Below, in pieces: positions 1 to 37,199 of a stretch of DNA of 37,199 bases. The notes beneath the pieces are model-generated. The model did no database searches. It was not told the origin of the DNA and saw nothing but the letters and a program-made list of their open reading frames with translations. Each line of letters starts with the position of its first letter. Position 1 is the stretch's first letter. Made by a program: the position numbers and the translations under genes. Origin of the DNA: an uncultured Bacteroidota bacterium (GTDB taxonomy: Bacteria > Bacteroidota > Bacteroidia > Chitinophagales > Chitinophagaceae); assembly GCA_937902875.1 (NCBI GenBank), contig CALFNL010000141.1, positions 1-37,199 of the forward strand, written 5' to 3'.

Positions 1-167
1 AATTGCCATTCTTCTTCAGTGAGCACGCGCAGCGCTTTGCCATTGCTTCTGTCGTTCAATTTAACCATGCTGCTTTTTGATGTAGAGGGGTTACCAGGAA
101 TATCTTTGTGTGCATTCGTGGGCGCCATTGTAGGATTCATATTGGGCGCCATAGTTTGCTGTTCCAT
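1..167 (-). CDS. Probable phytanoyl-CoA dioxygenase-like protein (N-terminal fragment, runs off window)
   Basis: An open frame starts at an ATG at 165-167 and continues leftwards off the window with no stop, giving 55 residues. The first 40 residues are Met/Pro/Thr/Asn-rich and probably disordered. They lead into KALRVLTEEEW, which resembles the start of phytanoyl-CoA dioxygenase family proteins (Fe(II)/2-oxoglutarate oxygenases), where a Leu-Thr-Glu-Glu-x-Trp segment precedes the first helix. No catalytic residue lies inside the window, so the family call rests on this short stretch plus its position divergent from an AraC regulator. It could be another protein with a similar N-terminus. That it is a real coding start is more secure than its identity. 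Confidence 0.45.
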   Translation of the reverse strand, partial: MEQQTMAPNMNPTMAPTNAHKDIPGNPSTSKSSMVKLNDRSNGKALRVLTEEEWQ

Positions 168-182
168 ATTACCGTATTATAA

Positions 183-197
183 GTGATAGAATATCAC
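183..197. promoter_or_regulatory. Short inverted repeat between divergent genes
   Basis: GTGATA, three bases, TATCAC: a perfect 6-bp inverted repeat. It sits 16 bp upstream of the reverse-strand gene start at 167 and 117 bp upstream of the AraC gene. It could be an operator or a small 5'-leader hairpin. A repeat this short can arise by chance, so only its location argues for a role. Confidence 0.25.
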
Positions 198-313
198 AAA
201 GATCAAGAATACCCTTAAAGTATTTACCTCCTTTAATGACCACTTTTTGCTCTGTATTGACCTTATTCTTAAAAAATGTCTGACTTTATTAGCTTTACAG
301 GAAATATAGGAAG

Positions 314-1156
314 ATGAAAATCCAGAAGGAGCTGGTGCTGCCCGATCCGGGAAAATCATTCAGGCTCTTCAGCCCGAGCTTAAGAAACTATTTCTTCTGG
401 CATTATCATCCCGAATATGAATTGGTATATGTGGAAGCCATTACCGGTATCAGGCATGTGGGACAGCATATATCCAGCTATATGGACAGCGATTTGGTTT
501 TGATAGGACCCAATATTCCCCATTTGAATTTTGACTACGGAGTGAAAACTGAATACAGGCAGATAGTTGTTCAGTTGCAGGAGCATTTTCTGGGAGATGC
601 TATTAGGGAAACACCGGAACTGTTATCTATTCAACAACTTTTTGAACGGGCTGTTTTGGGGCTGTCATTCCTGGGTGAAACTAAAACTGTTGTAGCCAAA
701 AAATTAAAGTACATGCAAACGATTGGTCATTTCGAACAATTGTTATGCTTATTGGAGGTATTTCAAATTCTTGCTAAGTCAGATGAAGTGGTTGAGCTTA
801 ACGAAAAAGATACGAGTGTAAAATTATTCCTGAATGACAAAATACGGATGGGCGCCATTTACAAATACATACATGCCAATTACAATGAAAAGCCTGACGT
901 AAATAAAGTGGCTTCCAGTGTACATTTGAGCACCGCTGCTTTTTGCCGTTACTTCAGGAAACAGACTAATATCACTTTTACAGATTTCGTGAATCAATAC
1001 AGGATCACGCAGGCCAGGACTTTGCTCATAAAAGGCAAAACCATTACAGAAACCTGTTATGAAGTGGGGTTTGAAAGCCTGTCTTATTTTAATAAACTGT
1101 TCAAACGAATTGCCGGGGAAAATCCATCTGCTTTTAAGAAGCGCTACCTGAAATAA
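314..1156 (+). CDS. AraC family transcriptional regulator with cupin-like sensor domain
   Basis: This 280-residue cytoplasmic regulator has the usual AraC layout. Residues about 15-100 form a cupin-type N-terminal domain, with FWHYHPEYELVYV at 28-40 (the HxHxxxE-like segment common in this family). The C-terminal 105 residues carry the paired helix-turn-helix DNA-binding domain: first HTH about 192-215, second around 232-262, ending in the family signature VGFESLSYFNKLFK...NPSAFKKRY. The start ATG has AGGAAG directly before it, closer than ideal for a Shine-Dalgarno sequence. It is transcribed away from the gene at 1-167 with about 146 bp between them, so it probably controls that gene. In this family the cupin domain usually senses a small sugar-like or aromatic ligand; the ligand here is unknown. 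Confidence 0.9.
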   Translation: MKIQKELVLPDPGKSFRLFSPSLRNYFFWHYHPEYELVYVEAITGIRHVGQHISSYMDSDLVLIGPNIPHLNFDYGVKTEYRQIVVQLQEHFLGDAIRETPELLSIQQLFERAVLGLSFLGETKTVVAKKLKYMQTIGHFEQLLCLLEVFQILAKSDEVVELNEKDTSVKLFLNDKIRMGAIYKYIHANYNEKPDVNKVASSVHLSTAAFCRYFRKQTNITFTDFVNQYRITQARTLLIKGKTITETCYEVGFESLSYFNKLFKRIAGENPSAFKKRYLK

Positions 1157-1299
1157 ATTGAAAGTTGGGTACTATGATTGATACGAGGAATTCCTATTGA
1201 GTGAAGAGTTCAAACTGGCGATCCCTGAATGCATGGTAGTTATCAAGTCAGTTGTAGATTGGTGCCAGGCTTTTCAAGCGCCTTGTTAAATTCTTTTTG

Positions 1300-1527
1300 T
1301 CATTCAGTATTGCCATGATTTTCGTCTGGCATAATGCAGTTCTCGTCTATACAGCGCCTGGGTTTCAGGAACCCGGTGGCAAACACAATCGCGCCAAAAA
1401 TCTTCACGGGCCAGGCATCTTCAAAATGAAAACCTATCCATATCAGAAATATGCCAAGTGCCCAGCGTAGCGAACGACTGAACCAGACCAAAGCTTTTGT
1501 GCTTAATATTTCTTTTTGAATGTTCAT
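1300..1527 (-). CDS. Small two-helix membrane protein, tentatively YgaP/DUF2892-like
   Basis: A 75-residue protein with two hydrophobic segments (about residues 20-33 and 40-54) separated by a short polar turn, an Arg-rich juxtamembrane stretch (WFSRSLRW) and two cysteines near the C-terminus (CIDENC). The pattern of a basic N-terminal helix, a Gly-rich first membrane helix and a second helix ending in Thr-Gly-Phe resembles the small YgaP-type transmembrane family that often lies beside rhodanese and persulfide genes. It lies 97 bp downstream of the CstB-like gene on the same strand and may be co-transcribed with it. The CxxxxC pair could bind a persulfide or metal, but that is a guess. The family match is tentative; that it is a real gene is likely. 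Confidence 0.6.
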   Translation of the reverse strand: MNIQKEILSTKALVWFSRSLRWALGIFLIWIGFHFEDAWPVKIFGAIVFATGFLKPRRCIDENCIMPDENHGNTE

Positions 1528-1624
1528 AAGAATTGCTGATTTGCCAGGGGATTGATTTTTACGGAATCAATTGGATTGGTAAAATACAATAACCCATATC
1601 CTTTCTAAAAAAATTTACAAATTA

Positions 1625-3052
1625 CTACAGCATGGTCGTGGGCGTAACATATTCAGACAACTCGAAATTCCCCGAAGTCTTCATGGCCTTAAATCCTCCA
1701 GGGATATCAATCAGACGCTCAAATCCTCTCGCCCTCAAAATGGAATTGAATATCACAGAACGATAGCCGCCGTCGCAATGAACATAATAGGTCTTGGTCT
1801 TATCCAGTTTCTCCATTGATTCATTAATATAATCAAGAGGGGCATTGATCGCACCTTTAACGTGTTGACTTTCATATTCGCTCAGCCTCCTCACATCAAC
1901 TATATTCAGATTATTCTTTTGCTTAATTGTCGAAAGTTCTTCTGCTGATATAGAATCAATATTATCAATTTCTTTACCGGATTCTTTCCAGGATTGGAAT
2001 CCACCCTTGAGGAAGCCGATCGCGTAATCGTACCCTACGCGCGCGAGACGCGTGATAACTTCTTCTTCGCGGCCTTCATCGGCCACCAGGAGGATTTTCT
2101 GCCTGATATTCGGAATTAAGGCGCCCACCCAGGGAGCGAAATTGCCATTGATGCCAATATTGATAGAATTGGGAATATGTCCTTTCACAAAGTGCTCCGG
2201 ATCCCTTGTGTCCAGCACCAGGGCCATGGATTCATTGGCCGCCGATTCAAAGGCAGCGGGATCCAGGGCATGTTTGCCTCGCTCCAAAACCTTCTCTATA
2301 CTTTCATATCCTTTAATATTCATCAGCACGTTTAATGGAAAATATGCCGGTGGCGGCGTTAGACCGGTTAGCAATTCCTGCATGAATTCCTCACGGGTAA
2401 GGTTTGGGTTCAGCGCATAATTGGTTATTTTCTGATGCCCCAGTTTATCGGTAGTTTCCTTGCTCATATTCTTTCCGCAGGCGCTGCCGGCGCCATGAGC
2501 GGGATAAATAATAATGTCATCCGCAAGAGGTAAGATCTTATTTCGGATAGAATCAAATAGCAGTGAAGCTAATTTTTCGGGCGTCAATTCCTTCACCACT
2601 TTTTGTGCCAGGTCAGGACGGCCAACATCGCCGATAAACAATGTGTCGCCGGTAAAAATGGCGATGTCTTTACCACGTTCATCGCTCAGCAAAAAGCAGG
2701 AGCTTTCCATGGTGTGCCCGGGGGTATGCAGAACAGTGATGCTGGCCTTTCCTACCTTGAAAATTTCTTTGTCAGACGCTACATGGGCTTCAAATCCAGG
2801 TTTGGCAGTAGGCCCATATACAATAGTGGCGCCTGTTTTCCTGGCAAGGTCCAGATGGCCGGAAACAAAATCGGCATGAAAATGCGTTTCAAAAACATAT
2901 TTTATACGGGCATTATTCTTTGCGGCTCTATCAATATACGCCTGAACTTCCCGTAGCGGGTCTATCACGGCTGCTTCACCATCACTCTCTATATAATATG
3001 CTCCCTGGGCCAGGCAGCCCGTATAAATTTGCTCAATGATCATATGCTCCAT
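1625..3052 (-). CDS. CstB-like persulfide dioxygenase-rhodanese fusion
   Basis: A predicted 475-residue cytoplasmic sulfur-metabolism enzyme. Residues 1-240 are a metallo-beta-lactamase-fold persulfide dioxygenase with HFHADFVSGH at 57-66, PGHT at 111-114 and TGDTLFIGDVGRPDL from 134. Two rhodanese domains follow. The first (about 265-365) has ADEGRE where the catalytic loop should be and no cysteine, so it is a pseudo-rhodanese. The second (about 375-475) has an intact CDGGYR loop with Cys426. This PDO, pseudo-rhodanese, active rhodanese order is that of Staphylococcus aureus CstB, which turns persulfides into thiosulfate. I chose the start at 3052 because GGAGGAA lies six bases upstream on the reverse strand; a longer frame from 3112 would add 20 residues that the family lacks. 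Control by the dyad at 3104-3117 is plausible. Confidence 0.9.
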   Translation of the reverse strand: MEHMIIEQIYTGCLAQGAYYIESDGEAAVIDPLREVQAYIDRAAKNNARIKYVFETHFHADFVSGHLDLARKTGATIVYGPTAKPGFEAHVASDKEIFKVGKASITVLHTPGHTMESSCFLLSDERGKDIAIFTGDTLFIGDVGRPDLAQKVVKELTPEKLASLLFDSIRNKILPLADDIIIYPAHGAGSACGKNMSKETTDKLGHQKITNYALNPNLTREEFMQELLTGLTPPPAYFPLNVLMNIKGYESIEKVLERGKHALDPAAFESAANESMALVLDTRDPEHFVKGHIPNSINIGINGNFAPWVGALIPNIRQKILLVADEGREEEVITRLARVGYDYAIGFLKGGFQSWKESGKEIDNIDSISAEELSTIKQKNNLNIVDVRRLSEYESQHVKGAINAPLDYINESMEKLDKTKTYYVHCDGGYRSVIFNSILRARGFERLIDIPGGFKAMKTSGNFELSEYVTPTTML

Positions 3053-3056
3053 TTTA

Positions 3057-3063
3057 TTCCTCC
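3057..3063 (-). promoter_or_regulatory. Strong Shine-Dalgarno fixing the start of the CstB-like gene
   Basis: Read on the reverse strand this is GGAGGAA, with six bases between GGAGG and the ATG at 3052. Such a strong ribosome binding site is rare in this window and decides between the start at 3052 and the longer frame from 3112. Confidence 0.75.
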
Positions 3064-3073
3064 ACAGATGATG

Positions 3074-3081
3074 CAAAATTG
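3074..3081 (-). promoter_or_regulatory. Possible -7 promoter element of the CstB-like gene
   Basis: The reverse strand reads CAATTTTG, one mismatch from the Bacteroidota -7 box TAnnTTTG. There is no good TTTG box 19-21 bp upstream, as is common at activator-dependent promoters. Transcription would start near 3068, giving a leader of about 16 bases. Confidence 0.35.
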
Positions 3082-3103
3082 GGTTTTCATTTTCAACTAG
3101 AAC

Positions 3104-3117
3104 GTGACGCAAGTCAC
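3104..3117. promoter_or_regulatory. Crp/Fnr-type dyad upstream of the CstB-like gene
   Basis: GTGAC, four bases, GTCAC: a perfect dyad matching the geometry of Crp/Fnr-family operators. Its centre (3110.5) is about 42 bp upstream of the start inferred from the box at 3074-3081, the classical class II activator position. The binding family is inferred from sequence form and spacing only; no Crp/Fnr gene lies in the window. Confidence 0.4.
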
Positions 3118-3451
3118 TTTACCCGCATGATTATTTCCAGGCAGGCCTTGTTATACCTGGTAAGATACAAATCAGACCGGGCTATCTGCCAATTTGATTC
3201 ATTGTGGTCATTTGGATATGCCCATTTGAGGCCAATTTCCCGGAAATAAACTCAATATTGGCACCATAAGAATTAACGATTCATTATGAGATTTCTTTTG
3301 AGGGCCTTGACTCGAATCAGGGAGAGATCAGGTTTCTGCCAACAGCGCTTCCCAATTGCCAGGGGCGCCCACCACAAAAATTGTTTGAGGATTTGGCATA
3401 AGGCAATAGGTTTTGAGAAGATTGCCTAATCGAAAAAAGCAAATCGATTCT
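3118..3451. other. Gene-free stretch between the GMC gene and the CstB-like promoter
   Basis: About 330 bases with no convincing gene. The only coding-looking item is a 23-codon reverse-strand frame (3328-3399) beginning MPNPQTIFVVGAPGN, which recalls the start of NmrA-type Rossmann proteins and may be a relic. There is no clear terminator hairpin with a T-run after the GMC stop codon. Confidence 0.4.
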
Positions 3452-4990
3452 TCAGGTTTTCAGCAACGCCTTCAAGTGATCCGAAAGCCTCAGGCTGAGC
3501 GCTACCAATGTAAAGGTAGGATTAGGAGCCGCCGCTGTGGCAAAGCAAGCGGAGCCAGCCACGAACAAATTCGCTATGCCATGCACTTTACAATTGGCAT
3601 CCACTACTCCGGTTTTAGAACTGTCGCTCATACGAGTGGTTCCCATATGATGCCAGCCTCCACTGGTAAATGGCGGCCAGGAAAGATCGTTTTCGTCCTG
3701 GAGATATTCCATCAGCCTCACGCGGGCCATACCTGCTAAGCCTACCTGCTGGCCGATCAACTCGTATATTTTCCTGATGCTTCGTTTTTCCAAATTTGTC
3801 AATTCCCAGTGCAGGTTGGCGCGGGGTATCCCGAATGCGTCTTGTTCCCTGTCTAGCGTGATCCTTGAATTTGGATTGGGAGCCTGCTCTATTCTGGTAA
3901 ATAATTCATAGGCCCTGCTGCCCTCTTTGGGAGTCGTTGAATTCTTAACCGCACTGTTAATGGATCCCAAGAAGTTCTCATCACTCTTTCTGGGATCCTC
4001 ATTGTTCCATGTTTCTATCGCGGGTTTTATATTCCTGGCTACGTCCAGGGGTGTAAAGGAGCAGGTACCGTTAAGTATCTTATGCCGTTCCTGCATTTGG
4101 GCGCTGATGGCCAATTCGCACCTTGCTTTGGTAACGCCAAATTCCATTTCATACAATTTGAGGGGATTGGGTTGGGCAAGGAAGAGTTCGGCTGATTTGA
4201 TTTCCAGATGCTCCATGAAATAACGTCCCACCAGGTCATTATCATTGCCAAGCCCCCTGGGTGCCTGCCTGTTGGCTGCGAGCAGGAGCCTTGCGTTTTG
4301 AATGCTGCAGCATGCCAGTACAAAATGCCTGGCCCGCACGGTATGCTGCCTGCCTGCAAGATTTCTGACGGTTACTTCCCTGATTGCGGAAACATTTTCA
4401 TTCGCTGTTATATCTACCAGGTTGGCGTAAGTGTATAAATGAATATTCTTTGAATTCACAATATCCTTCTTATACTTGGGTGCAAACCTTGTTGGCGGAC
4501 TGAATTGCCAGATCTTGTTCCATACAACCGAATCATTTGGCAGAAGCGACTTCATGGCCTGATCCTGATTTTGCCAGAACGCGGCGCCGTACTCGTAGGG
4601 TCCGAGGTCCAGGTTCTTCTGTGCACGCGCATAATATGGATCCAAATCTTCGAACGTGATGGGCCAGCCGCTATGCGGAACCCAGTCTCTTTTAGTGAAA
4701 TCGATGGAATCGAATGGAGAGCAGTAGCCCGCCCAGTGATTGCTTGTGCCTCCGAAATAGTGAAGGCGTGCAGACTTGAGCGGAAAATATTTTTGTCCCG
4801 TGGTCTTGCCTGCATAGGAGTCTTGTACCTGGTCATCGTACTCAAACCCTCCGCCCTCAAGCAGGATCACTTTATAACGTGTATGATCCCACTCCATGGC
4901 GATGCTGATGCCGGCAGGCCCCGAACCTACAATACAAATATCACCTTCTATAACCGAGTGGTCAGGCAGTTTTCTGGCATCTATATGCAT
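3452..4990 (-). CDS. GMC family FAD-dependent oxidoreductase
   Basis: A 512-residue flavoprotein of the glucose-methanol-choline family, expected to oxidise a sugar or other alcohol with bound FAD. The Rossmann dinucleotide motif is at 17-31 (DICIVGSGPAGISIA), followed by the acidic end of strand 2 (LLEGGG) and the FAD-contacting GGTSNHWAG segment. The C-terminal GMC domain keeps the catalytic His pair (GGWHHMGTTRM, His447/His448) and the second active-site residue in APNPTF (Asn490). The protein has no signal peptide, but the upstream gene, nine bases away, encodes a small partner with a twin-arginine-like signal. Such pairs (gluconate 2-dehydrogenase large and subunit 3 types) are usually exported as a complex. 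No cytochrome subunit is adjacent, so the electron acceptor is unknown. The substrate cannot be read from sequence. Confidence 0.88.
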   Translation of the reverse strand: MHIDARKLPDHSVIEGDICIVGSGPAGISIAMEWDHTRYKVILLEGGGFEYDDQVQDSYAGKTTGQKYFPLKSARLHYFGGTSNHWAGYCSPFDSIDFTKRDWVPHSGWPITFEDLDPYYARAQKNLDLGPYEYGAAFWQNQDQAMKSLLPNDSVVWNKIWQFSPPTRFAPKYKKDIVNSKNIHLYTYANLVDITANENVSAIREVTVRNLAGRQHTVRARHFVLACCSIQNARLLLAANRQAPRGLGNDNDLVGRYFMEHLEIKSAELFLAQPNPLKLYEMEFGVTKARCELAISAQMQERHKILNGTCSFTPLDVARNIKPAIETWNNEDPRKSDENFLGSINSAVKNSTTPKEGSRAYELFTRIEQAPNPNSRITLDREQDAFGIPRANLHWELTNLEKRSIRKIYELIGQQVGLAGMARVRLMEYLQDENDLSWPPFTSGGWHHMGTTRMSDSSKTGVVDANCKVHGIANLFVAGSACFATAAAPNPTFTLVALSLRLSDHLKALLKT

Positions 4991-4999
4991 ACAATAAAT

Positions 5000-5401
5000 T
5001 TAAGGCTTAATTAATGAAGCAAGCGCGCACTGGCGGGCTTCAGTGGTAGAGACTACCCATCCTTTGATGATAAGGGTTTGATCAGTTGAAAAATCCTTAT
5101 GAATCTTTTCATCCAGAAATGCCAGGAACCGTGGATCGTTTTCATCTTTGAAATGGGCCTTGTAGCCCTGGTCACCTAGTATCTTATTTACGAGTTGGTT
5201 CTCTGTGGCCTCGTCGGGTGATTTTGCCCGGTAGGCATTTCCTATTTCACGAAGGGTGTTGGCATCACATATTTGTGAAAGAAAGAGAGGTCTTGATAAA
5301 GACTTTGCCAACGGGGCGTTTCTGCTCGTGCATCTAACAAATGGTATTGTTATGAAAGCGGCAGTGGAAACTGAAAGCAAAATAAAATTTCTTCTTTTCA
5401 T
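5000..5401 (-). CDS. Gluconate 2-dehydrogenase subunit 3-like small subunit
   Basis: A 133-residue protein starting MKRRNF, with a basic twin-Arg N-terminus, a hydrophobic stretch (residues about 7-22) and a Cys at about 23 in PFVRC that could be a lipobox. The rest is a small helical domain of the gluconate 2-dehydrogenase subunit 3 type, ending in a conserved-looking KGWVVSTTEARQCALASL tail. Its likely job is to carry the co-folded GMC flavoprotein across the membrane and help assemble the enzyme. I took the ATG at 5401 rather than an upstream TTG because the signal then begins properly. It is nine bases from the GMC gene, so the two form an operon. Assignment rests on size, signal type and partner; strict sequence identity to the family is not checkable here. 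Confidence 0.75.
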   Translation of the reverse strand: MKRRNFILLSVSTAAFITIPFVRCTSRNAPLAKSLSRPLFLSQICDANTLREIGNAYRAKSPDEATENQLVNKILGDQGYKAHFKDENDPRFLAFLDEKIHKDFSTDQTLIIKGWVVSTTEARQCALASLIKP

Positions 5402-5640
5402 GCTAAAGGAGATGGATGGTTTCAATCTGCAACGGTACCAAAACTCTGTTATAAATATAAATTAAGAATTTCCTCACTCAGATTCTGAAAATTATGTATT
5501 TCTGATTTACCAAGCGGATAAAAGTTATTTCCTGGCCAGATTTATGCCAAAAAAAAGTTGATTCAGGAGAAGAAATTGCGGCCCGAAAATAAATTCTTAG
5601 CCGGAAAAATAGGAGTGGATTTTAACCAGAATGCCTGGAA

Positions 5641-6256
5641 TTAATTCAATTTCCCGGAGATAATATTCAGATATTTTACATGGGAATCTGGCAGGCAGTC
5701 AAAGGCTGTAAGTATCAATAGGAGTATTAAAAAAAGAATTCTCCTGAGAGCAACAATAACCCATGAAGGGTGATTTAATTGCCAGGATCGGGTTCCGTAT
5801 TCACTTGCTTTAAACCCTTCCCAAATGGTCTTTTCCGGCGGAGAACAAGATTCCAAATAAACCCAGGAAGAATGCATTATAGCGCAGCAGATTTTTCCAA
5901 GCAAAGTCAAAAAAGTTTCGGGCCACGAAATTTTGCATGAAAGTTTCGGGTGTGGCCTTTGAGCGGAGTATTTCCTTATTCCAGATGATCTCCTCTTTGC
6001 CAGCCTCCAGTCCAAGACTCGCATATTTGAGGGCAATGGTTTTTTCGGCCCTTTCTTTCCAATGCATGGTAAAGGCAGGGCCACCGTGGGCCTTGCTTTG
6101 GTTAGCGGCGTGCCTCCACAAATCGGAAATAATTTGCATGCGGTAATGTGAATCGGGGTCTTTTTCCAGCATATCCAGCATTTCCTGAAGTTCCTGCCCG
6201 GTAGCTTTCCCGGATATTTTTTTGCCCACGAGGTTCCATAAACGTTCCAGTTCCAT
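5641..6256 (-). pseudogene. Remnant of an FtsX/MacB-type ABC permease with FecR-like N-terminus
   Basis: The intact reading part (6256-5810, 148 residues) begins with a FecR/anti-sigma-like helical domain (ERLWNLVGKKISGKATGQEL, then LEKDPDSHYRMQIISDLW). It then runs into NFFDFAWKNLLRYNAFF, the start of the first membrane helix of FtsX-family permeases, and stops at once. In another frame the next 190 bases encode SWVIVALRRILFLILLLILT followed by DSHVKYLN, which recalls the last membrane helix and the NPVKSLR-like tail of the same permeases. I infer that the middle of an approximately 800-residue permease was deleted and the ends joined out of frame. The C-terminal match is loose. Alternatively 5810-6256 is a genuine short membrane-anchored protein. 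Confidence 0.55.
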
Positions 6257-6769
6257 CCTGATTAATTTTAACTATTAAACCATCTGATTCTTCGGTTTCT
6301 TTAGATATTGATTCTATAAAATCAAAGCCTGTTCCAGTTTGTTAATCGTTGATAAATAAATGCTTGTGCTTGTTTTCAGGGAGAGTGACCGTTCGGTTTC
6401 AAACAATTCAGACCGGTTTTGATACAAGTTCAGATTCTACTCCGGCCGGATACTATTCTATTTAATTGCAATGACCAGCAACGGATAGAGAATGTTGCAA
6501 GTGGAGAGGAAGAAAATTTTGAGGGAGGGGGATTTTAGCATTTACTTAGTAATTGAGGAACACAAATTTTTTTTGAGAGCAAAACATAAAATCACGGATT
6601 GGCAAAAGGGGAGATGGAATGCCAAAATGATTGACAAAAAATTCTCTGGATAAGTTTCCCTTTATGACCAACTATGCTATAACGTTAGCGATAGCACAGT
6701 ATATGCGGGAGAAGGGCCTCGGGCATATAATAATGAAGATTATGAGGGGAATTTGAGATTCCTTACTTT
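6257..6769. other. Gene-free 513-bp stretch
   Basis: No open frame with a plausible product on either strand. The region is AT-rich with short homopolymer runs. The only structure seen is the imperfect hairpin at 6671-6700. It lies next to the decayed permease, so it may be further eroded sequence. Confidence 0.5.
6671..6700 (-). terminator. Possible hairpin downstream of the DinB-like gene
   Basis: ACTATGCTAT and ATAGCACAGT flank a 10-base loop. Nine of ten positions pair, and in reverse-strand RNA the tenth is a G-U wobble. It begins 70 bp past the DinB-like stop. The stem is AT-rich and the nearest T-run on that strand is about 25 bp further on, so it is a weak terminator candidate. Confidence 0.25.
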
Positions 6770-7297
6770 TTACTTCACGCCATTCTCGGGGTTCCAGGAG
6801 CCCTGTTCTTTTCGGATATAAATGATTTGTCCAGTATGATATGCGTTGTGAGTGCCAATATGCGCTATTGCCGAATACCATTCCTTCAGTTTGTTTTCAT
6901 CGGCGGCCTGCACAAGTTTTTCCCATTCCGTTAGCACCTCATCGAGTTTTTTTACAGTGGCATTCCAACTATTTTTGTCGAAATCGGAGAAGGTTTCATC
7001 GTTATTCCCGTTGAAGAGGGTAGGCTTTTCCCCTTTGAATTTTGCCAATTGCTGTTCATTCCAGAAAATTAAATGTGTGGTCAATTGTCCGATCGAATGA
7101 TTGCCGCTGCTGTCTTTCCACATGGCCTGCCCGGCGCTGAGTCCTTCCAGGGCGATGTTTACGGGTACGAACCAATCCTTCTGGTTGTGGGTCGTCCTGA
7201 GTTGTTCGAGCAAAATACTCTTGAGTGTGGGGTTAACGGAATTCTGTGCGCATACGGTGAACGCGGGCAGCAGAAACAGAATGACAAGCTTTTTCAT
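6770..7297 (-). CDS. Secreted DinB-like protein
   Basis: A 175-residue protein beginning MKKLVILFLLPAFTVCAQ, a clear signal peptide with likely cleavage after the A-Q region. The mature part is a four-helix DinB-like domain. A first metal-site His is in IGQLTTHLIFW, and the C-terminal pair is in HNAYHTGQI, the usual DinB three-His arrangement. DinB proteins are mostly cytoplasmic thiol transferases (bacillithiol or mycothiol dependent) or of unknown function, so export is notable. In Bacteroidota such secreted DinB proteins occur but have no defined role that I know. I chose the ATG at 7297 because it places the signal peptide at the very N-terminus; the frame extends ten codons upstream. No operon partner is evident; the next gene upstream is 233 bp away. 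Confidence 0.78.
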   Translation of the reverse strand: MKKLVILFLLPAFTVCAQNSVNPTLKSILLEQLRTTHNQKDWFVPVNIALEGLSAGQAMWKDSSGNHSIGQLTTHLIFWNEQQLAKFKGEKPTLFNGNNDETFSDFDKNSWNATVKKLDEVLTEWEKLVQAADENKLKEWYSAIAHIGTHNAYHTGQIIYIRKEQGSWNPENGVK

Positions 7298-7530
7298 ATT
7301 TGTATGTGGTTTATAAAATCCTGTCAAAATATAAAAAAGAAATGGCTATTTGAAGAAATATGATATATGGTTAAGTGGCGGGTTGTTGAGGTGTTTATCC
7401 TGTAGGGGGGCAATGGAACCGGATAACAAAAATAAACCACCAGATTACTGAAGTGGCGCCGCGATTGTTTCATTTTAGCGCTCACCTGAGTGCCTGATGG
7501 TTCCCTTAAACTATTTGGAAATGCCTGGAG

Positions 7531-7956
7531 TTAGTTTTCGATTTTTTTCAGATCCCGGAAAGCGATGAATTGTTGGGAGGCCTCATCCATATAACTCACC
7601 TGATCCAATTCCCCTGCAATGAACCAGAATCCCAATTTCACCTGTTTCTGATCCTTGATATTGATACCGCAGAGGGTAAAGGTCATGTGGCTGTCGAGGG
7701 AATCCTTCTTGATATCGCTCACCTTGATAGTTACTATAGTGGGTTTGTCCTGGCAAATCGTTATCAGGGAAACCAGGCTGTCTCTGATCAGGATATTTGA
7801 AATCAGGTTACCCTCACTATCTACGTAATAGGATTTCTGTTGAGTGTCGTACTTTACGTATTGCACATAGGTTGAAGAGAAATTGTATGATCCATCCTGG
7901 GCCTCAAGACTTGCACCTATCAAACAAACCAGGGCCACTGCAAGAATCTTTTTCAT
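7531..7956 (-). CDS. Secreted protein of unknown function
   Basis: I do not recognise this 141-residue protein. It begins MKKILAVALVCLIGASLEAQ, a standard signal peptide, so the mature protein of about 120 residues is periplasmic or surface-exposed. The remainder is rich in Asp, Lys, Ser and aromatic residues with alternating hydrophobic positions (for example TIVTIKVSDI and QVKLGFWFIAGELD), suggesting a small beta-rich fold. It has two cysteines (ICQ and TLCG) that could form one disulfide. It reads as a normal gene in composition. The glycosidase gene ends 175 bp upstream and the DinB-like gene starts 233 bp downstream, both on the same strand, but the gaps argue against one operon. Confidence 0.6.
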   Translation of the reverse strand: MKKILAVALVCLIGASLEAQDGSYNFSSTYVQYVKYDTQQKSYYVDSEGNLISNILIRDSLVSLITICQDKPTIVTIKVSDIKKDSLDSHMTFTLCGINIKDQKQVKLGFWFIAGELDQVSYMDEASQQFIAFRDLKKIEN

Positions 7957-8131
7957 AAAAATTGATTTCCATTATATAACGTGAAAGGGTGCCCTGAAAT
8001 GATTACGACCGGGCTGTTTTCGTTTTTTGGGCTTTTTTTGAAGATAATTGGGCTTCATCGATGGATGGATGAATCCCTCAATCAGCAATTAGTTTGCTTA
8101 CTGCCAGGGTTAGACGGGAAGTGAGGATTTT

Positions 8132-9934
8132 TCAGGAGCAGGCATACAATTCCACCCTGAGTTTCATGGGATCATTTTCAGATGAGGAACAAAGGATATC
8201 AAGTGGCAGCCGGGGATTGAAATTACTGCCAGGTAACTCGGCGGCGCCCCATGAGAGTCCGCTCCAGATCATTTTATCATATTGAATTCTCAGCGGAATT
8301 TTTTTCCCATTTTGTATAACCTCAATGCGGAGCATTTCGTCCATTTTTTTGCCATCCGGCGGTGCGCCTCCCCATGACCGGTGGGGAAGGCCATCTGCTC
8401 CAAACTGCTGCAGGAGGATTCGGATATTTTTCCCCGCCGGCGCGTTCAGCTTCGCCGCAACCTGGTTCTTGTTGGATTCTTTGAAATCGGCATTCAATTT
8501 TTCAATGGTATTTGGAATATGGTTGGACTCCTCAATGCCCAAATCATATTTCCTATCAGCATATTCTCCCCACCCCGTCACGGCCATTTGCTCGGGACCC
8601 AATAATATTTTATTGGCTTTTAATTCAGGACGGAATCCCTCATCCGTAAATAATATGCTTCCGGATTCATTTGCTTCAACAGGCAGAATTATTTCCTTGA
8701 AGCCTTGAGTGGGATTGACCACGGTGATCAATTTTCCCGTTATGGCTTCATACATGAAACCATAAGGCTCCCGATGTCCCGGAATTGCGCCGAAGGTGCC
8801 GGCAGTTCCATATCGCTGCAATTTATTGAACATTTGCTGGGTCTTGGCAAACCAGGAGGCATCGGTATCACCTAGCAATTCCAGATTACCGTGATATACA
8901 TTTGCCCATCCTCCGCGGGCGAGTTCCATAATGAGCATGCTTTTCCAGGCATGATTCGCGCGATAATAACAAGTTCCGGTCTTCCCGATCATGAATCCGC
9001 AATTATCAATACGTTGTAGTGGTAATCCGTTGAATTCAAATTGGCGAACCATGTGGTCGCTGTAAATATCCTGTGAACGCCAGAAATTGATGGCGGGTAC
9101 ATCTGATATCCGGGGATCGCCGCTATAAAGTGTATCAAAAACATCCATCCATCTTGGATCAATGGTCTTTCGGAAATCTGTTACAGTATCGTCCATTTCG
9201 CCGCCAAATCCATTGTAGCCGGTAATAAGTACCTCGGGGTTTCTATAACGGAATTGCTTAAGCATATCCATGAATGCCAGGCGATTCATTTCTTCAATTT
9301 CAGAAGGAATATGTACTTTTTTCACCGCTTCTGTAGCCGCAAAAAAATACGCGAAATCAAATTTGAAAAGCCTCACTCCCTTATCGGCCCAAATCTGCAG
9401 TGTTTCGGCCAGGTGCCTGAGATAGCCGCCACTGAAGAGGCAGAGTATATTAGGATCAGTCGCCAATGAATCTTTCCATTCGGGAATAATGTCTAAAAAA
9501 GGCCCGCTTCGCGTAGCCACCAGGTTAGTGGAGAACCACATGCCGGGTTTGATATCGTTATCCTTACAGGTTTGCAGCCATTTGTCTGGTCCGTTTGGCC
9601 AATGTTGCCGGTTCCAGGTACGGTATCCGCCAGCCCTGCTAAACCAAAAGGCATCCATCACATAATAGTCAAAATGAACTCCATTTTTCTTGAGACGAAT
9701 GAGCTCCTGCAATTCACGCATGGCCAGTTCTTCCGTTAGGGGAATATTGTCTGAAAGTTCGTCATAGGAAGACCAGTTGTTATAAATATTTACCGGCCTT
9801 TTGAGACCGATGGGAAGCATGTGTTGATTAGATTCCTCTATCAAGGAGCCCTCGAAATTCCTGAGTTCCTGTGAAAATGGATAAAAGGCGAGGCTCCAGC
9901 CAATTGTATTTCTGAAGAATTGTCGACGCTCCAT
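8132..9934 (-). CDS. Clan GH-D-like glycoside hydrolase (alpha-galactosidase-type), exported
   Basis: A 600-residue protein related to melibiases and other clan GH-D alpha-glycosidases. The N-terminus MERRQFFRNTIGW looks like a twin-arginine signal. A (beta/alpha)8 barrel spans about 45-350: YYVMDAFWF at 91-98, KPGMWFSTNLVA at 129-140, and VRLFKFDFAYFF at 187-198, where Asp193 in K-F-D fits the clan nucleophile. The acid/base is probably Asp273 or Asp278 in SGDPRISDVP. A beta-rich C-terminal part follows (about 370-600), longer than the usual barrel cap. The sequence differs enough from classical alpha-galactosidases that substrate is uncertain; activity on alpha-galactosides is the default guess. 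It lies 73 bp downstream of the creatininase-like gene and may be co-transcribed with it. Confidence 0.75.
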   Translation of the reverse strand: MERRQFFRNTIGWSLAFYPFSQELRNFEGSLIEESNQHMLPIGLKRPVNIYNNWSSYDELSDNIPLTEELAMRELQELIRLKKNGVHFDYYVMDAFWFSRAGGYRTWNRQHWPNGPDKWLQTCKDNDIKPGMWFSTNLVATRSGPFLDIIPEWKDSLATDPNILCLFSGGYLRHLAETLQIWADKGVRLFKFDFAYFFAATEAVKKVHIPSEIEEMNRLAFMDMLKQFRYRNPEVLITGYNGFGGEMDDTVTDFRKTIDPRWMDVFDTLYSGDPRISDVPAINFWRSQDIYSDHMVRQFEFNGLPLQRIDNCGFMIGKTGTCYYRANHAWKSMLIMELARGGWANVYHGNLELLGDTDASWFAKTQQMFNKLQRYGTAGTFGAIPGHREPYGFMYEAITGKLITVVNPTQGFKEIILPVEANESGSILFTDEGFRPELKANKILLGPEQMAVTGWGEYADRKYDLGIEESNHIPNTIEKLNADFKESNKNQVAAKLNAPAGKNIRILLQQFGADGLPHRSWGGAPPDGKKMDEMLRIEVIQNGKKIPLRIQYDKMIWSGLSWGAAELPGSNFNPRLPLDILCSSSENDPMKLRVELYACS

Positions 9935-10007
9935 TTCAGCTAGTGATTAATGAATCTGGGCTATAGGTAGTTATTTGAATAAGCATGATTGCAATAAGAG
10001 GCGATTC

Positions 10008-10862
10008 TTATTTTTTGAATTTATCAAAATATTCTTTCTGCAGTTCCAGTGTTTTGGTGTCTGCCTTTATTGCTTTCAGTGCTTTTATTAGAGATTCTAC
10101 CGTATGCTCCGTGAGGAATTGCCCCAATTCCCTGGTGGCTTTGGCGCCTTCGCCCGCATAATGATTCGGAAAGCTGGCATACCACCATATTGCGGTATAT
10201 ACTCCGGCAGGCAGCATTAATCGTTTTTGATTTTCTCCAGACTCCTGGGTGGCACGATCCATTTTTACAAGATCCGGACGAAGATACAGCAGGGTAGAAG
10301 TCTCTCTTTCACCGGCATGCTGGTCGCCCAGGGGATCGGATTTTCTCAGCTTCTTCAGCTTTTCATTGAACGCAGAATCCTGAGCAGGCTCAAAAAAATA
10401 TACCGCATAATTGCGGGGTTTTTCGAGGCGGGTTTGAATGAAATACCTGATCAATTGCGGATTTCCACCGTGTCCATTTATGATTATGATCTTATCGAAT
10501 CCATTGCGGCCAATTTCATCGCAGGTAGCTTCAAGCATGTCCCATACCACACGGCTGGGAAGGGCGAAGGTTCCGTACTGGTGCTTCGCTTCATTGATCT
10601 GTCCATAGAAATAATCGGGGAAAACCACCGCGTACTCTTTTTTAGTGGCGCGGGATGCCCATTCACGCACATGTATCAGGTCGGAACCGATGGGGTCATG
10701 AGGACCGTGTTTTTCCAGGATGCCAATCGGGAGAATGCAGGTTTTGGAAGATTTTTCAAGGGCAAGAGGCCAGTCACTGGCTACTAATTCATCCCAACGG
10801 CTGGGAATTTCTTGCGCGGCGGCCGAGCTACAAATAAGAAAAAGGACTAATACAATTTTCAT
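10008..10862 (-). CDS. Secreted creatininase-family amidohydrolase
   Basis: A 284-residue protein whose first 17 residues (MKIVLVLFLICSSAAAQ) form a signal peptide. The creatininase fold is clear from its metal-binding motifs: PIGILEKHGPHDPIGSD with Glu50, His52 and Asp61; INGHGGN with His131; and QHAGERETS at 181-189. Family members hydrolyse cyclic or linear amide bonds (creatinine, and FAPy or mycofactocin-peptide type substrates) using two metal ions. The secreted form is unusual because well-studied creatininases are cytoplasmic. It lies upstream of the glycosidase gene on the same strand with 73 bp between them. The substrate is unknown; true creatininase activity is unlikely to be safe to assume. 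Confidence 0.85.
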   Translation of the reverse strand: MKIVLVLFLICSSAAAQEIPSRWDELVASDWPLALEKSSKTCILPIGILEKHGPHDPIGSDLIHVREWASRATKKEYAVVFPDYFYGQINEAKHQYGTFALPSRVVWDMLEATCDEIGRNGFDKIIIINGHGGNPQLIRYFIQTRLEKPRNYAVYFFEPAQDSAFNEKLKKLRKSDPLGDQHAGERETSTLLYLRPDLVKMDRATQESGENQKRLMLPAGVYTAIWWYASFPNHYAGEGAKATRELGQFLTEHTVESLIKALKAIKADTKTLELQKEYFDKFKK

Positions 10863-11152
10863 GGATTTTATAATTTATGTTGGTGAGAGATAAAGTGGGA
10901 GCAGGTTAGACAGTTTATTTTCCAGTGTCAGGACACCGAATTCCTCCCCTTATAGTTACCAGAAAGTTAGTACAAAAACTGCTGTCTTGCACATACACGC
11001 CCAAATTATTTATTGAGTGAATTAGATATTCATGATGCAGATTTCATCAAAACAATTAATTTTAGTTCCCAGTGTGAGGTTGCAAGAGCGTATCAGTTTC
11101 ATTAAATTCCCAATTTTTTCAGCCGACCTTTTAAAGAAACGCCTTCACCATC

Positions 11153-12262
11153 ATGCAAGAAAATGCCTTAACCCAGCGTCTTTATTCTCTCGATGCACTT
11201 CGTGGATTTGATATGTTCTGGATCATAGGAGGAGAAGAGATCTTTCACAATCTTTTCAAGATTACGGGCTCACCGTTTTGGGGAGCCATTTCCAACCAGT
11301 TTACACATCCTGATTGGAATGGATTTCATGCGTACGACCTGATTTTCCCTCTCTTTCTTTTTCTGGCAGGTGTTGCAACGCCTTACTCGGTGGGGCGGGA
11401 ACTTGAAAAAGGGAAGACCCGCCGGCAATTATTATGGCGCGTGATCAAAAGAGGATTGATACTTGTGTTGCTGGGCATCATTTATAATAATGGGTTGCAA
11501 ATAAGGCCACTGGACCAGATGCGTTTTCCGAGTGTATTGGGGCGTATAGGTCTCGCTTATATGTTTGCCAATATCATTTACCTCTATACCAAACGAAGGG
11601 GACAATATATCTGGTTTGCCGCCCTGCTCATCGGGTATTGGTTGCTGTTATTATTTAATTCGGCGCCTCTCTATCCAAGGGGCGATTTGACAATGGAGGG
11701 CAATTTTGCCTCCTTTATTGATCGCAACATTATTCCTGGCAGGCTTTACCTTGTGATTCACGATCCGGAAGGGTTGATATCCACAATCCCCGCCATTGCC
11801 ACGGGTTTGCTGGGTATATTCACTGGAACTTTGCTTAGGAACAGCAAATTTAGCCAACGAAATAAGGTGCTGCGCATGGTAGCGGCGGGTGTGATCTTTT
11901 TGGTGCTTGCTCAGGTTTGGAACCTGGTATTCCCGATCAACAAAAATTTATGGACAAGTTCCTTTGTGCTGCATGTAGGAGGTATTAGCCTGCTCTTGCT
12001 GGCACTTTTCTATTTTATTATTGATGTTCTTGGTTTTAAAAAATGGGCTTTTTTCTTGAAGGTGATTGGCATGAATTCAATCCTGATCTATATGTCGGGC
12101 CGATTCATAAATTGGGAATATAGCGCCAGAGGCTTCTTCCAATGGGTAGGGCAACTGGTAGATAATCCTTATAACATACTGGTAATGGTATTCTGCTACC
12201 TGCTGGTAAAATGGGCATTCCTCTACTTCCTCTACCGGAAAAGAGTTTTTCTGAGGGTGTAA
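11153..12262 (+). CDS. NagX-like / DUF5009 multi-spanning membrane acyltransferase
   Basis: A 369-residue inner-membrane protein with about ten hydrophobic segments. It carries the family hallmarks: RLYSLDALRGFDMFWI at the N-terminus, HAYDLIFPLFLFLAGVATP around 62-80, FPSVLGRIGLAY around 123-134, and NKNLWTSSFVL near 265-275. The family is related to heparan-alpha-glucosaminide N-acetyltransferase, and Bacteroidota members (often called NagX or DUF5009) sit in amino-sugar and glycan-use loci. It may transacetylate a sugar in the periplasm, but bacterial substrates are poorly known. The aldo/keto reductase gene follows on the same strand after 123 bp. No sugar-specific genes flank it closely, so context does not narrow the substrate. 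Confidence 0.85.
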   Translation: MQENALTQRLYSLDALRGFDMFWIIGGEEIFHNLFKITGSPFWGAISNQFTHPDWNGFHAYDLIFPLFLFLAGVATPYSVGRELEKGKTRRQLLWRVIKRGLILVLLGIIYNNGLQIRPLDQMRFPSVLGRIGLAYMFANIIYLYTKRRGQYIWFAALLIGYWLLLLFNSAPLYPRGDLTMEGNFASFIDRNIIPGRLYLVIHDPEGLISTIPAIATGLLGIFTGTLLRNSKFSQRNKVLRMVAAGVIFLVLAQVWNLVFPINKNLWTSSFVLHVGGISLLLLALFYFIIDVLGFKKWAFFLKVIGMNSILIYMSGRFINWEYSARGFFQWVGQLVDNPYNILVMVFCYLLVKWAFLYFLYRKRVFLRV

Positions 12263-12385
12263 GTACTCCGGGGCCAGGAAGGCCTGATTAAAAAAATGCA
12301 AATTCAATAAAAAGCATGCGCCGGATTGCGGATGGCCTGCTAATGTCAGGAAAATTTTCTGGCTCAACTCTAAATCTTTACTCGA

Positions 12386-13282
12386 ATGAATTACCGGTCA
12401 TTGGGAAAATCTGATTTAAGCGTCAGTGAGATCGGTTTCGGGTGTATGTCACTGGGAGAAGACCAGCATGCGAACGGGCAGTTGATTAACCGGGCCATTG
12501 AAACCGGTATCAATTTTTTTGATACGGCTGATCTCTACCAAAAAGGTGCCAACGAAACCAGCCTCGGTAACATGTTGAAGGGGCGGAGGAAGAGCCTGAT
12601 CATCGCTACCAAAGTGGGCAATCAGTGGCGGCCCGATGGGAGTGGCTGGGACTGGAATCCCCGGAAAGAGTATATACTCGCATCTGTGGAGGGAAGCCTG
12701 AAGAGGTTGCAAACCGATTATATTGATCTCTATCAGTTGCACGGAGGAACTATCGATGACGCCATTGATGAATCTATTGAAGCGTTTGAAATTCTGAAGG
12801 CGCAGGGAAAGATCAGGCATTATGGGATTTCTTCCATCCGTCCGAATGTGATCAGGGAATATGTGAAACGCTCGGGCATTGTAAGCGTGATGATGCAGTA
12901 TAGCCTGCTTGACAGGAGACCAGAAGAAACATGCCTGACATTATTAAAGGAGCATGATATTGGGGTGCTTTCAAGGGGAAGTTTGGCAAGGGGACTCCTG
13001 GTTTATAAGCCACCTGAATCTTATTTGAAATATGATAGCTCCGAAGTGAGGAAGGCGGCTTGCGCCATCAGGTCCCTTTCTTCCGAAAAGCGGTCTCCAG
13101 CCCAAACCTCAATCAGGTTTGTGATCCAAAATCCAGCTATCAGCTCCGCGGTTGTTGGTATAAGAACCCTGGACCAATTGGAAGATGTAGCTTCCGCTTC
13201 TCATGCGCCCTGGCTCACTGAGAATGAAATGCGGACTCTAAGAGAATCGGTTATGGCAAACCGGTATGACCAGCACCGCTGA
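12386..13282 (+). CDS. Aldo/keto reductase
   Basis: A 298-residue cytoplasmic NADPH-type oxidoreductase. The catalytic tetrad is visible: Asp and Tyr in FFDTADLYQKG (about 44-54), Lys in IIATKVG (about 72-78) and His in YQLHGG (about 116-121). The C-terminal nucleotide-binding segment includes QTSIRFVIQNPAISSAVVG, as in the YdhF/YajO-like group of single-domain reductases. Length is slightly short but normal for this subgroup. It would reduce an aldehyde or ketone, or act in reverse on an alcohol; substrate cannot be told. It stands 123 bp after the NagX-like gene and converges with the nucleoside hydrolase gene, whose stop lies 7 bp beyond its own stop. Confidence 0.88.
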   Translation: MNYRSLGKSDLSVSEIGFGCMSLGEDQHANGQLINRAIETGINFFDTADLYQKGANETSLGNMLKGRRKSLIIATKVGNQWRPDGSGWDWNPRKEYILASVEGSLKRLQTDYIDLYQLHGGTIDDAIDESIEAFEILKAQGKIRHYGISSIRPNVIREYVKRSGIVSVMMQYSLLDRRPEETCLTLLKEHDIGVLSRGSLARGLLVYKPPESYLKYDSSEVRKAACAIRSLSSEKRSPAQTSIRFVIQNPAISSAVVGIRTLDQLEDVASASHAPWLTENEMRTLRESVMANRYDQHR

Positions 13283-13288
13283 TCTTTA

Positions 13289-14293
13289 TCATCGAGGCTG
13301 ATGCATGATCAGGGTATTAATTGCATCCTGCACTATTTCGGGAGGGCAATTTTCTATAAGGCGGAAATGACCTTTGCCCTTTGGGTTCCAGGTATCACTC
13401 CCATCATCGGCAACCAACATGCGACCTTCCTGGATCCGATACCAGGGCCGCCATCCTTTTATGGCCACCAGCACAGCGGTTTCATCCCAACTCATTCTTC
13501 CTGCAGAATCTTCCGGTGACTGCGGAATGCTGATTCTGAAAACATCCTTCACAGGGCTGTGTATGATAGAATCGTTATGTATGAGTGGCAAACCCGTTTT
13601 GATCTTCATGCCAATTTCAAATCCACTCAGCAACACAGGCCCGCTCCATTGTTCAAAGACCATTTTGGAAGAGGCAGCATCCCTTTCCACGTTGAATTCC
13701 TTTCCGGAGGGAAACCTGCCAGCCATGCATACAAGCTGCTTTACTTTCTGTTTCACCAGGTCTTGCCCGTTGAGGGGTGAATATTGATCGGGTCCTGACC
13801 TAAGCAGGTCTGCCAGGTTGGTGAGAAAACCCACTGTTACGATGGTGACAGAATGCGGCCCCTGGCTCGATAGTATCTTACGGTATAGCTCAACCGCATT
13901 TGTTGCATCATCATTTTTTAAATAATAATGAGGATAGCGGGCCAGTAAAGTATCTGTCCAGTGCTGTTTGTCGCGCAATTCCAGCCCATGGCCTTTAGGC
14001 GTGCCAATGGGAATATCCGGCTTCTTGAAATAAGTGTTGAAAACATTCAGCACACCAGCTACTGATTCATACCTGGTGCTGGCAATCGTGGCCAGAATTT
14101 TCGCCTGTCCGCTATCGGCGAGAGCATGTAAAATAGCAATAGCTCCCACATCGTCGTAATCGGGACCCATATCTGAGTCAAAGATTATGTGGGCAGGTTT
14201 TGAGGGAATAGATTGAGATATTGCCTTGACCGGGCAGGCCAGCAATAGAATCCAGGGCACGATCCGAAGTGATATCATTATTTTGCGATTCAT
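13289..14293 (-). CDS. Secreted inosine-uridine-type nucleoside hydrolase
   Basis: A 334-residue protein with a signal peptide (hydrophobic core IVPWILLLACPV, residues 11-22) followed by a nucleoside hydrolase domain. The Ca2+-binding Asp cluster is FDSDMGPDYDDVG at 38-50, the family's DxDxxxDD motif. A further segment SVTIVTVGFLTNLADLL matches the conserved TNLA stretch, and the late catalytic/ligand region is MSWDETAVLVAIKG, with the conserved D-E-T. The enzyme splits ribonucleosides into ribose and base; here this would happen outside the cytoplasm. I took the ATG at 14293 over a TTG two codons upstream. It ends a reverse-strand cluster after the transporter (131 bp gap), ADP-ribosylglycohydrolase-like gene and ribokinase, fitting release of ribose for import. 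Confidence 0.88.
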   Translation of the reverse strand: MNRKIMISLRIVPWILLLACPVKAISQSIPSKPAHIIFDSDMGPDYDDVGAIAILHALADSGQAKILATIASTRYESVAGVLNVFNTYFKKPDIPIGTPKGHGLELRDKQHWTDTLLARYPHYYLKNDDATNAVELYRKILSSQGPHSVTIVTVGFLTNLADLLRSGPDQYSPLNGQDLVKQKVKQLVCMAGRFPSGKEFNVERDAASSKMVFEQWSGPVLLSGFEIGMKIKTGLPLIHNDSIIHSPVKDVFRISIPQSPEDSAGRMSWDETAVLVAIKGWRPWYRIQEGRMLVADDGSDTWNPKGKGHFRLIENCPPEIVQDAINTLIMHQPR

Positions 14294-14424
14294 GAGCAAG
14301 TTTATTAAATGTAAATCAGCATTAATTCGTGCTGGATGAATCAGACTCTGGGTGAATCCATGTTCATAATATTGGGTTGCACGTTAGAAAAACCATGGCG
14401 CTTGATTTTACGAGTAAATCTTAC

Positions 14425-15426
14425 TTAGAAATTCCTCGCCAAGATGATCAAAGCCAATCCGGCTGCATATAATAATAACATAATCATGAGAACTCTATTG
14501 GTTCCCGCTGGAGCATTCCTGAATTCTTTCCACACATAAATGCCCCAAAGCGCCGCAACTATGGTGGCGCCCTGCCCCAATCCATAGGAAATAGCCGGGC
14601 CCGCCTTACCCGACGCGATGATGCTGAACGACATTCCGATGCACCATATAATTCCACCCAGAACGCCCATTAGGTGATTGCGAAAACTGCCATGGAGATA
14701 ATCTGAAAATGAAACGGCATTACCCGCAAAGGGCTTGCGCATGATGATGGTGTTGAATAAAAGATTGCTCAGGAAAATACCAATCGAAAAAAACACAACC
14801 GCGGTATAAGGACTCAATTTACCCGGTTCCAAAAGGAGAAAATCGGGAGAGATGGAATCTGCCACAAATTTGTAAAACACACCCATCAGGCAGCCGCTCA
14901 CCACTGAAAGCATAAGCCCCCTCGAAGAAACGGCCCCAGATCCCTTCTGCATTTTCCTGTAGGCGGAGGCATTCAGTACGATGGCTATAATAATCAATGC
15001 CACGCCGCCGAAAAGTAATAGGATATTTCCCACAGGGTTACTGATATAATTTGTGATTACTCCAAGTGCAAGGGCAATGCCAATGCCTACGGGGAAAGCC
15101 ACAGACATGCCGGCAATTGAAATGGCGGCCACCAATAAAATATTGGCCAGGTTAAAGATTACGCCTCCTAAAAGGGCGCTTCCTAAATATTTTACCTGCG
15201 CCTGTTCCAGATCGGTCAGGAATCCCCGTCCTGTTTCGCCATTACTACCAAGGGTAAGCGCAAAAATGAGTGACGTTAAAAGGATGCCAAAAGCATAGTC
15301 CCAATAGAATAATTCAAAACGCCAGCTTTTGGATGCTAATTTCTGGGTATTGGCCCAGGAACCCCAACAAAGCATGGTTATGAAACAAAATGCTACGGCG
15401 GCGGGATAACTTTCAATGACAAACAT
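14425..15426 (-). CDS. Sugar transporter of the DMT superfamily (GRP/RhaT-like), likely ribose
   Basis: A 333-residue integral membrane protein with about ten transmembrane helices. The N-terminal MLCWGSWANTQKLA and the later FNLANILLVAAISIAGMSVAFPVGIG resemble the glucose/ribose porter and RhaT group of the drug/metabolite transporter superfamily, where a W-G-S-W segment marks helix 1. A second half-repeat begins near SYGLGQGATIVAALWGIYVWKEF. It should be a proton-coupled sugar importer in the inner membrane. Ribose is inferred from its neighbours: it starts 15 bp after the ADP-ribosylglycohydrolase-like gene and precedes the nucleoside hydrolase, with ribokinase at the head of the cluster. 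Another pentose or a nucleoside is possible. Confidence 0.8.
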   Translation of the reverse strand: MFVIESYPAAVAFCFITMLCWGSWANTQKLASKSWRFELFYWDYAFGILLTSLIFALTLGSNGETGRGFLTDLEQAQVKYLGSALLGGVIFNLANILLVAAISIAGMSVAFPVGIGIALALGVITNYISNPVGNILLLFGGVALIIIAIVLNASAYRKMQKGSGAVSSRGLMLSVVSGCLMGVFYKFVADSISPDFLLLEPGKLSPYTAVVFFSIGIFLSNLLFNTIIMRKPFAGNAVSFSDYLHGSFRNHLMGVLGGIIWCIGMSFSIIASGKAGPAISYGLGQGATIVAALWGIYVWKEFRNAPAGTNRVLMIMLLLYAAGLALIILARNF

Positions 15427-15441
15427 ATAGGAGGATCTGAT

Positions 15442-17001
15442 TTATTTGAGAGATTTTTTTCCTGCGCCGGCGCCATTCAAATCCATACCTCTTATTGGAG
15501 CGTCGCCATAAATGATGGCTTCATCCACTTTCAACTCGTGCTCCCGGCCTGGATTCAGGATTTTCAACCTTACCTGGTGTTTTCCCTTTGGCAATTGGTA
15601 TTTCCAGCATAACTCATATCGCCTTGTGGTATAATTCGCTGGCAATTCCGGCGATTCCACCAGGGTTCCGTCAACATATAATTCCGTATGGAAAACAAAA
15701 TCTGATTCGCTGCCCCAGGGTGCGGCATCCCCTCTCAATACAAATCCAATACCTTCAAAATCAAAATTAACGGCGTCCTTTTCGGCTGACCATTGAACCG
15801 GAATTTTTGCAACAGGGAAAAGTCCTGGAAAGGATTTTTCGTACCGGACTACTACCGGGGCTTCGGACAATATCCTGATCTGAGAACCCTGGATGCTGCC
15901 TCCATGGCGACTTATATTTTCGAGGGCATGCTTATATCCAATTTCATACACGTCGCGAAGCGACATGGTTGTGTATTTGAAATCCATCTCTTCTATGGCG
16001 GCCAGTCCCATTTTCCAATATGCGGGGATCTTGTCATACCCCAGCACCGTACCAAGAATTCCGCCCGCGGTAGAGGGATTGCAATCTGCATCCTGACCGC
16101 AGCGAGTGGTAATTTGAAGGGTCTTGCCGAAATCGCCGCCTCCATAAAGCAGGCCCAGCACCACGTATGCTGCATTTAGTTTTGCATCAATATTGAAAGG
16201 GGAGAAAACGCCTTCGGGGCAACCGATATCATCGGCCCATTTTTTTTGAATCTCAAACCATGTCGATTTCCAGTTGAGGGGATATTTCCGGTGCCATTCT
16301 AAAACGTCGTGAATGCATTCATAGAATTCACTCCTGGGTGGGATTGTCTTCAGGGCTTCTGATACAATAAATGGAATATTCTTCGATGTAAAGGCGAGAG
16401 CATACATGGCTCCTACGTACACGCCACCATACCAGCCGTCGCCGTAATTCATGATATGTCCAATTTTATCGCTTATGGAAGAGGCCACATTAGGCATGCC
16501 CGGGCTCATCAATCCCGCGAAATCTGATTCAATCTGGTAGTCTATACAATCCGCATGGGGATTGTTAAGCCAGTGGCCAGACATGGGTGCCTTGATTCCA
16601 TGCAGAATATTATACCTGCCGGCCTGGTTGGCATGCCAAAGCATATATCCCGCATGTGCATAAGCGTTAGCAAATGAATCAGTAGGGGCATCGAGCCCGT
16701 TTTTTTCAAATACATCCACAAAGCTCAGATCCATATAAAGATCATCGTAGAGCCCGGGATTATTGGTCATGGCTTCTTTCAGGTAACCATCGTACCATGA
16801 TATGGGTTGATAATCGCTAATAAAACTGCCTTGGAAACGAAATTCCATGGGGCCTCCAAAAGTTACACCGATGGTTTGCCCGGCCCAGCCTCCCCGAATC
16901 TTATCCTGCAAATCCTGTTTTGAAATGAGGATGGTTTTATGCTGGGCAAAACACGTGATACCAGCCATGAAAAACCAGAAGGCAAGAAATAGTATTTTCA
17001 T
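15442..17001 (-). CDS. Secreted ADP-ribosylglycohydrolase-family protein with C-terminal beta domain
   Basis: A 519-residue protein with an N-terminal signal peptide (MKILFLAFWFFMAGITCFAQ). Residues about 28-370 form an ADP-ribosylglycohydrolase-type helical domain: GGWAGQTIGVTFGG at 37-50, the first metal site DDLYMD at 86-91 and the second at GQDADCNPSTAGG (302-314). Both acidic sites are intact, so a Mg2+-dependent hydrolase is likely. A C-terminal region (about 385-510) is beta-rich with LYVDGTLVESPELP, like a carbohydrate-binding or jelly-roll module. Family members remove ADP-ribose from proteins or small molecules, but the exported type may act on N- or O-ribosides. It lies 15 bp before the transporter gene and downstream of ribokinase, which supports release of a ribosyl sugar. 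Confidence 0.85.
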   Translation of the reverse strand: MKILFLAFWFFMAGITCFAQHKTILISKQDLQDKIRGGWAGQTIGVTFGGPMEFRFQGSFISDYQPISWYDGYLKEAMTNNPGLYDDLYMDLSFVDVFEKNGLDAPTDSFANAYAHAGYMLWHANQAGRYNILHGIKAPMSGHWLNNPHADCIDYQIESDFAGLMSPGMPNVASSISDKIGHIMNYGDGWYGGVYVGAMYALAFTSKNIPFIVSEALKTIPPRSEFYECIHDVLEWHRKYPLNWKSTWFEIQKKWADDIGCPEGVFSPFNIDAKLNAAYVVLGLLYGGGDFGKTLQITTRCGQDADCNPSTAGGILGTVLGYDKIPAYWKMGLAAIEEMDFKYTTMSLRDVYEIGYKHALENISRHGGSIQGSQIRILSEAPVVVRYEKSFPGLFPVAKIPVQWSAEKDAVNFDFEGIGFVLRGDAAPWGSESDFVFHTELYVDGTLVESPELPANYTTRRYELCWKYQLPKGKHQVRLKILNPGREHELKVDEAIIYGDAPIRGMDLNGAGAGKKSLK

Positions 17002-17224
17002 TTTTGTATTGTTTGAGGAAAGGAAATGGATGTGAGCTCAGGGGACTCTTTATACATAGATGATACTAATTTACATGAATTATTCTGAGTATTCAGATAC
17101 AGAAATTCCAAAAGCCTTTGCAGGCTGAAAAGATTCTATTCGCGAGTCAGGCGCTGCTTCATTGATATGCGTAAGAATTGGGGCAGGGGCATGAGCTGTT
17201 ATTGGAGCAGAGGATGCTGTGGAA

Positions 17225-18127
17225 CTAGATTTCATGTCTGAAAGGAGCCGAGGCCTGCGCTCCAAGGCGGGTTACAGAAATTGCCGCAGCGGAAGCGGCA
17301 AAATCCACCGCTTCTTCCAGGGGCATTTCTTCGGCAAGCGCCGTGGCCAATGCCCCGTTGAACACATCCCCGGCAGCCGTAGTATCAACCGCCTTTACCT
17401 TTCTGGCAGGTATATATTTGCGTAAGGTGGGGCTGGCAATATAGGAACCATTTTCTCCCAAAGTGATAATCACAGTCCTGACTCCCTTTTTCAATAGTAT
17501 GTCCGCGGCTCTTGCCACATCGGTTATATTGTTGATAGGAATTCCTGCCAGCAATGCTGCTTCCTGCTCATTTGGTGTGAGGTAGTCGATCAGAGGATAG
17601 ATATCATCGGGTAATTGATGCGCAGGTGCAGGATTTACTATGATGATTTTGGAGATGGCGGCACTCTTCCTGATTGCATGAATGACTGATGGCAACGGAA
17701 TTTCCAGTTGCAGCAAGACTATTTTCACCTGATCCGCCGTGGCATTCAATACCTGGTCCACTTCCTGTGGCAGCAGGTTGCCATTGGCTCCGGATGCCAC
17801 TGTGATAGAATTCTCTCCCTGTTCATCCACGTTTATCAGAGCTACACCTGAAGGATGCTCCGCGTCAAAGATCACATGCTCCACATTAATGCCCATATCA
17901 ATCAGGTGTTGTTTGGCGGTTTTCCCGAAAATATCATTGCCTGTTTTACAAAGGAAGATCACTTCCCCATTTAGCCTGGCTGCCGCCACTGCCTGGTTGG
18001 CGCCCTTGCCTCCAGGGTTCATATAAAAATTTCCTCCGATGATTGTCTCTCCCGGCAGGGGGAGTCTCGAGGATTTTATGACCATATCTGTATTGGAACT
18101 TCCAACCACCAGGATCTTTTTTTTCAT
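17225..18127 (-). CDS. rbsK: Ribokinase
   Basis: A 300-residue cytoplasmic PfkB-family kinase that phosphorylates ribose to ribose 5-phosphate with ATP. Signature 1 is MNPGGKGANQAVAAARL (36-52) and signature 2 is DTTAAGDVFNGALA (248-261), with catalytic base Asp254. The N-terminal LVVGSSNTDMV and substrate motif PLPGETI match ribokinase rather than adenosine kinase or fructokinase. The ATG at 18127 gives the normal start; the frame extends 12 codons upstream without need. It is first in the reverse-strand cluster with the ADP-ribosylglycohydrolase-like, transporter and nucleoside hydrolase genes; the next gene begins 223 bp downstream, so an internal promoter is possible. Its divergent neighbour is the ethanolamine-type permease. 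Confidence 0.93.
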   Translation of the reverse strand: MKKKILVVGSSNTDMVIKSSRLPLPGETIIGGNFYMNPGGKGANQAVAAARLNGEVIFLCKTGNDIFGKTAKQHLIDMGINVEHVIFDAEHPSGVALINVDEQGENSITVASGANGNLLPQEVDQVLNATADQVKIVLLQLEIPLPSVIHAIRKSAAISKIIIVNPAPAHQLPDDIYPLIDYLTPNEQEAALLAGIPINNITDVARAADILLKKGVRTVIITLGENGSYIASPTLRKYIPARKVKAVDTTAAGDVFNGALATALAEEMPLEEAVDFAASAAAISVTRLGAQASAPFRHEI

Positions 18128-18373
18128 GATTGTAGATTGAGTCCGGCCCAGGGATAGCGGCAATTAAATTACAGGAATTTCCCCAATTTCTCATTAAGTA
18201 GCACTTCCATATAAAATCTATGAGCTCGCACACCTGAATTTACACTATTGGCGGGGAAGCCGGTGATTGCTGCAATCCAATTCAATTTAATTCCTTATGA
18301 TTTCTTCAGGAAAACATGAGGACCGGCCGAATAAATCTTATTGATTATTCTGTTATTTAATTAATTTCATCAG
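18128..18373. promoter_or_regulatory. Divergent intergenic region between the ribosyl and amino-alcohol clusters
   Basis: This 246-bp gap must hold the promoters of rbsK (reverse) and the permease operon (forward). I found no clean TTTG/TAnnTTTG pair and no convincing long dyad on either strand. The 60 bp before the permease ATG are AT-rich (TTAATTAATTTC). No regulator gene lies next to it. Confidence 0.45.
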
Positions 18374-19729
18374 ATGGGTTCAAAATTGCCGGATTCTTCA
18401 TCTTCGCAACAGCTTTCGCGGTCTCTGGGACCGCTGATGTTATGGGGACTTGGTGTTGGATACGTTATTTCGGGTATGTATTTTGGCTGGAACCTGGGCC
18501 TGGCGGAAGGCGGCACTTATGGACTGGCCATCGCGACCTCTTTCATTATCGTTCTTTATATCACTTTCACTTTTTCATATACCGAGTTGGCCTGCGCCAT
18601 TCCAAAAGCGGGAGGTGTTTTTGACTATGCCACCAGGGGATTGGGAAAGGATATTGGTTTTTTGGCAGGCATGGCGCAGATCATCGAATTCATATTTGCA
18701 CCCCCCGCTATAGCAGCGGCAATTGGGGCCTATTTCCATATTTTTTTTCCACAGCTTTCCGTTACCAGTATCGCGATTGGTGCCTATATTATTTTCACCG
18801 GCCTGAATATTTATGGAGTAAGGGCTGCAGCAGCTTTTGAGCTTATCATTACCATGCTGGCTGTATTTGAATTGTTATTGTTTGCAGGAATTACATTCCC
18901 ACATTTCAAATCGGAGAATATACGAGCCAATGCTTTCCCGGCCGGTTGGACGGGGGTATGGGCCTCTATTCCATTCGCCGTTTGGTTTTTTCTGGGTCTT
19001 GAGGGCGTGGCGAATGTTGCGGAAGAAACCATCAATCCCCAGCGGAATGTGCTGATAGGTTTTGGCTCCGCTCTACTCACTTTGATCGTACTGTGCATTT
19101 TGGTTTTCCTTTCTTCCGTGGGAGTGGCCGGTTGGGAAGCAGTAGTATTTCCATATCAGGGAGCAGGCCCTTCAGACTCTCCGCTGCCTCTGGCACTTTC
19201 CAGGATCACCGGAAATAGCGGATGGCTCTATCACCTGCTCATTACTATCGGGCTCATGGGGCTGGTTGCTTCTTTTCATGGAATCATTCTGGCGGCGGGC
19301 CGTGCTACTTTTGAATTCGGCAGGGTAAGATATATCCCATCCATATTCGGAGCAGTCAATACGCGCTTCAAGACTCCTGCCAATGCGCTGCTGATCAATA
19401 TGGCTATCGGGATCATAGCCTTACTCACAGGCAAAACAAACCAAATCATCATCATCGCCTCATTCGGTGCGCTCACCCTTTATGTGATTTCGATGGTAGC
19501 AGTGATCGCTCTCCGGCGCAAAGAACCGCAAATGCCACGTCCTTTCAGAGTGCCGCTCTATCCCTGGTTTCCGGCAATAGCGCTGGTCATCGCTTTTTTA
19601 TCGTTGATAGCTATGACCACACTCAATATTAATTTGGCAATGATCTATTTCGGCTTGCTGGGCCTATCCTATCTTTGGTTTCAGTTTTTCGTAAAAAAAA
19701 TGGTTTATGCCCAAACAACTGAAGAATAA
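18374..19729 (+). CDS. Ethanolamine permease-like APC transporter
   Basis: A 451-residue inner-membrane protein with about twelve hydrophobic segments, of the amino acid-polyamine-organocation superfamily. The opening GYVISGMYFGWNLGLAEGGTYG (read 29-50) is the hallmark of the ethanolamine permease group, followed by the APC helix 2-3 region ELACAIPKAGGVFDYATRG and the GLEGVANVAEETINPQRNV loop near 215-233. It should import ethanolamine or a similar amino alcohol with a cation. It starts the forward cluster and its last 23 bases overlap the ligase gene, indicating translational coupling. That linkage to a glutamine-synthetase-like ligase supports an amine substrate that is then glutamylated. 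Other small amines remain possible. Confidence 0.87.
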   Translation: MGSKLPDSSSSQQLSRSLGPLMLWGLGVGYVISGMYFGWNLGLAEGGTYGLAIATSFIIVLYITFTFSYTELACAIPKAGGVFDYATRGLGKDIGFLAGMAQIIEFIFAPPAIAAAIGAYFHIFFPQLSVTSIAIGAYIIFTGLNIYGVRAAAAFELIITMLAVFELLLFAGITFPHFKSENIRANAFPAGWTGVWASIPFAVWFFLGLEGVANVAEETINPQRNVLIGFGSALLTLIVLCILVFLSSVGVAGWEAVVFPYQGAGPSDSPLPLALSRITGNSGWLYHLLITIGLMGLVASFHGIILAAGRATFEFGRVRYIPSIFGAVNTRFKTPANALLINMAIGIIALLTGKTNQIIIIASFGALTLYVISMVAVIALRRKEPQMPRPFRVPLYPWFPAIALVIAFLSLIAMTTLNINLAMIYFGLLGLSYLWFQFFVKKMVYAQTTEE

Positions 19730-21077
19730 AGACATCCTGCAAATCCTTGCGGAAAGGGGCGTGGAAAAAATAAAGCTTGCCATTACTGATATTGACGGCG
19801 TACTGCGAGGGAAATTGATCAGTTTTGAAAAATTCAGGTCGGTCATTCAAAAGGGCTTCGGTTTTTGCGATGTGGTTTTTGGTTGGGATGCCGGAGATGC
19901 GGCTTATGACAACGTGAAGTTTACCGGGTGGCATTCAGGGTATCCGGATGCTACGGCGATGGTTGATCTGGATACATACAGGCAGGTTCCATGGGAAGAT
20001 GACCTTCCATTTTTTCTCGCTGATTTCAGAGACGCTTCCGGCAATGAACTTCCCGTATGCCCCAGGAGCCTGTTGAAAAGAATCACGGCGCAGGCGGAGG
20101 ATGCCGGTTACCTGCCCCAATTTTCGCAGGAGTTTGAATGGTTCAATTTTGTAAATAACACCACGGAATTGTATGAAAATAAATTCCGGGATCTCAAACC
20201 GATGACGCAGGGCATGTTTGGCTATTCCATACTTCGGGCTTCCCAGGAAAGTTCTTTTTTTCACGATCTGTTCGATCTGCTGCTGAAATTCAAAGTGCCG
20301 CTTGAAGGAATCCATACGGAAACGGGCCCCGGGGTGTATGAAGCGGCAATACTCTATGCCGGTGTGATTGAGGCCGCCGACCGCGCCGTTCTGTTTAAGA
20401 GCGGTGTAAAAGAAATCGCCCACCGTCATGGATTGATTGCGAGCTTCATGGCTAAATGGAATGAAAATTTGCCCGGTTGCAGTGGCCATGTACACCAGAG
20501 CCTTTGGTCCGCTGATGGAAAAAGGAATTTATTTTTTGATAAGAAAGCAAAATCGGGCATGAGCAGCCTCATGGAGCATTATCTCGCGGGACAATTGGCA
20601 TGTTTGCCGCATATACTCCCGATGTTTGCGCCTACAGTTAACAGTTATAAAAGGCTTGTTGAAGGAGCCTGGGCACCCACTACAATTACATGGGCCATTG
20701 ACAACCGCACAACGGCATTGAGGGCTCTGCCGGGTAGCGCCACAGGTTGCAGGTTAGAAACCAGGGTGGTGGGTTCTGACGCCAATCCATACCTGGCGAT
20801 GGCTGGATGCCTGGCTTCGGGGATATATGGGATCAGGAATAAACTGAAATTGAAAACCGCCGCCACCCTTGGAAATGGTTATAAAGATACCAGGAATGGC
20901 AGGCTGCCTTCCAATCTCTGGGAAGCTTCCATGGCGATGAAGCAATCTGCCCTGGCCAGGGAATTATTCGGTGATGCTTTCACGGATCATTTTACGGCCA
21001 CCCGTGAATGGGAATGGCGCCAATTTTCGAAAGTGGTCACTGATTGGGAATTGAAGCGGTATCTGGAAATTATATGA
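19707..21077 (+). CDS. Glutamine-synthetase-like gamma-glutamyl-amine ligase (PuuA/GlnA4 type)
   Basis: A 456-residue member of the glutamine synthetase superfamily, predicted to join glutamate to an amine using ATP. The N-terminal beta-grasp carries KLAITDIDGVLRGKLI (23-38), typical of PuuA-like ligases. Catalytic-domain motifs are ETGPGVYEAAI, the His-loop GCSGHVHQSLWSADG, the NSYKRLVEGAWAP segment and the Arg-rich LETRVVGSDANPYLAMAG. The sequence does not have the adenylylation-site region expected of housekeeping GlnA. Related enzymes make gamma-glutamylputrescine (PuuA), gamma-glutamylethanolamide (Streptomyces GlnA4) or gamma-glutamylisopropylamide (IpuC). With an ethanolamine-type permease overlapping it by 23 bp and an alcohol dehydrogenase downstream, an amino alcohol such as ethanolamine is the best guess. 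Confidence 0.88.
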   Translation: MPKQLKNKDILQILAERGVEKIKLAITDIDGVLRGKLISFEKFRSVIQKGFGFCDVVFGWDAGDAAYDNVKFTGWHSGYPDATAMVDLDTYRQVPWEDDLPFFLADFRDASGNELPVCPRSLLKRITAQAEDAGYLPQFSQEFEWFNFVNNTTELYENKFRDLKPMTQGMFGYSILRASQESSFFHDLFDLLLKFKVPLEGIHTETGPGVYEAAILYAGVIEAADRAVLFKSGVKEIAHRHGLIASFMAKWNENLPGCSGHVHQSLWSADGKRNLFFDKKAKSGMSSLMEHYLAGQLACLPHILPMFAPTVNSYKRLVEGAWAPTTITWAIDNRTTALRALPGSATGCRLETRVVGSDANPYLAMAGCLASGIYGIRNKLKLKTAATLGNGYKDTRNGRLPSNLWEASMAMKQSALARELFGDAFTDHFTATREWEWRQFSKVVTDWELKRYLEII

Positions 21078-21245
21078 GATTTTGGAAATGAGAGGAGCCC
21101 ATGGAACAACAGGAAACTGAAGGGAGTTGCCGCGACTGCATTAGCAGCGCGGCGGGCAGGCCAGAAAGAAACTGAAAAAGCGATGCCGCTGGAAATAAGA
21201 CTTTTTTTCAACAAAAATTATTCAGGGTAAAACCCGGATATTACC

Positions 21246-22397
21246 ATGATTGACTATACAGTAATAAGGCAATTTAATTTTCCCACTACCATACGGTTTG
21301 GCGCGGGAGCCTCCAGGGAATTGCCTGCATATCTGGCGCAACAACAACTAAAAGCGCCGCTACTGGTAACGGATCCTACCATTGCCCAACTCCCTTTTTT
21401 TAAATCCATTGTGGAAGACCTAAAGAAACACCAGATTTCGGTTGAGCTATTCAGTGAAATCCATAAGAACCCTGTAAAGTCGGATGTGTACAAGGGCACA
21501 AGCGCCTGGGATGCCACAAAGCGTGATTCCATCATTGGCATTGGCGGAGGAGCCGCCCTGGATGTGGCAAGGGCCATAGCCTTGCGCGTCAATCATAGGG
21601 AGGATCTATTTAAATATGATGACCTGATAGGGGGAGATATTTATGTTACACAAGACGTGCCACACTTTATTACCATTCCAACAACTTCCGGCACCGGCAG
21701 TGAAGTGGGGAGGAGCGCTATCATTTCTGACGATGAAACGCACCAGAAGAAAATTTTGTTCTCTCCAAAACTGATGGCAAGAATTGTGTTCGCCGACCCC
21801 TTGCTTACGATGGATCTGCCTGCTTTTGTAACGGCAGCAACGGGTATGGACGCGCTCACGCACAATATGGAAGCTTACCTGGCGAAGAATCCGCATCCCA
21901 TATGCGAAGGCATTGCACTGGAAGGGATTTCATTGATCAGGGATTCCCTCAAAAAAGCCACGCTTAAGCCCGATCTCGAATCGAGATCCAAAATGCTGAT
22001 GGCTTCCATGATGGGCGCAATAGCTTTTCAAAAGGGTTTGGGTGTGGTGCATTCTCTGGCACACCCATTGTCATCATTGCTGGATACGCATCATGGTCTC
22101 GCCAATGCGGTGAATATCCCCTATGGCATGCGGTTCAATATTGCCGGTTTTGAAGAACCATTCAGAAGGATTGCAAGGGCGCTTGAATTGGAAAGCGAAA
22201 ACGGAGAAGCAGTTGTGGAATATTTGTTTGACCTGAATAGCGCTATCAACATTCCGCATAAACTTCGTGAGATTGGTGTGAAGATGGAACATATTGACAC
22301 CCTGGCCGGGCTGGCCGAAGCGGATTTCGCACATCCCAATAACCCCAAGCCTGTTAACAGGGCGAATTTTAAACAACTTTACCTGGAAGCACTCTAG
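21246..22397 (+). CDS. Iron-containing (group III) alcohol dehydrogenase
   Basis: A 383-residue NAD(P)-dependent dehydrogenase. The nucleotide-binding part has GIGGGAALDVARA (98-110), and the TIPTTSGTGSEV segment (144-154) is strongly typical. The metal ligands are intact: Asp202 and His206 (GMDALTH), His269 (VVHSLAHPLS) and His283 (DTHHGLAN). The C-terminus ends NPKPVNRANFKQLYLEAL, as expected. In its cluster the natural substrate would be the hydroxyl of gamma-glutamylethanolamide, giving an aldehyde for the ALDH gene downstream; this is inference. The gene starts 168 bp after the ligase stop and is followed after 19 bp by the amidotransferase-like hydrolase. No frameshift or missing residue was seen. 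Confidence 0.92.
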   Translation: MIDYTVIRQFNFPTTIRFGAGASRELPAYLAQQQLKAPLLVTDPTIAQLPFFKSIVEDLKKHQISVELFSEIHKNPVKSDVYKGTSAWDATKRDSIIGIGGGAALDVARAIALRVNHREDLFKYDDLIGGDIYVTQDVPHFITIPTTSGTGSEVGRSAIISDDETHQKKILFSPKLMARIVFADPLLTMDLPAFVTAATGMDALTHNMEAYLAKNPHPICEGIALEGISLIRDSLKKATLKPDLESRSKMLMASMMGAIAFQKGLGVVHSLAHPLSSLLDTHHGLANAVNIPYGMRFNIAGFEEPFRRIARALELESENGEAVVEYLFDLNSAINIPHKLREIGVKMEHIDTLAGLAEADFAHPNNPKPVNRANFKQLYLEAL

Positions 22398-22416
22398 AAC
22401 AATAAGGGGCTGAAAA

Positions 22417-23157
22417 ATGGCCCTGACCAATATTCAAAGTATAATGGTGAAGGCAAATCAAATGATCATAGGCGTTAGCGATTGTAGCAAGTTCGCCAAC
22501 TATAGCAAATGGATAGGCGCCTGTGCTCAGGTGGCTGAAGTAGTTAAACTGGATTCTGAAAATGAAAATATCCAGGACTTGAAAAGGTGTCATGGGCTGG
22601 TGCTTACCGGGGGTGAAGACCTGCATCCGCGATACTATGGAATGCCTGAATACTATGAATTTTGCTATAAGTGTGACGTGAATGAGAAACGGGATGAATT
22701 TGAAAGGAAGTTGTTGGATTTGAGCCAGCGGCTGGAGCTTCCGGTGCTGGGGATTTGCCGTGGTCTGCAGGTTGTCAATGCATTTTTTGGGGGAACCTTG
22801 ATTCCGGATATTCCGCGCTGGGGAAAATTCAACCATTCTAAATTGGAGGATGGCAGGGATCGAATACATTCCATTCAAGTAGATCCCAATTCGTGGTTCT
22901 TCAGGATCGTGCAGAAAGAACATGGAACAGTGAATAGTAATCATCATCAGAGTGCAGACAGGATTAGTGCAGATTTGGTGGCAAGCGCCTTTTCGACGGA
23001 TGGGGTTGTGGAAGCACTTGAAAGAAAAGAACCCAACGGGAAACCCTTTCTTTGTCTGGTGCAATGGCATCCCGAAAGGATGGTGGATCAGCAAGGGAAT
23101 TTTGTGCAGAATATTCGTAGTTCGTTTATTGCTGCGGCCCAGAACAGAATCGAATAG
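22417..23157 (+). CDS. Class I glutamine amidotransferase-like gamma-glutamyl hydrolase (PuuD-like)
   Basis: A 246-residue cytoplasmic hydrolase of the gamma-glutamyl-gamma-aminobutyrate hydrolase family. The nucleophile is Cys114 in LGICRGLQVVNAFFGGTL, and the catalytic His218 and Glu220 are in VQWHPERM. LVLTGGEDLHPRYYG (61-75) and SNHHQS are the family's other marks. Family members remove glutamate from gamma-glutamylated amine products. The ATG at 22417 is preceded by AAGGGG at a suitable distance; an internal ATG at codon 16 (MIIGVSDC) is the start closest to homologues. It lies 19 bp after the alcohol dehydrogenase and 74 bp before the ALDH. In this cluster it would split gamma-glutamylglycine into glutamate and glycine. 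Confidence 0.9.
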   Translation: MALTNIQSIMVKANQMIIGVSDCSKFANYSKWIGACAQVAEVVKLDSENENIQDLKRCHGLVLTGGEDLHPRYYGMPEYYEFCYKCDVNEKRDEFERKLLDLSQRLELPVLGICRGLQVVNAFFGGTLIPDIPRWGKFNHSKLEDGRDRIHSIQVDPNSWFFRIVQKEHGTVNSNHHQSADRISADLVASAFSTDGVVEALERKEPNGKPFLCLVQWHPERMVDQQGNFVQNIRSSFIAAAQNRIE

Positions 23158-23231
23158 AAGAATATATTTTCAAGTATGAGTCAGAAAGAATAAAATTCGG
23201 CCTTGCATAAGAATTGAAAAAAGTAATCCAG

Positions 23232-24596
23232 ATGAAAATCATTAACCCCGCTACGGAAGAAGTGCTGGAGGAATTGAGGGAAGAAGATGAAAAGACGATT
23301 CAGGAAAAATACAGGCTACTGAAAAATGGCCAGCCTGCATGGGCGGCTCTGCCAATTGACAGGAGGATTGCCTTCATTGCAAAGTTTTATGATCTGCTGG
23401 AGGCGGAAAAAGATCATCTGGCCGCGACCCTTACAAGTGAAGTGGGAAAACCATTGCAGCAATCTTACAATGAACTGAACGGAGCCCGCGCAAGAATTAA
23501 ATTTTTTATAGACAATTCTGCCAGGTGGCTGAAAGATGAATGGATCATTACTGAAGGAGCCACCCGGGAAAAGATTGCGTATGAACCTCTGGGCGTGATT
23601 GCCAATATCAGCGCCTGGAATTATCCTTATCTGGTAGGAATGAACGTGATCATTCCGGCTTTGATTGGAGGTAATGCGGTATTGTACAAACCCTCGGAAT
23701 ATTCAACCCTCACGGGCTTGGCCATTCAGCAATTATTGTACAGATCAGGTATTCCTGAAAATGTTTTTCAAACAGCTGTTGGCAAAGGAGATGTGGGGGA
23801 AATGATATTGTCGCTGCCTTTGGATGGATATTTTTTTACCGGCAGCTTTCGAACCGGAAAAAGCATCGCGGAAAAAGTAGCGCCCAAGCTGGTTCCCTGC
23901 CAGTTGGAATTAGGTGGAAAGGATCCACTATACGTGATGGATGATATAGAGGATATTGATAAAGTGGCGGAAGCTGCACTGGAGGGGGTTGTGTACAATA
24001 ATGGCCAGAGTTGCTGCGCGGTGGAACGCATCTATGTGCATGAAAAAATTTTTGACCGGTTTGTGGATTCATTTACGCGACATGCAAAAAAATTGCGCAT
24101 TGGCAATCCAGGGGATGCCGACACGGAGATTGGTCCATTAACGAGGAAAGGCCAGGTGGAATTCTTATTGTCGCAGATCCGGGATGCCCGGGATAAGGGA
24201 GCTACAATATTGTGTGGTGGAAATCAACCGGAGCGGAAGGGTTATTTTATTGAACCCACTGTATTGGTGAATGTCAATCACCAAATGAGGCTCATGACGG
24301 AAGAATCGTTCGGTCCGGTAGTGGGAATTCAGAAAGTGAAAGATGACGAAGAAGCCATTCGGCTCATGCAGGACACAGAATATGGCCTAACGGCAGCCGT
24401 GTATTCAAAAAGTTTTGAGAGGGCCGAAACCATCATGAAAGAATTAGACACGGGAACCGTTTATTGGAATTGCTGTGATCGTGTGAGTGCCGGCCTGCCC
24501 TGGTCTGGACGCAGGCATTCGGGCCTTGGTGTCACATTGTCTTACCAGGGAATTCGCGCATTTGTGCAACCTAAAGCATTTCACCTCAGGGGCTAA
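23232..24596 (+). CDS. Aldehyde dehydrogenase of the succinate-semialdehyde type
   Basis: A 454-residue NAD(P)-dependent aldehyde dehydrogenase. Key residues are intact: Asn130 in SAWNYPY, Lys153 in YKPSEYS, Glu226 in LELGGKDP and a catalytic Cys261/Cys262 in NNGQSCCAVERIYVH. The C-terminal ESFGPVVGIQKV and SGLGVTLSYQGIRAFVQ segments are normal for the family. It begins MKIINPATEEV at the ATG at 23232; a TTG six codons upstream is less likely. It ends the forward cluster of permease, ligase, alcohol dehydrogenase and hydrolase. In that context it would oxidise gamma-glutamyl-aminoacetaldehyde to gamma-glutamylglycine, as PuuC oxidises gamma-glutamyl-aminobutyraldehyde. The double cysteine is seen in several ALDHs and is not a defect. 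Confidence 0.92.
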   Translation: MKIINPATEEVLEELREEDEKTIQEKYRLLKNGQPAWAALPIDRRIAFIAKFYDLLEAEKDHLAATLTSEVGKPLQQSYNELNGARARIKFFIDNSARWLKDEWIITEGATREKIAYEPLGVIANISAWNYPYLVGMNVIIPALIGGNAVLYKPSEYSTLTGLAIQQLLYRSGIPENVFQTAVGKGDVGEMILSLPLDGYFFTGSFRTGKSIAEKVAPKLVPCQLELGGKDPLYVMDDIEDIDKVAEAALEGVVYNNGQSCCAVERIYVHEKIFDRFVDSFTRHAKKLRIGNPGDADTEIGPLTRKGQVEFLLSQIRDARDKGATILCGGNQPERKGYFIEPTVLVNVNHQMRLMTEESFGPVVGIQKVKDDEEAIRLMQDTEYGLTAAVYSKSFERAETIMKELDTGTVYWNCCDRVSAGLPWSGRRHSGLGVTLSYQGIRAFVQPKAFHLRG

Positions 24597-24671
24597 ATCG
24601 AATTTGGAAGTTGGATATTTAGATGGATTCATTGACCCCGGCAATTAACAGGTTATACAGGACTAATGCAA

Positions 24672-24679
24672 TAACTTTG
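24672..24679 (+). promoter_or_regulatory. Possible -7 promoter element upstream of the hemerythrin gene
   Basis: TAACTTTG is an exact match to the Bacteroidota -7 box TAnnTTTG, about 82 bp before the hemerythrin-like start. No TTTG lies at the usual 19-21 bp upstream, so this is a half-match only. It would mark the end of the amino-alcohol operon and a new transcript. Confidence 0.3.
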
Positions 24680-24760
24680 CATAGTAATGATCTCCCTCTT
24701 TAAAAACGATTTAAAGGATGCGCAGATTCATTCAGAACCTGCCCTCATCATAACTTTTTT

Positions 24761-25264
24761 ATGAAATCGTCCAAACCGATCAAACGCAATGAAAACCTGC
24801 TTTGGCTGTCACGCGACCATCACCACGGCCTGATGCTGGGGTGGAAGGTGAAGCAGGGATTGCAGAATGGCACGGACTTACGCGAAATAGCGGCCTACGT
24901 TCATTTTTGCTGGGTACATGCTATCATGCCACATTTCAAAGACGAAGAGCAATATCTTTTTGTGGCGCTGCCTGAAAAAGACGGAAAACGATGCCTGGCA
25001 GAAGCACAGCACGCTTATCTGAAACAATTGGCTGAAATCATCAATGATGGCAGCAGGATTCTTTGCGAACATATATTTGAAGAGTTTAGTGAAATGATGG
25101 AAAGACATATCCGCTTTGAAGAAAAAATTTTGTTCCCTTACCTGGAACAGAAATTGAATTCCGAAGAATTAAACAAGATTGGCTGGCAACTGGAGCAAAC
25201 GCATGCCGTGAAATTCGTGGACAACTGGCATCACGAATTCTGGAAGAAGAGAGCAGAGGGATAA
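24761..25264 (+). CDS. Hemerythrin-domain protein
   Basis: A 167-residue, mainly helical cytoplasmic protein with the hemerythrin HHE pattern. SRDHHHGLMLGWKVKQG near 17-33 supplies the first His, HAIMPHFKDEEQYLF around 53-67 the second His and Glu, and MMERHIRFEEKILFPYLE around 118-135 the H-x-x-x-E and the typical ILFPYLE end. These residues would bind a di-iron centre that can sense or carry O2, NO or iron. It has no partner domain, so it is a stand-alone hemerythrin-like protein. It lies between the amino-alcohol cluster and a sugar transporter-kinase pair, without an obvious functional link to either. No signal peptide is present. Confidence 0.85.
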   Translation: MKSSKPIKRNENLLWLSRDHHHGLMLGWKVKQGLQNGTDLREIAAYVHFCWVHAIMPHFKDEEQYLFVALPEKDGKRCLAEAQHAYLKQLAEIINDGSRILCEHIFEEFSEMMERHIRFEEKILFPYLEQKLNSEELNKIGWQLEQTHAVKFVDNWHHEFWKKRAEG

Positions 25265-25358
25265 ACCCGCCCCGAATGCTGAGGATCCTTGGTTCTTCAG
25301 GATTTGTTTTTTATCTTGAAAGACCCTAAGGGATGCGTCTCATACAACTCCTTTCAAT

Positions 25359-26681
25359 ATGCTACAAAGAAAAATAATTCTCTGGTCACTGATAGTGGCC
25401 CTCGGAGGTTTTTTATTTGGATTTGATACGGCCGTAATTTCAGGCGCCGAGCAGGCAATCCAGAAATATTGGTCACTCAATGATTTCCAGCATGGACTCA
25501 CGGTGGCGATTGCCCTCATTGGTACCGCATTTGGCGCCCTGCTGGGTGGAATACCTTCAGACAAACTGGGAAGAAAGGGAACCCTCTTCCTGATAGCGGC
25601 CCTCTTCTTATTCGCTTCATTGGGCACGGCTTTGGCCACCAACTGGTACGCATTCCTCTTATTTCGATTCCTGGGCGGATTGGGAGTTGGCGCATCATCG
25701 GTTACGGCTCCGATTTATATTTCCGAAATTTCGCCTGCCCGGAACCGTGGCAAACTGGTAGCCTTGTTTCAGTTCAATATTGTTTTTGGCATATTGGTTT
25801 CTTATTTATCCAACTATCTCATCGGGCTCAGTGGCGAAGGCTCCTGGCGACTGATGCTGGGTGTGCAGGCTGTTCCTTCCCTGGTATTTCTATTGCTCAT
25901 CCGCTTCATTCCCGAAAGCCCCAGATGGCTGATATTGAAAAGAGGCAGGATTGAAGAAGCCCGTGCCACCATGCAAATCATTGATCCCACCGGTTTTGAC
26001 CAGGACCTCATGGAGATCCAAAAGACGAGCGCAGCGGCCGTGAAAGAATCCGCTTCAATATTCTCTAACAAATATCGAAGGCCGGTTATGCTGGCCATGT
26101 TACTCGCCTTGTTCAACCAACTCTCAGGAATCAACGCCATCATCTATTTTGCGCCCAGGATCTTTGAAATGAGCGGACTGGCAAAGAGCTCATCACTTTT
26201 ATCAACGGTGGGCATTGGAGTGGTAAATTTTTCTTTTACGCTCCTGGCCATGAATTTCATCGACCGCTTTGGAAGAAAGACGCTCATGAAGATTGGATCC
26301 ATTGGACTGGTCCTCACCCTGGGATTGGCATCCTATGCATTTTACCAGCATATAGGAGGTTGGGCCATCACTGTAGCCCTGTTGATGTATATCGCATTTT
26401 TTGCGTTTTCACAGGGCGCGGTGATATGGGTATTCATTTCGGAAATATTTCCAAATGAGGTAAGAGCCAGGGGACAAACTCTGGGCAGCTCCACCCACTG
26501 GATCATGGCCGTGATCATTGCTTTCAATTTCCCCTATTTTGCCGATAAATTTGGCGGGGGTCCCATATTTCTGTTTTTCTGTTTAATGATGATACTGCAA
26601 ATGATTTTTGTTTGGAGAGTGATGCCTGAAACAAAGGGTAAATCGCTTGAACAGATTGGTGACACGGTGATCTTGCACTAA
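25359..26681 (+). CDS. Sugar porter of the major facilitator superfamily
   Basis: A 440-residue inner-membrane protein with twelve hydrophobic segments. It bears the sugar porter signatures: GFLFGFDTAVISGA near 17-30, DKLGRKG near 68-74, PESPRWLILKRGR near 184-196, QLSGINAIIYFAP near 250-262, DRFGRKT in the second half and the C-terminal PETKGKSLEQI. The QLSGIN segment and the overall fit to the XylE/GlcP/FrcP-type porters point to a monosaccharide:H+ symporter. The kinase gene begins 8 bp after its stop, so the two are an operon. With a fructokinase-like partner the substrate is most likely fructose or glucose; this is inference from context. Confidence 0.9.
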   Translation: MLQRKIILWSLIVALGGFLFGFDTAVISGAEQAIQKYWSLNDFQHGLTVAIALIGTAFGALLGGIPSDKLGRKGTLFLIAALFLFASLGTALATNWYAFLLFRFLGGLGVGASSVTAPIYISEISPARNRGKLVALFQFNIVFGILVSYLSNYLIGLSGEGSWRLMLGVQAVPSLVFLLLIRFIPESPRWLILKRGRIEEARATMQIIDPTGFDQDLMEIQKTSAAAVKESASIFSNKYRRPVMLAMLLALFNQLSGINAIIYFAPRIFEMSGLAKSSSLLSTVGIGVVNFSFTLLAMNFIDRFGRKTLMKIGSIGLVLTLGLASYAFYQHIGGWAITVALLMYIAFFAFSQGAVIWVFISEIFPNEVRARGQTLGSSTHWIMAVIIAFNFPYFADKFGGGPIFLFFCLMMILQMIFVWRVMPETKGKSLEQIGDTVILH

Positions 26682-26689
26682 ATATTTGA

Positions 26690-27604
26690 ATGTTGAAGGA
26701 GAACAAGCACTATAGGGTAGTTTGTTTCGGAGAGATACTTTGGGATATTTTGCCCGATGCCAAAATGCCTGGCGGGGCCCCAATGAATGTGGCTTATCAT
26801 TTGAACCAGTTGCAGACGCCAGCTGCGTTGATCAGTTGTGTAGGTGTAGACGTTTTGTCTGAAGAATTGTTGCGTTTCATCGAATCAAAAGGACTCTGCT
26901 CCGATTTCATTCAGCGGGATGCAGAACATCCCACGGGCAAAGTCTTGGCAAGTTTGCATGGCAATGAGGTAAATTATGAAATCCTTCAGCCCGTTGCCTG
27001 GGATTTTATCAGGGCAAGCCAGGCGCTGCAGGAATTGGTAGCAGGATCAGAGTATTTCATATTCGGCAGCCTCGCCGCGCGCAATCAGGTTTCCCGTGAA
27101 ACTCTTTTTCAATTACTCGAAATGGCTTCTTTTAAGATTTTTGATATCAATCTCAGGGAACCTCATTATAAGCAAAAAGTGTTGGAGTATTTGTTGCAGC
27201 ATGCCGACATGCTGAAGCTCAACACCGCGGAACTGGATCTCCTGAGTGAATGGTTTCAATTTCGTGGTAGCGAAAGGGAGCGTATGATGAGTTTGCAGGA
27301 AAGATTTCAGCTTCATACTGTGGTTACCACCCGGGGTGAAAAAGGAGCCATAGCGTTGAATGACGGGGATTTTTATGAACACCATGGGTTTAGAGTGAAA
27401 GTTGCCGACGCGATTGGGGCCGGAGACGCTTTCCTGGCGGCATTCCTCTCAAAATTCATGAGACCCTTGCCGATGGATGAAGCCATTGAGTATGCTTCTG
27501 CAATGGGTGCCTTCGTGGCCACGAGGCAGGGCGCCTGCCCAAGCTATGTAAAAGAGGAAATTGACCAATTCCTGCTGGCGGCTAAGCGTAGCGGTTACGC
27601 ATAA
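26690..27604 (+). CDS. PfkB-family carbohydrate kinase, fructokinase-like
   Basis: A 304-residue cytoplasmic sugar kinase. The start VCFGEILWDILPDAKMPGG and GGAPMNVAYHLNQL (28-41) match the fructokinase branch of the PfkB family, and ADAIGAGDAFLAAFL near 237-251 holds the catalytic Asp in GAGD. Length and motifs are complete. It follows the sugar porter by 8 bp, so it probably phosphorylates the sugar that porter imports. Its last 10 bases overlap the end of the convergent acyl-CoA ligase gene. A kinase for another ketose or for 2-keto-3-deoxygluconate cannot be excluded, but the N-terminal G-E-x-L-W-D pattern favours fructose. Confidence 0.88.
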   Translation: MLKENKHYRVVCFGEILWDILPDAKMPGGAPMNVAYHLNQLQTPAALISCVGVDVLSEELLRFIESKGLCSDFIQRDAEHPTGKVLASLHGNEVNYEILQPVAWDFIRASQALQELVAGSEYFIFGSLAARNQVSRETLFQLLEMASFKIFDINLREPHYKQKVLEYLLQHADMLKLNTAELDLLSEWFQFRGSERERMMSLQERFQLHTVVTTRGEKGAIALNDGDFYEHHGFRVKVADAIGAGDAFLAAFLSKFMRPLPMDEAIEYASAMGAFVATRQGACPSYVKEEIDQFLLAAKRSGYA

Positions 27605-29385
27605 ATCCTTTCAATTACATCTCTGTATTTTTCCATGATCACTTTGCGTTTTAGGCTCAGTTTCGGTGTTAATTCGCCGGTATCGATGGTCCATTCGTCG
27701 GGTAGGAGTTCAAATTTTTTGATCTGCTCCACATGATTAAAGTATTTATTGAAGCTTTCCACCAGTTCCTTATACATTTCGATCACAGCCGGATTCCTGA
27801 TCATGGCCTGATTGGATAATTCTGAAATGCCTTTCTGCCTGGCCCAATCCTTCAAATAGGGGAAGGCCGGAACTATCAAAGCGCCAACAAATTTCCTGTC
27901 GGCCCCAAGCACCATTACCTGCTCGATGAACATGGATTCCTTCAATTTATTCTCAATGGCGAGTGGTGCAACATATTTGCCACCGCTGGTTTTGAACAAT
28001 TCTTTTTTGCGGTCTGTAATGCTCAGGAATTTATCTTCAGACAACATGCCTATATCACCCGTCTTGAGCCAGCCATCAGACATTATTTCCTCGGTGAGAT
28101 CCGGTCTTTTGTAATAGCCCAGCATGATATTGGGCCCCTTACACAGGATCTCACCATCTTCGGCAATTTTCACATCAACCCCGTCAATCAATGGACCCAC
28201 GGTTCCAAATCTCCTGCCTGATTCCTCATATCTGTTTACGGCGATTACCGGCGAAGTTTCGGTAAGCCCATATCCTTCCATGATAGGAATTTTAGCCGCA
28301 GTGAAAATTCTGATCAGTCTTACCTGGCATGCTGCGCCACCTGTTACCACACAGAGCAGATTATTGCCCAGGCCCTCCCTCCATTTACTAAAAACCAATT
28401 TATTGGCTATCGCCAACCGGGAGTTGTACCAAAGGCCCTGGTTGGTATTGATCTCGAATTTTTCTGCCAGTGAATGAGCCCAAAAAAACAATTTCTTCTT
28501 TGTTCCCCGGAGCTCCGCGCCTTTTTGCATGATGCGATCATATACTTTTTCAATTACTCTTGGCACGGCTATGAAAATGCTCGGCCTTACTTCCTGCAGA
28601 TTTTCGCCAATCTTGTCCAGACTTTCCGCATAATAAATTGCCACTCCTTTGAAGAGATAGAGATAGCTCACCATCCTCTCCAGTATATGATTCAGCGGCA
28701 GAAAACTCAGGGCACTCATCCGGGGTTCGTTGGGGAATGCGGGCAGGCAGGCCATTACATTACTCAAAATATTTTTATGACTTAACATCACACCTTTGGG
28801 CGTGCCCGTGGTTCCGGAAGTGTAGATGATGGTGGCCAGGTCTTCGTATTGGATCTTTGCGGAGATATCGCGGATCTTTTGTAGTAAATCCGGACTCGGT
28901 TCGGGCAATAATTCTTTCCAATATCTGGCGTTCACCACATGTTCAAAAGAGAAGATTTCCTGCAGTGAAGGAATCTTATCCCTTATGCTGATCACCTTGT
29001 GAAAAATTTCCTGATCATTCACAAAGATTATTTTCACTTTGGAATCATTTAAAACAAACTGAAGTTCGTTTACATTGATGGTAGGATAGATGGGCACCAG
29101 CACGGCGCCAATTTGCTGTACGGCGAAATCAAGCATCAGCCATTCGGGCCTGTTCTTGCTGATGATGGCGATCTTGTCTCGCGATTCTTCCGTCATATCG
29201 CCGCATGAAATTCCCTGGTTCAATAATCCGCAACTGATCCTTGTGGCGATATCCTGAACCGCCTGGGTAGAATATTTCTTCCATTGGGTTCCTTCCTTGG
29301 CGGCAAACATGTCCTGGAGAGGGTTATTTTCCAGTTGGTATTGGATGCAATCAAATAATCTCCTGGGTTCGGTCATGGCAATCAT
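27595..29385 (-). CDS. Long-chain fatty acid-CoA ligase (AMP-forming)
   Basis: A 596-residue adenylate-forming enzyme that activates long-chain fatty acids to acyl-CoA via acyl-AMP. The P-loop is IIYTSGTTGTPKGVMLSH near 185-202, the A5-type motif is GYGLTETSPVIAV, and the C-terminal hinge region carries LKTGDIG and TDRKKELFKTSGGKYVAP. The size and the FAA1-like spacing match bacterial FadD/ACSL-type ligases. Either of two ATGs (29385 or 29376, three codons on) could start it; neither has a Shine-Dalgarno sequence. It is transcribed toward the fructokinase-like gene, with a 10-bp overlap of the two 3' ends and no terminator between them. It stands alone on its strand, 180 bp after the TPR gene. 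Confidence 0.92.
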   Translation of the reverse strand: MIAMTEPRRLFDCIQYQLENNPLQDMFAAKEGTQWKKYSTQAVQDIATRISCGLLNQGISCGDMTEESRDKIAIISKNRPEWLMLDFAVQQIGAVLVPIYPTINVNELQFVLNDSKVKIIFVNDQEIFHKVISIRDKIPSLQEIFSFEHVVNARYWKELLPEPSPDLLQKIRDISAKIQYEDLATIIYTSGTTGTPKGVMLSHKNILSNVMACLPAFPNEPRMSALSFLPLNHILERMVSYLYLFKGVAIYYAESLDKIGENLQEVRPSIFIAVPRVIEKVYDRIMQKGAELRGTKKKLFFWAHSLAEKFEINTNQGLWYNSRLAIANKLVFSKWREGLGNNLLCVVTGGAACQVRLIRIFTAAKIPIMEGYGLTETSPVIAVNRYEESGRRFGTVGPLIDGVDVKIAEDGEILCKGPNIMLGYYKRPDLTEEIMSDGWLKTGDIGMLSEDKFLSITDRKKELFKTSGGKYVAPLAIENKLKESMFIEQVMVLGADRKFVGALIVPAFPYLKDWARQKGISELSNQAMIRNPAVIEMYKELVESFNKYFNHVEQIKKFELLPDEWTIDTGELTPKLSLKRKVIMEKYRDVIERIYA

Positions 29386-29564
29386 TATTATGATGAATCA
29401 TGGGCAGATCCATTGATCATCGTACAAATTATTATTATTCTCCTCAAGAATAGGAGTTTGATTTTTCAATTTACCTAAAAAAGCATAATAAAAAAAGCTT
29501 TCGCCCTTCCTTTATAATTGTGAATCTATAATGAATGATTCCTTTTCCTGTCAATTACCCGATG

Positions 29565-30581
29565 CTAAAATTTCGTTTGGTAGTATTGTGCAGCTTGCAC
29601 CTTGAATACCCTGCCTCGCTGAAAGGTATTGAATTCATCATAGGCGTCCTGGTGGGTCTGGGTCCAGATCTGGTATCGGGGAAGGTTTGCGGCGGCGCCG
29701 AATATCCACTGGTTATAGGCTTCAAACAGTCCGCTTTGCAACAACTGTCTCTGATATTCAAAAAGGCGCAATGGAAATTTTGCGGCATTGTTTTCAAACC
29801 AATCGAGGATGAACCTGGTTCTAATCATCGCCAGGCTTTCCGGGTCAATTCCTGACGCTGCCAGCGAGGCCTGCTTGTTCATGGAGCCAAGGAAGGCTTT
29901 TTCAAATTCATTCTTCTTTTTGCTGTCATATTCTTTTAGCAGGTCGGCAGATGAAAAAAGCTTCTTGTATCCATCGAGCAAAACATTCTTGATTTCGGCA
30001 GCGCGCTGCGAATAGCTCTCCAGATTCATGAACATCTCACCATATATAAGGCTCCATACTTTGTCAACGGTAAAATAATAATATTTGCAGGCATTATAAT
30101 AATTGCCAGGATAATTTGGATCCACTTCTATGCCTTTTTCCCATTGTTTGATGGCATCATAATCTTTTTTTGACCAAAGTAATTCTCCATATTCGTTATT
30201 GAGGGCTCCGCTGTTCGGAAATTTATGGAGGCCCTTACTATATAATTTTGCGCATTCCTTTGTGTCTTCGATCGACTTGTAGATATTGCCAGCTATCTGA
30301 AATGACTGAACGTCTGCTTCGTCGCTTTCCAAAACCGGCTTGATGGTTTCAAGCGACCTCGCGAAGTCTCTTTGCAAATAATAGGCATAGGCGATATCTT
30401 TTAGTATCCCGATATCTTTTGGTTTTTGCAGCAAAGCCTTGTTGAGAACCAGGATGGCGTTGCCCAAATCGCCCTGTTTCATGAAATTGCGGGCGGTTTC
30501 CTGCAGCGTTGCCGCGTCCTGTTGCGCAAGAGCACCCAGGAACCCAATTGCCAGACCTGCCAATAATAATAATTTCTTCAT
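29565..30581 (-). CDS. Secreted TPR-repeat protein
   Basis: A 338-residue protein with a signal peptide (MKKLLLLAGLAIGFLGALAQ). Residues about 22-180 form tetratricopeptide repeats: for example GDLGNAILVLNKALLQKPKD at 36-55, then RDFARSLETIKPVLESDEAD, a third at AKLYSKGLHKFPNSGALNNE and a fourth at DYDAIKQWEKGIEVDPNYPG. The remaining C-terminal part has no motif I can name; it is rich in aromatic residues and helices. TPR proteins serve as protein-interaction scaffolds, so this is likely a periplasmic adaptor or assembly factor, but partners are unknown. It lies 147 bp downstream of DUF1015 and 179 bp upstream of the acyl-CoA ligase, on the same strand. Confidence 0.85.
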   Translation of the reverse strand: MKKLLLLAGLAIGFLGALAQQDAATLQETARNFMKQGDLGNAILVLNKALLQKPKDIGILKDIAYAYYLQRDFARSLETIKPVLESDEADVQSFQIAGNIYKSIEDTKECAKLYSKGLHKFPNSGALNNEYGELLWSKKDYDAIKQWEKGIEVDPNYPGNYYNACKYYYFTVDKVWSLIYGEMFMNLESYSQRAAEIKNVLLDGYKKLFSSADLLKEYDSKKKNEFEKAFLGSMNKQASLAASGIDPESLAMIRTRFILDWFENNAAKFPLRLFEYQRQLLQSGLFEAYNQWIFGAAANLPRYQIWTQTHQDAYDEFNTFQRGRVFKVQAAQYYQTKF

Positions 30582-30728
30582 GTTACAGTTGACAATTATT
30601 AATGGAAATTAAGTGCGATGATTGCATCGATTTTGGAATTCATTGCAAGATCACAAATTTTTAACAGATTATCCGGGCCGCGGCCCATATTGTGAAAACA
30701 GGCATGCAATAGAGGTTAAATCCCTGAT

Positions 30729-31982
30729 TCATCGAATGAGGTTGGTAAGGAGACCGTCTCTCAACTTAGGTTCGAACCATGTGCTCTTGGGCGGCATCAC
30801 ATTTCCCGTGTCGGCAATATCAAATAATTGTTGAATGCTTACCGGATATAGAGACAAGGCCAATTTCATTTCTCCACTATCTACCCTTTTTTCTAATTCT
30901 CCAAGGCCACGGATACCACCTACGAAATCAATTCGCTTATCGGTTCGGGGATCACGAATGCCAAGGATTTTATCCAGCACATTGTTCTGGAGGATACTCA
31001 CATCCAGTATGCCAATGGGATCTTTGGGGAATGTTCCCGGCTTTGCGATCAATTTATACCATTTTCCGTTTATGTACACTCCAAATTCATGCAGGGTTTT
31101 GGGAGAGAAGGGTTCCCTGCCTGCCTGCGAAATTTCAAAATTCTCCAAAAGCCGACTGAAAAATTCATCCGCGCTCAAACCATTCAAATCTCTTACAAGC
31201 CTGTTGTAGTCCATGATATGAAGCTGATTGGCGGGAAAGAGGGTCGTGAGGAAATAATCAGCGCCGGGATTCGAACCATGGTCAAGTGCCTGCCTCGCTT
31301 TTGCGGCACTGGCGGCGCGATGATGGCCGTCGGCAATATAAGTGCAGGGAACTTTTTTGGCAAAAATCTGTGTGATGTTATTGATGGTCTGGTCGTCGCT
31401 TACTACCCAAATGGTGTGGCTGATTCCATCATCGGCAATAAAATTATATACGGGTGATTTTTCATTTTGCCATTTTTGAATCAGTTCATCCAATTCATCC
31501 ACATTCCGGTAAGCCAGAAATATATTACCGGTTTGCGCACCCGTAGCTATAATATGGTTGATGCGGTCCTGCTCTTTATCGGGCCTGGTAAATTCATGCT
31601 TCTTAATAATATTGTTTTCGTAATCGTCAATGGAAGATGCGGCAACCAGTCCCGTCTGTTTCCTGGCCATGTTGCCGGCAGAGTCTCCGGGCATGACGAG
31701 TTCGTAGATATAGTAGCAGGGTTTACTCTCCCTGAACAATACTTCTCTCTGAATAAATGCGTCGAGATTTTGTTTGGCTTTTTCATAAACCAGGGGTGAA
31801 TGCGGGTCCTCGTCTTCCGGCAGGTCAATCTCAGACTTGGTTATATGGAGAAATGAATTCGGGTTGCCCTGGGCTTCCTGCCTGGCTTCCTTGCTATTTA
31901 ATACGTCGTAGGGGCGCGAAGCCACTTGTTTAGCATATTGAGCCTGCGGGCGCAATGCCTTGAAGGGAACAATGAGCGTCAT
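30729..31982 (-). CDS. DUF1015 family protein (serine-pathway neighbour)
   Basis: A 417-residue cytoplasmic protein of the DUF1015 family. Marks visible are the N-terminal RPYDVLNSKEAR, HEFTRPDKEQDRINH, the central IADGHHRAASAAKAR and the C-terminal FVGGIRGLGELEKRV. The family has no settled biochemical role but is repeatedly found with serine-biosynthesis genes, and a kinase-like function with free serine has been shown for relatives in archaea. Here SerC lies upstream on the same strand, 221 bp away, with no serA between them. The gene is normal in length and composition. The ADGHH stretch probably holds catalytic or metal residues, but that is only a reading of conservation. Confidence 0.85.
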   Translation of the reverse strand: MTLIVPFKALRPQAQYAKQVASRPYDVLNSKEARQEAQGNPNSFLHITKSEIDLPEDEDPHSPLVYEKAKQNLDAFIQREVLFRESKPCYYIYELVMPGDSAGNMARKQTGLVAASSIDDYENNIIKKHEFTRPDKEQDRINHIIATGAQTGNIFLAYRNVDELDELIQKWQNEKSPVYNFIADDGISHTIWVVSDDQTINNITQIFAKKVPCTYIADGHHRAASAAKARQALDHGSNPGADYFLTTLFPANQLHIMDYNRLVRDLNGLSADEFFSRLLENFEISQAGREPFSPKTLHEFGVYINGKWYKLIAKPGTFPKDPIGILDVSILQNNVLDKILGIRDPRTDKRIDFVGGIRGLGELEKRVDSGEMKLALSLYPVSIQQLFDIADTGNVMPPKSTWFEPKLRDGLLTNLIR

Positions 31983-32203
31983 AATTACTTACAAGAGTTT
32001 ATTCCGGAAATCGGTCCTGGTTTTTGGATGATAATGGATAGCGGGCCTTGAACAACTGCGGGGGCATCAGGATTTACGATACAAGACATAGGTTTAAACC
32101 TAATGGCTGCAAGATAGGCATTGGATTCTTATTCAACGCTTCTTTGTTTTTCATATAAGGATGATCAAATAAGATTTCTTTGATCCGCCATATCACCTGA
32201 TCA

Positions 32204-33271
32204 TTATGCGTGCTGCAGCGCGAAATCCTTCATCATTTCCGTAAGAGCTTCCACACTCCTGAGGGGAAGAGCATTGTATAATGAAACCCTGAATCCGCCT
32301 ACACTCCTGTGTCCCCTGATGCCAACCATTCCTTCTTTTTTGGAGCGTTCCAAAAAATCCTTTTCAAGGTCAGGGTTATCCATCACAAATACTACATTCA
32401 TCTTGCTGCGGTCTTCCTTGTTCACCGTAGGTTTAAAAACAGGCAGGCTATCCAGCGTATCATATAGCAGGGCCGCTTTCTTATTATTCACTTTTTCAAT
32501 TGCAACTACGCCTCCCTGTTGTTTCAGCCAGCGCAGGGTGAGCATGCATACATACACGGCGAATACGGGTGGAGTGTTTAGCATGGAGCCATTGGCAATA
32601 TGCAGCTGGTAATCCATCATAGAGGGCAATTTGCGTTTCACGTGGCCCAGCATATTCTTATTTACGATCACGAGGTTCACACCCGCTGCCCCTATATTTT
32701 TTTGAGCGCCTGCGTAGATCAGGCTGAACCTGTTAAAGTCCATGGTCCTGCTCAGGATATCACTGCTCATGTCTGCTATGAGTGGCACCCTGGTATCAGG
32801 GAGGGCATGCATCTGTGTGCCTTCAATGGTATTATTGGTGGTAAAATGAAAATACTTTGAATCGGAGGGTATGGCGTAGCCTCTTGGGATATATGTGTAG
32901 TTCCTGTCTTTTGAAGAAGCCACAGTGATCACGTTGCCAAAAAGTCGCGCTTCCTTAATTGCCTTGGTTCCCCATACGCCACAATCGAGGTAGGCGGCGG
33001 ATTCACCTTCATCCAGGAGGTTCATGGGCACCTGGAAAAACTGGGTAGAAGCTCCTCCATGGAGGAATAGCACTTCATGATCCGCGTCCAATTGCATCAA
33101 TTCCCTGATAAGGGCGATGGCTTCATTCATTACTTCCTGAAAAAGGGGAGTACGGTGGCCAATTTCCAGAATAGACAAGCCGGTATTATTGTAATTGAGT
33201 ATGGCCTGGCTGGCTTGTTCGAAAACTTCTTTTGGCAAGATGCTGGGGCCTGCATTAAAATTGTGTACCAT
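32204..33271 (-). CDS. serC: Phosphoserine aminotransferase
   Basis: A 355-residue PLP enzyme of serine (and pyridoxine) biosynthesis that converts 3-phosphohydroxypyruvate plus glutamate to phosphoserine plus 2-oxoglutarate. The opening HNFNAGPSILPKEV is diagnostic. The PLP-binding Lys is in YAGAQKNIGAAG near 187-198, and the C-terminal GMVGIRGHRSVGGFRVSLYNA has the phosphate-contacting Arg residues. Length is normal. An exact -7 promoter box (33337-33344) lies 66 bp upstream, overlapping the end of the preceding gene, so it probably has its own promoter. The usual partner serA is not in the window; DUF1015 follows it instead. Confidence 0.96.
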   Translation of the reverse strand: MVHNFNAGPSILPKEVFEQASQAILNYNNTGLSILEIGHRTPLFQEVMNEAIALIRELMQLDADHEVLFLHGGASTQFFQVPMNLLDEGESAAYLDCGVWGTKAIKEARLFGNVITVASSKDRNYTYIPRGYAIPSDSKYFHFTTNNTIEGTQMHALPDTRVPLIADMSSDILSRTMDFNRFSLIYAGAQKNIGAAGVNLVIVNKNMLGHVKRKLPSMMDYQLHIANGSMLNTPPVFAVYVCMLTLRWLKQQGGVVAIEKVNNKKAALLYDTLDSLPVFKPTVNKEDRSKMNVVFVMDNPDLEKDFLERSKKEGMVGIRGHRSVGGFRVSLYNALPLRSVEALTEMMKDFALQHA

Positions 33272-33336
33272 TTCTAATGACTGAGCGTTGAAAGTGAAAA
33301 ATAAATAAATGGTATGGCAGGTGAATCGTTGGGCCT

Positions 33337-33344
33337 CAAAGATA
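33337..33344 (-). promoter_or_regulatory. Probable -7 promoter element of serC
   Basis: On the reverse strand this reads TATCTTTG, an exact match to the Bacteroidota -7 box TAnnTTTG. Transcription would start near 33330, giving a serC leader of about 60 bases. A weak ATTG stands for the upstream box at a slightly long spacing. The element lies just past the nuclease stop codon at 33347. Confidence 0.45.
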
Positions 33345-33346
33345 GG

Positions 33347-34330
33347 CTAATTATCGCAAGAACGGCCCAATATGGCGCCCGATTTCCAGGCTTTGTCCAA
33401 TTCTTCAAATTGAGCCTTTTCATCCGGTGAGAAGTCCCTGCCAGACAAACCACTGAGATCGGGTTGTCCGGCGTTTACCCACGCCGTGAGCCATAAGGAT
33501 GCTACCGCAAAAATTGACTGGCGCATTCTTCTTTCCACCATGCCCTTCAGCCCGCTATTATAAGCCATGGTAAATGCAGTTGAATATTGACGTTGCAGCA
33601 ATCCGTTTCTTTCCTCAAAAGCGAATTTCAGATTTCCGCCAAATTGAGACGTGAGTTCTTTTTCAACGCGCAGAACCGTATCGGAGGCCGCGGAACTTTC
33701 CAGTATTCGTTTCCACATGAATTCTGAAGGGTTGGAAATATACGCGGCTTTTCCAATGAAAAAATCGAAGGTCTTTTCAGCGAGTAATTCCGGGATGCGG
33801 CTCTCCCAGAATCCATGTATTCCCTGTTGATTGGTATATTGCCCGTTATGATTACTGTTGGTGTGCAGGGGCACATGCGCGTCAGCAACGTAGTGACCCA
33901 GCTCTGCCGACAGTTTCAGGATTTTGGCCTGATTTTTTTCTTTGAAAGCATTTGTGAGTCGTTGCATCATTATGGGAATCCACCAGGGCACGATGCCATG
34001 GGCCCTCAGAGTGTCTTCGCCAAATTTGGCTTCGGCATCTTTCCAACTTCGGGGCAGGGCATCAAAGGGAAGATGGCCGTAATGGTCGAGATCAATATAG
34101 TGCCGTGGACCTTCTTCTTTTATAATGTATCGCCTCTTGTCGGGGTCAACCGCGTGATCAGTAATAAAATCAATATTAGGTTTAAACAGCATTAGCATCC
34201 GGGGTGGCAGCAGGAAGACCGCATAGTAGTTTATGGTTCTATGTCCATAAAAACCCCAGCAAAAAACCTGTTGTTGCAAAGCCAGGATGGAACAGGTAAG
34301 TAATATTCTTCTGAAAGCGCCTTTCATCAT
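33347..34330 (-). CDS. S1/P1 nuclease-zinc phospholipase C family protein, secreted
   Basis: A 327-residue exported zinc enzyme. A signal peptide (core ILLTCSILALQQQVFC) should be cut before WGFYGHR, so the mature N-terminus is a Trp and the next ligand a His five residues later, as in S1/P1 nucleases and bacterial phospholipase C. Further ligands: Asp in HYIDLDHYG; His, Asp and His in LGHYVADAHVPLH; and His-x-x-x-Glu in HGFWE. The final Glu follows the phospholipase C pattern rather than the Asp of S1/P1, so substrate (nucleic acid 3' ends or phospholipid) is open. I chose the ATG at 34330; a TTG upstream is less likely. The gene precedes serC on the same strand but probably is not functionally linked to it. 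Confidence 0.82.
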   Translation of the reverse strand: MMKGAFRRILLTCSILALQQQVFCWGFYGHRTINYYAVFLLPPRMLMLFKPNIDFITDHAVDPDKRRYIIKEEGPRHYIDLDHYGHLPFDALPRSWKDAEAKFGEDTLRAHGIVPWWIPIMMQRLTNAFKEKNQAKILKLSAELGHYVADAHVPLHTNSNHNGQYTNQQGIHGFWESRIPELLAEKTFDFFIGKAAYISNPSEFMWKRILESSAASDTVLRVEKELTSQFGGNLKFAFEERNGLLQRQYSTAFTMAYNSGLKGMVERRMRQSIFAVASLWLTAWVNAGQPDLSGLSGRDFSPDEKAQFEELDKAWKSGAILGRSCDN

Positions 34331-34469
34331 TGTCGGGCAGCACAAAAGGCTGCAATAGTTATTCCGACGAAAATAAAATGAAATACGCTCAAAATTGGAA
34401 TGCTATGCCTGGTTCTGTGGTAAATACATTGGCTTTATGATGATTTCACAACCACGGTAGGGATATTTC

Positions 34470-35090
34470 CTAATTCTCTGCTTTGGCCTCATCTTCTATT
34501 TCGGTTACGCCGCCGGAAATCACAAATTTCATGGCTTCGGCTGAACTGATATCTGTAAGCAGTTTCACTCTTTGCTTTTTCACAAAGAAGAGCTGGCCCA
34601 CGAATCCATAAGAGTGAGGCACATATACAGCCACGAATTCCTGTAGCCCGAATTCATGCAAATCCTCCTGGGTAATAAAGCCGATCCTCCATATGTCGGG
34701 CGCATCAATACTCACCAGTACTGCCTTGTCGAATTTTCTCTTATTTCCGGCAAAGGCCTCAAAAAAATCTTTCAGGGTAGTGTAAATGATCTTGATCCCC
34801 GGCGTTTTTTGCAGGATATTATCAAAAAGTTCTACCAGCCTGCCTACTACAAAATTGGAGGAGACATATCCCACCAGAAATACCACCAAAATCACAACCA
34901 GGAATCCCATCCCTGTTACATAAAAATCCTTCAGGTTCGGAAAAAGTTCTTCAATCAGGTTGGGCAATATTCTGTCTATGAAATTGAACATGGTGGTAAC
35001 GGCCCAGATCGTTATCACTATCGGGGCCAGAATGATCAGGCCCTGGAGAAAATATTGCAATAGCTTTCGGAGAAGACTTTTCTTAGGCAT
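34470..35090 (-). CDS. DUF502 family membrane protein
   Basis: A 206-residue inner-membrane protein with two transmembrane helices (about 14-35 and 62-83), the second containing VVILVVFLVGYVSSNFVVG. The following conserved segment TPGIKIIYTTLKDFFEAF is a clear DUF502 mark. The soluble C-terminal part includes FVAVYVPHSYGFVGQ and ends in an acidic tail. DUF502 proteins are widespread and uncharacterised, so no function is offered. I chose the ATG at 35090 because a candidate -7 promoter box at 35109-35116 would put the transcription start at or near the alternative ATG at 35105. It is divergent from the TetR gene. Confidence 0.88.
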   Translation of the reverse strand: MPKKSLLRKLLQYFLQGLIILAPIVITIWAVTTMFNFIDRILPNLIEELFPNLKDFYVTGMGFLVVILVVFLVGYVSSNFVVGRLVELFDNILQKTPGIKIIYTTLKDFFEAFAGNKRKFDKAVLVSIDAPDIWRIGFITQEDLHEFGLQEFVAVYVPHSYGFVGQLFFVKKQRVKLLTDISSAEAMKFVISGGVTEIEDEAKAEN

Positions 35091-35108
35091 GTAGCTGGGT
35101 TTCATCAC

Positions 35109-35116
35109 CAAAATTA
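35109..35116 (-). promoter_or_regulatory. Possible -7 promoter element of the DUF502 gene
   Basis: The reverse strand reads TAATTTTG, matching TAnnTTTG exactly. Eighteen bases upstream is TCTG, one mismatch from the TTTG box. Transcription would begin near 35103. Confidence 0.4.
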
Positions 35117-35295
35117 GAATTCGGGAATGGTATTCAGAAATAAGAAGCGGGTGTTTGGCCATCGAATGCGTCCGGTATCTGGCCATTGGAGCAAAAAAGG
35201 CATTTAAGCAAGAGGATAAAAATCAGAAAACCGGGGCAGAATAAAGTTTTTCGATTTAGCCACTCAATCTTTCTGACAAATGGTCAAATTTCGTG

Positions 35296-35327
35296 ATGGA
35301 AACTTTGGCAACAATAAAAGTTTCCAT
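35296..35327. promoter_or_regulatory. Likely TetR operator: perfect 11-bp inverted repeat
   Basis: ATGGAAACTTT, ten bases, AAAGTTTCCAT: both arms match perfectly over 11 bp. The repeat covers the -33 box and most of the spacer of the promoter at 35304-35334, and its last base is the first base of the -7 box. The TetR gene starts 24 bp beyond it. This is the arrangement expected for an autorepressor operator. Confidence 0.65.
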
Positions 35328-35334
35328 AGTTTTG
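35304..35334 (+). promoter_or_regulatory. Consensus Bacteroidota promoter of the tetR-tolC operon
   Basis: TTTG at 35304-35307, a 19-bp spacer and TAGTTTTG at 35327-35334: both boxes match the Bacteroidota sigma consensus exactly. Transcription should start near 35341, leaving a leader of only about ten bases before the ATG at 35351. Confidence 0.7.
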
Positions 35335-35350
35335 CCTCGATTTTGAGCCA

Positions 35351-35971
35351 ATGGGAATACGAGACAGAATAAAGCAAAAGGCCGAGGAGCTGTACATGAA
35401 ATATGGCATCCGATCCGTATCAATGGATGATATCGCGGCACAGTTGGGTATGTCTAAGAAGACCATCTATCAATATTTCGCCGACAAAGACGAGTTGGTG
35501 GATGCTGTGGTGGAAGACGAGATAAGCCATATGCAGGGCGATTGCATGCAATGTTCGCAGATGGCGCAAAATGCCATCCATGAAATATTCATCACGCTGG
35601 ATTCCGTGATAGATCAATTCAGCAACATGAATCCCATGCTTTTGCATGATATGGAGAAATTTCACCATAAGGCTTACCAGAGATTCAGAAAGCATAAGAT
35701 TGAATTCATTTTGAAGATCATCTACAACAATCTCGAGAGGGGAATCCGGGAAGGCTTATTTCGTCCGGAACTCAACCTGGAAATCATTTCCAAGTTCCGT
35801 TTGGAGTCCATGATGATAGCCTTTGACGTGAATTTGTTTCCTGCAAGCCGTTACACGCTCGCGGGCGTTACCAAGGAAATTATTGAGCACTACTTATATG
35901 GTGTGGCCTCCTTGAAGGGACACAAACTGATCCTACAATATATGACCGAACGAAAAAATAACCAACAATGA
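35351..35971 (+). CDS. TetR family transcriptional repressor of an efflux operon
   Basis: A 206-residue repressor. The N-terminal DNA-binding domain has IKQKAEELYMKYGIRSVSMD followed by the helix-turn-helix DDIAAQLGMSKKTIYQYFAD (about 26-45), very typical of TetR proteins. Residues about 60-200 form the helical ligand-binding and dimer domain with no conserved motif, including two cysteines near 65-68 (GDCMQCS). The stop codon overlaps the ATG of the TolC-like gene by four bases (ATGA), so the two are translated together. The inverted repeat over the promoter upstream suggests that it represses its own operon and releases it when an efflux substrate binds. The ligand is unknown. Confidence 0.92.
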   Translation: MGIRDRIKQKAEELYMKYGIRSVSMDDIAAQLGMSKKTIYQYFADKDELVDAVVEDEISHMQGDCMQCSQMAQNAIHEIFITLDSVIDQFSNMNPMLLHDMEKFHHKAYQRFRKHKIEFILKIIYNNLERGIREGLFRPELNLEIISKFRLESMMIAFDVNLFPASRYTLAGVTKEIIEHYLYGVASLKGHKLILQYMTERKNNQQ

Positions 35972-37199
35972 AAACAGCAGGAATTAGAACAGCTTGGATG
36001 ATGGCAGCGCTCCTGATGCTTGCACCGATGGTTTGGGCACAGGCAAAGTTGCCGCCAATACATTCATTCAGCGTCAGGGAATGCATTGAATATGCCGGAA
36101 AGAACAGCGCGCAGGTTAAGAATGCGCTTATTGATTATCAATTGCAGTTTCAAACCAACAGGGAATTTACATCTGAAGCATTGCCGCAGCTAAGCGTGAA
36201 TGGCTACATTACCGACTATCTGCAGATCCCCACCACCCTGCTTCCCGGCGATTTCTTCGGGCAGCCAGGAACCTTTGTACCCATAAAATTTGGCACCAAG
36301 TATAATTCAGCGGCTACCATTGAATTGAACCAGTTGCTTTTTGACGGCGAGGTATTCGTTGGTCTGCAGGCGAGAAAAACGGCCCTGGATCTGGCGACCA
36401 AGAACGTGGAGATTACGGAAGAAAATATCCGGCTCAACATTTATAAGATATACTATCAGCTGGTCTTGTCAAGGTACCAGATGCTCCTCCTCGATTCAAA
36501 TATTTCCAGGGCCGAAAAACTCCTCCACGATACACGGGAACTGTACAAAAACGGTTTCGCTGAAAAGCTCGATATAGATAAAACCCAGGTTCAGTTATCC
36601 AATCTGCAAACTGAAAAAGTCAAGACCAATGTGAGCATCGCCAACGGTTATTTGGGAATGAAGCTGCTTATGGGGATGCCCGTTCAGGATTCCCTGGTAC
36701 TCACGGATTCGCTGAGTTATGACCAGGTAAAGGAAGGCCTCCTGGACGAAGGTATTTATAATTACAGCGACAGGAGAGACTATCAAACTCTGGATTTGAC
36801 CCGCAAACTGGGAGAGTTCAATGTTCGCCGCTATAAACTTAGCAGCCTGCCCAGCCTGTCGTTGACCGGAGCATACAGTAAGAATGCGCAGCGCGAAGCC
36901 ATGGATATATTTACCAAAGAAAGTACCTGGTTTACCACCTCATATGTCACTTTGCGCCTTACGGTTCCAATATTTGCCGGATTTGCAAGAGATGCCCGGA
37001 TCAAATCCGCGCAACTGCAGCTAAACAAGATCCAGAACAATATGGAGACCCTTAAGCTTTCCATAGATAACGATGTGGCACAAGCGAGGCTGAATTTCGC
37101 GGCGGCTATCAATACCATGGAATCCCAGAAAAAAAATATGGAGTTGGCAGAGAATGTGTATGGCCAGACTAAGAAAAAATATGAGCAGGGCCTGGGCCG
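35968..37199 (+). CDS. TolC-family outer membrane efflux protein (3' end outside window)
   Basis: An open frame begins at the ATG overlapping the tetR stop and runs 410 codons to the window edge without a stop. A signal peptide (hydrophobic core MMAALLMLAPMVWAQ) is followed by FSVRECIEYAGKNSAQVKNA, the first helix of TolC-type trimeric channels. The first outer-membrane beta-strand region is around 75-120 (PGDFFGQPGTFVPIKFG). Then come long coiled-coil helices and the second half-repeat, with LTVPIFAGFARDARIKSAQLQL and the final YGQTKKKYEQGLG, where homologues continue with a Ser-x-Leu-Glu-type segment. It should form the outer-membrane duct of a tripartite pump. The inner-membrane and periplasmic partners are expected just beyond the window. 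Confidence 0.93.
   Translation, partial: MKTAGIRTAWMMAALLMLAPMVWAQAKLPPIHSFSVRECIEYAGKNSAQVKNALIDYQLQFQTNREFTSEALPQLSVNGYITDYLQIPTTLLPGDFFGQPGTFVPIKFGTKYNSAATIELNQLLFDGEVFVGLQARKTALDLATKNVEITEENIRLNIYKIYYQLVLSRYQMLLLDSNISRAEKLLHDTRELYKNGFAEKLDIDKTQVQLSNLQTEKVKTNVSIANGYLGMKLLMGMPVQDSLVLTDSLSYDQVKEGLLDEGIYNYSDRRDYQTLDLTRKLGEFNVRRYKLSSLPSLSLTGAYSKNAQREAMDIFTKESTWFTTSYVTLRLTVPIFAGFARDARIKSAQLQLNKIQNNMETLKLSIDNDVAQARLNFAAAINTMESQKKNMELAENVYGQTKKKYEQGLG

Follow-up and report, generated by a model that had tools for sequence, protein, structure and literature searches.

A candidate cobalamin-independent ethanolamine operon in Bacteroidota that combines glutamate tagging with an iron-dependent alcohol dehydrogenase

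Ethanolamine released from phosphatidylethanolamine is a widespread source of nitrogen and carbon. The idea that it can be degraded through gamma-glutamylation, iron-dependent dehydrogenase included, is already published: the system of Chromohalobacter salexigens is tabulated in PMC9397018 (Table 2, crediting Vetting 2015). A related operon in Phaeobacter sp. MED193 is induced on phosphorylethanolamine (PMC10132767), and GlnA4 of Streptomyces coelicolor glutamylates ethanolamine in vitro (PMC6529630). Our literature search, which had partial coverage, found no description of the pathway in Bacteroidota.

The window analyzed here is a stretch of 37,199 nucleotides from an uncultured Bacteroidota bacterium of the Chitinophagaceae (assembly GCA_937902875.1, contig CALFNL010000141.1). 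The initial annotation had described in it five complete forward genes forming a candidate gamma-glutamylation pathway for ethanolamine. All five open reading frames were recovered, with order and coordinates as follows:

18374..19729, plus strand: Eat-type ethanolamine permease of the APC superfamily (TIGR00908 equivalog; Pfam AA_permease_2), with relatives beside EutB and inside GlnA4-like operons
19707..21077, plus strand: glutamine-synthetase-like gamma-glutamyl ligase (PF00120, Gln-synt_C), the proposed gamma-glutamylethanolamide synthetase
21246..22397, plus strand: iron-dependent alcohol dehydrogenase (Fe-ADH; PF00465 and PF25137, ADH_Fe_C), the proposed gamma-glutamylethanolamide dehydrogenase
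22417..23157, plus strand: Peptidase C26 (PuuD-like) hydrolase (PF07722, Peptidase_C26), the proposed gamma-glutamylglycine hydrolase
23214..24596, plus strand: aldehyde dehydrogenase (ALDH; PF00171, Aldedh), proposed to convert the gamma-glutamyl aldehyde to gamma-glutamylglycine

The permease and ligase genes overlap by 23 nt, as originally reported, 168 nt separate the ligase gene from the Fe-ADH gene, and the ALDH gene starts at either TTG 23214 or ATG 23232. Promoter and terminator scans returned no more matches than in shuffled sequence, and Rfam returned no match.

The family assignments of the initial annotation held up well. The permease scored 440.5 bits against TIGR00908, above the curated NCBIfam cut-off of 381.75, in line with its description as an ethanolamine-type permease, and relatives from other loci likewise passed this model. 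The metal ligands of the Fe-ADH (D202, H206, H269, and H283), the Cys-His-Glu residues of the hydrolase (Cys114, His218, and Glu220), and the active site of the ALDH (Glu232 and Cys267, the cysteine of a GQSC motif) are all in place, as had been claimed. The closest solved structures to the hydrolase are Lin1909, 7d4r, and PuuD. Those residues of glutamine synthetase that bind metal, glutamate, and ATP are conserved in the ligase, which has lost the ammonium site: E327 and Y179 (glutamine synthetase numbering) are replaced by W322 and F171 in the ligase, which speaks against a glutamine synthetase. Its score of 211.4 bits against TIGR00653, for which the cut-off is 429.15, lies below the GlnA model cut-offs.

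The cluster is flanked by ribokinase, hemerythrin-like, sugar porter, and PfkB kinase genes. Upstream, on the minus strand, window positions 13289-18163 hold a nucleoside hydrolase, a ureide/sugar permease, an ADP-ribosylglycohydrolase that may carry a signal peptide, and the ribokinase, all in one direction; this set looks suited to recovering ribose from ADP-ribose or nucleosides. Downstream, the hemerythrin-like gene (24761-25264) is followed at 25359-27604 by a sugar porter MFS transporter and a PfkB-family (fructokinase-like) kinase.

We consider it highly probable that the five genes form a cytoplasmic, cobalamin-independent ethanolamine catabolic operon that works by glutamate tagging and releases glycine. 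All of its chemistry here is inferred: the substrate and, from family membership, the individual reactions and the cofactor. The permease would import ethanolamine, and the ligase would use ATP to join it to the gamma-carboxyl of glutamate, giving gamma-glutamylethanolamide. The Fe-ADH would use NAD(P) to oxidize the free primary hydroxyl of this amide to an aldehyde, the ALDH would oxidize the gamma-glutamyl aldehyde further to gamma-glutamylglycine, and the C26 hydrolase would split that product into glycine and glutamate, the latter being recycled. An ALDH acting after an alcohol dehydrogenase points to a primary alcohol and argues against secondary alcohols. The recurrence of the gene set, the co-occurrence of ligase and Fe-ADH, the absence of EutB, and the context of the permease all favor the initial proposal of a gamma-glutamylation route for ethanolamine through an Fe-ADH, and together they make it very likely in our judgment.

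Ligase, Fe-ADH, hydrolase, and ALDH occur together in 42 of 80 related Bacteroidota loci, and in 29 of those 42 the permease is in place as well; other loci have a short contig or split genes. Cultured carriers include Pedobacter cryoconitis and Flavihumibacter profundi (L010), the latter with a 76% relative of the window's ligase. With these counts the arrangement is not a product of chance, and the search for the same five-gene order in other Bacteroidota that the initial annotation had suggested came out in its favor, the gene set being widely recurrent. In seven related loci (L004:9857-11938, L008, L009:9567-11654 of Terrimonas pollutisoli, L012, L013, L035:9580-11664, and L053:9711-11792), C26 hydrolase and ALDH form a single fused protein of 691-706 residues; Pfam confirms the fusion in four of the seven. 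Such a fusion fits two predicted consecutive steps of one pathway.

The association between ligase and Fe-ADH extends beyond gene neighborhoods. Several queries were run against 249 genomes of the same order, nearly all of them with a completeness of 90% or more, and Fe-ADH and ligase were counted as present at E values up to 1e-100. The ligase was found in 77 of the 249 genomes and the Fe-ADH in 50. All Fe-ADHs fell in ligase-bearing genomes (50/77, vs. 0/172 without the ligase; Fisher p ~4e-33, a value inflated by shared ancestry). In 23 of the 50 Fe-ADH genomes the two genes lie within 8 kb of each other, in 1 they are far apart on the same contig, and in 26 they are on different contigs, although contig breaks may conceal some linkage in this last group. 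Finding two genes together without linkage argues more strongly for a common pathway than operon membership by itself would, and ligase and Fe-ADH do co-occur when their genes lie apart.

The proposed route would dispense with EutB, and the initial annotation had suggested checking other Bacteroidota genomes for absence of eutBC. The host genome (3.8 Mb, 93.3% complete and in 461 contigs) encodes a second Gln-synt_C protein and a second Fe-ADH besides those of the cluster. No EutB was found in it, although at this completeness the absence is not absolute. Nor was any found by the order-wide search in the 50 Fe-ADH genomes, compared with 13 of the 199 others (p 0.08). That Fe-ADH and EutB never occur together in these genomes is suggestive, yet weak when taken alone.

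The ligases closest to that of the window come from Chitinophagaceae and Bacteroidetes MAGs, and in the ligase tree its clade also includes ligases of Photobacterium and Legionella. This clade is separate from that of IpuC and from the one containing the TRAP-operon ligases and PDB entry 5dm3, which we take to be Csal_0679 of C. salexigens (support 100/100 and 100/99 for the separation from the 5dm3/TRAP clade). We know of no assayed enzyme in the window's clade. The best plasmid homologs of the ligase and the Fe-ADH share operons in Legionella lytica, Photobacterium DA100 and GJ3, Marinovum, and Paracoccus. In P. denitrificans and Marinovum these operons comprise RpiR, a formylglutamate amidohydrolase, a TRAP transporter, ligase, ALDH, and Fe-ADH, which is the published Phaeobacter ethanolamine layout (PMC10132767); the P. 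denitrificans operon contains PF05013, whereas the window has Peptidase_C26 instead. The unannotated operon of Photobacterium GJ3 (L089) combines an Eat permease and a ligase of the window's clade with an ALDH and an Fe-ADH that is ~50% identical to the P. denitrificans Fe-ADH. It differs from the window in gene order and in having a class-I amidotransferase rather than a C26 hydrolase.

On a Rhizobium leguminosarum plasmid (L085:3561-10741), a ligase of the window's clade is accompanied by an ALDH and a C26 hydrolase, with a GMC oxidoreductase nearby that might replace the Fe-ADH as the alcohol-oxidizing step.

Two candidate substrate markers were rejected. A conserved Arg near the Fe-ADH active site was dropped, as such a residue is apparently widespread in Fe-ADHs. 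Whether Trp or Phe occupies the E327 position does not mark ethanolamine ligases either: the 5dm3/TRAP ligases have Phe, as GlnA4 does (PMC6529630), but Trp is present in the SDR-type ligases of that same clade.

The genomic context of the permease bears on the substrate. Relatives of the window's permease, 43-47% identical, are present in 12 of the 13 EutB genomes of the same order, and in ten (G008, G097, G126, G146, G178, G191, G219, G227, G233, and G249) the permease and EutB genes are neighbors, ~60-280 bp apart. Relatives that are 65-69% identical occur in seven genomes with neither a window-type ligase nor the Fe-ADH (G013, G041, G053, G068, G082, G176, and G188). There, the permease lies beside a ligase of the 5dm3/Paracoccus-TRAP clade, together with an SDR (7/7), an ALDH (6/7), and a class-I amidotransferase (5/7). 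These seven SDR operons match the glnA4 cluster (PMC6529630), the comparison being with its published gene list only. The permease tree places the window's permease together with those of the GlnA4-like operons, apart from the EutB-linked ones. Judged by sequence, then, one permease family is common to three modules, two of which are independently tied to ethanolamine. Since the family accompanies both EutB and the GlnA4-type cluster, the transporter points to ethanolamine.

The same chain of reactions could nevertheless act on a different primary amino alcohol (alaninol, 3-aminopropanol, or serinol, for example), with ethanolamine a secondary substrate or none at all. The window's ligase forms a clade of its own, apart from the 5dm3/TRAP and IpuC ligases, glutamine-synthetase-like amine ligases can be broad, and TIGR00908 is a family label that carries no measured specificity. 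Set against these points are the company that the permease family keeps, with two systems that both act on ethanolamine, and the fact that no other primary amino alcohol is nearly as common in nature as ethanolamine. We therefore regard a different amino alcohol as unlikely. It would make the cluster an undescribed catabolic pathway that had borrowed an ethanolamine transporter family, an outcome to which we give the same low weight.

Not all ligases of this group accompany an Fe-ADH. An unannotated protein of ~350 residues is present in 26 of the 27 genomes that have the ligase and lack the Fe-ADH, and in only 3 of the 50 Fe-ADH genomes. In most loci examined it adjoins the ligase and is followed by a HAD-IIA phosphatase (L107:5037-8682, L109, L110, L111, L112, L113, L115, L116, L117, and L069:7007-10496). 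In the ligase tree, the ligases of this cassette belong to the same clade and branch beside the Fe-ADH-linked ones; the ligase clade alone therefore does not fix the pathway. The invariant motifs of the ~350-residue protein, DWNIGNFSV and SRWDYDWFR, presumably resemble those of the aminoglycoside-phosphotransferase/choline-kinase fold, and the protein is possibly kinase-like. Neither Pfam nor NCBIfam matched it, a profile of its family retrieved nothing significant from the PDB, its score against a choline kinase family protein was not significant, and its AlphaFold model had a mean pLDDT of 36.7. An operon on a plasmid of Arthrobacter sp. U41 (L152:1545-11266) contains a 5dm3-type ligase, a C26 hydrolase, an ALDH, and an SDR, and proteins of the choline kinase and inositol monophosphatase families are encoded nearby; the locus echoes the cassette of ligase, kinase-like protein, and phosphatase.

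The cassette suggests that members of the ligase clade probably serve other roles too, and glutamylation has been argued to lower toxicity as well (PMC9397018). The amide in the window might accordingly be made or recycled for another purpose, such as ethanolamine detoxification or a gamma-glutamyl product, with glycine not the main output. The window, however, has both oxidizing enzymes and the C26 hydrolase, and seven related loci encode C26 and ALDH as one fusion, a combination that fits full degradation and leaves this reading improbable. The least probable reading is a Puu-like putrescine or polyamine pathway with the Fe-ADH acting elsewhere: although the ligase, C26 hydrolase, and ALDH are homologous to PuuA, PuuD, and PuuC, the ligase, at 204 bits, falls far short of the gamma-glutamylputrescine synthetase cut-off of 650, the genes adjoining the cluster include neither a PuuB-type amine oxidase nor a PuuE transaminase, PuuP is a distant outgroup to the window's permease in the permease tree, and the Fe-ADH tracks the ligase genome by genome.

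If the cluster does degrade ethanolamine by way of gamma-glutamylglycine, many Bacteroidota would use ethanolamine without cobalamin or a microcompartment, and within one order a single transporter family would feed EutB, a GlnA4-like SDR set, and an Fe-ADH set. Pathway annotation would also become possible for genes now labeled glutamine synthetase, iron-containing alcohol dehydrogenase, and gamma-glutamyl-GABA hydrolase.

Among described systems, those of C. salexigens and Phaeobacter share with the window a PF00120 ligase, a PF00465 dehydrogenase, a PF00171 ALDH, an amidohydrolase, ethanolamine uptake, and the proposed intermediates. They have a formylglutamate amidohydrolase (PF05013) and a TRAP transporter where the window has a C26 hydrolase and an Eat permease, and their ligases belong to the distinct 5dm3/TRAP clade. 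The GlnA4 cluster of S. coelicolor (SCO1610-1615; PMC6529630) likewise has a glutamine-synthetase-like ligase, an ALDH, and a hydrolase, with a permease in related species, but it relies on a short-chain dehydrogenase and an amidotransferase in place of the Fe-ADH and C26 hydrolase. The Puu pathway of E. coli (PuuABCD) shares the glutamyl-tagging logic and a homologous ligase, ALDH, and C26 hydrolase; there, the PuuB amine oxidase acts on the second amino group, whereas in the window an alcohol dehydrogenase would act on the hydroxyl. In the Ipu system, IpuC is also a glutamine-synthetase-like ligase with tryptophan at the E327 position, and a C26 hydrolase and an ALDH lie near IpuC on a Paenarthrobacter plasmid. 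On the plasmids seen, however, IpuC neighbors a P450 and a ferredoxin, and its clade is separate. The locus described here thus stands apart by its ligase clade, by a C26 hydrolase that in some relatives is fused to the ALDH, by the Eat-type permease, and by its occurrence in Bacteroidota.
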